A stretch of DNA of 64,000 nt. Source: Terebella lapidaria (lineage: Eukaryota > Annelida > Polychaeta > Terebellida > Terebellidae). Below the pieces are notes generated by a model. That model made no database searches and was not told the DNA's origin. It was given only the letters and a program-made list of their open reading frames with translations. The stretch's first letter is position 1. Each line of letters opens with the position of its first letter. The position numbers were made by a program, and so were the translations under genes. The stretch is from contig OX424560.1 of NCBI GenBank assembly GCA_949152475.1, positions 4,836,001 to 4,900,000 of the forward strand. Reading direction: 5' to 3'. This document shows positions 1 to 64,000 of this stretch, one piece after another.

Positions 1-419
1 TGAAGGAAAATATCACTATCGAAATATGTTTTCGAAATGAAACTTAAATCTAGCTATCTCAGTGAAAAATAGGCAAAGGCATATCACAATATTACAAAGA
101 AATACAGCTTTGAAATGGTCAAATCATAAAGCGGTCTCTGCTCCTTCTCCCATTGGAGTCATCGATTTAAATGAACTTTTTCTTGTGACATGAGTGATCG
201 GTTTTGTTACAGCGAGGTCCTATGGATCAATTGGTATACTAATCGATGGACTTGATGAATGAAGGGCAAAAATTATACTATACAGGACAGTTTCGTAAAC
301 CTTGCATGTTCATGTTAGTTTAAATCAAAACAAAACCAAAACTACACAATAGTATTTCAAATACTTATAGGTGCTCTGGTAATTACTGAAGACTGATTCT
401 CAGACAATAGGAATCGACC

Positions 420-737
420 AAATATACGATGTTACTTCCCCATTCCCCCGCTTGCCCATCCTCTCCCTGGTATGTCCCATGACGAGCCGAGCTCTGCCGC
501 CGCTACAGCAGTCGAGAGCTGGTGGTGAGCGGCTGGAAAGCTCGGCTGGTGGGGAGGGTCCGGGCTCTGGCTGAGTGGCGGCGGCGGCACCCGCGGTCGT
601 TGGTCAGTGGTCTCTGCCGCACTCGTCAGGGCGTCAATGGATAGTGGCAGTGGCGGGGAATTTGTGAAGTGACGTGTTGCACGTTGGGTCTTGAGAGATG
701 TTGGATTTACGATTGTTTGTAGCAGTATTCAACAGTC
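420..737 (+). promoter_or_regulatory. GC-rich promoter / 5' UTR region of the receptor gene
   Basis: A GC- and CpG-rich block at about 480-620 (repeated GCGGC and GGCTGG motifs) stands out from AT-rich surroundings and lies directly upstream of the receptor start codon at 738. I see no convincing TATA box. It is most likely a TATA-less CpG-type promoter with the 5' UTR. The transcription start cannot be fixed from sequence alone. Positions 1-420 hold nothing I can recognise. Confidence 0.5.
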
Positions 738-3700
738 ATGGATAAACTGCATTGTCTCTTGAGCGTGTGGATAATTCTGACGTCACTCGTGTTGTTTACA
801 GGTATGTGTTTTGTAACAACATAAAAGTACTGATAAAATGTCCATTTTGAAATATAGTGCAGTTTAATTAGTCATGTGAATTGAACACCATAATCAACAC
901 AGTCACCGATTTTTAGGAGTTTCAACAACATAATTTCAGGTAGTTTCAATTACCTGAAACATGACATCCAATACATGTCTTGTATTGCATTGTATACAAC
1001 CATACCTAACACACTCGTCTATCATCTGAAATCTACAATCAAATAAAAGATGGTGTAAAGTATAACAATAAATATGTTGAGTATTATAATACCTTGACTT
1101 TTTCTATTAAACATCAAAATGTCGAAAATGCGATAGTTATTTTTATAATCTTTATTCATTGATTCCCAAACAAGCAATGGCTTATATGATATGGGTCTCA
1201 ACAACTATTCGATAGTTGATTACTGATACAATCAAAAGTCAACAAATTCTAACACAATGAATAGTTTGAATGACTATACTACATTGACCTACCATAACAA
1301 TTAGGACTATCAATATAATCAAACATCAATTACTCCAACCACATCATATTTTAGACAATATAGCCGTATACGCTCGATATATATATCCAGAATCAAGGCA
1401 TCGGGACTTGAAGATATTTCACCATCGAAAGGGAGAACAGTAAAATATTGAAGTATTGGTTTCCGCCCCACTTTGTAAAACAAACTCTAATATTGAAGCC
1501 ACTTTACCGATTTAACATCACCGCAAAAGTACTTCATTATTCACCCTGACTTAGGAGGTACAAAATCCAATAATTTGTTAGCATAACAGAAACATTGCTT
1601 CTTTTGTAGATTCGTAATATGAGAAACCATCGAATGGGAAACAAATAAACCGTATACCGTTCTGGAACACTTTGGACCCCATATCAGATTTTCAATCATA
1701 TCATGTACGGGATTGTTTTTATTATAGTAACACCTCTTTATTAGTGTGCAAATGTATTGAATGCTTTATATTTCATCGTCATAAAATAACGTTTAGTCTA
1801 TAAATTTTATTTTTTTGTTATCCATTTCTTTCTCAAATACATCAGTAGCTGGAATATCATATTATTATATATGACGTAAAAATGGTGACAGTGATTTAAA
1901 GTATATACTGACTCACTTCTGAACTGTCCCTCGCAATAACATTGGCACATTTATTATGAGTTCCAGTTATACATACCCCCACAAAAATACAAGTAGGGCC
2001 GAAAATTTCACATTTCGACATTCATCATCAAAATATGTCGATTATTGTTATAACTTTGCAAAAACAAATTCACATTCAATCATCGTCCAATGTACGGGCA
2101 TTACACTAAAGTGATTTGGAAAGGCCTTGGACGTTCGGGTATTCCACTCAGAAACAGTGTAATAATCGTTTATTATTAAATGTAAAGGGCAAAAGACAAT
2201 GATCGCTCATTGTCCGAGCCTTGAGATACCGCCTTTGTCTATATCTCGTGATATAGTGCCAGTGAATTACTACTGATTCCATCCAAATGCAGTGTAATAC
2301 ATCAAATAGGTACTGGTATAGATGTTATTTTCAGTCGATGTATCAATTGAACATTGACTGAAAGGGGGAATTAAATAAAGACTAAACATGCATAAAAGAT
2401 AACAGGGAACCACTAAAATCCCAGTGATGAACACAGATGTGACTCAGGCGAGCCACATTTGCCCAAGTATGGTAGCCGTATGAAGCTTTTATTGAATCCA
2501 ACTTATCATAAGAAAAAGAGGGCTCTAACCAGCTGGGACACTTCTGCACAATATCAGGTGTACGAACTGAATGACATCCATAATTTTTTTTCATTAAAAT
2601 ATAGCACCAAAGTATTGTACGCGCACATATGTTTTAAGTGTCATATTTATACCGGTATTTTGGTTCGGTTTTCTCCTGATCAAGTGTGAAATCATATTCC
2701 CTGATTATGTACAGGTGTAAATTGTATGATTTGTATTTTGGAGGTTTCCGTTAGATTTGTGTCTGTCAAATCCTTGCTTCATTATTTATGATGTACTGCC
2801 ACTATAAAAAACCACCAGCAGATCAACACCGTCCGTGAATGGACTGTTTCGTCGGGCTTTGTTTCTGTTCCAAAATGTTGTCTTTTACGTTAGTTGTTAT
2901 TTGCATCATCGAAATCTAGTTGTATTGGTGATAATAGATTGATACTTACAACCAAACATTAGCTAACACTGATACTCCTTGATATGACCTCTCAGAGTGA
3001 TATGTCTCCTTTGAAAATGAAGCAGGGAAATTCCCTGTCAAAACTATTCAATGATCGTAGCTTCTGTTTATTGTGTATGAAAACGGCACTAAAAACTGAT
3101 AAATTGATCATAACCAACTCTAAACGAGACAAATGGTACAAATGACACAGTCGCTCGTACTGTATGTATCTATGAACATATCATCATTATATTTTGGTGA
3201 AAAAAACATGTTTGACACCATATGAGATGAGTCGTTCTCATCTATAATCTGACATTCGTTATCAAATACCTGACGTACAATAGATGAGAAATATAGTATA
3301 CCGCATTGCCGTAGTATGTCAACAATTGGAACTAATAAAATTACCAATAAAGGCAAATGTCAACAATTTCTGGCGATATCATTTATCATTACACAGAAAG
3401 CAGAATCAAAATCGATGCATGAGAACGGGCAGGATAATTCACCATGCAAAGAGACAATATTAATACATTGAAGTAGTAAATTTACCCCAATTTTTGTTTG
3501 TGAAAAAAAAGACAATTAAGACACCTCACGGATTTAACATTACCACAAGGGTGCGTCATTCCTTAGCCTGACTGACGAATCACGAAACCCAATAAGTTGT
3601 AAGCATAACAGAAACATTACCTGCAGAGTTCGTAATAGGAGAAACCATTAACTGGTAAAACAAATAAATCATATACCTTTCTGATATACTTCAGAACACA

Positions 3701-6700
3701 TATCGGGTTCTTTTTCAGTTATATCATGTAGATGAATGTGCTTGTTAACATAACGCCTATTTCGTTTTTACAAAACACATAGTTTAGTCCATAAACTTTT
3801 ATTATTCGTAAGGATCCACTTGTATCATGAGTATGTCAGTAGCTGGAATATAAATTTTCACAGGACAATTCTGACAATGAACTCGAATAGCGATTGGCTT
3901 ACCTTTGAATTGCAGAGCGCAACTATTCATGTTTTGTACGTCCGCTAAGTACTCCCAGTCTTACACACACCAATATAATACCAGTGGGGTCGAAAAAACC
4001 ACATTTCGATTATGTTATCAATACAGTTTGTCAATTTTTGGTATATGTTTGGGGAAAGAAATTGCATTTCAAGATCATCATTTTCAACGGTGTATATGAA
4101 TAGCATATAGTTGACGGGTATTACACAAAGTTTGGAAGAACTTAATCAAATATTGTAGGATAACCATTCGATATGACATGTACTAGAGCAAACGACGATG
4201 ATCGCTTATTGAACGTGTCTGACGACGCCCAGCTGATAGTAGCAGTGCAAGCCCTGCTGATTCAACCAGATGCAATGTTACATATTCAATTGGTAATGAG
4301 GTTATTCGAAATCCATGCATTTATTAAACATAGACGAAACATGGGAATAAATACACCCAAACATACATAAAATACACCATGGAACAACTAAAACATCATC
4401 AGTATTTACAGGTGTTTCAAGTGTCGTAAACACTAATGGTTTTCGGCCATAAATTCTCCCGATCATATAATTTGTATTTTGGGCCTCTCACTTGGACTAT
4501 TTGTATGGTCTTTGATTCTTCAGTCATGATGTATAGTAACGTCAAATTCATTGCCAGGTAGACACCAAGCACCGGCTCTATATATCCACAATATGGTATC
4601 TGTCAAGGTGAAGCCAGGACGTCAGTGTCAGAAGTGTCAATTGCCCATAGATTCTATGCATTGTATACGATTGATGAAATACAATATATGCATCCACGTA
4701 TGGTATTTCCGTGACCAAGGCAATGGTATTGAACACTGACAAATAGACGATTTGATCTTGAGTAAACCAAACCACGGACAGGCAAGGAAATGAAACTGAG
4801 CGAGAGCTATTTACAAACAAACTGTGTGATCTGCTAAACGTCATTGTATTCAAGATGGAAGTGTGGGCTTCAGTAACTGCCCCAACTATATTCTTGCGAT
4901 TATTGGATTTTTTAAATGACGCACATAATAACTTTGAAGTGTGAAGTTTGTGTTTACAATTTTGTTTAGTTGCCAATTCTTATGTGAGGTGGATCATTTC
5001 GATTTGTTTGGAGCGTTACACATCGAAGCAATCTTCTGCCGGGGATTTCGGATGCTAACATTGATTAAATTAGGTCTCCCCCTTCAATTCGGAATTGTCA
5101 AATCACTATGTGAATCGAGGCATGCGTAACACATTGTTTGACTGAAATTTTCAAAAATAACATATATACTGACTCAACTGTATCATGGACATTCATGTTT
5201 GTCAATGATCAAATGGCCTGAGACCGTGTTGCCGGATGGAGTGCAAAGCTACACCGTCACTCGTTAATGAAACTATTTATTGTCCTTGATCCTTGGGTAA
5301 TGTGGCCTGTAGAACCAACGTCTGTAGCACCAGTGGTGTCGAATTAGAGGCTGGGTGTCAGTTAATTCACTCGGGACGTTTGTACAACTCCCCGTGGACA
5401 TCGTCGTGTTACCATACAATTACTAGTAATTTCGAGCTTGATATATCGTGGAACTGAACAAGTGAATGATCGGTTCTAAAGAATGGAATTGGAGAAAGCC
5501 AACTGTTGTAACGTTATCTGGTTGACCATTGAGGGTACATTGTTCAGCTGAAAGTCGTGCAAAATGCCTCTTTAATCGCGAAAAGGGCTGAAATGTACAG
5601 ACGAACTCGGATCAGTGTGAAAGGTCTTGTCTACAAACATTGACTCGTGCATGAAAATGTGAGCCAATTTGAATTTGTCATGTCGATACTAAAAAAACAT
5701 AGCACTGTCGATCGTCTTATTGTGGATATAACAGCGTTGACATATGGAAAATGACTTGAATTATCTGGAATGTCATGGGGTTTCCGTGATATTTTTACAG
5801 ATATTTGACCGATGGTCGTCCACCCATAAATTCACACCTAGGACGGCGATTTACCGATTCACAGCGATGCCCGAACATTAATCCTCGTTCACACTCGGAG
5901 GACAGATGGTCTTCTTATTTATGACACCATAGCCTCCTATAGGTGCCTTGTCCGAGTTATGGAGTCATGATATGATCTTGATATATGGCCTACTTCTCCT
6001 TCCTTGAGTACAGGCAACAACCTCAGAGTAATCACCGCATGGAACCGTGCCGGGAAAGGACAAACACCAATAAAACGACATTGTTTAGATAGTATAGCGG
6101 TATTACATTCAGAAAATTGTGTGAGTTTATCCTGGATATCTGTCGGTTTTCACGGGGAGTACCATGAATTCATCATGACTAAGATTTCGTCAGGTTTTAT
6201 GTTGTTCCGTGATCTTTGCACAACATGTACATACATAAACTTTTCTGAGAGTAGCATGCAATGTATGTATCAACCTATTACCGCTGTTAACCAAATTTTG
6301 ATGATGCCAATAAAAAAACCTAATATCAAAAACTTTCAGAATAGAAACAAAACCCGACCAAACTTTCATATCTGAAGCCACACTGGCGTCATCAGGGGCA
6401 GACAGTGTGTAATTATAGTTGTTTCTACTGTACACCAGATGGAATTAGTGTACAACTGCCCAACAACTTATCAAAACAACCTAGAAACCCGAGACAAACC
6501 CCGTGAAATAGGTGTATGACAAGTACATAAGTACTTAATCACAAGCCAAAAGGCTACTGAGTTGATGGTATAAATCAAATAAATCACTAAATAAATCACT
6601 ATAATAATCTGAAAAATACAAAATTTCTGCATAATTGTAATGTCTAATATGATCACCTAAGAAAGTCTCAAAATTAATGTTGAAGTCGCAAGTTATCAGT

Positions 6701-8691
6701 CACAACTCGCAAGCAATGATCCATCGGGGATTCCATAATGAGGTATATCTATTTGAACGTCTGATATCTTATTTCCGGTTATTTGTTATACTTTATTTCC
6801 GGTGTATTTCTCTCCCTGAGATGGCCGGCGGACGCAGCGTAAGAGGCGCCTCACAGCGGAGGAACAGCTCATTATCGATCTGTTTCGAGGCTATGACACA
6901 GATGCCCGCGGGGTCATGAACTCTAACAACACGGTCACGGTGGACATACAGTTCCTACTGCTGAGAGTACAACGCCTGGTGAGTTAACTCTATCACGGTG
7001 GACATACAGTTCCTACTGCTGAGAGTACAACGCCTGGTGAGTTAACTCTATCACGGTGGACATACAGTTCTTGCTGCTCAGAGTTCAACGCCTGGTGAGT
7101 TAGATATCTATTACGATGAGCATGCAGCTCCTAGTGCTCAGAGTTCATCGGATGGTTAAATCTATCACGGTGGACATACATATAATAGTATTTGACATTG
7201 CATGCAGCATAATCCTATATAAATATTGAATGATAACTAACAGTGAAGTAAAACGTACCTTCTTTAGAATACAATGATTGGCACAACAGCCTTCTCCTCG
7301 AGACATCGACTGTCCCAAATAGTAATCAAACTACATGCCTCACCTCTCAAAAACGGGAAATACATTATATTACCACAAATGCCAGTATGAACCTCATTAC
7401 CATGACTGTTATGCTGCTAATGCTTCAACCAGAATAAATGATTGTATCAAGGCCTCAATCGTTTGCGTACTGTATATTGAAATGTCGTTTTCAGGAATTT
7501 AATTTAGGTGTTCAATGCGTTTTTGTTTTGAGGTGATATTCTCCTTAAGATGTAAATAAATCACTACTTGGAGTCCCTTTATTGACGGACGCCGTCACAT
7601 TTGACCATTACGGTGATGTGGACAACATTGTTTACATTCCATGGTTCTTGTTCTTAAGGAAGAAACACTCTAGACTCACATACGGGTGCCCAGGAATCTT
7701 TGAGCCCCTGGCTGGGACAATTCCTTGCTAATTACGCTTTATGCTTGACGGCTATTGTCAAGTAATGAAATAGATGATTTACGCTGTGTCTGTGAAAGCA
7801 ATTTCGAGGCAGTAACACGCTTGGAAGGCATTGGGCGGCGCTCCTTGGAGTAGATTTAGCGGTAGTTTAGAGGCCGTTTATGCCCCGTTCCATGGCTCGG
7901 AATGCGGCACAGTCAACTCTGTGTTGAGGGTGGTGTTGACGGGTGACTCTGTCGTGTATCAACATTCCTGGAACAGTATACATCTATTGATGGATGGCTA
8001 GTGGCTGAGATTGTAAAAGGCGACATGATAACAGTCTTCATTGCTCAACCATGTGTCGAGATGTATTGCTAGCTCTGATCAATAATCAATGAGAACGCAG
8101 AGCCTACTCGATATTGTATTAATGCATTTGTTTGTTAATATCCTCACGATACTTTCGTGAATATTTTATTCGTTTTACGAATGTAAAAAGTAGGCCTATA
8201 TTTTATGTTCCTTTGAAATGACACAATGTCGATCAAATTGACCATAAATCGCTTTTTAATCATTATTATCAATACTTTTGTCTCCATTCCAGGATGAGCT
8301 GAGCCAAGTGTTGATGACAACAGGACTTGTGATCACTGTAAGTGTGAGAAGTAAAATATCACCATGAAAACAAGAATAATGTTGAGAAATGAGGTGGAAG
8401 TCCAGCTGTAATCATAAACTTATTGGAGGGTCATTTCAGGTTTCACCACCGTGAACTTAAAAGTGAAAACAAATAGGAAACCTTAAAAACTTTAACGTTA
8501 CAAACCAGGCCTGTTACGTCGAAGAAAGCATCGGAATTTCACTATATTGGGGTGCATTATATATAATTTTAATACAACATAAAGTTGTAGTTGTTGTGTC
8601 AAACTAACTTATTTTTATAACTACGTACATGAAGGGTATAATTGTCCCTTCATGCTGAGGAAAGGCGATTGCCACGAGCCTTGCAGGACCC

Positions 8692-8734
<43 letters not shown>

Positions 8735-11700
8735 AGTTTTATGTCCATATTAATATTCACGAATATTACCGATTGTGTCCGATATTGTTCATCTATTTGG
8801 AGGTTCTGATTTGGTTTCGTAGGTTGTAATACCCCCGTCTGTTGGTGGGAAAATCAAGATTGTCCGTTATTCAGTACACTTTCTGTAAGTGGTCTATGAA
8901 AAAATCCTTGGTGACATTCTCTCAATTTGAAAAGCTTTCATACAGACTATGATCTGCATAACAAATATGAAAAGATATATGTGTGTTCACATTGTCTGAG
9001 GGATGTCACCGGAAAGTGTCAGTTTAGTCAGACTGTCATCTTGCCATTGGTGCCAATGTTGATATTCCAACTTTGTTGCCTTCCCTCCAATTTTCTTTTG
9101 ATACGAGCTTTCACTTTATGTGCAATAATAGCAAATTGTCCAAATAGTGACCGTTTGATTGAACAAGAAATGAGCATCTGTCCCATGTTGAATGCGTGTA
9201 GTGACAAATCTTATGATGGTGGCGCGACTGGTGACGCGAAGATGATTTGTCCCCGGATGATCTTGAACATTGACAAATCTGTGATTGAATTTTCAGCTCC
9301 AGCACCTCGGTTCGGTAATAAACGACGGACACAGTGTGCCGCTGGGACGTCATCATTTCTAGTCAGATTTTCTTAATGTGTTCCCGTCGCCGGTGATTCT
9401 CGATGTAAAACATTCTGCCTTTCCCACGAAATCACTCCTACACTAACGAGACTGCCAGCCATGATGTCTACAGGCCTGGAACTGGTTACGCTATTATTTC
9501 CTTGGGGGACATCATATCCCTCGCGTAACTTCGTATTATTGAATTTGGGTGACTTGTGATGCTTGGCGGTTTGATGTGAGAGGAGAAAACAAATATGTGA
9601 GCGGGCGGGTGAATTTCGTGAGGTTCATTGGAGTGCGTTTGGTCGGTGTTTAATCACGTGGGACAATATTTACCGGATACGGAAGTCGTTCATGGTTTGT
9701 ACTTCCTGTCGAGTTTGCTGCCACTGGGACGCATTGAGATTCAGAGACGCGTTAAAATACCACCATATCAGCTCTAATTAAACGTGTCCTAATACGAAAG
9801 TTACACAAGAACGTATCACTTTTTGGAGGTTGCAGAGTACTGCAATGCCCCCGCTTGACTTTGGGATCATAATCTCCTTTCATGAAAAACTCTCACATAC
9901 AGTACTCTGTACAAGCGTGCAAAGGGCATTGCTGTACTCTGAAAACCCCATTTCCGTAATTGACTTTTCAATACAAGTATTGCCTTCTTGTTGAACTCTC
10001 CCTCTCGCCTGCCCAGGGATGGCACTCATAAAATTTATGTTATCACCAGGTTGCAACACGAACAATTAATATCATGTTCCTCTTTGTGACCCGTTGCCAT
10101 GACAGGAGTGGTTTGACGAGCGGTTGATGTGGAACCCTGCACACTACGGGGGTATAGAGGATGTGGTCGTTAGGGCCCATAGGATCTGGACCCCAGAGTT
10201 AGCCGTCATAAACGGGTAAGTCAACAAACCACACGCTCATTTCCTCCCAATTGGATACAATGTGTACGAAAAGTATAGCTATCCACATTAAGACTTGCAT
10301 GTGATTCAAATACAACAGAATATGAAAATTATGCTGCTTTTTTCAACACGAGCCTACATGTACATCCAAAAAGTAACATAACAATCGTTAAATTTGATGT
10401 TCCACCCTCATATTTTATACGGTACCACCCCCCATTTTCCGGACTGGTAGTGCGGACGACATGATCCAGGAGTTTGAGAAGATCCGAGTCCTGATTGCCC
10501 ACACTGGCAAGGTTCACTGGGAGCCCGGGGGTGTATTCCTGACCACGTGTGACATCGACATCACTGACTTCCCCTTCGACGTACAGCACTGCGACGTGGA
10601 GATCGGCGCCTGGGCGTACAAGAGTTCCCGCATGAACTTGACGACATCACTCGCCGTCATCGAGATGGGAGAGTACAAGGTACGACTGACTGTACTCGTG
10701 TACAACGTGTTAGTTTACGACACAAAGGTACGAGTGGTGTAGTGGGTAGTCACACTATTTCACGACCGACTTGGTAAAGACTGACGAATCATACCGTGAA
10801 CGGTCAGATGGCATTAGTATGAAATGAAGCTACGTGTGAATTGAATATCTATAAATTGAATATCATTTTGTGCGTTGACATTGAAAGGTATGTGTGTATA
10901 TCAATGGTTGCTACCGCAGAACATGTCACTCAAAAGATTCTCAAGATTAATAAGAATATGAAACGAGAGTGTAAAAGCAATAAGATTAATGTATCTGTGA
11001 GGGAATACGGTTACACCGATTCCATGTTAATTTTGATTAAAATATGATATCCACGAGCCTCCACGTGCAAGTCGTCCGACATCCGCATGTCTAGAAATCA
11101 TATTACAAAGACTTTCAGTGTACCTTTGCAATCTTATTCAAGAATGCGACTGTTTAATTAGAAATAGGCTCTCGAACTATCTTATGAATATTGCTATACG
11201 TGGGAACTATCTGGTAATTGATCAGCATATATGAATGCAACCTCATTATGTTACTGTATATGAGCACTTTCTCGTCAACTTATGCTATAATATTATGAGT
11301 ACTGTTTTAATCTGATCATACTTATACATTCTCTGTACGCAGACGAACGGTGAGTGGGAGATCATAGGAACAGGTGCCCGCTGGAAGGAGGTGATACTGC
11401 CGTGTTGTCAGGACATCCGATACTCCAAGGTGGTGTTTCAGATGAAGTTGAACCGCCGCTACCTGTTCTACATCATGAACATCATATTGCCGTGTATGCT
11501 GCTGTCCGTGCTGATCCTGATCGTGTTCTGTGTGCCGCCCGGCGCCGGGGAGAAGATCTCGGCGGGAATCTCCGTACTGCTCGCCTTCACCGTGTTCCTA
11601 CTCATGCTGGCGGATAACGTGCCTAGAACGTCACTCAATGTGCCTATATTGGGTGAGTGTTTTCTGGGGAGGGTTTTGTCACATCTTGTGCATGTCCCGT

Positions 11701-13654
11701 TCCGTGTAGAAATTGTCCTCCTTTAGGGCTGGGGTGAAATATTGACAGCAGACCCAGCAAAAACACGATTGTCCTAAGCAAGTACATAAATCTGAAACAC
11801 GATGGAAGTTGCTATTGTGGAATCGGCGACACCACTACACCCAGATATGGTGGGATCGGACGTGCTGAATGCTCAATTTCCTGTCCACATGCGGCGCCAA
11901 CATTCGGTCTCCTTGTTGATGGTACATTAAATTAGAAGGTACATTTTCGGCCGTGTATGTACAGTAGCCTTGCAATTGGACTCTGCATTACTGTTAACTA
12001 CGGTACATTATATCGCAACAAGTAGATGCAGGGAAGAGTCAGATACTGTCATTCACATGTAAGTCACACGTCAAAGACAAGTGCTTCTGAAATACTTAAC
12101 ATCAGAAATGCACGATGTGATAGCCAAATGATGACGAATTTCAAGACAAGTCATATAAAATACAACTTATAGATACTCAATTGTATATAGACTTCCCACA
12201 CATAACATACATACATACACCAACAGGCGCAAATCCATGCAGAATGAAATAGGTAATTTTACTCGCCAGATGAATTCCTTTACTGTGGTGTGAATCTCCG
12301 CTTACAAGTGGAGAGCGTCACTGATCACTTGCTTCCAGAGGCCTTCCACTTCTGATAAAACATGTTTATCTGCTTTTCAATACGCTGACACTTTTTCAAT
12401 GCATTTGAAGAGCTAATTTACACGGCTCAAACTCGGAGTCTATTGTCAGAACAGACAAAGCCTGTCATTATAAAAAATATCAAGCTAATCTCATTTACGG
12501 ATACCGGCTCACTCCGTGTAGCTCGTTCGCGGTCCATATCTCCCCAGCTTCCCTCGAGCTTAGCGACTCTGCAAATCATCAATTAACTTGGCACGTGTCA
12601 CCACGGTGCAGTAACCATGGCAATGAGTGACATCGCTCTATCTCCACCATCCATCTTCTGGGTTCAGTTTCGCGTTGCCAATAAGTTCTCTTCTCCCGAT
12701 GCATTACTTAAATTCCTGTTAATCTTGCACGATTTACACAACTTCCCCCGTCCCTAATATTGCTAGAATCCATTGTTGAAGCGTTAATGACATTTTTAAA
12801 TTCCTCCAGAATAAAAATGTGATGGATGGTCCAATATATCTCAGATCTATTAACATATCGGTCACGTTATTTACAAGTTTTCCATTTATAGCGAACAATT
12901 CAGTCAAGTTACGTGGATTCAAAAATTGATCGATCGATATACAATATATTGTACTGATCACATGTTCACAACACTATGCTGACATGGTTGATTAATTGTC
13001 ATATTCATCCGTTTGATTTCAGTGATATATTTAGCGAGTACGATGTCACTGGGAACAGCTTCTGTCTGTCTGACGGTCATAGTTCTAAACCTGCACCACA
13101 GGGGGAGCCACACACCGGTGCCTAGGTGGGCGCGAACCATTTTCCTCTACCACTGCGCGCGCATCTTCGGTCTCACGCCCGTACTGCGCATGCCCGACAT
13201 GCGGCGCCGCCTGGCGTCACGTCCCAACAACTACAGCAAGTACGAAACCGCGGGCGAAGGCGACGCGGCCGAAATGGTCGAAATACAACACGTTCTATCC
13301 AGTAACGGAAATCGAACGAACTCCGGTACTCCTGGGGCGTGCACAGTCCATGGTATCACCGACAACATGCTGCTGGCAGAGGCCATGCAGTACCACAAAA
13401 TGGACGTCCCCATCCATAAAGTCGACGCGAGCGGCAGCATGGCGCCATCTTGTTCCGGTTCCAGCAAAGCATCACGGGAAGAAGTGCTACGTCAGCGACA
13501 AGAGGAGATCATTAAGGAGTGGCATCTTTTCGCACGAGTCCTGGACAGAATTTTCTTTTGTGTGGTTTTTCTGACAATGTTGCTGTGTGCGCTATTAGTG
13601 TTATTGAGTCCGTTTTACCGCCCTGCCGCTGAAAACAGAACGTCAACGTTATAG
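738..13654 (+). CDS. Nicotinic acetylcholine receptor-like Cys-loop channel subunit, alpha type, 7 exons, 515 aa
   Basis: Ligand-gated cation channel subunit of the plasma membrane. Coding exons: 738-801, 6821-6978, 8293-8337, 10106-10215, 10451-10679, 11343-11652, 13023-13654. All have GT/AG borders and compatible phases. Exons 3 and 4 have the 45 and 110 bp sizes usual for nAChR genes. Residues 1-21 are a signal peptide. The extracellular domain carries WNPAHYGG, the Cys-loop (Cys159 and Cys173, 13 residues between, with FPF inside) and the vicinal cysteines Cys223-Cys224 that define alpha subunits. TM1 is about 243-265. TM2 is about 272-293 and begins GEKIS, as in cation channels. TM3 is about 306-328 and TM4 about 483-507, with a long M3-M4 loop. 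The family is clear; it is divergent (WTPE in loop A, no Tyr just before the Cys pair), so I give no subunit name. Confidence 0.93.
802..6820 (+). other. Receptor intron 1 (6 kb) containing an old segmental duplication
   Basis: There is no coding exon between 802 and 6820. Two blocks, about 1388-2740 and 3412-4530, share long stretches of alignable sequence in the same order and orientation. Examples are the stretch containing AGCATAACAGAAACATT near 1580 and 3600, and CAGTAGCTGGAATAT near 1845 and 3838. This looks like a diverged tandem duplication with a period of about 2.0 kb, or two copies of one interspersed repeat. The short ORFs here (for example 4578-4976 minus and 6004-6375 plus) lack coding character. 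Confidence 0.55.
6940..7181 (+). repeat. 58-bp minisatellite spanning the exon 2 / intron 2 splice junction of the receptor gene
   Basis: The last about 40 bp of receptor exon 2 plus its GTGAGT donor are repeated in tandem into the intron. Copy 1 ends with the real donor at 6979. Copies 2 and 3 carry identical GTGAGT donors at 7037 and 7095, exactly 58 bp apart. A fourth copy (7108-7161) has lost the donor, and a fifth is truncated near 7181. Copies become more diverged with distance from the exon. Confidence 0.9.
8695..8730 (+). repeat. (CT)n microsatellite
   Basis: An uninterrupted CT/TC dinucleotide run in receptor intron 3. Confidence 0.95.
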
Positions 13655-16600
13655 CAACTTGTGGGGATCTGGAAGAGATGCAGATTGTGTTGCTATGCAA
13701 TTAACTGCCATATTTCCTCTCCGGCAAACAGAGATTTGCAGCCATTCGAGCATTGTTTATTGAAGAAGTACACGGGTAATACACATTGTCAATGGATGTT
13801 TGCCGTGCCAGCGAATATTTCTGGCAGACAGAGCGCACTGCCGAGAGATATTTTCTTGCAATGTGTGAAATATACATGTATACTTGTGGGTATATTGGCA
13901 TGAGTCACGTGGTATCCTAACTCAGATATTGATTTATCAGTGCACTGAAACAAAAGTAGAATAGAAGCCTCGTCTGTAAATTTTCAGCTCTATTCATTTC
14001 GAGTTCATATGTATTTGTGATAACAACCCCACATTGCTCTAGATGAGACAGGCCGTTTATAATTGAGTATGTATTGAATAAGTCAGAGAAACTGTCATGA
14101 ACATAATGTCAATAATATTGAAATCCAACTCAAGTAGGGATACTTATTTTTGACGGATGATGGGGGTACTCTAAGAATTTTCATATCAAACAGGCTATCA
14201 CAATGTCAAACAGTTACAATGTTTATAATGTATTCTAGCTGCAAACATTGTTGTATGATCATTGTTGAAAATGAACATCACTTAGATATATTACGATATA
14301 TCTGAATTTAACATTGGCCTTTGTAAAAAGTGTTTTGCTAGGTCTGAATTTGAATTTTCTCCAGTGTAAGTGATAATAATTAGATACTAATCTAATAGAT
14401 AAGCAGAATAAAATTCATCTAACATTAGGAAACTAAAACAAATGTTGCAAAATCACCTGAATTCCGATAGGCTGTTTGCTGTTTCCAGCTCACAACGTCC
14501 GTGCATGCAATGTGAATTTCACAAGATACCACCGACATGAAAACATTCAAATGTAATTTTAGGTAACACATGTACAATTACTTAATACATTCGGTATTAA
14601 GTATTTGCACTGACTTTGACCTGACGTGGTTGTTCCTACTAGGTGATACAACGCCAAAAATCTCCCCAAACGCCAGTTTGTTTGTTTGATTCGGGGTATA
14701 TTTGTATACAGCGGCACTTTAATGGTAGGTCGTATTCAGTGGCCCGATTTTGCACCATGGTTAGAAAGCGGGTTTCAACGTCAGGTCAAAGTCAGTGGAA
14801 ACTATATTCGATGGTGGCAAAAATACATTTAGGTGTATTTTTATTGTAGCAAATTGATACTTAGAAGTATTGAATTTGTATTGCTGTGAGTGCTGAATTT
14901 ATTAGTTGTATTCGCACAAAGATATGATATTTATACTTGTGAAAAATGGAGGAAAATGGAATTTTCAATACATAGTGCACATTATAATATATGCCGTGAG
15001 TGTGTGATGTGTGTAATTCCTATTTGAACCTGAAGACTTCACATCACTTGCTCTGATTGTCTTTTCGAATCTCTATATATCTCAATATACATGTATGTAC
15101 ATCCTAGTCCACTGGTATAATAGAGCATATTTATTGTGATGTTCAAAATGTTGTCCATACCGAACATGTGCGGTCAGTTAACATCTGTTGTTTAGTAGGT
15201 ATATATTGATCATTCAAATACATTTTTATAAATATGTTTCCATCTTTTCATTGGACAACTGGGTACATTCATATGAGTGAACAATAACTCAAAAAAAAAT
15301 TTTGCATCGGAATATGTGCACAATAATTCACTGCTTCAAAAGCTAGCATGAATATACCTGCAGCTATATATAAAATACGTTGACAAACGAAAATACATTC
15401 AGAATTATGCGTGAATTTTCATCCATTATTTTGTTCCTACTATCTATCAAAATATATAGTAAATTCCGAATGTATTGACATTGATACAATGGTTTATCCA
15501 CATTCCCAAATTACTGTGAATTGCACGGTTGCATCATGACGATATAACACGACATCACCGTGAAATCGTAACCCAATCTGCCTCTGACTTCGTCTCCAGC
15601 ACAATAATTTCGAATTCATCATGCTCCCTACTGCCCATACATGTCCCGTAGATAATATCTATGTTCCCGCCCGGGGGCAGAGCGCGTGTCACCCCGGTAA
15701 CAGCAGACGGCCGCGGGCCACGTGACACGCGCCTGCACGTGCTAACCATGCACGGGACACAAGGCCGTCTGCTTGTACGGGCTATTGGGAGGGACAGGAT
15801 AGGGGCAATTATTATTAGTATTCATGTTTTACTTCAAATGGATTTGAAATTCACTTTTAAAATTTAAAACATCGCGAAACTACTAAAGTTTTTAGCTCAT
15901 AATTTTTGTACAAAAATGTACCAGTAAAGATGTTTAGGATGATTATGGGTCGACTGAAAATTATACTTGTTTTAATTTGATGTGGCAACTTTTTCCAACG
16001 ATTTTCGAACTTCTATTTGATCACAAACTCGAAATAATTACAGTAAGAATGATAACTGGGACGTTTCAATGAATCGGGGCTCAAATTAACGACGAATAAT
16101 AAAAGTACTGTTGTTAGTGTATTATAACAGGGCTATCTATATATTCTCATGTTTCGCACAAAATTACCCGATAATTTTGGCATCTTTGTTATCTTTTTTC
16201 CATTGCTTGTCTAGCTGTTGCCATCCGAAATAATCTAGCTGTTGCCATCTGAAGCATTTTCTCTTTGTTTTCAAATTAAACTTTTCAGTATTTCACTTTT
16301 TTAAAGATGTGATCGAAGTTTTGAAATGGAAAACAAGTCACAAATACCTATCTAATTCATGTGCTGATATCCCTAGAACGTCGGACTGACAATTATTGTA
16401 TTCGAGAATAATATAATTTTAGGTATTTCGCGTTGTAACTGTGCGGTTCGCCACACCGACTATATAAAATACACTGAATGAAGAAAACGGACCAAGGACA
16501 CGAAAGCTAATTAACATAAACGTAGATAAACGAAGCGCTACCGGACATCTAGCGGCGTGTAATTTTGACACTTCCCCGGCAATTATCAAATCTTCGCCCA

Positions 16601-16890
16601 AATGGCGCGTGTCAAAGTGCCAAAAACTTCACCTATAGCATAGATTGGTAGTTGAGGTTAGCAGGCCATACGTTTTACTATAACCCTGAGGATAAATAAA
16701 TATGCATAATACTAGTATACATATATACTATATAGTTTCTTCTTATTGCCTTTAAGCATGTTAGCGGTACATTTACCGCTTATTAGCGGGTGACACGATT
16801 GGTTTGGTGAACTGTCTGAGGGACATGGGTTGATAGCTAACGAACCGGGAAAGGGGGGAGGGACGAAATGGGATGAACCCCGGCACTGCT
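13655..16890. other. Intergenic region between the receptor and the bHLH gene
   Basis: About 3.2 kb without a credible exon; it includes the receptor 3' UTR. Mostly AT-rich, apart from a GC-rich island at 15660-15790 listed separately. A direct repeat of about 20 bp, with core CTAGCTGTTGCCATC, occurs at about 16211 and 16237 and contains E-box-like CATCTG in its second copy. Confidence 0.5.
15660..15790. promoter_or_regulatory. GC-rich island with E-boxes and interlocked inverted repeats; candidate enhancer
   Basis: A GC-rich block in AT-rich intergenic DNA, 1.2 kb upstream of the bHLH gene. It holds two CACGTG E-boxes (about 15719 and 15735). It also has two perfect 11-bp inverted pairs: GCGCGTGTCAC at 15682 with its complement at 15722, and AGCAGACGGCC at 15702 with its complement at 15763. 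The pairs are interlocked, not nested. The regulatory role is inferred from composition and position only. Confidence 0.35.
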
Positions 16891-16891
16891 G

Positions 16892-16900
16892 TATATAAAA
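16892..16900 (+). promoter_or_regulatory. TATA box of the bHLH gene
   Basis: TATATAAAA at 16892-16900 lies 108-138 bp upstream of the candidate start codons at 17000 and 17027. It predicts transcription starting near 16925. A two-codon upstream reading frame (ATG at about 16989) lies in the short leader. Confidence 0.65.
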
Positions 16901-16999
16901 GCTCAGAATTTGATTTTGCCCAGATATACTAGAAAAATTACCTATCGGTGAATAACTTTTTCTTTAGAAAAAAAAAATAGGTGGTTTCATATGTTTTGA

Positions 17000-17839
17000 A
17001 TGTGGGTAAAAATAAAGTTCACAAACATGCAGAGTCTAACAACGCTGGAACCTGTTCGATTCACAACTCTCCGGGACTTTTCTTTTACCGGGGAGAATTA
17101 CGTCAGATCCGGCAACATGACGTCACCGGAAACTCCAGGCATACAGGACTCAGGAGCCACCAATGGAGCATACAATTATGGACTGGGTACGGGATATAGC
17201 GATGGTAGCATCTATACATACGGGCATCTTCAAGACTCACTGATTGGGGCATCGGGGAACCGCTACTACGCCTCAGCTCAGAGTGGCCGGTCTGGAATAT
17301 GCTCAGAAAGTTATCGGACTGATCCACAATTCAACGGCTGCACCAATCCATCCGGAAGTCCGGTTAGTACACTTCCTGTGACGTCACAATCATTTACTTA
17401 CCCAGAGAGTCCTTCAGAAACGTCACCGGTGAGTGCGCATGCGCTAAACACGTCCGCATCCACTTCCTGTCATACCACGACAACGAACGCAAATGGCAGT
17501 GTCCCCAGCGACCCCTATAGCAACGTGATGGTGTGGCTGAACCAACAAGCTTGCGGAGGCACCGTGAAACGCAAGCGCAAGATAACGCGTAACCAACGCG
17601 TAGCGGCGAACGTGCGAGAGCGGCGCCGCATGGTCAGTCTGAACAGCGCCTTCGAGCACCTGCGCGAACAGATCCCCATGCTGCCGTACGAGAAGAAACC
17701 GTCCCGGATCCAGACACTTCGCCTGGCCATGGAGTACATCAATGTCATGACTGAGCTGTTACACGGTAAAGACAACTTCCAGCAGAGGTCGCCCTCCACA
17801 GTACGGCACAGTCCGCCTAAGTCCCCGAGGGAATGGTAG
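17000..17839 (+). CDS. FERD3L: bHLH transcription factor, Fer3/Ptf1a group, single exon
   Basis: Nuclear DNA-binding factor expected to heterodimerise with an E protein on E-boxes and act in neural or mesodermal specification. The frame opens at 17000 (279 aa). An internal Met at residue 10 (17027) is an alternative start, with [12 protein letters not shown] following. Residues 1-185 are Ser/Thr/Gly/Pro-rich and low in recognisable structure. A basic patch VKRKRK (189-194) precedes the bHLH at about 197-251. The basic region [10 protein letters not shown] is intact, and helix 2 has [13 protein letters not shown] followed by MTELL. The SRI-TLRLA and MTELL signatures favour Fer3 (FERD3L), while LPYEKK recalls Ptf1a; the exact orthologue needs a tree. 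The gene has no intron and is followed at once by repeats. Confidence 0.88.
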
Positions 17840-18322
17840 GCCTAAACGCGTAAAGCCGTGGAAGCCTGAATCACAAAAGGGGTGTTGACATCAACATGAA
17901 AGCCCGAGTCCCCGAAGGAGCGGTCAATGCAGCTTAGGTCAACATCGAAGCCTACGTCAGAGACGTACTAGTAGTGAGGAACACAGCCTAAAGAAGCCTG
18001 AAGCATCGAGGGAGTAACGAACGCCGTCTTTGTCAACTTGGAAGCTTAAACGTGGAAACCTAAGTCGTAGAGAGAGTGGTGAGATCAGCATGAAAGCCTG
18101 TTTTACCGCTGGAGCAGTTAACATGGATTCACAGCTTCAGTCAACATGGAGGCTACACGTGTAAGGGCCCAAGTCACCGAGAGAGTGGCGAACGCAACCT
18201 AAGTCAGTAGCCTATGTCACTCTAGGAGCCGTGAACGCAGCCTAAGTCAACATTGAAGCCAAAGTAACACCAGCAGTGGTGAACGCAGACCGATTCATCA
18301 CGGAATCCGAAGTCACAGCAGA
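17840..18322 (+). repeat. Degenerate minisatellite downstream of the bHLH gene
   Basis: Imperfect tandem copies of a unit of about 55-65 bp. Recurrent words are AGTCAACAT, GAAGCCT, AAGTCAC, GAGTGGTGAACGCA and GCCTAAGTCAAC. The array is interrupted at 18322 by the 10.5 kb TIR element and resumes at 28818-28880 with the same words (GGCTAAGTCAC, GGAGTGGTGAAAGCA, AAGTCAACATGACC). This shows that the element inserted into the array. It probably includes the 3' UTR of the bHLH gene. Confidence 0.7.
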
Positions 18323-18613
18323 AGTGCTTACACAGATTAAGGTACCGCGCGGTACCTTAATCAAAGATGGCGGAAGGTAGGTTATGCTTCAATCATTTAC
18401 CGGCGATTTCTAGCATATACATGAGAAATGCGCGTATATTTTTGTGTTGTCTGAGAGGGAGTTACAACATATACACTGTGGATAAGTTACAAGAGATGTT
18501 ATACTGGCAGTCGCGAGTAATTTGAGGGAGAAGAAATCGGCTTGATTACGGTACCACACAGAGCTGACCGGCCTGTGATTACCGTACCACGCTTAAAAGA
18601 TTATGGTACCACA
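18323..18613 (+). repeat. Left terminal inverted repeat of the composite element
   Basis: Matches the reverse complement of 28529-28817. It contains the 28-bp palindrome (18335-18362) and three subterminal GATTA-type KpnI-like motifs. Confidence 0.85.
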
Positions 18614-18759
18614 TCGGAAAAATGTGTGCACTTTCGAACATAAATTCGTCTTGGTGGGATAATAGAGTAAGAAGAGCATATATTTTCTGTTTCCATCACA
18701 TTGGAAAATTACTACCTCCATAATATATACACTGTTATCATATTAAAGCCGGGATTCAA

Positions 18760-19218
18760 TCAATTTTTTTGGAATCCGGTGTGTACTTTGGCCGATACAG
18801 TCTCCGTACTATGGTGCCGCTGGTATATTGCAGAATGGAGTGCTTCATCGAGACCAGACACTGTGTACTGTCGTACCTGTTGATCGGCTGCCTTTTCAAA
18901 AATATTAGATTTTAGATAGCAATGGGAGGTTCGATACCGGTCTATAGTTTGACAGTTCTTCAGTGTCAGACCCATGTTGTTGGGTTTGTTTTTCAAAATG
19001 GGTGTTATCAAGGCTTGTTTGATTGAAAACGGAATACACCACTGCAGAGCAAGGAGTTCAGCAAAAACTCCTGACATTTTTTTCACCAGCGGAATTGGGA
19101 TGGGGTCACTTCGCGATGATCTCAATGGCGAAGATTTGATGATGTTACACACTTCGTTTGATGTTAGCCTTTTGAAGTTCTCGAGTTTGTATGTGATCTG
19201 ATTGTCACTATTTAGCAC
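18760..19218 (-). pseudogene. CR1/L2-like reverse transcriptase fragment
   Basis: A 152-codon fragment of a non-LTR reverse transcriptase inside the TIR element. The order of recognisable RT pieces is KLENFKRLTSNEV, SSRSDPIPIPLVKK, IKQALITPILKNK and HHSTETVS. These correspond to the N-terminal RT motifs of jockey/CR1/L2-type LINEs (the KSS-DPIP and HSTETAL signatures), unlike the L1/Tx1-type LINE next door. Several motif positions are degraded (for example CQTIDRY where NYRPI is expected) and nothing downstream (the YADD box) is present, so this is a dead remnant. Confidence 0.7.
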
Positions 19219-19906
19219 TAGGTGATCATCAGAGAACGTTAATGTAATATTGGCAATTTTGTTGCTGAAGACGTTACAAAAACGATCACTGAACTTAGCC
19301 TCCGAATCTGTGTCAGGAAATTTGGAGACTTTTTTTCTTGTCTAGCACTGCTGCAGGGTGTTAATGAAAGATGATTTTGATATTAGAAAGGTTTATAACA
19401 GCGAGGTTTATAACTGGCATACAATAGGATGGTGCACTGTGCAGTGATGTATTTATGAAATGCACATAAATTGTTCTATTGGGGTATGTATGATTACTTG
19501 TTCTGTAAACTTTATCGTTTAAAAATGTAAAAATGGTCCTGTATTCAGTAATCATTTGAGTCATATGAATTGAATCTGACTATTAGCTGTACAAAACTGG
19601 CTCACAATAGAAACACAAATTTGAGAGATATTGCAGTAAAATTGCGTTGAATGTAGAATATTGTTCTTCGGAAACTTGTCATTTACAACTGTATGTAATG
19701 AATTTCATTCTTGCCGATTATCCTGGCTATTTATCCATTAACAATTTTAAGCAGCCCAATCTTCATTATTTTGCCCTTTTGTGCAAAACAATATAACTGG
19801 CACGGATGGTTAAGACTGCCTGTTGCCATAGCAACGAGTCCCACACAGGGGCCACGCTGGTAGCATTCCATCCCTGTCCCACATGTGTTTTATATCTTCG
19901 ATAAGG
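19219..19906. other. Interior of the composite element, no gene seen
   Basis: AT-rich with no coding signal. A segment at about 19735-19850 (AAGCAGCCCAATCTTCATTA, then CTGTTGCCATAGCAACGAG) recurs in diverged form and the same orientation at about 28227-28330, beyond the far end of the LINE. A weaker third copy lies near 28400. These direct repeats belong to the host element and bracket the LINE insertion. Confidence 0.5.
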
Positions 19907-20119
19907 TTGTTTTTTTTTTTTTTTTTTTTTTTTTTTGTATTGCTCTTTAGTAATAATACATCAAACTGACACATCACCGTTATACTTCCACTATCACGTT
20001 CGTTGTACACCTCATATTATTAATCCCTCGAAATCTATAATATACACATTCTGACATTCTACAGTTGAGTAGCAGCAACAACGGAAATCCTCGATCTTCT
20101 AATTCAGTGTAAGAGTCTA

Positions 20120-21469
20120 CTAAGGAACAAACTGTGCCCACTCTGTTTCAAATTTAACTGTGCTATAATTAAGATTTGCAATTTCCCTTTCAACCAATAA
20201 AGTGTTATCAAAATGTGCAATAAAATCCGTGATTGTTAAAAATATTCCTTTACATCTTTGTGCATATATAAACTGTTTTGTGAGCAGTAGAATTTTGTTA
20301 ATCGTTGTTTCCAGATTGGGAATACCGAAAATTATTTCTTTATTTGTAAAATTAATATGCATGTTTGTTTTTGCTGTCAACCAAGATTTGATTTCTGTCC
20401 AAAATAATTTCACAACCTCGCATTCCAAGAAAATATGTGGAATTGTTTCTATTTCTTCAGCGCACCAACAACAAATATCAGATTCTTTCAGCTTCCATTC
20501 ATATAGACGTTCGTTAGTAGTCAGTATGAAATGTTGTAATTTGAACTGAAAATCTAGAAGTTTTGTATACTTTGTTAATTGATACATATTAATTATTCCT
20601 TGAGTCCAGTCTGTGGTATTTAAGTTTCCCCCAAAGTAAGATTTCCATTTCTCAATACCCTTGATTACTGTCAAATCGATTTCTTTGGTTTTAATTTTTG
20701 TGTATACTGTCTTACATACTTTTTCTGTAGCTAACAATATGTTTATATTATCCAGATTAGTTTTATGAATAAAGAATTCTGCTCGATTGTCCTTTATTTG
20801 TTTTTTCCAGTTTTGGGGAATCGCTGATAAGATGCCGTAATATTTTGTAAAATCAATTTTAATGTCGTATTGAGCAGTAAAATTTTCAAAAGGTTTTGTC
20901 TCGCCTGAATTACTGAAAAAATTAATCAAGTTACTATGTTTAGTGTTTGAGAGTTCATTCATAAATATAGGCTTATTATCTATCCGGATATATGAGTTCC
21001 CTATTACTTGTTGGGATTTGAGATCCGATATGGTGCTGACTTCATTATAAGTGAATTCGAACCAGCAAGTCATTATATCCCTTGATAGGTAATTGTTACA
21101 TCTTTGCATACAGAACTGTATATCTTTTTTATTTAAATTACAATGCCATATTTGTTTTGTTTTTATTGGCAAGTTTCTATAAATGAAGTTAGACCAACTC
21201 ATCTCATTGTCTTTTATGATTCTTTTTACCCAAGCTATTTTTAAGGCCTTGTTTTTTGCAAAAATATCCGGTATATCCAAACCACCATTTTCTTTATTAT
21301 ATGTTAATACATTCCTTTTGACCTTGTCTTTTTTCCCATCCCACAAATAGCCGAAAATCAGTTGTTCTATTTGTTTCATTATGTGCAAAGGTGGCGTTGG
21401 TAAAATCGACAACAAATAGATAAATTGAGAGATGATGTAAGTATTGAGTATGACAATTTTTCCATACAA
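20120..21469 (-). CDS. LINE ORF2, C-terminal part, after a frameshift
   Basis: This open frame of 449 codons continues ORF2 after a one-base phase change near 21510. It starts in the thumb/post-RT region: the frame just upstream of its first Met reads IWSRRKLTLYGKIVILNTY, a hallmark of L1/Tx1 ORF2. It runs through LIFGYLWDGKK to a Cys/His cluster (CCWCAEE, then HIFLECEVVKLFW) of the C-terminal zinc-finger type found in these proteins. It ends with a stop at 20120, about 180 bp before the poly-A. With 21297-23918 it would form a nearly full-length ORF2; the break makes this copy non-functional unless it is a sequencing error. Confidence 0.82.
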   Translation of the reverse strand: MYGKIVILNTYIISQFIYLLSILPTPPLHIMKQIEQLIFGYLWDGKKDKVKRNVLTYNKENGGLDIPDIFAKNKALKIAWVKRIIKDNEMSWSNFIYRNLPIKTKQIWHCNLNKKDIQFCMQRCNNYLSRDIMTCWFEFTYNEVSTISDLKSQQVIGNSYIRIDNKPIFMNELSNTKHSNLINFFSNSGETKPFENFTAQYDIKIDFTKYYGILSAIPQNWKKQIKDNRAEFFIHKTNLDNINILLATEKVCKTVYTKIKTKEIDLTVIKGIEKWKSYFGGNLNTTDWTQGIINMYQLTKYTKLLDFQFKLQHFILTTNERLYEWKLKESDICCWCAEEIETIPHIFLECEVVKLFWTEIKSWLTAKTNMHINFTNKEIIFGIPNLETTINKILLLTKQFIYAQRCKGIFLTITDFIAHFDNTLLVEREIANLNYSTVKFETEWAQFVP

Positions 21470-23918
21470 TGTTAATTTTCTTCTGCTCCATATTGAGATA
21501 GTATTTTTTTATTCTTTCGAGGGCTTTGCTGTAATTTAGGTAAATTAAATCTTCGTATTTATGACAGATATATACACCGAGCATTTTCAGGGGTCCATTT
21601 GTCCACTTCAGTTTGGTATGAAAGGGTCTATAATTATATTTCACACTGCCTATGGGAAACACCTCAGTTTTGTCTAAATTTACTTTCAACCCAGAACATA
21701 TTTCAAAATTATGGAATGCCTCAATTACTTTATCCAAGCATTTCTCATCGTACATTATACTCAAAACAGTATCATCAGCGTATTGTGTGATTTTGAATTG
21801 TTGGTTTTTCAGCGTAATCCCCCGTATATTTTTATCCATTCTTATAGTGTTTGCCAACATTTCCGCGCATAATACAAAAAGGTATGGCGATAAAGGACAT
21901 CCTTGTCTCGCACCCCTTCCCAACCTGAAGCCATGTGACATTAAACCGTTATTTATTATTTTCCCTGTTATTTCCGTATAAAATAAACCTACCCACTTAC
22001 GAAAAATTGGACCAAAATTAAACCTCTTCAGAACTTCTTTCATATAATTCCATTCTAGGCAATCAAACGCTTTTTCAAAGTCAACAGATAGAAGCATGGC
22101 TGGGATATTTTCTTCATCGACATAGTCCATTATATTTTGTAACTTTAAAATGTTTTCCCCTATATATCTGTTTTTTATGAATCCGGTTTGGTCTGGGTTT
22201 ATTAATTCCGGAAGAACCGAGCACAAGCGTTTCGCGATTGCTTTTGTTGCTAATTTATAGTCCTGGTTTAGGAGTGAGATTGGGCGCCAGTTCTTTAATT
22301 TCAAAGTATCTTTATCTTTTTTAGGAATCAGAGTAATTATACCTTCACGTTGACTAGTGGACATCAAATTTTTTTTAAAGGCATAATTCAAGGCATTTAT
22401 AAGTGTGTTTTTTATATCATTCCAAAATATTTTATAAAATTCTGCAGGATAACCATCAGAACCGGGTGTTTTATTATTTTTACACGTTTTCAGGACACTT
22501 AGTAATTCTTTGTCTGTCAGTAATCCTTCACAAGACCTCTGTTGTTCATCAGTAAGTTTGGGGCTTTTGACATTATTCAAGTACTCGTTTATTTCATCAA
22601 TTTCTGTTTCTTTTGATGTATATAACTTTTCATAAAATTGCTTAGCTTCCTGTAGAATTTCGTCTTTGTTTGTGAGTTCTTCACCGTGTTCTGTTTGTAA
22701 TCTTTTGATAGTTTTATTATTGAATTTTCGCTTCTCTAAGCTTAGGAAAAATTTAGTTGGTTTCTCCCCATATTCAACCCAATTTGTTTTACTCCTCATA
22801 GCAATTCCATTGATATCTTTCTGAAGTAGTTCGTTAATTCCTGTTTTGGTTTGGTTTATCTCTAGTTCAGCGGCTGGATCGTTGTACGTGGAGTTTTGAT
22901 ATCGTTTTTCTAAAATTTCTAGGCGCCTAGTCAAAACTTCTAACATATTGATATTATGTTTCTTTTTTCTTGCACTATATTGAATTGTTTCTCCGCGTAT
23001 TAATATTTTCAACAACTCCCATAAAGTCGAATCGTCAAGGTGTTTATTTTCTCTGATAGTCTTGTCTATAAGCGATTTTATATATTTTACATACTCCAGA
23101 TCCGAGAGAAGGGAGCAATTTAGCTTCCAATATCCCCGTCCCCTATTCCCATCGATGGCTCCTATCTTCAAGGATATCATGGAATGATCAGTCAATATTG
23201 ATGGTTTGATGGATGATACTCTAATGAGATTGCTTAGACCAAATGATGTCAGGAAATAATCAATTCTAGAGAATATTCGGTGTAATTTATATTTGCAATA
23301 AAAAGTATATTGCTTCGAGTCTGGGTGTCGCTTTCGCCAAATATCAATCAGGTCGTTTTCCGTCATATATGCTTTCAGTATGCTACTCATATTTTTATTA
23401 GGATGCATTATGGCCCCGCCTTTTTTGTCTACAGTTTCGTTTAATACGCAATTGAAATCTCCGCCAATTATCCTATCGTCATTTGGGAATTCATCTAGTG
23501 TTTGTGTTAGATCGAGTATAAACCCAGGACTATCTTCATTTGGCGCATATACATTAGCTAAGGTTACACGCTGACTATTGAATTCTACGTCGAGTATTAT
23601 ATATCTTCCGTTGGGACATATCGCGGTTTTGTGCACTGCCGTTAGGGCCGAGTTTCGTACGATTATGCATACTCCACGGGAGTTTGATTCTCCGTGTGCG
23701 TAGTAACAGTTATAATCTAACCCTCCCCAATCCTCAGTCCAATTTGTTTCATCCTCAGTTGTGCTATGGGTTTCTTGTAACAAAATTACATCCGCTCTAT
23801 GCTGCAAGGTCAGCCATTGAAACAGTTTCAGTCTTTTACTTCTAGAAGTCCTCAGGCCTTTCACGTTAAGTGATACGATGTGTAGATTATCCATTGACGA
23901 TTGTGTATTTTTCATCAT
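21297..23918 (-). CDS. LINE ORF2, endonuclease and reverse transcriptase part
   Basis: Encodes an N-terminal apurinic-like endonuclease (LHIVSLNVKGLR, LLQETHSTTED, IGGDFNCVLN, RIDYFLT, SILTDHSMIS) and a reverse transcriptase (TPGSDGYPAEFYKIF, NWRPISLLNQDYKL, LLSVDFEKAFDCLEW, GARQGCPLSPYLFVL, QYADDTVLS). The catalytic residues of both domains are present: the Glu of QETH, GDFN, DH, the RT Asp of DFEKAF and YADD. About the last 70 codons (21510 down to 21297) are out-of-frame read-through after a one-base phase change in a seven-base homopolymer (21504-21510). This is an L1/Tx1-type ORF2. The protein nicks target DNA and primes reverse transcription from the nick. Confidence 0.9.
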   Translation of the reverse strand: MMKNTQSSMDNLHIVSLNVKGLRTSRSKRLKLFQWLTLQHRADVILLQETHSTTEDETNWTEDWGGLDYNCYYAHGESNSRGVCIIVRNSALTAVHKTAICPNGRYIILDVEFNSQRVTLANVYAPNEDSPGFILDLTQTLDEFPNDDRIIGGDFNCVLNETVDKKGGAIMHPNKNMSSILKAYMTENDLIDIWRKRHPDSKQYTFYCKYKLHRIFSRIDYFLTSFGLSNLIRVSSIKPSILTDHSMISLKIGAIDGNRGRGYWKLNCSLLSDLEYVKYIKSLIDKTIRENKHLDDSTLWELLKILIRGETIQYSARKKKHNINMLEVLTRRLEILEKRYQNSTYNDPAAELEINQTKTGINELLQKDINGIAMRSKTNWVEYGEKPTKFFLSLEKRKFNNKTIKRLQTEHGEELTNKDEILQEAKQFYEKLYTSKETEIDEINEYLNNVKSPKLTDEQQRSCEGLLTDKELLSVLKTCKNNKTPGSDGYPAEFYKIFWNDIKNTLINALNYAFKKNLMSTSQREGIITLIPKKDKDTLKLKNWRPISLLNQDYKLATKAIAKRLCSVLPELINPDQTGFIKNRYIGENILKLQNIMDYVDEENIPAMLLSVDFEKAFDCLEWNYMKEVLKRFNFGPIFRKWVGLFYTEITGKIINNGLMSHGFRLGRGARQGCPLSPYLFVLCAEMLANTIRMDKNIRGITLKNQQFKITQYADDTVLSIMYDEKCLDKVIEAFHNFEICSGLKVNLDKTEVFPIGSVKYNYRPFHTKLKWTNGPLKMLGVYICHKYEDLIYLNYSKALERIKKYYLNMEQKKINIVWKNCHTQYLHHLSIYLFVVDFTNATFAHNETNRTTDFRLFVGWEKRQGQKECINI

Positions 23919-24186
23919 TCAAGATTCGGGGATTTTTAACAGTGTCAGTGTCAAATGAAGTATATCCATGATTTATATATGTGTTTGATATTTTGAGTGC
24001 TGGTGGTGCTTTGAAGACCACAAAAGTCGTGGTATCGTGATAAAGTGCAACACGCTTGCTTTTCAGTATTATATTGTACATACACAGACTCATTTTATTA
24101 CATACAAACGTGTACAGTGCAGCAAGACGGCTCCAATGAATTTGTGCATCACTCAAGTTACCGTAACGATCGAATATAATCCACAC
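23887..24186 (-). CDS. Small ORF overlapping the ORF2 start, unknown
   Basis: A 99-codon open frame on the LINE strand whose stop (23887) overlaps the ORF2 start (23918) by 32 bp in another frame. I recognise no domain. The overlap could reflect translational coupling, as in some two-ORF LINEs, or it may be chance in 5'-leader sequence. Confidence 0.2.
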   Translation of the reverse strand: MWIIFDRYGNLSDAQIHWSRLAALYTFVCNKMSLCMYNIILKSKRVALYHDTTTFVVFKAPPALKISNTYINHGYTSFDTDTVKNPRILNDEKYTIVNG

Positions 24187-26531
24187 GTGTCTGAGTTATA
24201 CCAGAGTTATATATGAAACATGTTAAACATATTAAAGTCAGAAAGCATTAGAAGTCACACAATCAAAGTCAATAAACATTAGTTTGTCACACACATAAGT
24301 GTCACACACATGCTGTTGCGTATCAGTATACAGACAAGTCATAGTAGCCTAAAGCCTACAAATTTGTACTCACTATCGAGATTCTCTCATGCTCGACCAG
24401 ACTGAGTAGGTGTGTGCTCGTGGTATTATAGTGGTGTTAGTTCAGTGGTTATATGTCAAAAACATCAAGCGGGAACATAATACAACTACCATTTTGCCCT
24501 AAATCAATAACACCAATTTCAGGAAATCTGATGTAACAAGTACTCGAGTTTGAGTCTAACAAAAGTTCCAGCTATAGTACTATACGATTTTTCCATATAA
24601 GCTCTAACACTGTCAGTCTCATTCATTATCAGTACACTCAGGCGTGTCCGACAATACAATGTACTGTGTACCCTGGATAAGGAACTATCCGTATTTCGCT
24701 AATACATATTTACTTTATGATCCGATAAGCCACATTTTGCTATTATAGAGTTGAGAAACCATTTTGTATGTGAGAATAATAATTACATGCATACACATGA
24801 AACAAATAGCTAAACATGGCAGTATTCTGTGTCAAATATCAGTGGGCGATTGGACATATAAAAGTACCATGTCTTCATATGGTAGTCAAATACATACACC
24901 GATGAATGGTTATTCTTGCGTGTATACATGCATACATACACTGCCACATGTCACACACACTATAAGAGAACAGTTTACATTTTAACATTATCAACAATTT
25001 TCTTGATAAACTTGACATAACTATCACTAGCACTACAAGTGCTTAGATTTTGTACATGCTAGTCATCTACATAATATCTGTACCAAACAAAAATAGATGG
25101 ATTATGAGTACATGTATTGTGTAAATATAAATGAAATAATGGTCTATGCCATAACAATTTATCATGCGTCCTTGACTTGTTTAGTCTACATGTATATATG
25201 TCATTCTCGGATATTCATATACATGTACATATTATTTATATTCACATTATCAACAGTATAGCCTAGATAATGAGATGTACATGTTGCCTCATGCCCGGCA
25301 TCTTCAAATATATATTAGTACACCCATGCATACACCTATAGACACACTCACCCACACCCACACACCTCCACACACAACACACCTAGACATCAAAAGACAA
25401 CATTATTTACAATATTGACAGTACAGCCTACAGTATAGGCTAGACAATAGCATGACCATATGCATCTCATGTTATTGTTTGGCATCTTCAATATATACTT
25501 ATTATTGCAAGAGACACAGGATACACACACACAGACACCTACAATCACACAGACACACATACAACATTATTTACATTATTAACAGTACAGTCTATAGTAT
25601 AGGCTAAACAATGCCATGAACATGTGCATCTCATATTTGGCATCTTCAATATACTTATTATTGCAAGAGACAATTTACACACACACAGACACACACAGAA
25701 CATACACAGAACACATACAGACACACACACACACCCGTACAACATTATTTACAATATTAACAGTACAGTCTACATTATAGCTAAACAATGCCATGAACAT
25801 GTGCATCTCATATTTGGCATCTTCAATATATAGGCCTACATATCATTGCAAGATAGACAAAGTACACACACACAAACACACATTCATATCCAGACAACAT
25901 TACTTACATTACTGTAACAGTACAGTCCACAGACAGTATATGCTAGACAGTGGCATGGAGATATGTTTGGCATTTTCAATTACTCATACACATATTGCAA
26001 AAAAGACAGGACCCCCACACAGCCAACATTATTCACATTATCAACAGTACAGTCTACATATACCAGTACTAGTAGTACAGCCTATGAAATACAATGTACA
26101 TAATATGTGCCTCATACTTGGCATTCCCAAATATTTATAAGAGAATGAAATTCAGAGAGAAAAATAGTATACAGCACAGCCTAGACATGTATATATATGT
26201 GCCTGTTATCATGATAATTGTTAAGTATTTATATACCTATTAATTATTCATATTCACATTATCAGTGGCCTTGACATTTACATGTATGCCATATATCCGA
26301 CATCTTCAAATATTCATACATCCATTGATTTAGGAGAAAAATAACACATTATTCACATTCTCAGCAGTACACCTTGAGTATAGAGTACACTATGAAACTG
26401 TGAATTCAAATAGAAGGAGTGAAGTTGTACAAATTCAGAGATAACTGAATGTTATCTGTACATGACACTGAATGTTATTTGTATATGCATGGACTGACAG
26501 TAGCCATCTATGTTCACCTGTTTGCAGTTTC
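23919..26531 (-). other. 2.6 kb inter-ORF region of the LINE
   Basis: Apart from the small ORF at 23887-24186 and a tandem array at about 25235-26400 I see nothing coding. It is AT-rich with many CATACA/TGTATG words. L1-like elements usually have tens to hundreds of bases here, so this length is odd and suggests a later insertion or an expanded regulatory spacer. Confidence 0.5.
25235..26400. repeat. Tandem array (unit about 130-180 bp) with CA-rich spacers inside the LINE
   Basis: Seven or eight diverged copies of a unit that begins CATTATTTACA-TATT-ACAGTACAG and continues with GGCTA-ACAATGCCATGAACATG, CATATTTGGCATCTTCAATA and ATTGCAAGA. Most copies are followed by an ACACAC-rich tract of variable length. 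Copy starts are near 25243, 25401, 25564, 25742, 25898, 26026, 26245 and 26350. Confidence 0.75.
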
Positions 26532-27884
26532 TCAGGGGGCTGGATTTTGGGACTTTAGGATCGAATCTCTGAGACCCATGAGCAGTTCTCCAAGTTTGTT
26601 GTTTCCTTTCCATCGCGACGGATCGGCGAAACCATCACTGTAGAGGGCACTGCCAGTTCCCCAGAACAAGTCGTTTGGCGAGGCTTCTGCAATAGTGTTT
26701 TTGCCAGTGTTCAGCAAGAATTGCCGTAGATCAGCGTTTTGATGAAATTTCGCTTCAATTCCTCGCTTCATGACATCGGGAGCAGTCTGGTTCCACTTTC
26801 CACGGTCAGCAATCTTGATGCGATTGGAGATCATCTTTTGTGTTGCAGGGTCATCAGATGCTAGAATTTCCGCGGCTGCTGCCGAGTCATGGGCATACAG
26901 TGCCATCTGATGGGTGTAGAACTGTTCGCTGCAGTTGTATTGAATTCCGCTCACTGACAAGGTGCAGAGGTGATGGTTCGAAAGCGGAGAGTGTGTACTG
27001 TAGAAACAGGTCACGTTGTTCACTGTCGGGGTCGATATGAGGCATGGTTTCAGATCTGTTGGAAGTGATGCCAGAGTTTTTGTTGTATACGAAGTGTTGT
27101 TAATAATCAATTTGTCCTCTTTCAGGTAGCTGTGGTCCTTGTACAGGGGCATTGATTTTGCAGCGTTCATAATTGGCACCAGTAACCTTCTGCGTCTTTT
27201 CATTTCCTGAGGGAAGTTCTGTGTGATGAACACATTAGCAACGTCACCAGTCAGCTTGGGTCCGGCCGTGCTGTCTTGACGTCCTGGGCGGGCTTCCCAC
27301 ACCTTCTGTTTGTCGGAGCTTCTCATAAAACTCACTATCATGGAGCGTGGACGTGAAAGCTTTGAAACCCGCTTAGGACCAATTCTGTGTATCCTATCGA
27401 AATCAATCACATCTGGATCAATTTTCAAGTGTGTGCGTAAGAAATTATGGACACACTTTTCAGATTTTTCCTCCGTCTCCCAAGCGTCTTCTTTTAGTCC
27501 GTGTATAACCAGTTGTTTTCTACGGGAATACGATTCCAGATACAGAACTCTGTCGCTTATCTGCTCTTTCTGCTGTGACAATTGTGCCGTTTTCAGTTTC
27601 AAATCTCGATTTTCACGTTTAAGCTCCTGTAATTGACTCTCTTGTGCTCTCGACGTAATCATCAAGTCATTCAACCTATTTTTAAGATCTTCTTTCACAT
27701 CTGTTATCTGGACTTCCAAACCTTTAAACACCGTTTTGGCCCAGCTGGGTGTATCCGGTGGGAAGATAATTTCATGTTTGGCCATTTTATTGGAAATATT
27801 TTCCAGCGGTGAGACTTGTGAGCGGTTTGGTTTACCTGTACGAGCGGCAAGTGGTGTTGTCTGTATGTCCGCTACCTCTCCCAT
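26532..27884 (-). CDS. LINE ORF1 protein fused to a C-terminal NADAR (YbiA-like) domain, 450 aa
   Basis: A single uninterrupted frame. Residues about 55-118 form a heptad-rich coiled coil. About 118-200 is the RRM-like L1 ORF1 region (LESYSRRKQLVIHGLKED, FDRIHRIGP, RPRSMIVSF). About 210-270 is the C-terminal RNA-binding region (FITQNFPQEMKRRRRLL, LYKDHSYLKEDKLIINN). Residues about 292-443 then read as a complete NADAR domain: CFYSTHSPLSNHH, CSEQFYTHQMALYA, ATQKMISNRI, KWNQTAPDVM, KFHQNADLRQFLLNTG, IAEASPNDLFWGTG and GNNKLGELLMGLRD. NADAR proteins such as YbiA and the bacterial DarT partners act on ADP-ribose or ribose-linked N-glycosides. Inferred role: ORF1p binds LINE RNA while the NADAR domain removes ADP-ribose from nucleic acid or protein. 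All the conserved NADAR blocks are present in order. Confidence 0.85.
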   Translation of the reverse strand: MGEVADIQTTPLAARTGKPNRSQVSPLENISNKMAKHEIIFPPDTPSWAKTVFKGLEVQITDVKEDLKNRLNDLMITSRAQESQLQELKRENRDLKLKTAQLSQQKEQISDRVLYLESYSRRKQLVIHGLKEDAWETEEKSEKCVHNFLRTHLKIDPDVIDFDRIHRIGPKRVSKLSRPRSMIVSFMRSSDKQKVWEARPGRQDSTAGPKLTGDVANVFITQNFPQEMKRRRRLLVPIMNAAKSMPLYKDHSYLKEDKLIINNTSYTTKTLASLPTDLKPCLISTPTVNNVTCFYSTHSPLSNHHLCTLSVSGIQYNCSEQFYTHQMALYAHDSAAAAEILASDDPATQKMISNRIKIADRGKWNQTAPDVMKRGIEAKFHQNADLRQFLLNTGKNTIAEASPNDLFWGTGSALYSDGFADPSRWKGNNKLGELLMGLRDSILKSQNPAP

Positions 27885-28200
27885 GAGGGACTAGCGCCGT
27901 GTTTACTATGCTTCGCTTGGGCGACTTCACCAGTGTTCACTGACCTGTTGTATGAATGCCGAGTCACCAACGGGTGAGCCAATATGGCGTCGCCTGTATT
28001 GTATTCATGGGTTGAAATATCTTGTGTGATATGACGATATTCCTTGTTTTGTGACATTAAATCCCAATTTGTTTTGTGTCCATAGTATCTCAACTCCTTC
28101 ACATTGCACTTATTTGACACGGACACGCATATTTTTCCACATTTTCACGGTAAATTGAGCGAGCGAAAATTTATGCCATTGCAACTTTCTTGACGCAAAG
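27885..28200 (-). other. 5' region of the LINE upstream of ORF1
   Basis: Presumed 5' UTR and internal promoter. An 84-codon open frame (28126-27872) overlaps the ORF1 start but has no recognisable domain. The exact 5' end is unclear; host-element sequence resumes by about 28225. Confidence 0.4.
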
Positions 28201-28528
28201 TAGGCTGGTTGTTGATCTGTCCTTAAACATTAACACTTTAAAGCAGCCCGATCTTCAATATTTTTGCCATTTTATAGGAAATAGACCTGTTGCCTTGGAA
28301 ACGAGCCCTACCTTGAGGGCGGTGGTATCAGCATGTCTATTTCATATATTATGTTCATCTATGACAAAGTTGGTAACCACCATTAAACACCTTTAAAAAT
28401 TAAACACTTTCAAACAGAATGAACCTCGTGAATATTGCCATTTTCGAGTGACTGTGTGTCAAAAAAGTAACACTGGAATAGCACCTCTTCAACAGAAAAA
28501 AAACATTAAATGGATAAATTGGGTAGTT

Positions 28529-28817
28529 GTGGTACCATAATCCACGATTCAAGGCTGTTCGTGGTACCTTAATCAACCTCACGCGGTACCATAATCAAGC
28601 CGATTTCTTCTCCCTCAAATTACTCGCGACTGCCAGTATAACATCTCTTGTAACTTATCCACAGTGTATATGATGCGACTCCCTCTCAGAAACCAAACAA
28701 ATATACTCGCATTTCTAATGTATATGCTAGAAATCGCCGATGAAAGGTCGAAGCATAACCTACCTCCCGCCATCTTTGATTAAGGTACCGCGCGGTACCT
28801 TAATCTGTGTAAGCACT
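28529..28817 (-). repeat. Right terminal inverted repeat of the composite element
   Basis: Inverted partner of 18323-18613, with the same outer palindrome (28778-28805), YY1-like motif and long shared core around 28600-28680. It carries three further GATTA-GGTACC motifs. Confidence 0.85.
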
Positions 28818-30600
28818 GTGAAACTCAGGCTAAGTCACTGCCGGAGTGGTGAAAGCAACATAAGTCAACATGACCAAAATCAGAGATAACTATGCCTCTG
28901 TGGGATTCGTGGAAATAGGACTGCTAATATTGTGGCAATACCTTGATTTGTTTCATTTATCAGATCTTGAAATTTGACATCATGTTGTACAATCGTGAAT
29001 ATATCATTATTAAAGTGGTGTTTAGGTATGTCTGTTTTTTCTCTCCAAATTCAACGTTCACTACATTTGAATACTAATTGAGAGTATTCCAGCTGACTTC
29101 AAAGATGGCTAGTATAATCTTACTATATGTTCCTGCGAAGTATCTAGAGTATCCCACGAGTCCCTACTCAGAAAGACTCAAATTCGAGTTCTTTCGATCA
29201 TTATCAAACTTCCAAACAATCCTCGATATGACATTGTGCATCTGAGAACAGATATTTTTCATTTGAGTATATACTGCGAAATGGATAATTTTTTGCCATT
29301 TTCATTAGAACCATTTTTGATAAAAAAAAAACTAGAGAAAGAAAGACGAGACAGATAAATTACACATTAGGGAATTTTACCTAAATTTACAAAAATTTTG
29401 AAAACTTCGCTTCACGACGTAAAATGTTGGAGCTGGTAACCCACATTTTGTATATCGTCGGTTGGGTGAATTTACAAAATTTCAATGAAAGATATCTCCT
29501 CGTTTTCATAAAAAAAAAAATGGCCAGTGGGAACAGCTAAAAATATGATCCAAAATTCTGGAAGATATCGGAGGAAATTCACATAAATTTTTGGCCTTTC
29601 GGAGTCGGTCTCCCATTACATTACATCCTGCCTTAAGATATTGATTTACGGTATATGATAGATTGGTAGATTTGGAGACCAGTGTTCACAATCGAGCTCT
29701 CTAATGGTTGTCTTCAAAAAAATTTAACGTGAATGAGCACAATTGCTTTGCTCTGAGTTTCAATCATACTGAATGCACTGACTGCGGACCCAGTAAAAAT
29801 GGCCACACAACAGTATTATGGCCGCGTCTTCCTAGCAGTCATTGTTATATCAGCGACGGTAATTGCGATAGGACCTACTGCACAGTTACAAGCGTAACAT
29901 TCACAACCATTCTAATTTTCTCCATAATATACCATTTAAAACACACACGATGTACGCATCAAACCCGATGTAAATGGTAGGTAGACGTTGAGAATATAAA
30001 TCCACGTTCAAAATGATAAACAGTCCAAGTATTCTGTTGTCGATTGTAATCTACAGTAACTAAAGCCTACGTCAGATATGTGGCGAGCCACCGGTGTAAG
30101 GCAAACGATCGGATTTCGACACCGTATTCAATCGGTTTCCCGCCATTGATCGACAAGCTCCCGAACAGAAACAGTCCGCTTTTGTCCCGTCGTCTGCTAC
30201 GATTTTTAGTCTATTTGCTTAAGGCTTCTAGCATTAAATGGATTGGCATATCTCCCTGTTAGAGGCTAGGTGCGAGCACCCGCTACTCCCCCACACCCTC
30301 CCGGCTCATACCCATCTCCAGCTACTGGTGACAAATCAATGCCGTCTCCATGCATTCACAGTCTCACCAAACATATAGGCGAGTAAATATACAGACACAT
30401 TTAATTGGCCAGTCGCAACGATGATTACTGGGTGTGAAAGTGCCAAATCACTGTCATTTAATATTTATAATTCAGCAAATATTACGTGGCGCAAATCCAA
30501 AAGTGCAGGACGGAACGTAAATAATAATTTTGCTGATGGATTTGTTGAAAAAAAAACCGACATAGATCATACCATCCAGTCACATACACGAGTGTTGTTG
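28818..30600. other. Intergenic region, no gene seen
   Basis: It begins with the resumed minisatellite (28818-28880) and then runs as AT-rich DNA with several A10-12 tracts. Short ORFs at 29708-29980, 30080-30262 and 30421-30606 show no domain or coding bias. Confidence 0.5.
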
Positions 30601-30629
30601 CTATAATCAGTGTTAGATTAGCCATTAAG

Positions 30630-30698
30630 CCCATAGCACTGCATGCCGGGATAGATTTGGAATATGTCGCGAAAACTGCGTTGGATGTTTGAAATCAG
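30630..30698 (+). other. Probable non-coding first exon of the Death-domain gene
   Basis: Sequence around GCATGCCGGGATAG ends in a strong donor, ATCAG|GTGAGT, at 30698/30699. It can splice to an acceptor (TTTCAG, 30992, or AACAG, 30999) just before the start codon at 31006. It contains two short upstream ATG frames; in the spliced leader the longer one would stop immediately after the junction, which could dampen translation. Confidence 0.4.
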
Positions 30699-31005
30699 GT
30701 GAGTTGATACATGTATTTACTGGATCGAGTTATGAAACTCTGAATGTATATCATTTTGTATACAAACGCTAGAAAAGATAAACAGTAGACTACTATATAA
30801 TCATTCCACTCGGCAATGGACCCAGTTCGACTCGGTATTGATAATCATAATGACACAGTATACATCCATTATCATTTGATTTACATGTAAATAACATACT
30901 GTTCACCGAAACGTTTCTCATACGGAAACATTTGATTTAAATCAAAGCATCTCTCTAACATCACCCCCACTGTGACATGCGATAGTATTTCAGCTAACAG
31001 CTAAG

Positions 31006-34000
31006 ATGTCGAAGACGGGGTTGGCTTTCCACCGCAAGAACCAAAGCCTGATTGACCTCCAGAAGGAGAGGCCCAAGTCCATAGCTGCAGTCAGACAGGT
31101 CAGATGTCGCTGGGATTCAATCGTTGTGTACATCATTTAGATTTGCTTGAATTGAAGTATCAATGAAGAGAAAATCTTATATATGTGGTGTGGTTCAAAC
31201 GGATTCATGCCGACCTACTGATACACGATGAGTGAAAGTCGATTTCTACAAAGGATGTTCTGACCAGAATCGGTTCAGTAGGATATGCTACTGGGTGGTT
31301 TGATTTCAGTCTACTGTAATCTACTGGACTCTCTTTCATTACGTTAGCTCCTGCCATTTTTAGACATTCAAAAGATATCTTATGAATAGCTATAGGTGGA
31401 CCTACATATAATAGAGCCAAACCTTATAGTCGTTTATTTGTGATGCAGGTCCAATGACCATTCATTTGCTTGAATTGCTTCCCAGGCACTGCGTCAAGCG
31501 GCAGATCATGTGACCCACAAACTCTCCCACATAGAGCGAGAGTTCTATGTCGGACGCACGTGCGATGACGACATCCGGGCAATTAGACGACACGTCAAGG
31601 CTGTCATGGCAACGTTCGAGGTCTCGTATATCCACGGCGCCTACCAGATACGTGACATATTCAGCCGTTACAACGACCCCACAGAGACGCTCAAGGTTAA
31701 CCCTGATGACGTCATGAAAGTCATGCAATACCACCGGAAGATCGTGCAGTTTGTACCCAGCAAGTTTGATGACGTCATTCACGATATCGAAGAGATCGTT
31801 GGCTACTTAGAGAAGTATTTACTGAGTTATTTACCGAATGGAAAGCGGGATGAGTACTTGGAAACAGCAAACCATTACCAGACCAAGCGACTTGAACTCA
31901 AAGACGCCATTTTATCGCATTTACGCAATATTTCCTTTATGTCTAAGAAGTACTACGACCGAGGTACACCAGTCAATGTGTTCGGCTTCACGGTAAACGA
32001 GACTGCCAGGAGATGTGACTGCGGAGATCTGCCATTTCTTCTGCTCTTCCCTCAATGTTGTCAAAACACCCACAACGCCATTCAAGGTATTTTTCAGTGG
32101 ATCAAAGCAGACGAACTCTACGCTGGTTTCTTGGAGTGTGACATTTTGGGTCTGGAGGAGAAACGTCAGAAGCAAGAGGTGCGCATGCGCGATGCACAGG
32201 AACTGTATGTTGTGTCCGCACATAAACTGAAGCAGACGAAGAGGGAGATCGCCGATTTGTTGGAAGAGCTGGATAAGCTCAGTAAGCGCGAAAAGGAGAA
32301 CGTTCGCGAAGTGACGCGACTGGAAGAGGCCATCAGAACGATGCAGCTGGACATCGAGATGAGAGAGGATGAGCGATCGAGCATCAAGTTTATCATGGCC
32401 AAATCTCCGGACCTGGACTACTCTAAACAACTAGAGAAAATAGCAGCGCACATCTCGGAACTGCGCTACAAGATACCAGCAACCAACAAGGAAATTCAGC
32501 AAGTGAAGAGCAAAATATCCTTCATATCTGAGAAGCGAGACCTGCTCAGAGAGAAACAAGACCTCGTCGTACAACTGAAAGGCGATGTCGCAGGCCTCAA
32601 GGGTGACGCCAGGTGCCAAACTGCAGAACACAAGCGAATCGCGGACTGTTTGGAACTACTGAAGTACATTCACTTGCAGAAGACGAGTCCAGCATCTACC
32701 AAGAACATCTACCACCAGATGCCGCCTCGGGTGCGCCTGGAGCCCCAGCGGCGAGGGGCTATCGGGGAGACCACGAAGCGAGGGCCACAGAGGGCTGGTC
32801 TTGGAGCCAGGGAGGGCCGAGGGGAGCTGAAGGCAGTCAGGCGAGGGTCCGGGGGCTCGTCCTGGAGAGCACGAGGAACCAAACGGCGAAGAGGTGAGTA
32901 GTAGCATATGATTGTTTATATAGAATGTGTATCATTATATAACTGGATCCACATCTTCACACCATTTAATCGAATTATTGCTTATGTCTGATCAGTATCT
33001 GAGAAAAGGTGACTGCTTTCAGGATATATGATAATTGTTTTCAGCATAGTTCATCAGGTTTGAACATGTAGTTGGTATTTGTGGTATTGGTTATATAAGA
33101 CAGTAACATGATAACATCAGTGACTATATTGTCACCATAACATTAACAATGACTAGATATGTTTTGCATACTAAGCCAAATCATAATGAATATAGCAATT
33201 CCCCATATTTGCTTCAATGTCTGAGGTTCATGTGATTCACGCTGGTTTGCTATCAATGTAGCATGTCCTTCGCCAAATGTGATATCCTCCTTCATGCATT
33301 ACTCAGTTCATGGGTTTGTTTCCGATTGCCAAATTGTTTTAATTGGTTTCTAGGCAGTTAATATTCCACTACTTATACCGTGTAAACAACTAAGTTACAT
33401 ATCGCATGTCCCCAAATGCCACAGTTTGTCCCTGGATTAGAATGTTCTGGGCTTTCTACTTTCTTCATCATAATCTCATGCCATATAGGTAATATGTGGA
33501 TATATATTCCAGTATATAAATATCAATACAAAATGTATATTCGTTCTGTAATCCTTCCCAAATTTCAAATGACCTTACTTAACTGAATCACGTCTACATG
33601 ACGAGTAGTAAACAAGTCATGAAAACAACAGAAGAGTACAGACCAAAACACTCGAGAAAGTCTTGCCAACATAACATGAGTTAGCTGTGTGTGGATTGAA
33701 TGCCTCGGGTTTCTCTCTTCACACTTCTCCAAGAATGTGTTGAATGGTCGTCCGGGCCAGTGATTGATCTGTAGCTGTGAGAGATCGATGACGATAACCA
33801 AGACATCGATACAGTCCATATCCATCAAGGAATAGCAATGATCCGCCAAATGTCTAGGGTATCTGAACGACCGTAGTTGAAGGGACTTGGTGGCAAAGGC
33901 AAATACTTCTTTGGCGATGCATTCTATTGACATTCTAATAACCTATAGTTGTCACGGGTGACATGGATACTGTTATCGGTGCTTTCTTTTCCCATTTATT

Positions 34001-34871
34001 GAGTGGTATATTGCATACACTGTTAGATGGTTATAGCTCGAAGTGGTATACCTATTGTTTTTCAGCCATTTGTTTGATCATGACAGGGGTCAGGTTTCTG
34101 ATATGCAGAAATCAAGCTATTTTTAGTGTAAGGATAAGAAACCTGATTCATACACAGAAAATAAACCCATAGAGAAAGAAGACTAAGTCTTAGTATATCA
34201 CTCGGCGTAAAATAACTGTCGGCCATGTTTTGGTGACAATCGCTAATTTCACATTCGTCTGTATTGTGATAATGATGTCCTCTCCTATCTATTGCACTCA
34301 TGTGATATCTGTGTTTACAGACAAAACCTTCATGAATGTTCCTTGAATGTTTTAATGTTCTACCTCTTTTGCTTTTGTAGATGACCTTGACAAAGTGTCC
34401 AGTGTCGTTACAAAGCACATCGGAAGTGATTGGTCAACCCTGTACCGGGCTCTCCCGTTCTATCCACCACGTGGTGATAAGACGCTAGATGCTGACGTCA
34501 TAGAAATTACCACGGTGCGCCTGCGCAGTGGCAACCACATCCGGGCAAGGGATTCCCTCACAAAATGGCGGAGAATGCACACAAGAGCAAACGTGGAGGA
34601 CCTTAGGAAAACCCTCGAGTCTATAAATAGACATGACGTCATTGAACACATTGACGAAACGGCTAAAGCGGCCAGCAACAGACATAACAAAGCAAAAGTG
34701 GCGCAAAGATGGCGAAAGTTAAAGACTTACAACATGTTAACGTCCAGACTTGTGTTACCAAAGATTGCTGGTTTGAAACCACAAAGCAAGCAAACTGTTA
34801 GCCTGAGGGCGCTCGCCACAAGTCTACGCCCAGTGAAGCTTCCAAACGTCACGGTCACCGGTGCTGAGTGA
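31006..34871 (+). CDS. Coiled-coil protein with C-terminal Death domain, 3 coding exons, 663 aa
   Basis: Exons 31006-31098, 31486-32893 and 34381-34871; phases are 0 and 1, and both junctions fit. The N-terminal about 250 residues are helical with no family I recognise. They include a Cys-rich patch (ARRCDCGD, then PQCCQ, near 206-223). Residues about 250-335 and 345-400 are coiled coil (EIADLLEELDKLSKREKENV and following heptads), then an Arg/Gly-rich linker. Exon 3 (501-600) is a Death domain: LDKVSSVVTKHIGSDWSTLY, SLTKWRRMHTRANVEDL, RKTLESINRHDVIEHID. Such domains mediate homotypic assembly of signalling complexes. The combination suggests a cytoplasmic adaptor that oligomerises through the coiled coil and recruits Death-domain partners. 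I know no vertebrate equivalent by name. Confidence 0.85.
33577..33953 (-). pseudogene. Orphan coding-looking exon, antisense in the Death-domain gene intron 2
   Basis: An open frame of about 125 codons on the minus strand. It is preceded by a possible acceptor (CAACTATAG before GTTATTAGA) and followed by a possible donor (GTTAA|GTAAGG). The first 80 residues look protein-like, for example MDMDCIDVLVIVIDLSQLQI and NTFLEKCEERNPRHS. I recognise no family with certainty. It could be an exon of a gene nested in the intron, or a processed fragment. Confidence 0.25.
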
Positions 34872-34898
34872 AGGTTTTCACAATCAGTCAAAAATGAA

Positions 34899-34904
34899 AA
34901 TAAA
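34899..34904 (+). terminator. Polyadenylation signal of the Death-domain gene
   Basis: AATAAA 28 bp after the stop codon ending at 34871. It implies a very short 3' UTR and leaves about 500 bp to the convergent hillarin gene. Confidence 0.6.
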
Positions 34905-35448
34905 CGATGTTACTTGCTATATCATAATCCACTGATGAACATCTGTAACGCTGTGTCTGTGTGTGCTCATTTTGTATTTATGCCTACATTCTTTGCAAAA
35001 TCCATGAAACCAGGATTGATCATAAAAATCATGGGTGATATAACATTTTTATTTGGTGAAATTAAGGTAAGACATCAAAATCATATGAATGATTGACACA
35101 AACTGGATATATGTACGTTATTAGATATAATATAATAATATTGGCATGACCCACTTATATAGTAACATAACCGTTCACCTTAGTATGCAGTTTCCATGAT
35201 ACCATATTCCAGCATTGCAGAATATTACCCTGCTAATAAATAATACCTACATCTGTGCAACATCAAAGTGCAATGACTCGAATGCTTCGGACAATCTCGG
35301 TTGACAAATAGCTTACACCACTGACTAACGAATGAAAGGAAGTATCGTATAGCATATTTACATATTGAACCACCTCTGACATGACCCAAGTGATTGGGTT
35401 CTACATAAAACATCGATATAATGTAGTGCACCACAACCACCTCGTGTA
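34905..35448. other. Space between convergent genes
   Basis: AT-rich 3' flanks of the Death-domain gene (plus) and the hillarin-like gene (minus). TTTATT at 35047-35054 could serve as a minus-strand polyadenylation signal for the latter. No gene seen. Confidence 0.4.
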
Positions 35449-38400
35449 TCAGTCGTCTTTGACCAGTCTATACTCCAGGAGAGGGAAGAAATCTTTGTCG
35501 TTGTCTGTGTACCTGGCGTAGACCTCTGCCCTGAGCCGTGTGTCTTTCCCGGTGTGGGCTACTCCCTCCCACGTCTTCTTGTTGTCTCCTTTCTTCAAGT
35601 AAAACCACTGCTGACCCACGATGACGGCCACCGCTTCAGCCTTGGAGACCTCAACCTTGAACTTGACGTTCTTGTTGAGCTTCAGTTGCCCTGTAGTCGG
35701 TTCATGCAGGCGGCACTTGTGCCAGTATTGCAGGGTCTTGGGGAACGGTCGCATTCCGCACGATCCAGACTTCTTGTTGCATTGAATCAGGTATCGACAG
35801 GCACAATCGAGACTCTGAGATTTGCTCTCGCTGTAGCCTGCAAACACACTGAAGATGTAGATGCCACGTTCTGGAAATCTCAGCAGGTAGGAGACGAAGC
35901 AGTGGTCCTTGAACCTCTGAAAAGCTAGCCGATCGAACTCAACGTCCTTGTAGGATTTCATGTCGATATGCGTGATGATGTCACCATTATGTCGACAAAA
36001 AGCCAACTTTTGAGAAACCCGAACAGGGCATCTGAACTTCAGGTTGAGGATCAGTTTGTCTTCATTGCTGACAAGATAATGTTCATCAAGCTTCTCTGCG
36101 CAAATACCAAGATCCTCTCCAACTGGTGTCACTCCGAAGCCGTCTGGAAGTTTTGGGAATTTGCAGAAGGGGGTTACTTCGACCCTAGTGCAGACCACAC
36201 GGAATGAGGCAACCGTGTTGTAAGTATCGCCTCTGTCTTTGTCGCAGGCAAAGATCGTCAGGAAGAAGATTCCCTTGCTGGGGAGCGTGAGGCTGAATAT
36301 CACCTGCTGACACTCTCTGTGGTGGATACAGTAACCATCCAACTCCTCGCCTTCAATCTCCAGACGAGTACTGAAGCTGAGTCTCCCTTTGGATGTGTTA
36401 GTCAGGACGACTTCGGCTTTCCCAGTATCGGTTTCGATTATAGAAGAAGCTGACCTCGTAAACTTCAACCCGTAGTGGAAGAAGTGCGACTTGACCACCG
36501 GGAGGTTGATGAAGTGCTCCAGTGACACACTGCGATCCAACAACTGCCACTCTGGCTCATCAGGGTAGTGCATGTAGATCATATCATCTGGATCGGTCAG
36601 AAAGTAGAACTCGTCCAGTTCATAGCAGAAAGCCCGAGGATCGCTAGCAGCCCTGGCGTTGTTAACATGTCGGGCTCCCCAGTGACAGTCAATGAACCGC
36701 CAGCAGCCCTCAAGGTGGATCACTGCCCATGAGTTCCTGAAATGGCTGTCTCCAAACGGCATTCCAGGGCGGTACCCGGCACTCTTCGACAGTCCACGAA
36801 CGATCTTCACCGTCAAACCCACATAGCTGTAATACATTCACCACAAAAACACAAATACATGTAAATGCAAATGTATTTCATGGTTATATCGGTAAGATTT
36901 ATCAATAATATCGGTAAGATTTATCAATTATATCGGTATGCAAGCCAGGATAGAACGTGTTTCATGGCTACATGTGTTTTCGACCTGCACAGGCGCTTGA
37001 ACAGTTGATGGTAGCTCTCCAGTCCATATTTGATGCCTTTCAAGAAATAGTATGGGCTGTCCTCAGTGAGACCGTCACTAAACATGATCTGGTTCAAGTT
37101 CTTGAATGTCAGCCACCGGAATATCGCTCTTGGAAAAATGAACATGGAAAGTAGTTGATTGACATACATGTTGAACTATTATGATATTGTATTAATAGCC
37201 AATAAAAGCAGATGAAACACAGTGCACCAATACATTTGTATGAAACAATAATAGATAATACATGCTATATCGTAGACAAGTACTCTAACCTGGCTTTTTC
37301 TAGAGGACTCTTGCAGGACCTCGTCAGCTCATACGTGAGTTCTGTGAAACTGCCCGGCTCATACTGAGCAACCTAGAAACAGAACAAGGATTCAAACGTG
37401 GCTTGAACTGTGTTCATTCCAGTCACGGGAATGTTACACAATGAAAAGCTTGTCTACCCATCGTACTAAACTAGGCAGATTCTTTACATTCATGAGCTTG
37501 TCAATATGACAGTTGTAGTTCCTTCTCGAATCACAGTTTATCTGACTCTAATGAACAAAAAAGTATCACTGCCAAGATAGGCTTATGAAGATGTCACTAT
37601 ATCAAGTGACATCCGTCCACTCACCTGAATAGCATTGAAGTCCACGTCATCAAAGATGTGTGGTCCGGGGTACAGGCCTCGCTTCTTCTTCCGTGGCGGC
37701 TTGGGGGAGGGTACCTTGACGGGCACCTGCAAAGATTGCTGAGTATATATGAGTGCAGCGACGACGTCAAGACTTCCAGACACAAAAAGGCTGATGTTTG
37801 TGCTACTGCATCATTTTATTACTCTTCATGACAGTGAAGCGAACATTGTTATGGTCATTTTGACAGTATGGCTATTTATTATGACATTAGAATGTCTGAA
37901 TGTCTAGATATATATGACATTAGAATGTCTGAATTGGAACTGTATACAGCGAGGTACGGTAACAGACTTTGACGTCGATAAGCTGCAGCATCTCCCGGGT
38001 TTGTCGCTCGATCAGCTCGTCTATGCGGAGTCGCTCCTTGCCAGACAAGTTACTCATCAGGTGCTTCATCTTCTCGTCTCTCATCCTGCGAAACTTCTGC
38101 TCAATCTGTCGCTTCTCGACCTCGATATCAGCTGCAGTCAAGCCTGGGAATGGAGATGGAATAGGGTCATGTCTCTGTGAATGGCACTGCTCAAATAGCT
38201 TATTGAATTCTATTGATTATATACCAATGCTCAAATTTATGTAGAGCTTCGTTACAAACAGTTCGGTATTTCATGTAGAAAAACTACATAATGAAAATCT
38301 GTGTATTAGTATGACTTATTCGTTAAATTATGCGAGAATATTACTAGAATACGAGTAGATTCGACAGCTAGACTATTATAATTAGAACTATATCCAACTT

Positions 38401-41400
38401 GTCCTATAAATGAAAGTATAGACTGTTATAGTCATACCACTATTGACCCGGCCAAGAAGTTCTGTGACGGCTCCCTCCGTCTGTCGCCGGATTCCATCCT
38501 CCACTCTCCGGATCTGGTTCTCCCGGGCCATCTCCAAGTCCCGGATCATTGCGTCATGCTCCTGTCGCTGGCGGAGTTCCAGCTGATTCTGCTCCAGGAA
38601 TCGCTTCTCTTTCAGGTACTCCGGCGGGCGACGCTGACGGGATACAGTTGACATGGCCAGTGCGGCAGCGTGGCGCGGGTTTGTGGTCATCTCATTGGAC
38701 TTGCTGGTCTTCTTCGACTAGAGATTTAATGATTACGAGTTCAAAAGTGTTATTGGTGCATTCAAAAATCACTAACTTGCTGGAAGCTATGAACAGTAAA
38801 TTTTGAATATTTTTCGAAGAAAAATGGCCTGAATATCGAGATGTTATTGAAATCTAATTACAATGTATTTAAACTTAAATTCACCTCAAAGATTCCTCAT
38901 TTTTACTTTCAAATGTTAAAGATTTGGAGTATATATGGTGAATCACCAGAAATTAAAAGTCAAATGGTGTGGTATAATTCGAACTTACTCATTGAACAAC
39001 ATTCTTTTTACTATACAGAGTTTCATAAGTTAGGTATTGTGTATATTGCAGACATTGTTGATGATGATATGAATCCAATACCATTTGAGCACTGGGTGGA
39101 GCGGGGACTATCACAGAAATATTGGTTGAAATGGCATGGGTTAATATCATGTTGCTTTGAAGCTCAGAGAAAAGGCTTAATTCTGTTAGAAAAGAAACAA
39201 GACACGTATGTATATGATACCAATCTATTTTTGAATAACAAACCTTTACAATCAGTAAATAACAGGTCTGTTGGATATTTTATTTCAAAATTTCACCATC
39301 ACGAGGTTTATGAACCAAACATTAAAAAATTCATTGAGCCGGATGACGAAATAGATTGGAAAATGGTATATGCGATTATATACAAATACTTGATAGACAT
39401 AAAATTACGAGACTTTCAATATAAATTTTTACAGGATATCTTATTGAATAAATCCAGGTTGTTTCTGTGGAAAATTGATGACACTAACATATGTGAATTT
39501 TGCTATTCACATGTGGAGAATTTGGAACACTTATTTTGGTCGTGTGAATGCAACCAATCTTTTATAGCTCATCTAACAAGATTTTGTTATGTGAACCACA
39601 ATATAGTATTATCTAAAAACAATTTCTTTCTAGGATTGTCAAATGACAGTCTATACCATATTTTGTGTTTATCTCGGAAATATATATACAATACAAGATA
39701 TCGGGGAAATATACCTCGTTGGGGCATTTTCAAACGCTATGTACTCAACATAAAAACCACAGATTATGAGGTTGCTAAATCGAATAATACAATGGGGGTA
39801 TGGACGATTAAATGGGAGAATATTGATATCACTTGATTCGCTTGAGTATGATCGGAAAAGTATTGTATGGTATAGTTAAGGGACATTTACATAAGTGTAG
39901 TGAGATTATTGTATAAGTGCATTGAGGTATTCTGTATGCTACTAATGTACAAGAAACAGTAAACTGAAATAAACAATTACATTTGCTATCATTCTATATT
40001 AAACTGAGAAGACAGAAGATACAATCCAATTTATCAGAAATTCATAGAAATTCATCAATTAGGAATATATTTCCAAAACAGTATCTCCAAGCGCGAATCA
40101 TGATGACAGTAACCAACCTTTAGACGCTCAATCTGGAACGTTTCCTCCTGAACGACGATCTCTGAAGTTTCAGCTGCTCTCTCCACAGAGGCTGGTTCCT
40201 TGTTGTGTTCGTCAGGTCTCAGAACATTCAACCTTTCGTAGATCGTCTCTGGAGGATAGTGTTGCTCCTTCACCGACCTCCTTGAGACGGGGGCGTTCTC
40301 CTCGTGCTCATACTGAAACTGATCTTGGAAATCCCCGCCATTCTCGCCACAGGGAGAGCCATTTGATTGGTGGACGTATTGGAATGCTTCTTCCATGGTT
40401 GAGTTCTCACACATGAAGCTCTGGTCATAGTCGGGGTTATCTTCAACAACTTCTGACGCTGGAGCCTTTTCGTGCCACGTTGGATCCGTTCTTTCACTTG
40501 CCCACACTTGTGTTTCGCCAACCGGCTCGGAGATTCTCAGAAGGCGTTTGACTTTGTTCGGTGACTTCTGTGGCTGAGTGTGCTCGTACTCTTCGCGGCC
40601 ATTGCTCTCCACTTGGGGTGCAGTCCTGCCACGGTCCAAGATCTCTGTGAGAGCTGTTGCCACGTGTTTGACTCGATCATTGCGCAACTCCCCCTGCCTC
40701 AGTCGACGGATCAGGTCTCCCTTTTCGTATTCCTAACAGAGAGGGAAACAATTCACGAGGAGCATGTAACACTGTTCACATATGGAAACTTCTTACACAC
40801 TGATTTATGCGAAAATTTGTGCAACAAAATGTGCAAAGTGTGATAACGTGAGAGCATTGATTCAGATTGACTGAAACCTTTTTTTCAAAAACGTTCAAAG
40901 GAAATAATATCAAGCAATATTTTACACAAAAGTGCTCGAATTTTCTGACCTGGAAATTTCCAAAAAAATTATGTGAACCGACTTGCAAAAAGCAACAAAA
41001 ATAAAACGCTGAAAACCATCGATATTGTGATGTAAAGTAGTGACTCACAATCTCGTCAGGTTCCATGTCGTAGCCGGGAGGACGTCGCTGTTTGTTACGT
41101 TCATGTAATGCTCGAGCGTGCTCGAACTCCCTGGCCTTGGGGTCATACTGCCAACCAGAGACGTCGTTCAGGCGTATCTACAGTATCAAAACCATACCAA
41201 TAATATATTTTCAAATATTGAAATGGAGAAATTGATTGAAAAGCATATGCTCATTTGTAACCCTCAACACCAGGTAGGTCTCATATGAAATGAACACTTG
41301 AAGTTAATTGGAAGTCACAAAAAGGGTCAGAATCACCAGTTACTAGTAGTGTCCTGTCCTGTTGTTAGTTCTTACCTGGGCATTAAAGCTGTCCCTTTTG

Positions 41401-41759
41401 TTCAACTGCTGCGAGTGTACAGCATTCTTTATACCAATGGCATTCGGGTCCATGGCATTGTTGATGGGTTTAGGAGCGTGTGCCTTACAGAAGACATCCT
41501 TATGATCGTGTAGACCCACACGCGCCAAAATAAAGGTGTGCAGGGTCAAAGTCAGACCACAGTCGCGGCATCGAAAGCAGTTCTTGTGCAGAACGATGCC
41601 GACCTCCACCTTCTCCGTGGAGTAAACTTTGAGATGGCAGCGTATACACTTATCTCCATGAGCTGGCGGTGACTGATCACCATGTGTGTACAGATAATCA
41701 CGGCTACCACTGTCATCGGAACCGGACGACGGAGTCCGGGTTCTACTCAATCCATTCAT
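35449..41759 (-). CDS. Hillarin/KY-like protein: LIM domain plus transglutaminase-like (KY) domain, 9 exons, 1090 aa
   Basis: Exons in coding order: 41759-41376, 41177-41049, 40732-40118, 38717-38438, 38131-37974, 37726-37625, 37372-37290, 37128-36985 and 36826-35449. Every phase fits; the 37974 donor is weak (GAC|GTCAAA). Residues 38-94 are a complete LIM domain (C38, C41, H58, C61, C64, C67, C91, H94). Residues about 170-380 are low-complexity and acidic, then a charged helical or coiled stretch (about 385-520). The transglutaminase-like KY domain begins about 590 (KARAIFRWLTFKNLN) and includes WRFIDCHWGA, followed by the long C-terminal KY extension. Hillarin/KY proteins organise the cytoskeleton (septins, filamin, Z-disc). 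Here the nucleophile position in the GVC-GYA motif is Leu (KYGLESYHQLFK) and the His position is Ser (RNSWAVI); only the Asp remains. This suggests a scaffold, not an enzyme. Confidence 0.9.
38800..39985 (+). mobile_element. 5'-truncated L1/Tx1-type LINE in hillarin intron 3
   Basis: An open frame of 331 codons (38841-39836) matches the post-RT C-terminal region of LINE ORF2. It has IKLRDFQYKFLQDILLNKSR, LWKIDDTNICEFCYSHVENL and EHLFWSCECN, a C-x2-C...H-x4-C cluster like that of the ORF2 at 20120-21469. An AATAAA lies at about 39968. It is antisense to the hillarin-like gene. The frame is intact although the 5' part of the element is missing, so the insertion is young. Its boundaries are approximate. 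Confidence 0.75.
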
Positions 41760-41818
41760 GGTTTTATTGCTGATTCAGAACTTGAACTCACAATACTACA
41801 AAATCGAATACAATAGTT

Positions 41819-42082
41819 CTAACGTACAGTGATGTTAGAATCACAGAAACTGATGTTCACAACCAACACGATGTAGCCGTGTGTTAGCGAGTCGTTTGCT
41901 GTGTCAAAGAGTTTGTTTGGGTAGTGAGGGTCATTACCATATGTGGCTGTCACCATAGTGATTGACGTCTGTGGGGCTGTCCAGACATGGCTGTCCAGAT
42001 TTAATGACAGTGACTGGCCGTTGAGTGGACCCAAGGCCAAACTAAACACAGTGGTTATAGAGACGCACGTGCTGTTGGTCAT
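41819..42082 (-). pseudogene. Orphan coding-looking segment upstream of the hillarin-like gene
   Basis: An 87-codon frame with codon choice and residue content typical of an extracellular protein: MTNSTCVSITTVFSLALGPL, LDSHVWTAPQTSITMVTA and HGYIVLVVNISFCDSNITV. It is rich in N-x-S/T. It lies just upstream of the hillarin start (41759) on the same strand with only a doubtful donor. I do not recognise it; it may be a lone exon or remnant of an unrelated membrane or secreted protein. Confidence 0.28.
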
Positions 42083-42140
42083 GTATTTGGGCGCATTTCG
42101 TGTAGGCCTATACCAGATTGAATCTGATTTTTGTGTTTAA

Positions 42141-43428
42141 AAAATAGAAGTTTTAGTTGCAAAAATCCTAGGTGAGAAAGCAATCTTTTTTACTTTCTTT
42201 GTGAGATTCGCGCAATTTATGTTTCGAAATGCTTGGAATTTTGCTTGGAACAGTTGGTTTCAAAAAAAAGTTCGCAAACGAACCTGCTACAAAAAAGGCG
42301 CATTCATTTGTTACCTGCAATTTCCGTAAAAAAAACAAGTGTGAAATATTTGCAAAGTTCACATGGAACCTGTTACGCATGTACCATCCAATATTATTAT
42401 AGACCTACATGAAGACCTACCGGTATATCTCATGAAGTTTTTAAAATCTCCCAATAACCACTCTATCAATTCCTCAATTGATAATCCTACGACTAAGTAA
42501 ACATCACTTTTTAAAAAATATTAATTGTGGTTCTTCTATATTTTTTTTAAGAACATCTTGCAAACCATGAAAAGCATTCTCGTGGCCTAAATGTGCGTGG
42601 TTGACAGACGGTCACACAACAGCTGGTGTTTCGCGCCAAAAGCTACAAAATGTCCGCGCGCGCCAATTTATTACCTGTCGTCTGCTTGTGTTGTGTTGGG
42701 CAGTTTTGTACAATGTGCTCATTTAATCAACATAAAACAAGTTAAATGCACTGGATCTGTCCAATAAATGTACCGTGCACGGTGTTTCCGAGTGATATGT
42801 AATAAGATGTGTTTGGCACGGCAGATGTTTGCGAAGCGTCTGGAAATACTTTGTACTTGATATTGAAACAGTCAAACATACCGGTAATATTTTTTGCTCA
42901 TACTTTCACTTACAATCTCCGGTTTCTAAAAACACATATTCATTCATGCCGTATTTATTCCTTATTTTTTTCATTGCACTCGTGATTGAATGCATGTATA
43001 TTTATGGTACCACATAAACATGATAAACATTCGAGTAATTTATTTGTCACTATTCTGACAATAAATATGCACATGTAAACGTTGACGTACTGATTCAATG
43101 CATTTTGTTATAGAACATCAACACATTATATATAGTAATTGCCTAAAAACGTATCATGAACTCGTTATGAGGAAAAAAAAAACTCACGCATATTACCATG
43201 TCGTTTGTGAGACTATGAGCAAATATATATGCCCTAATGAATATACATGCACATTTAGTATAAAATAGCAAAAAGAGCAAAACAATTGCTTACAAGAAAT
43301 CTTGTAAATAATGATATAAAAAAAAGTATATCACATTGCACATTGTCAAACTCTGCACGGAGGGCATACAGAACACTCCGTCGCAGGAGTTCACTATTCC
43401 TCATCACGCTGGACAATCGTTACTCAGC
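42141..43428. other. Intergenic region, no gene seen
   Basis: AT-rich DNA between the hillarin promoter side and the 3' end of the TSP1 gene. A GC-richer patch at about 42600-42680 (GCGCGCGCC) could be part of the hillarin promoter region. Confidence 0.4.
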
Positions 43429-45706
43429 TCATGGCGTGTGGCGATCAAGACTCGTGATTGAAGCGGTCTGTTTGGCGCCGTTTCCTCTGTTGTTGGACAG
43501 TCTGACCATGTGGTACCAGATCAGTAGGAGCAACACGACCACCGTGGTTGTCAGTACCCCTAGAGTCGTCATGTACATGAACAAGTGACGTCTGTGTGTC
43601 CTCTCGCCTTTCGGTAGTGACTTCACGACAACTGTAACGGTACAATAATGAAATTAATAGTTAATGGTTGCACAATATATAGAGGTAGAACAAACAATAA
43701 CAGGCTTAAACTGGAATAGTTGAAATAGGTAAATTCGATATATTATACACATATTCCCAAGATATTCCAAACTGACATTGTAATACTTTTTGCCCAGTAT
43801 TTGAATCTTATAACTCATTAGTCGATTCCCTACCAGCCTCGTGCAGTGCGGAGTCGGCGCAGGCCTGGCTGGTGGAGGCACAGGTGCGGACCTGCTCCCG
43901 GACCTTGGGACACTCCTCCCGGGGGTCGAGGCACGTCTCCACACGTCTCTGCCGGCCCGTCCCGCAGGCCTCCGTGCACTCGGACCAGGCGCCCCACCGC
44001 GCCGCCGGTGACTCCTCATACTCGTCTTCCTCATAGCTCGGCTCTGGGAGTAAAATCAAATATCCGAGTGGAATATTACATTATGTCAAAGCTTTACGAG
44101 GGAAGGTTATTATGAAACAAACAATTGTCCACATTATCAGAGTGCCGTTCTTTTATTATGATTTTTTAAAAATCTTATTGTTGGTAGATCTACATGTATC
44201 ATTCGAACAAAGCAAACAAAAAATGTACTGTGATGTTCGATCGTGGCCCTGTAAATAATTGCACTAGAGCATAGAAATCGAGGAGAGATCAACATTTTCA
44301 ATATGAATGATCTCTCCTCAATATGAATGATCTTCAGTTATACCTGAATCTTTGACGGTCTTAGACTTGGGCCATATATAACAATACATTTAAATTTAGT
44401 CACGTAGGCTACACGACTGACCCCAATTTCATGCCTACAGGTTCAATTGAATCCAAGACTAAGACAATATTTTTGGGATCGAATATTTTTGGGGCCTTTT
44501 GGGATCGAATCGTGATCGAATTGAGCCTGAGAAACACCATGAAGTTGAAATTTAACATTGACAGGAATTCCCAGTTGTTCCTGATTAAATAATGAATAAC
44601 GTACCTAAATGTCCCAAATGTGACCCAAAGCTATTCAGTGTAATTGTCGGTTGCACTTTTTTGTCTACCGTATGGTTGCAACCATTTCCAGTAGCCTAGC
44701 TAACTAGCTACAGGAGATCTAGCCATAAATTAAGTGAATTCGAAGTATGGTTGACTATAGCCTATTTATTTCCAAATAACTCGAAAGCATTTGTAAAGTC
44801 AACTTCAACGCAAACTTTGAATGATTTTTGCCAATAACTTTGTTTTCGATCGTCAGATCGATTTGATTTTTTGTATGTTTTCATTTGCAATGAAATAATA
44901 CATTTTCTCTAAATTTCATACTTCTACTAGTAGCTTCAAAATGGAAAGTTGGCAATCTACTCCAGTGTTACATTTAAATTTCCCCTCAAACTTGAAATTT
45001 GAATGTCTGAACAGAATTTGGCATGTTATTCAATGTTAGAATTGCACAATTATGCTTTGAAAGGATTACTGTATATTTGATAAGAATACACTGTACACCC
45101 TTACGCCTATGTGTATTTCTCACAAATTTGGAGCATTCCTCATCGGCAGATCAAGAAATCACAGAATTTGCTTGAATTAGATTTGCTACCGTACAGTAAC
45201 TGCTCCAGTTTGACAATAGAAAGTTCGAATTTTTGGTGAAAAGAATAGGCACATCTAGATCTACTTATGGTTTTTATGCCAAATGAAAACATACGAAATT
45301 TTAAGTCGATCAGGCGATCCTGAACAAAGTCATATCTGAGAATAATCATTCGAGTTTTTTTAATTTGACTCTAGATGGCCTGGAAAAAATTATCGATTTC
45401 TTTTGTAATTTCATGGACACGGTAGAGTGTACGGTTATCTAATTGCAAGAAGAGAAAAACGCCTGCACACGTGCGTACTTCAAGTCATTTCATTGACTGA
45501 TGATGCCGGTGTCGCTCGGTGATGCATTCCATGCACACTCTGTTTTGTTCATCAAACAAAGAAAATGTTTCTTACTGTAATGTTCAGTTGAGCATAAACA
45601 TGAATAGATTTATTAGGCCTACTATACCTGTGGCGTATCCACCTTGCGCTAGATGTGAAACACACAAAATCGCAAGGAGAAACAACATTACAGTGGAGTA
45701 AGCCAT
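43429..45706 (-). CDS. Small single-pass membrane protein with one thrombospondin type-1 repeat, 3 exons, 163 aa
   Basis: Exons in coding order: 45706-45628, 44043-43834 and 43631-43429, all joined in phase 1 with good GT/AG sites. Residues 1-24 are a signal peptide (AYSTVMLFLLAILCVSHLA). An acidic stretch (SYEEDEYEE) follows, then one TSP1 repeat at about 41-88 with WGAWSECTEACGTGRQRR and six cysteines. A basic juxtamembrane segment (KGERTHRRH), a transmembrane helix at about 116-138 and a short cytoplasmic tail complete it. TSP1 repeats bind glycosaminoglycans and matrix proteins and are usually C-mannosylated at the W-x-x-W motif. The protein is likely a cell-surface adhesion or co-receptor molecule. 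I cannot name an orthologue. An upstream in-frame Met (to 45793) exists, but the Met at 45706 starts a proper signal peptide. Confidence 0.82.
44044..45627 (-). other. Intron 1 of the TSP1 gene
   Basis: 1.6 kb, AT-rich, no exon seen. A short direct repeat (TCAATATGAATGATCT) occurs at about 44299 and 44320. Confidence 0.5.
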
Positions 45707-45892
45707 GGCTGCTTGAGGCTTGAGTTGACAAGTGTTGACTGGTGGATTAGAAACAGCTGACTGACCGCAAAAATGAAAAAACGTGGAACGCAACGTAAAA
45801 AGACCGCTGTTACCATGGAAACGTCCATCATACCATATTTTCTATGATATGAACGCAAAAAAAATCATGAAATCATTTCAGGTTCACTGCAG

Positions 45893-46090
45893 ACTGGTGT
45901 TTCCCTCAGTTTGGAGTGAATAGAGGCGTAGGTCACTTTGATCATGCTACAGCCGTACGGTGTAAAAGTTCTGTGGAACCCATTTACGTCCAAGACATTC
46001 CAAACCCTATTCCAGATCGAGTCATCACCGATTCAAATGGTCTGTTTGAACTTCATGAAAAGTCTTTTTTATCAGACCTATGTCATTTCT
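45893..46090 (+). pseudogene. Orphan internal exon between divergent genes
   Basis: A 198-bp segment bounded by an acceptor (TTCACTGCAG) and an excellent donor (TTTCT|GTAAGC). It is open in phase 1 and strongly protein-like: WCFPQFGVNRGVGHFDHATA, VRCKSSVEPIYVQDIPNPIP, DRVITDSNGLFELHEKSFLS. The codons look constrained and no stop interrupts it. I found no partner exon nearby on the plus strand, and I do not recognise the family. It is either part of a gene whose other exons I missed or a relic of gene decay. Confidence 0.4.
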
Positions 46091-47222
46091 GTAAGCATAA
46101 AATTCTCAAAATGTATGAAATTAAAACAAATACATTCTGGAAATGTATGATCCTTGTGAAAGTACGGCTTGTGAATGAGAAGCACAATGCTATACTCGTG
46201 AATATTTTTTTGGAGGCAAGACTGTTGATGTGAATGGAGTGAGTTCCTGTCATGGCTTCATAGCGAATTGACATATTTGTTTTCGTACGCCTATAGGCTA
46301 CACTGTGTGTTTATTCACGTTACAATCATGCACTTTGCACAATAGGTAGGCCTAGTAATCATATAGGCCTAAATGTATTTGTCAAAACCGTCCTCAGTCG
46401 ATCCTTGACGTTTAATTCTTTCTTGTTTTCCAAAGTTCGACCTATAAAACGTGCTACGTAGTTCTACATAGATCCTGGGCTATGAAAAGGGTTATGAATT
46501 TCAAATTATAATTAAGGATCCGTACATATGCCTCCGAAAATCTAATAGGTAGGCATAGGTCCGTAATCGTCCTAATCACATATGACTTCACTCAGAATCA
46601 ATTTCTGAGCATTTTGAAACTTATGAAGACGCGGTCTAGGTGTACCGATAAAAACATACAGGCCCATTTTCACCTGGGCCCAACTAATTCCTTGTGTAAA
46701 TCTAGTCTATAGCAAACCCAAACTGTATCAAAATGATGACCACAATGACAATGTAAAGTTTGTGAATCAGTGTCCAAATTCAATTACCTAGGTGAGTGTG
46801 GTTAGATTAGGTGTACATAGTTTTTTTTTTCTACATGTAAAACAAAGTGGCTACCCATATCTCATTATCATGTTCATGTAGGCCCCTTATATATATTATA
46901 TATTGCTCGGAAAATGGAATTAATCAGTTAGATCTATATGATTGGGAAGTTATCGAGAATATGCAAACGAAAATTTACTCAGGTCTTGGGACGTACTAAA
47001 ACACGTACTGACATCCTAATGGTACATTCTGGCCTTTTTCTGTATACTGGCGCGCCATCTGTCGAATGGAAATTTACCCAAGAAAACAACGAACGGGCGC
47101 AAATCAAGCCATAAAGAATGTTTACATTTTGTTGAAAAAACTTCTGAAAAGTATAGATGTACCTGAAATACACTTCCTAGCACACTCCTCGTGCGCACAT
47201 GTTGTAAAGTAACATATACAAA
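46091..47222. other. Region upstream of CHPF, no gene seen
   Basis: AT-rich. Includes the presumed CHPF promoter and 5' UTR. No TATA box is evident near 47150-47200. Confidence 0.4.
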
Positions 47223-50200
47223 ATGTTTAAAAGAAGTCTGATGCACTATTCGGCACCGATCATACAACTATTGATCGGTTTGTGTATTGGCATAGCGTGC
47301 AGTCTAATACTCGCTCCGTTCATGGAGCGGTCCAAGTGTGAACAAAGAGCGGGGGTGGACAGACATGGACTGCCTTCCTTCGGGTACTCGGTCATGGACA
47401 AGCAAACAGATGACTTCGAACAAAATGAAGAATGGCTTAAAGAAGGTGTAAAAGATGATGACGTCAATGATTTGGAGTACAATTGGAACAATGATGATTT
47501 CGTGCCCAGAATCAAACCTCTTCCACATCGTGAACAGACATCACTTGTCGACAGCTCACTGCGTCCGCGATATATTTCGACAGAACTTGGCATCAGGGAA
47601 AAATTATTCGTGGGAGTTTTAACGACTAAAGACACACTTGATACCCTTGGTATTGCAATCAACAGAACGCTCACGCACTTTGTGACCAAAACAGTATTTT
47701 TCACAAACTCTAGAAAACCAAACTTGCCCAGTGGTATGTCATTAGTAGTTTTCAACGAGGAGAAGCCACACTCGACTGGGTTACAGATGTTGGGGTTTAT
47801 CGGCAAGCAATACTTGAACAGTTACGATTGGTTCCTGCTGCTCAAAGACACTACCTACGTGCGAGGGAAGAAAGTGTTTGACTTGGTTTCTGACACGAAC
47901 GTGGCTGACGATGTACTTCTTGGATACCCGCGGCAAGATACAACAGATGACAATAATGATTATTTTTGTGATTTGGGGGCTGGCATCATTTTATCTCAGG
48001 TGTGGATTGGTTTCTGCTTTATTGGCAATAGATTGATCACCAGTAGTGTGTTGATTTGAATGATATTCACAGGATATTGGTCACTCCAACATGCCCTATG
48101 TGTATATTTTCCCTGTTTCTAGAGTATGATGTCCAGAGTGGTGAGCAGACTGGACTGGTGTCATGATAATCTTTATGATCGTCAAGACGATTTGATTGTT
48201 GGCAAGTGTATCAGGCACTGTACGGAGCACTCCTGTAATACTGAGATCAACGTAAGTATTGGAACTTTTTAACATTTGACGCTGTGCAACTGTTCACATT
48301 TGTGATATAACTTCAGAACTTGAATCATTTGTCACTGTTTAAATGTACATGCTTTGTTGTGAATTTGTTCTGACTAAAACTGTTATGTTGTTTGTGTTTT
48401 GAAGTTTTGCATGTGAAGAATTGTGATAAAAAAACATATATAACATGAATGCTGCTAGTGCATGATTGATAGTTCAAAGAAATCTAGTTTGAACCCAAAG
48501 ATCCTAGCATGTGTTTCATTAATAAATTATGGATTACTTGGTTTACAATTTCTGATTATATTGAAATAGTCCATGCATTATGAATTTTGTATGTAATTTC
48601 TTGCATGAACCTGATTTGGTTCCCAATGTGTAGACACCAATCAACTTTCCAGAGAAGATGATTGCCTAGTGAGTCCAATTATTTAATGTAGTCAAAACTA
48701 AATTGTAATTAAATACTTAGAATATCTGCATTGCTTGTCAGGAGCAATACAGTAAATGTACATAGCTTGATGCTTGGCACCAATCCTGAGTTGGTTGTGA
48801 ACTTAATGGTTTTGAACTGTTTATATAATCATAGGTTAACAATATTGCTCTGCATGCATTATCTCCATTTAAACATATTAAATGGTTTCTGAAGTTTGCA
48901 TGTTCAGATATACTAATTGTCTGGTGTTGGTTACTCATTTCTCTATTAATTAACAGTTGCACTGTTTTGAGTAAGTGAACAGTCATCCACCTAGCCAAGT
49001 TCTGGTGAAGGTACTGGTGAATTATCTTATCAAGACTGTGGAAATTGTACATGTTGTACTGCACACTACTTTGTTATTGTCATACCTAACTGTATGTTTT
49101 TCCCAAGTGCCCTGTGGCTGACTTAGAGTAAGATATAGAAGAAAGGTGATGGAATCTACTGTATGAATGACATGTTTAATTAGTAATTAAGTAGAATCAG
49201 ATAAGGTATCATAAGCTTCACATTCTGGGTTTTACGTTGCTCTGTATATTTCACTGTATGTCACGTGTTTACCACAAGTGTTGGATCAATTATGGTTATA
49301 GAAATCAAATTTCATATTGCAGCCCTCAAATAAAGTTGTCATTCACAAGAGTATAAACTTTGTATATGTATTATAAACTGCATAGTGTTCACTTGGTCAG
49401 TTGAACTTTTTAAAAAACTGTTTACTGATGGTGAATATTACGATAGATCACCAACACTCATTCTGTGAATGCATAATCATAATATTATCTTTGGACTGTG
49501 AAACATCTCTAATTGCACAAAATGTTGCAGAGCACTCCCCGGACATTTGTGGTGGACCCATCCTTCGAGTTCCGAGCCACACCAGAAGACGACAGTGATG
49601 CGATGTCGGATGCACTAACAGTCAGCCGTGTGTCGGACGATACAACAATATACAAACTACATAGGTAAGCAAATTAGGTTTGACTTTCTATGTTTCTGAC
49701 AGGCATATGAATATACATGTTTTTTATCCCTCAATTTCATAGTTTTCCATAGTCAATGGAGACTCAAACATTTTGCTTTTAAATACATGTAGGTAATTGA
49801 GACAATTCTGTGCAAATTCACTCACAAAATTGGTGAAAAATTGCAAAAAGCGGCCCACCATGACCTTGACTCCAATATCTTCTCTTCATCTAGGTATTTC
49901 AGCGAGAAAGACCTGGTATCCACTGACCAGGCCCTGAAGGACCTGAAAGCTACGATCGAGGACATTGCCTGGAACACACCAGATGTGACCACCAGCCTGT
50001 CCTGGCCCCTGGGCGTGGACCCTCCCACTCTGCCCGTGACGCGCTTTGACGTCCTGCTGTGGGACTACTTCACAGAGACAGACTTGTACCTGGATGGGGA
50101 CTTCACAAACATCAAGCCTCTCATTGGTCTGTGTTCTCAGTGGTTTTTAGGTTACCGGACCTATGGTCCGATAACCTATTGGCATGGCGTTGCGTCCGTC

Positions 50201-53200
50201 GTCCGTCCGTCGTCCGTTCACATTTTTATCTTTAAAGTATATGATCGAATCTTTCTGAAATTTTGCACAAAAATACCTAAAAATATTGCAAGGAAAGGTT
50301 TTTTTTTAGTTTTTCGATTTTCGCATTTTTTTCAAAATGGCAGCCGTTTTCGACGAAAAATGCCTGATTTTGGACTTTGGCGGCCATTTTCTCAAAAACT
50401 GTAACTTTTTTTCTTTTTGATACACAACACTCCTCATATGTACTCCTGTGATGTGTATAAGTTTCGTTGCGCTTGAATCGCTCGAAGTGGGCCATTTTGG
50501 GCCAAACTTGACCCAAATGGGACTTTCCCATGTTAAATTTTCCTATGCTTTATAATGGGACACATTATGCCTTATATCTCACTTAATATTGAGATTAGAG
50601 ACTAGGAATCAATTGTGGACAGATAGGAAATGATATATGCTGAATATTCTCGTGACCTTGAATTTGACCTCTGACCTCAGTTTCAAGGTCAAAGAACAAA
50701 ATGGCTAATATCTCGCTTATTATCGACTTTACAGCTTAGAAATCAATTGTGGACATATAGGAAATGATATATACCGAATATTCTGATAACGTTGAATTTG
50801 ACATTTGACCTCATTTTCAAGGTCACAGGACAAAATGGCTAATATCTCGCTTCTTATCGACTTTACAGCTTAGGAATCAATTATGAACATATAGGAAATG
50901 ATATATGCAGATTATTGTCATGACCTTGAATTTGACCTTTGACCTCATTTTCAAGGTCATGAGACAAAATGGCTAATATCTCACTTGTTATCGATTTTAC
51001 AGCTTAGGGATCAATTGTGGACATGTAGGAAATGATATCTGCTGAATATTCACGTGACCTTGATTTTGACCTTTGACCTCATTTTCAAGGTCACGGGACA
51101 AAATGGCTAATATCTCGCTTATTATCGACTTTACAGCTTAGGAATCAAATGTGGACATATAGGAAAGGATATACGCTGAATATTCTGATGACCTTAAATT
51201 TGACCTTTGACCTCATTTTCAAGGTCATAGCACAAAATGGCTAATATCTCGCTTATTATCGATTTTACAGCTTAGGAATCAATCGTGGACATATAGGAAA
51301 TGATATATCCATAATATTTTTGTGACTTTGAAATTGACCTTTGGCCTCATTTTCAAGTTTCTTTTTAATACATAACACTCCTCATATGTACTCCTGTGAA
51401 GTTTATAAGTTTCGTTGCACTTGAATCGCTGGAAGTGGGCCATTTTGGCCCAAACTCGGCCCAAATGAGACTTTTCCATGTTAAACTCTCCTATGCTTTA
51501 TAATAGGACACATTATGCCTAATATCTCACTCAATATTGAGATTAGACACTAGAAATCAATTGTGGACATATAGGAAATGATATATATGCCGAATATTCT
51601 CATGACCTTGAATTTGACCTTTGACCTCATTTTCAAGGTCACAGGACAAAATGGCTAATATCTCGCTTAATATCGACTTTACCGCTTAGGAATCAATTGT
51701 GGGCATATAGGAAATGATATATGCTGAATATTCTCATGACCTTGAATTTTACCTTTGACCTCATTTTCAAGGTCACAGGACAAAATGGCTTAATATCTCG
51801 CTTCTTATCGACTTTACAGCTTAGGAATCAATTATGAACATATAGGAAATGATATATGCAGATTATTGTCATGACCTTGAATTTGACCTTTGACCTCATT
51901 TTCAAGGTCACAGGACAAAATGGCTAATATCTCACTTATTATCGATTTTACAGCTTAGGGATCAATTGTGGACATATAGGAAATGATATATGCCGAACAT
52001 TCCCATGACCACGAATTTGACCTCTGACCTAATTTTCAAAGTCAAGAGCACAAAATGGCTAATATCTCGCTCATTATCGACTTCACAGGTTAGAAAATCA
52101 GTTGTGCATTTATAGGAAATGATATACGCCGAATATTCTGATGACTTTGAATTTGACCTTGTTCTCCATCTTCAAGGTCATAGGAAGAAATGGCTAAAAT
52201 CTCACTTATTATCGAATTTATAGCTTACAAATCAGTTGGGGCCATGTAGGAAGTGATATATGCTGAAGATTGTCATGACCTTGATCTTGACCTTTGATCT
52301 AATTTTCAAGGTCAGAGCATTAAATGGCTAATATCTCGCTTATTATCGACTTTGCAGCTTAGAATCAATTGTGCACATGTAGGAAATGATATATATACTG
52401 AATCTTGTCATGACCTCGAACTTGACCTTCGACCTCATTTTCAGGGTCAGAGCATAAAATGGCTAATATCTCGTTTATTATCATTTTTACAGTTAAGGAA
52501 GCAATTGTGAACAAATAGTAAACGATAAATGCTGAATATTGTCATGACCTTGAATTTGACATTTGACCTCATTTTCAAGGTCAAAGCACAAAATGATTAA
52601 TATCTCGTTCATTGTTGAACTTACAGCTTTGCAATCAATTGAGCACATATAGGAAATGATATATGCTGAATATTCTCATGACCTTGAATTTGATCTCATC
52701 TCCAAGGTCAGAAAACAAAATGGTTAATATCTGGCTCATTGTCGATTTTGCAGCTTAGGAATCAATTGTGGACATGAAATGATATATGCTGAATATTCTT
52801 GTGACCTTGAATTTGACCTTGTTGTCAAGGTCTCGGGACAAAATGGCTAATATATAAAAATGTAAAACATTGTCCGGTAACCTTTCTTAGCCCTTGGGCT
52901 AATTTTTTTATTTTTCACATAAGAAACACATTTATTGCCATGCTTCAGCCTCTATGATAAACTTCTTTTGGGCTCTGATTTATGGATTTGAAACAAATTC
53001 ACTGACTTGTTATTTGAAGAAAGCACTAAAATATGGTCATGATGAAAATTGAGTGATCTATCTTTGCCTGGTACTACATGTATTTGTATACATTATACCT
53101 TTTGGATTAAGGTCATAACTATAATTTACTCTGGGTGCACTGTTTTTTCACAGTTTCTGATCTTGTAGACTACAATCTATATTTCCCACACTGACAGGTG

Positions 53201-54321
53201 CAGACAAGGAGGATGTCACAGATGTCATCCAACAGGCTTCCAACCATTTCTCCAAGAAATACCCGGGCCAGTACACATACAAACACCTGATCAACGGCTA
53301 CCGACGGTTTGATGCTAGCCGGGGGATGGACTACACGCTGGATCTTGCACTCTATGACCGGACGACCCACAAACAGATCGTGAAGCGTGTTCGCCTCATG
53401 CGGCCCCTGGGAGCTGTAGAGTTGGTTCCCATGCCATATGTCACCGAGAACTCTAGAGTGAACCTGATTTTGACTGTTACTGCAGAGAACCGGGACAGTG
53501 TTGTGAATTTCCTGGACTCGTACGCCCACACATGCTTAGAGTCTGGTGACAATACCTATCTGTATGTGGTCTTTGTGTACCACGGCGATGAGACCCGAGT
53601 TGGGGATACAGATAAGTATTCTGTCTTGAAGTCCATGATTTCCTTCTACGAGAACAAGTATCAAAATGGTGCCCGAATCGCTTGGACAGCCATCCAAAAC
53701 AATAAGCCTACTGTCTACACCATACTCGACTCTGTATCAAGGAAATTCTCGCCCGAGTCGCTATTTCTCATGTGTACAGTTGGGATGGAGCTCTCGATCG
53801 AGTTCCTCAATAGAGTTCGCATGAACACAATTGCCAACTGGCAAGTGTTTTTCCCGATTGGTTTCTGGCAGTACAAACCTAACCTAGTGCATGAGGAGAA
53901 GCCATACCCCACAACGATTGACATTGACCGATCAGAGGGCCACTTTGATGGGAACTCCTACGAACACGCCAGCCTTTACAATTCTGACTATCAGTATGCT
54001 CGAAAACAGATGATCAGCACAAACGCTCCAAAGGACATTGACCTGTTTGCGATGTTCCTCAAGTACCACAACTTACACGCGCTTCGAGCCATCGAGCCGG
54101 CCCTCAAGCTGCGATACCAAGAGACGATGTGTGACCCGACCATTACACCTGCAGCCTACCAGCGCTGCCTCGCGAGTCGTGGTGAGGGGCTCGCCAGCCA
54201 GGCTCAGCTCGCTATGCTTATCTTCGAACATGAACAGAAACTCAACCAGCTTCAGATGAACGTCATGCGCCAACAGAACGTGCCAAACGTCGGCCAAATG
54301 AAACCTGATATGCTCAGATAA
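47223..54321 (+). CDS. CHPF: Chondroitin polymerizing factor (CHPF/CHPF2-like), 5 exons, 798 aa
   Basis: Golgi type II membrane protein that partners chondroitin synthase in extending chondroitin sulfate chains. Exons 47223-47999, 48123-48251, 49531-49664, 49894-50126 and 53198-54321; all phases fit, and the length matches the family (about 775 aa). A short cytoplasmic N-terminus precedes a signal-anchor (about 10-32, IIQLLIGLCIGIACSLILA) and a stem ending at KCEQ. The first glycosyltransferase-like domain has PRYISTELGIREKLFVGVLT and VNRTLTHF-like NRTLTHFVTK. The second, CHGN-type domain is in exon 5. There the metal-binding D-x-D of chondroitin synthases is replaced: CDVD is expected and CTVG is found (LFLMCTVGMELSIEFLNRV). 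This loss fits CHPF, whose role depends on its catalytic partner. Confidence 0.93.
50150..52882 (+). mobile_element. 2.7 kb repeat element with 134-bp internal satellite, in CHPF intron 4
   Basis: Bounded by inverted GGTTACCGGAC motifs (50150-50160 and the reverse complement at 52872-52882). The left end forms a near-perfect hairpin (GGTTACCGGACC...GGTCCGATAACC). Just outside the right motif is a palindrome, TTAGCCC-TT-GGGCTAA. A second copy of the same family starts at about 63455 in reverse orientation and includes a diverged form of the same outer hairpin, so the true end extends some 25 bp beyond 52882. There is no coding capacity, so it is non-autonomous; the superfamily is not determined. 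Confidence 0.65.
50560..52860 (+). repeat. Tandem array of a 134-bp unit (about 17 copies)
   Basis: Copies starting at ATGGCTAATATCTCGC occur at 50701, 50835, 50969, 51103 and 51237, exactly 134 bp apart. The array then continues with more diverged copies to 52860. Each unit includes GACCTTGAATTTGACC, TTTGACCTCATTTTCAAGG and GGAAATGATATATGC. A leader segment at about 50420-50620 recurs at 51366-51560 (CATAACACTCCTCATATG and following), so part of the array was duplicated as a larger block of about 945 bp. Confidence 0.92.
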
Positions 54322-55890
54322 TGTGCAAGTAGGGTTGAAATATGACTAGGGTATTTTTGCACTAAAGTATTTCTCCATTCTATGCAAACAAAATATTTGT
54401 TATATTTTTAATGATAAGGTGAAATTTATTCATGTCATTACCGGTAGGTGTACCGGCAACTTGTGATGTTGTGAAGTACTTTTCTCTTGTGATTTCGTCC
54501 ATCGTGATGTATTGACGGTTGTTCGAGGTTGCTCCAAACTTATACATCTCTTAGGGGATCAAATGTCAAATATAAACTTGTTGTACATACCTAGTTAGAT
54601 CTGAAGTGTGGGTTTATAGCTAGTCTGTCTACAACGAATGCATGAGTTCTCTTCATAGTGCCAGTGTACATACTAATAATCATGATAGTATATCAGGTGT
54701 ATACTGACAATGGTGTTCCACCATGATCTGTACAAATGCTGCCAACAAACACTGCATGCAGGGTATTTAAATGTGTTACGTCTGTTCAGAAAATGATCTG
54801 GATTTTATTCATCTGGAGCTGTACTCCTATTAGAACCCCTTCATATTTACATTTCCCCAACATTCAAAGGTCACATATGTATTGCATGTTGCTATGGTAT
54901 AGTGCATTTCACGTACATGTATATAAATGTATCATAAAGTGCAAAGCTGGTGTATTCTGTATATCAGAACTTGAATATGTATATATAATCCTGATATACA
55001 TGTATGTACCCATATATATTATATATAAACGAACAACATTGGAAATTAAAGAATTCTCAAGTCGATTCCATCGACATTATATATTTATAAATATATGATA
55101 AACAATCCATGTCTATGACTGATGGAATCACAAAACCTGTGTTCACAGTAATGTCTCACATGAAAATAATGTTTTGATAGGAGTGTGAATCTTTAGTGCC
55201 TTCCAAACTCGACAGCATGAAGGCATACTTCGTTTTTGTACCTGATCATGTTACAGAAATTCATCTGTATTGACTTTGACTGGGTATCTTGGTCATTACG
55301 TACATTCAATAGTCCATGTTTGCAAATGATTGAGCTTCTGGAATAGTTGTGCTGATCGATGTGGGGGTGCATTTATAATGATTGCAATTTCCCTCAAAAA
55401 GTCGTGGGTTATCCGTAACAGATATACAATACATGTAATGTGTTAGTCAAGTATTATTTTTTGTGATTTGATCTAGCAAGGAAATTTGATAATCCGTTGT
55501 TGTGACAAGGTTGTGACTGGTGTTGTGAATACATGTATACTGTATAGCATTATTTTCTGTGCATGCAGTACACTAGGAATTCCATTTGTAAATACATCTA
55601 CATGTAAATTAGACATTTCCCTTGTGAGAGTCGTATACATGTAATTTCCAAACTGTACATACATTTGTCTTGTTCAGGATATAGACCATTATCACACTCT
55701 ATTGGTGCTACCTATATACACTGCTATATTGCTGGGAACAACATAATCTTGTCGTTATATCTATTTGATGTTAGGACATGTTACGACACGCTGTCAGAGA
55801 ATATATTATATATTACGGAGTACTCACTGATGTACACTTGAACCTGCTTCATATGGTGCTGTCTAAATAAAGGTTTTTTTAGCTGATTTG
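54322..55890 (+). other. Long 3' UTR of CHPF
   Basis: No coding exon from the stop at 54321 to the AATAAA at 55866-55871, the first convincing polyadenylation signal. AT-rich with many TACATGTA words. This gives a 3' UTR of about 1.57 kb. Confidence 0.55.
55866..55871 (+). terminator. CHPF polyadenylation signal
   Basis: AATAAA followed by a T-rich stretch. It lies about 125 bp from the convergent POLR1B signal. Confidence 0.55.
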
Positions 55891-55993
55891 ATTCGTATTC
55901 ATGTTCTTAAAGTACTTTGATGATTTCCATCATGAAATCTTCAAAATATTCACACATATGGAAATATTCACACAGATTTTAGGTAACACATTT

Positions 55994-55999
55994 TTTATT
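55994..55999 (-). terminator. POLR1B polyadenylation signal
   Basis: AATAAA on the minus strand (TTTATT on plus), 217 bp downstream of the POLR1B stop at 56216. The two genes' transcripts end nearly back to back. Confidence 0.5.
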
Positions 56000-56215
56000 G
56001 CAGTACATCCACAAGTTCTAATAAAAAACAAACCTTCTTCCAGACACTGAACACAATATTACACATCATTCTTTTGTGTGTACAGTTTTATCTCAACATC
56101 AACATTCATTCCAAGGCAGTCCACAATCATTGTTTCACTTGAAAACTCGAATTAACCATTCATACTATCACAATCCTGGGCACGAACAGACAACAACGCT
56201 CTCCAATGACACGCG

Positions 56216-59200
56216 TCAAGCTTCCTTGATTGACACAGTGGTTTTGATGTTCATAGACGCGAGCTCAGCGACCAAATATCGGAAGACGTACGGGAGTCTG
56301 ACGAGCTCTACTGTGTCCGAGCGATTACACGTCAAACAGCGCCACCTGTGGCCACCGTCACCAAACGCTGCCAGCGCGGACGTCGACTTCTCGAGCAGCG
56401 GGGATAGCAGACAGCCGCATTTCTTGCACATGTGTGTCTGAGGGGAATGGAGGAAATAAAGTTATTGCCTCTATATTCAATCATCCACGATAAACAATTT
56501 CTGATGATCAAGCTTTGGAATTTGGAATATCTTCTAGATTTTTTTCCCAAAGTATGATTAATAATAATAATTTTATCTACATGTATGAGGCGCATAATCG
56601 TGACAAAATCTAATCTCCATATATTGAATGCTGGTTGGAAGATTTCTTTAGCATGTGTTTTCTCAGTAATTGCAGGTAGTGGCAGCTGAAACAGTTCCTA
56701 TATAATCATCCGAAGCTATTGTCAGGACTCTGCAATTGATGTCCTATACACCACTATGTGATACACACAAAACCCGCACCTTGCTTTCGTCGGAACAGTT
56801 GAACAGTCGGTCATGAAGGAGGAAGGAAGTTCCGTGGGCGAGGAGGGCGTCACGTTCCATCTCACCGAATCTGACCCCTCCGCCACGCTTGCGACCTTTG
56901 ACGGGTTGGCGGGTCAGCTGGTCCACAGCCCCCGTCGTCCTCACCTACAGGCAACAAGTGGCATTGTCATGGTTACCATAGTCAGGAAAACAGTGTCCGC
57001 TATTGTGCATAGAGATTTTCTTTAGTTCTTGAATTGCATTTGAAAGAAGTTGAAGTTCAGTTTGATGAATTCCATTGACAGGGCAAACAATTTTCACAAA
57101 ATGTTTTCATTGAAAAAGCACAATCCCAGAAAACATCCAACAAAGCTGATGATTTTCGATTACCAGTATCAATTTTCACGATATTGTACCTAGCCTCACC
57201 AAAAGCAATAGTTCCCAATTTACATAGCACAGATGAAAGTTAACCCCCACCTACTGACCTGGAATTTGTCGGACACCATGTGTCGCAATCTCTGGTAGTA
57301 CACGACCCCTATGAATATATCTGCCTCAAACTCCCGTCCGTCTATACCGCTGTACATCCGCTCTGTGCCGTAGTAGTTATAGCCCGCTGTAAGGTAACAC
57401 ACTTGCTTGAAATATGCACAAATGTAATGTGTGTAGTTATTCATTTGACCTAATTCTAAACTTAATAGAAATAGAACATATCGGATTCACAGGATTTTCG
57501 GCCCAAGTACCGTACACTGCTCCTTAATACTACTCGTCCACTGAAAACATACCATTTAATCCATCTCGCACCTTTTTAATCCTCATTGAATAAAGAGGAA
57601 GGCGCAGGATATGATACTTGGGCCGGAATTTCATCAATAATTTGACCATTCTAAATTTGCAGTATACGATAATACGGTAAACTTTGCATGTGTCAACATT
57701 TCAGTATTCGTACATCCTCCACAGGAGCTATTTACAGGGGCTAAAGTATAACGCACCTTCGGTGAGCATGCGGCCCATGTAGTCTATAGCTGAATCCTCC
57801 TCAGAGAAAGTAAACGGAGTAGCGTCGTGACACAGTCCGTGCATCGAGGCTGACTTACCCGCCATACTCTCTATCATCATCCCTGCAAACAGAAACAAAT
57901 CATATCTACTGAAACTTGGTCTTGGGATTTCTTACCAAAGGATCAAGATGATTACTACTATAATATTGGAAATTTCAATGAACATTATTTACCAGAATTT
58001 TTCAATGATCTCGAGAGAAAATTTATTTGTTTCTCAAAACGTACATGTGTATGACAAACAGAACTCCTACTCCTATTCAACATATTATCATCCTTACCTA
58101 TTGTCATACGAGAGGGGTAACCGTGGGGATTGAACAGGATATCTGGGGTCATTCCAGTCTCAGAGAAGGGCATGTTCTCTACAGGCCACTGCTGACTACA
58201 ACGTCATACAACAGTAAATATAGTACCATACGTTTTACTGGGGCACATACATTATATGTAGACGGAACAGTTTTCAGGTGATACTACCGGAAGCATAAAC
58301 ACAGACTATCAGAATAACAAAACCTATGAATTGTACCTGCACACTCCTTTCTGTCCATGTCGACTGGAAAACTTGTCACCAATGATTGGGTTCCTCTGAA
58401 AAAATAAATTTCATCATTCAAATGCGACACATAAGCTTCACTTCCAGGACCTATAAATAGATCTGGATTTTAAGTAGTTTTCATTCAACCTGATTTGAAT
58501 TCTGAAACCATGTTGATTGTTCCATTTGACCTTTGACCTGATCTGGATCCTATGGACTATGGTCTATTTGACATGACCTGGATCCAATGGACTATGGTCT
58601 ATTTGACATGACCTGGATTCTATGGAATATGATCTATTTGACCTGACCTGGATCCTGAGGACGACACAGATGCGGGTCATGTGCTGGTTGCCAAGGTCAC
58701 TGCCGCAGATTTTGATGTTGTCAACGTGAGCCGGCTCGGCACTTTTGTAGCGTATTATCTTGTACTCCCCCGTGTGGAGATCCAGGTAACTAGAAGAGGT
58801 GAACAGAATGGAGCTGATTGGTTAAACTAGGCGTCATGTAAATTGAAAACATTACTGACATTACATTCACAAGATATCAAACATATTATTCAAGTATGGC
58901 AATGAGATAGCAGCTACGATTGTCATTTTCTGCAATTTCGAAGAAAGCCCTGTCAATTACCTGTAATATGGTGTACCGTCTGTGAGATAGGCCCCCACGG
59001 GCGGTAATCCATCAGAGTCCAAGTGTTTCATTACTGCCGAATCCTTGGGATTACAACCTGGAAACAAGCGATCGTATCATGCACTTGAATACAAGGCTGT
59101 ATATTCCAGCATACAAAACTGTAAGTCAAACTCTAAGAGGAAATCCACTCAACTCACCAAATACGAGGGAGATTTTTCCTCTTTCTCTGCTTATGTTCTT

Positions 59201-62200
59201 CAGGTCAATAAACTGCAAAGAATATGGCAAAGAATCGACAGTGGATGAATAGACATCCAACAATTGCATACAGAAGAATGCATATTCATGAGTCTGACCT
59301 GAGATTTGTAGACGGTACCATGACCAAACCCTCGCTCGAATGATGACTTGTTGAGTATAAATGCATCCTCCATATCATAACCCTGTGAAGCGATAAGAAA
59401 TGACACTTGAAATCCAACAACACTTAACTTTTTAAACTATATATCGCCTTTTGCTGTGCAATATAAATGGCATAATGACTACCCACTGTGTAGGAGATGA
59501 CACAGACGACTGCGTTAGTGCCGAGGGGGTAGTTGTCCATGGCGTAGTGGTCGTGCATGTACGGACGGACGATGGGGGACTGTGGCGTCTGGATACGATA
59601 CAGTTTGTTGTCGGCGCGGTGCGGCCAAGCATGGAGAGGTGAACCCATCGTCTGCTTGCCCATCTGTCATGACACAGGAGAGAAGCAGTATTGTCATTAG
59701 CAATACTCATGACATGTAGGTAACGGCAAAATTCCACTGCCAAAGTCACTAGTGTATTTATCTAGTGGTTGTAAAATCTTGGTACTGTTATGGTTGATAT
59801 AGACAAGTGGTCATGTTAACTTGACTCTGGTACACATATCTGTTGCCATATTTATGAGGCACTGTCAAATATTGCTATGGTACCTGACATTGGTACTGGT
59901 TTCTGGTTGCTATGGTTACCTGACACTGGTACATGTTTCTGGTTGTTATAGTTACCCGACATTGATACATGTTTCTGGTTGCTATAGGTACCTAAAACTG
60001 GTACATGTTTCTGGCTGTTATAGTTACCTGACACTGGTACATGTTTCTGGTTGTTATAGTTACCTAACACTGGTACCGTATTCGCGCGCATACAGTCGCA
60101 TGTGCGTTTATCTGAAATTTGCTTGTTTTAGGCCACTTATAATTTGGAAATAATTTCGTACATACGCACATGTGCGATCGTTTTCGATATGGGGTTGACT
60201 GCAAATCCCTTTGATCAGGCTCAGATAGTTTGACAGTTATATGAGGCCGACACGACTGTCAAAACCACCCCGACTCGTCAATTGCAGAGACATGGTTTGG
60301 TGCATGAATGAATTCAGACATGGGTACTTGTGTTGGTGTAAGTGCATGATGTATAATCTATTGTTGTGTGAAGCTGTTGGGACTTCGGGAAACAAATAAA
60401 ATTTGTTGTTTGGGTCGTTGCTATTTCAAAACAAATCCACATGTCACTTGGAAGAAGAAAGTGAAACAAACAGCCTGATTGGTGGGGTTCTTATGACGTC
60501 ATATCTGGCCTTTCACCACTGGCTGATTCGTTTTGAAAGGTAACTTTTGATTGGTTGGAATGTGAATCAGCTCATGAATATTAATGAGTATGCCAGAAAG
60601 ATGGCAACTTCCTGCTGGGCGGCAAACATCACAAACATGAACGAAACAAGGGCTTTTCAAGATATTTATTTCACACTCATGAACAGAAATGACACATCCT
60701 GATCATAGGATGTCAAACGAAATCACAAGTGTCAACTAGACATAAAAGCCTATAGGCTTTGTGGCATCCCCCAATTTGTTATTATTTCAAATGGTCATAC
60801 TGGACTGAGAAAAAAGGATACATAGGCCATTGTATGTGGGTAAGAGTGAGAGCTCATCAGACAGTTTCTTACCAGAACTGCTTTCTATCATCTTGACAAC
60901 TTGGCCCACCAGACATTTGCCACCCAAAATGAATGGACAATTACCCAGCCAATATTCAGAGTACTACCCAGCCAATATTCAGAATACTAGTATATTTAAT
61001 CAGGATGTTCGTGATATTTTCAGGTGCTCCTGTCAAATGTAAAATGATACGTGACTAAAAGAATGCTGTGTCATCTTGGCCAATTTTGTGATTTCAAAAC
61101 TTGTACAATACAGCGGAATTTTCGCATTCACATTATAACCAAAGCCAAACATTTCCCAGCTAACTAAAACAATGATGATTTGGTCATTGCATGTGAAATA
61201 GAGTTGGATAACAAAACATTCAAACAATACATGTTTGTACAATATAAATGCAGACAGGGCAAATCATCCCCCAAGCATGTTGTGTCATGTGTGTGGCTTA
61301 TTAACCAAGTATTGTATTCTGTGGGGTGGAACTTCATTCTTTTACCATGTACACACACTAGTAAACCAGGCTTTGGAGGGGGGAGTGAGGGATTATGCAT
61401 GGATATGAGCCTGGGGTCAAGTTGGACATGCTAGCTGTATCACTTGTCAGGCATGACTGAGCAGGGCTGGCTAAGGGGGGGGGGGGAGTGAGTGATTATG
61501 CATGGATATGAGCCTGGGGTCAAGTTGGACATGCTAGCTGTATCACTTGTCAGGCATGACTGAGCAGGGCTGGCTAAGAGGGCGGAGCCTATCTTGCTGT
61601 GCTGGACAGACTGGCTGATCTTGTAAGGCTAACTGAGCAGGGCTGGCTGAGAGGGGCGGAGCCTATCGCTGTGCTGGACAGAGTGGCTGATTTTGTAAGG
61701 CATTACTGAGCAGGGCCCTCATATACTGCACTAGCTGAGAGGGCAGAGCCTAGCCTCATGCTGGACATGCAGGCTGCAGTCAGTGAATACAGTAGCATGG
61801 CTCAGTTACAGTATTACATCTGCATGGGGGCAGGCAAGGGAAAAATTCCGTCCCAAAAAAAAAAAAAATACACCCAAAAAATTTTTTTCTCCTGGAAATT
61901 GCCTGAATCAAATTATGACATTGACAGGAATCGCCAGATTTTTTTTCCAAAATGGCCGCTGGCGGCCATCTTGGATTTCGGATCTCGAAGAAAAACAATA
62001 GGGGTTAGGAGCAAAGTATTTCGGATGAGCTGTGAAAATTTCGGAAAGATAGATCAAGGCGTTCAAGAGTTATGATCCGGAAACCAAACGGCGGAAGAAA
62101 AAAAAAAAATAAAAAAAATAAGGCCTCCCGATTTTCAATCGGGATGCCTAATAACATCCACCGTAATTAGGCAATCAACATCACAATTTATTTGACAGTT

Positions 62201-63241
62201 TGCAATCCATTGACCGCAGACACAGCCGCGATTGACACGAACTGACGGTCACGATTGCATGAAATCAGTCAAGCACATGACATGGAACCGATGATCTTAC
62301 GATCAAAAATTTTTTACTGTCATTCTTGATTTTGATTTTTCTTTCAATCACAAGCACATGTGCGTATATTCAAAATATACGCACACCTTCGACTATACGC
62401 ACATGCGACTGTATGCGCGCGAATACTGTACATGTTTCTGGTTGTTATAGTTACCTGACACTGGTACATGTTTCTGGTTGCTATACAATGTAGTTACCTA
62501 AAACTGGTACATGTTTCTGGCTGTTATAGTTACCTGACACTGGTACATGTTTCTGGTTGTTATATTTACCTAACACTGGTACATGTTTCTGGTTGTTATA
62601 GTTACCTGACACTGGTACATGTTTCTGGTTGCTATAGTTACCTGACACTGGTACATTTTTCTGTTTGTTATAGTTACCTGACACTGGTACATGTTCCTGG
62701 TTGCTATAGTTACCTGACATTGGTACATGTTTCTGGTTGTTATAGTTACCTGACACTGGTACATGTTTCTGGGACTCTGGTTGAAGTCTGAGAAGGGTGT
62801 GAGAGATGCAATCGCGGACAGCATGCTGAACTCAGACAGCTCTTGGTGTGTTGTGATCTGTAACGCACACAAAACATACAATCTGAACTGTATCAATTTG
62901 TCTTGGAACAACAGGTTTGGATGCTGGCAGTGGCAGCAACACTAGACATTGATTCCTTGATGTATCAGACATATTCCATCATTTATTAGTTAAATCAGAT
63001 ACCCACAAGTTCTATGGAGTGTGTAGTTATACCCCATACATACCCCCTCGTGAGCCTCCTCAGGGGTGATACAAATGTTCATGTAGGCCTGCTCAAATGT
63101 GCCGATCATCTCTATAGCATCGAGTGCGAGGTTTCTGACAGGGCGTATCATGCGTGCGGTGGACGTGAAGAGGTTCACGCCAGGATACTGCGCCGGGACC
63201 GGGCGTTGAGGTACGAGACAGATCTCCATCTGACGCGGAAC
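56216..63241 (-). CDS. POLR1B: RNA polymerase I second-largest subunit (RPA2), C-terminal half, 13 exons, partial at the right edge
   Basis: Core catalytic subunit of nucleolar RNA polymerase I, which transcribes rRNA genes. Exons in coding order: 63241-63044, 62857-62750, 59663-59487, 59382-59299, 59212-59158, 59057-58961, 58789-58648, 58395-58337, 58195-58098, 57882-57757, 57386-57259, 56944-56780 and 56437-56216. All phases fit, giving 552 aa to the stop; the family is about 1130 aa, so the N-terminal half lies beyond the window. Visible landmarks are [90 protein letters not shown] and a C-terminal four-Cys zinc ribbon (MCKKCGC...RCLTCNR) ending [16 protein letters not shown]. The tail matches Pol I, not Pol II or III. 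Two of its donors are embedded in minisatellites. Confidence 0.94.
58543..58660 (-). repeat. 35-bp minisatellite spanning the donor of the POLR1B exon 58789-58648
   Basis: On the minus strand the exon end ATCCAG|GTCAGGTCAAATAG is repeated in the intron. Three 35-bp copies (58613-58647, 58578-58612, 58543-58577) each begin just after an ATCCAG word. Two of them recreate ATCCAG|GTCATG. A further ATCCAG, followed by A instead of G, lies at about 58537-58542. Confidence 0.8.
59770..60078 (-). repeat. Distal part of the 36-bp splice-junction minisatellite in POLR1B
   Basis: Six or seven copies of the 36-bp unit described for 62426-62761, in the same orientation and more diverged towards 59770. 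It is separated from the proximal part by a 2.35 kb transposon. Confidence 0.85.
61375..61745. repeat. Tandem duplications inside the 2.35 kb element
   Basis: A 103-bp unit (GATTATGCATGGATATGAGC and onward) is present twice, at 61391 and 61494, almost identical and separated by a G tract. It is followed by two or three copies of a unit of about 75 bp (CTGAGCAGGGCTGGCT, GGCGGAGCCTATC, GTGCTGGACAGA, TGGCTGAT). Confidence 0.8.
62122..62151. repeat. Short hairpin inside the 2.35 kb element
   Basis: AGGC-TCCCGAT-TTTCA-ATCGGGA-GCCT-type inverted repeat following an A-rich tract. A perfect palindrome ATGGCCGCTGGCGGCCAT lies at about 61954. Role unknown. Confidence 0.6.
62426..62761 (-). repeat. 36-bp minisatellite spanning the donor of the POLR1B exon 62857-62750
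   Basis: On the minus strand the exon ends AGAAACATGTACCAGTGTCAG, immediately followed by GTAACTATAAC (exon low end 62750). The intron then repeats this junction (AACATGTACCAGTGTCAG|GTAACTATA-CAACCAG) about nine times before the transposon at 62425. The unit is 36 bp (12 codons), so the repeats stay open in the exon frame and each keeps a CAG|GTAACT donor. Confidence 0.92.
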
Positions 63242-63454
63242 CTGGGGGTACACGAGAAAACACGCTAGTTTTTTTTTTTACTATGGAATTTGTCCTGTTC
63301 TGTGCTATAAAATTGAACTTGAAAAGTGAATGTGGTATCTTGCATGAAATATTTTGCATAAATATTTCAGTACATGTTTTTGGCTGTGACATTCTGTCAT
63401 TAAAAGCATATGTTTATACCATACGTGTTACTACAATAATTCAATCAGAAAATT
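63242..63454 (-). other. POLR1B intron upstream of exon 63241-63044
   Basis: A polypyrimidine/acceptor run (CCCCCAG) precedes the exon on the minus strand. Otherwise AT-rich, with a T10 tract at about 63270. No exon seen. Confidence 0.5.
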
Positions 63455-63837
63455 AGGCCAAGGGCCGAAGATAGGTTACCGGACAATGTTTAATATTTTA
63501 GATGTTAGCCAGGTCACTGGTTGAATTCAAGGTCAAGAGAATATTCAGCATATATAACATTACGCATATATCATGTCCACAGTTGATTGCTAAGCTGTAA
63601 ATTCAATAATCAGCGAGATATTAGCAATTTTGTGCTGTGGCCTTGAAAATGAAGGGGCAAAGGTCAAATTCAAGGTCATCAAAATATTCAGTGTATATCA
63701 TTTTCTATATCATGTCCACAATTGATTCCCAAGCCATACAGTCAATAGAGGAGCAAGATATGAGCCAGTTTGTCCTTGGACCTTGAAAATGAGGTCAGAG
63801 GTCAAATTCAAGGTCCGAGAATATTCAGCATACATGT
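63455..63837 (-). mobile_element. Second, truncated copy of the 134-bp satellite element
   Basis: From GGCCAAGGGCCGAAGATAGG it runs into GGTTACCGGACAATG and then about three diverged 134-bp units read in the opposite sense to those at 50560-52860 (CCTTGAAAATGA, AAAGGTCAAATTCAAGGTCA). It breaks off at about 63837, where another repeat begins. Confidence 0.75.
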
Positions 63838-64000
63838 ACCGTCTTTCACCAAAGATAATCCGCTACCATAGATAATCCGCACCCCTATTTTGAGGCTCAA
63901 TTTCTCGGGAAAAACCTATTACTCAGTGTATTATCCGCACCCCCATTCTCCGGTGGAGGTGTGAAATTTCCTCGTCGAGTCGCGAGCCCGATCGGTCAAT
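63838..64000. mobile_element. Unidentified repeat at the window edge
   Basis: Starts abruptly where the satellite element ends. Contains three copies of a (G)ATAATCCGC word, two of them followed by ACCCC (63857, 63874, and TTATCCGCACCCCC near 63940). This looks like the end of a DNA transposon, possibly pogo/Tigger-like, but the copy is cut by the window end. Confidence 0.35.

What the first reader, a model, noticed from the sequence alone, without database searches (positions are those of the whole stretch)
26532..27884. LINE ORF1 protein carrying a complete NADAR (YbiA-like) ADP-ribose-processing domain
Seen: one unbroken frame holds an L1/Tx1-type ORF1 (coiled coil, RRM-like region, C-terminal RNA-binding region) and then about 150 residues with all conserved NADAR blocks in order (LSN, SEQFY, KW, VM, KFHQN, LL-TG, E, WGTG, GNNKLG-LLM-LR). 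Established: NADAR/YbiA-like enzymes cleave N-glycosidic bonds to ADP-ribose or ribose, and some bacterial NADARs reverse DNA ADP-ribosylation by DarT. Inference: the LINE RNP may erase ADP-ribose laid down on nucleic acid or ORF proteins by host PARPs or ARTs at the nick during target-primed reverse transcription, a possible counter-defence. I know of no description of a retrotransposon ORF1p-NADAR fusion. It could also explain stray YbiA-like genes annotated in invertebrate genomes.
Basis: partly seen in the sequence, partly recalled or inferred. Interest (0 to 1): 0.93.

Follow-up and report, generated by a model that had tools for sequence, protein, structure and literature searches.

The report
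LINE coat protein carrying a NADAR domain
This is a jumping-gene (LINE) RNA-binding protein fused to an enzyme-like domain of a family known to strip ADP-ribose from nucleic acids; the fusion is real, recurs widely in this animal's genome and looks kept by selection, but such fusions were briefly noted before and this copy lacks one residue thought essential for the reaction.

Summary
Window 26532-27884 (minus strand) is one intact 450-codon frame: an L1-type ORF1p followed by a NADAR domain (Pfam E=1.1e-36). A 99.4% identical second insertion fixes the element's ends at 28180 and 19910, so the fusion sits in a full-length LINE with an L1-type ORF2. It is not a one-off: 150 NADAR loci and 136 ORF1-body loci were scored in the same genome; of 20 long-frame loci picked by ORF1 body, 19 carry NADAR in frame. 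The module precedes two distinct ORF2 types, and NADAR evolves at dN/dS about 0.08 in the closest measurable comparison. Two corrections. A 2025 paper already mentions NADAR in ORF1 of oyster Tx1 LINEs (PMC12477816). And the lysine required for guanine de-ADP-ribosylation in a bacterial NADAR is methionine here (M327, both copies); 27 of 32 non-redundant NADARs sampled from this genome keep it. Most sampled families could encode an ADP-ribose eraser travelling with the LINE RNA; the window's family probably has weakened or altered activity. Enzymatic activity and counter-defence remain untested.

The parts
19910..28180 (-). complete LINE insertion including poly(A) tail, 8271 bp
   Evidence: ends set by alignment with a second insertion L031 (99.4% over 8277 columns, unrelated flanks)
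27885..28180 (-). 5' UTR, 296 nt
26532..27884 (-). ORF1, 450 aa: L1-type ORF1p plus C-terminal NADAR
27027..27587 (-). end of coiled coil plus RRM/CTD-like body (about residues 100-286); limits approximate, set by eye
   Evidence: profile match to LINE-1 ORF1p 2ykp/2yko/2ldy
26559..27002 (-). NADAR domain, residues 295-442
   Evidence: Pfam PF08719 E=1.1e-36
26925..26927 (-). Glu320 (E43 of P. nicotianae NADAR)
   Evidence: numbering from PMC11543638 section 12
26904..26906 (-). Met327, at the position of the essential Lys (K50 P. nicotianae, K95 E. coli C7)
   Evidence: ATG in both copies
26685..26687 (-). Glu400 (E125 of P. nicotianae NADAR, catalytic)
23919..26531 (-). 2.6 kb ORF1-ORF2 spacer with a minisatellite (164-177 bp units) at about 25230-26060; part of the mobile unit
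21297..23918 (-). ORF2 first part: AP endonuclease and reverse transcriptase (873 aa, ends in frameshifted tail)
   Evidence: Pfam Exo_endo_phos 5e-12, RVT_1 2e-34
20120..21469 (-). ORF2 second part in another frame (449 aa from TTG). The L031 copy has one open 1236-aa ORF2 with zf-RVT
19910..19936 (-). poly(A) tail, 27 A (T on + strand)

Best explanation
Shown: this is a full-length L1-type LINE whose ORF1 protein carries a NADAR domain at its C-terminus, one of many such families in the same animal genome. The ORF1-NADAR module recurs as a unit, shows purifying selection where it could be measured, and is found upstream of two unlike ORF2 types. Inferred: ORF1p coats the LINE RNA, so the NADAR domain travels with the RNP. 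In families that keep the full active site it hydrolyses an N-glycosidic ADP-ribose adduct, most likely on guanine of LINE RNA or single-stranded cDNA, keeping the template copyable. Inferred for the window's family: Lys to Met at the pyrophosphate-coordinating position has weakened this activity or shifted it to another ribosyl substrate or to binding, while the fold and the ribose-facing glutamates are kept.
For: NADAR and L1 ORF1p homology. Element ends and second insertion. Recurrence: 94 scored matches to the ORF1 query, some partial; 150 scored NADAR loci, 89 of them in open frames of 380 aa or more; 136 scored ORF1-body loci; 19 of 20 long-frame body picks with in-frame NADAR. E43, W89, E125 and D130 equivalents invariant in 32 of 32 non-redundant own NADARs. 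dN/dS of NADAR 0.074-0.079 (bootstrap 95% 0.036-0.139) in three pairs that share L032, like the ORF1 body at 0.082-0.094; four other NADAR pairs 0.10-0.18. In the group with altered Lys, NADAR non-synonymous divergence (0.27-0.40 per site) is in the range of the ORF1 body (0.28-0.41), lower than the body in 15 of 19 divergent pairs, equal in 1, higher in 3. Characterised NADARs remove ADP-ribose from guanine in DNA and RNA (PMC11543638, PMC11125620, PMC11833690: passages or sections). K95 is essential in E. coli C7 NADAR (PMC11543638 section 12).
Against: No activity was measured for any LINE-borne NADAR. The window's family lacks the essential Lys, and its R79 equivalent is Asn. Across the own-genome NADARs examined the R93 equivalent is Ala or Ser in 63 of 64, unlike many other NADARs. 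YbiA acts on riboflavin intermediates, so ADP-ribose need not be the substrate. The host's guanine-modifying ART, if any, was not found: that search did not complete. Only 3 of 1225 locus pairs had usable dS in both regions, all sharing L032, so selection on the window's own subclade is indicated, not measured. Three relatives in other data sets have the ORF1 body without a recognised NADAR. No structure prediction was possible.
Confidence: 0.45

Rival explanations
1. Counter-defence: the domain erases ADP-ribose placed by host PARPs or ARTs on the target site or on ORF proteins during target-primed reverse transcription.
For: PARP1 is found in nuclear L1 ORF2p complexes of human cells (PMC5821459, passages). 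RNA viruses carry NADAR or Macro domains in polyproteins, proposed to reverse host ADP-ribosylation (PMC9503650, passages). Clams have an enzyme that ADP-ribosylates guanine N2 in DNA (PMC11209040, passages).
Against: In tests NADARs did not remove phosphate-end RNA or DNA ADP-ribosylation (PMC11833690 passages) or thymidine ADP-ribose (PMC11125620 section 5). In human cells the PCNA/PARP1-associated ORF2p is reported as not appreciably associated with ORF1p (PMC5821459 passage citing Mita et al.), which speaks against an ORF1-borne eraser at the nick. The essential Lys is missing in this family. No host writer was identified here, and the host is not shown to be a mollusc.
Confidence: 0.2
2. 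The domain is mainly a ligand- or RNA-binding or architectural part of ORF1p, not an enzyme in use; the window's family is a pseudo-enzyme.
For: Met, Leu or Gln replaces the Lys in the window's subclade (window, L003, L008, L011; also P0008) while the domain stays about as conserved as the ORF1 body.
Against: The E43, E125 and D130 equivalents are invariant in all 32 non-redundant own NADARs, K-less ones included, which a pure scaffold would hardly need (inference); 27 of 32 keep Lys.
Confidence: 0.2
3. Metabolite repair: the domain clears reactive ribosyl N-glycosides as YbiA does in riboflavin biosynthesis, with no link to ADP-ribose.
For: Best NCBIfam model is the riboflavin-intermediate N-glycosidase domain, E=2.1e-36.
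Against: No reason is known to me for a retrotransposon to carry this; fusion to an RNA-binding protein favours a nucleic-acid substrate (inference).
Confidence: 0.1
4. One-off read-through or assembly artefact.
For: None found.
Against: Second insertion on another contig, intact ORF1 frame, 99.4% identity; recurrence in the genome; same fusion in 6 full-length and further partial proteins of other data sets.
Confidence: 0.005

Closest known systems
Tx1 LINEs of Crassostrea gigas with NADAR in ORF1 (PMC12477816, passages)
   Same: LINE ORF1 protein with a YbiA-family NADAR domain; ORF2 here is L1-type
   Different: Those sequences are not held here, so no direct comparison. The passages I read give no frames, active site, selection or copy counts, and name only Tx1; here the module also precedes a non-L1 ORF2 type and one subclade lacks the key Lys
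Ectocarpus Gypsy elements with NADAR at the N-terminus of Pol (PMC12477816, passages)
   Same: Retrotransposon-borne NADAR
   Different: LTR element, domain in Pol, not ORF1p
L1-type (type II) ORF1p, human LINE-1 and some CR1/L2 elements (PMC4120745, outline and passages)
   Same: Coiled coil, RRM and CTD body; type II ORF1 is known in the L1, CR1 and L2 lineages, with reticulate ORF1 evolution
   Different: NADAR added C-terminally; the words NADAR, YbiA and DUF1768 do not occur in the main text of that survey of 448 elements (its supplements were not seen)
E. coli YbiA and Phytophthora nicotianae NADAR (2b3w, 8bau)
   Same: Domain homology; E43, W89, E125, D130, W133 equivalents of the P. 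nicotianae protein
   Different: K50 equivalent is Met, R79 equivalent is Asn, R93 equivalent is Ala in the window; fused to ORF1p
Nematode SNA-3 (three NADAR domains, SL trans-splicing; PMC9303266, passages)
   Same: Animal NADAR protein working with RNA
   Different: Host splicing factor, not transposon-borne

Membership tests
NADAR family (PF08719) | Profile score above curated cut-off over the whole domain | tested here: met
   127 bits against 35.1, profile 3-162 of 163
NADAR family (PF08719) | Ribose-facing glutamates E43 and E125 plus W89, D130, W133 | tested here: met
   E320, E400, W364, D405, W408
NADAR family (PF08719) | Pyrophosphate-coordinating Lys (K50/K95) needed for guanine-ADP-ribose hydrolysis | tested here: not met
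   Met327 in both copies; Lys in 27 of 32 non-redundant own NADARs and 113 of 123 NADARs with a letter there
NADAR family (PF08719) | Hydrolase activity on ADP-ribosyl-guanine | not testable with these tools
   Needs purified protein
NADAR family (PF08719) | YbiA-like fold | not tested
   Structure prediction not accepted
L1-type (type II) ORF1p | Coiled coil, RRM and CTD homologous to LINE-1 ORF1p | tested here: met
   Profile A1 to 2ykp/2yko about 9e-11, 2ldy 1.7e-8; the single sequence alone has no Transposase_22 hit
L1-type (type II) ORF1p | Trimer formation and RNA binding | not testable with these tools
   Needs protein
L1/Tx1 group LINE | AP endonuclease and RT of L1 type in ORF2 | tested here: met
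   L031 ORF2 to human L1 ORF2p 8uw3 E=5.9e-115 over residues 9-897
L1/Tx1 group LINE | Poly(A) tail and target-site duplication | tested here: inconclusive
   27-nt poly(A) present; no duplication found
L1/Tx1 group LINE | Placement in Tx1 rather than L1 proper by RT tree | not tested
   No reference set of RT clades available; the Tx1 label rests on PMC12477816 and recall
DarTG1-type NADAR antitoxin | Partner DarT1 ADP-ribosyltransferase encoded beside it | tested here: not met
   Only ORF1 and ORF2 frames of 150 aa or more on the sense strand of the element

The most novel reading that the evidence does not exclude
A NADAR-bearing L1-type ORF1 has spread across unlike LINE lineages (L1/Tx1-type and a second, CR1/L2-like ORF2 type) as a selected module, giving LINE RNPs their own eraser of base-linked ADP-ribose on nucleic acid, i.e. 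a transposon-encoded answer to host guanine ADP-ribosylation; in the window's subclade the eraser has turned into a reader or taken a new substrate through loss of the key Lys.
Probability: 0.25. Interest if true: 0.85.

Novelty: new variant of a known kind. Interest (0 to 1): 0.6.

Why it matters
Nucleic-acid ADP-ribosylation in animals has few known erasers or biological roles. A retrotransposon lineage that keeps a NADAR on its RNA-binding protein through many families gives a natural, testable system: families with the intact site and a sister subclade without the key Lys can be compared in one host. It also warns that NADAR or YbiA-like gene models in invertebrate genomes may be LINE ORF1s, and it adds a domain to the list of modules exchanged between LINE ORF1s.

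Tried and rejected
Chance or read-through: rejected. A host NADAR gene beside an unrelated LINE: rejected because both insertions share everything from 28180 to 19910. NADAR-less relatives of this ORF1: searched with the body alone (136 scored of 458 candidates). I fetched 20 of the matches that by eye were not in the lists, choosing those with open frames of 372 aa or more, which favours a C-terminal extension; 19 have in-frame NADAR (2 of them partial) and the 20th keeps only its first residues. A further 12 with shorter frames could not be fetched, so NADAR-less relatives in this genome are not excluded. The fish protein P0007 and P0009, P0010 have the body without a recognised NADAR. Tree of 102 NADARs: 52 of 99 inner branches open, so a single origin of LINE NADARs is neither shown nor excluded. 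Viral contigs: one pattern match, no relative. Target-site duplication: none found. A compensating basic residue in K-less families: none evident by eye. Dead ends: Rfam and tRNA scans empty.

Full report
1. Observation. The frame at 26532-27884 is on the minus strand and encodes 450 aa without a stop. Residues 295-442 match Pfam NADAR at E=1.1e-36, NCBIfam riboflavin-intermediate N-glycosidase at 2.1e-36 and solved NADARs 2b3w and 8bau. The rest of the protein is an L1-type ORF1p: a profile of the window protein with six homologous fusions matches human LINE-1 ORF1p (2ykp/2yko, about 9e-11) and mouse ORF1p (2ldy, 1.7e-8). The window protein alone gave no Transposase_22 hit, so this assignment rests on the profile.

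2. The mobile unit. The host genome is an unnamed assembly of 761.6 Mb; the window lies at C6:4836001-4900000. A second copy on contig C8 (L031) aligns from window 28180 to 19910 at 99.4% identity over 8277 columns, with unrelated sequence on both sides. The unit holds a 296-nt 5' UTR, ORF1-NADAR, a 2.6 kb spacer with a minisatellite, ORF2 and a poly(A) tail. ORF2 is frameshifted in the window and open for 1236 aa in L031; L031 ORF2 matches human L1 ORF2p at 5.9e-115 over residues 9-897. The four ORF1 differences between the copies are all non-synonymous: too few to judge, and compatible with drift after insertion. No target-site duplication was found.

3. Not a one-off. The full ORF1 found 94 scored matches in the genome, some of them partial, the Pfam NADAR model 150 scored loci out of 973 first-look candidates; both lists are capped lower bounds and favour intact loci. 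By my count of the table, 144 of the 150 have no stop in the domain; 89 of 150 lie in open frames of at least 380 aa and 14 in frames under 200 aa. I examined 64 NADAR records, 63 distinct loci: 30 from the ORF1 search (L001-L030; L001 is the window itself), L031 and L032 (L031 is the same copy as L002), 20 chosen with long frames (L033-L052) and 12 chosen with frames of 216 aa or less (L053-L064). Of the 20, 19 have the ORF1 body in the same reading frame; the exception, L050, has Gypsy-like Pol before NADAR. Of the 12, 4 have some ORF1 body in the same frame, 5 only in another frame and 3 none in the stretch fetched, as decayed or truncated copies, or host genes, would show. Conversely, the ORF1 body alone gave 136 scored loci out of 458 candidates. 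I fetched 20 that by eye were not in the earlier lists and had open frames of 372 aa or more; 19 have NADAR in frame (two partial) and one only its first residues. That choice favours frames with a C-terminal extension, and 12 shorter ones could not be fetched. In metagenome and public protein data, 6 full-length fusions and one partial one were found, plus three relatives with the body and no recognised NADAR (P0007, P0009, P0010). Among the 120 listed proteins of a domain-only search, 17 more have the ORF1 body directly before NADAR at E below 1e-5. From both directions, then, NADAR is a regular part of this ORF1 lineage in this genome.

4. Two ORF2 types. I looked downstream of NADAR at 11 loci (L031, L032, L065-L073). 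Three (L031, L069, L070) have an ORF2 like the window's; pieces are 31-49% identical to each other, 62% in one stretch of 102 aa. Five (L032, L065, L066, L067, L072) have another type, 28-86% identical among themselves by piece, which resembles the first type only around the RT at 22-34%; L066 matches R2 and L1 RT about equally, at 1.5e-21 and 1e-20, and only in the RT region. L068 resembles the second type more distantly; L071 (3.6 kb examined) and L073 show no ORF2-like frame. L032 and L065 are collinear, ORF1 81.5% and ORF2 77.6% identical as DNA with an unaligned spacer of 1.3 and 1.9 kb between, which ties ORF1-NADAR to this ORF2. From recalled motifs (DISKAFDxVWHxGL, GVPQGSVLGPLLF, N-terminal NPGP) I take the second type for CR1/L2-like; no reference tree was available. 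L1-type ORF1s in CR1 and L2 lineages and exchange of whole ORF1s are known (PMC4120745, outline and passages); NADAR is not named in that paper's main text.

5. Active site. Through 8bau (chain numbers two higher than the paper's, my reading of the alignment) the residues shown to matter (PMC11543638 section 12) map as E43-E320, K50-M327, R79-N354, W89-W364, R93-A368, E125-E400, D130-D405, W133-W408. In 32 own NADARs no more than 93% identical to one another (window plus loci up to L064), E43, W89, E125 and D130 are invariant, W133 is W in 27 and F in 5, and K50 is K in 27, Q in 2, M, L and R in one each. In all 64 records K50 is K 40, L 9, Q 9, M 3, R 3 (the 3 M are two genomic copies, L001 and L002/L031). 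Among the 127 P proteins plus the window, 113 of 123 with a letter there have K. All 19 NADARs have K. The nearest partial relative, P0008, 43% identical over the shared part, also has Met, so the change belongs to the family and is not decay of one copy. On a tree built without that column the window groups with L008, L003, L011 and L015 with moderate support (89/82), four of the five lacking K; P0008, half-length, is not placed there. K95 of E. coli C7 NADAR is essential for guanine de-ADP-ribosylation, Arg being tolerated in vitro (PMC11543638); hence this family is predicted to be weak or changed. No replacement basic residue stood out.

6. Selection. Of 1225 pairs among 50 loci only 3 had dS between 0.05 and 1.5 in both regions. 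For these three, which share L032 and are not independent, dN/dS is 0.074-0.079 in NADAR and 0.082-0.094 in the body, bootstrap 95% limits 0.036-0.147 over both. Four further NADAR pairs give 0.10-0.18, two of them with near-saturated dS and two sharing a row. For the group with altered Lys (window, L003, L008, L011, L013, L018, and L023 with Arg), NADAR synonymous sites are saturated (pS 0.75-0.91) and NADAR pN is 0.27-0.40 against 0.28-0.41 in the body: lower than the body in 15 of 19 divergent pairs, equal in 1, higher in 3. That indicates constraint but does not measure it. Close pairs have too few changes to say.

7. Mechanism. Shown: anatomy, recurrence, constraint where measurable, residue states. 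Established elsewhere: NADARs from bacteria, phage and an oomycete remove ADP-ribose from guanine in DNA (PMC11543638, PMC11125620); those tested on RNA remove it from guanosine but not from phosphate ends (PMC11833690); NADAR residues matter for a nematode RNA-processing protein (PMC9303266); clams make a guanine-N2 DNA ADP-ribosyltransferase (PMC11209040). Inferred: a LINE RNP carrying NADAR could keep its RNA or cDNA free of such adducts. I put the eraser reading at 0.45 for the lineage, with changed or weak activity in the window's family. Counter-defence at the nick is one version of it and is not supported beyond plausibility; that human PARP1-associated ORF2p is reported as largely without ORF1p (PMC5821459 passage) speaks against it.

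8. Prior work. PMC12477816 (passages) reports NADAR in Ectocarpus Gypsy elements and notes divergent hits to ORF1 proteins of several Tx1 LINE families of Crassostrea gigas that appear to be NADAR domains. Searches for NADAR with retrotransposon (20 of 104 papers listed), NADAR domain (15 of 15), YbiA with LINE (12 of 12), Tx1/ORF1/non-LTR/NADAR (14 of 14), DUF1768/YbiA/retrotranspos/ORF1 (15 of 1,210) and NADAR/transposable element/mollus (5 of 5) (listings, a few papers opened) showed no other paper that I could see to name the fusion; two of the listings are cut and the library lacks most subscription journals and bioRxiv. What I did not find there: the second ORF2 type, the genome-wide recurrence, the selection figures and the K-less subclade.

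9. Limits. No structure prediction, no host name, no host writer enzyme, no RT reference tree; fetched loci were chosen by me and are not random.

Noticed in passing
L050 27-2453 (-), G000:C8:827500-830100: An 808-aa frame joins Gypsy-like Pol (aspartic protease and RT motifs, by eye) to a LINE-type NADAR; perhaps a truncated LINE inserted in frame, a possible route to NADAR-Gypsy fusions like those of Ectocarpus.
   Followed up: partly
L070 6543-7217 (-), G000:C4:9426900-9434200: A 225-aa GDSL hydrolase frame (PF13472, E=2.1e-15) lies between ORF1-NADAR and an L1-type ORF2; esterases are known from ORF1 of CR1 and L2 elements (PMC4120745 passages).
   Followed up: partly
L066, L032, L067 (start of ORF2): ORF2 of the second type begins with 2A-like motifs (VELNPGP, IELHPGP, VHTNPGP; likeness to 2A recalled).
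   Followed up: no
window 18323-18555 and 28585-28817: 93% identical inverted repeats of 233 bp flank the LINE, with a 28-bp perfect palindrome inside; the LINE may sit inside a non-autonomous element with terminal inverted repeats.
   Followed up: partly
window 28228-28273 and 19736-19780: Two diverged direct copies (87% over 46 bp) lie 48 and 130 nt outside the two ends of the LINE; too far out and too diverged to be a duplication made by this insertion.
   Followed up: no
window 25230-26060: Minisatellite of 164-177 bp units within the mobile unit, spanned by the alignment of both insertions.
   Followed up: no
window 38841-39836 (+) and 18760-19218 (-): Frames that look by eye like fragments of other LINE ORF2s.
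   Followed up: no
G000:C6:12340190-12377586: Five equal- or near-equal-scoring NADAR loci within 37 kb, the last four 4-5 kb apart: local amplification.
   Followed up: no
window 35449-36837 (-): Host gene with KY-type Ig-like domains (PF23265, E=6.9e-38).
   Followed up: no
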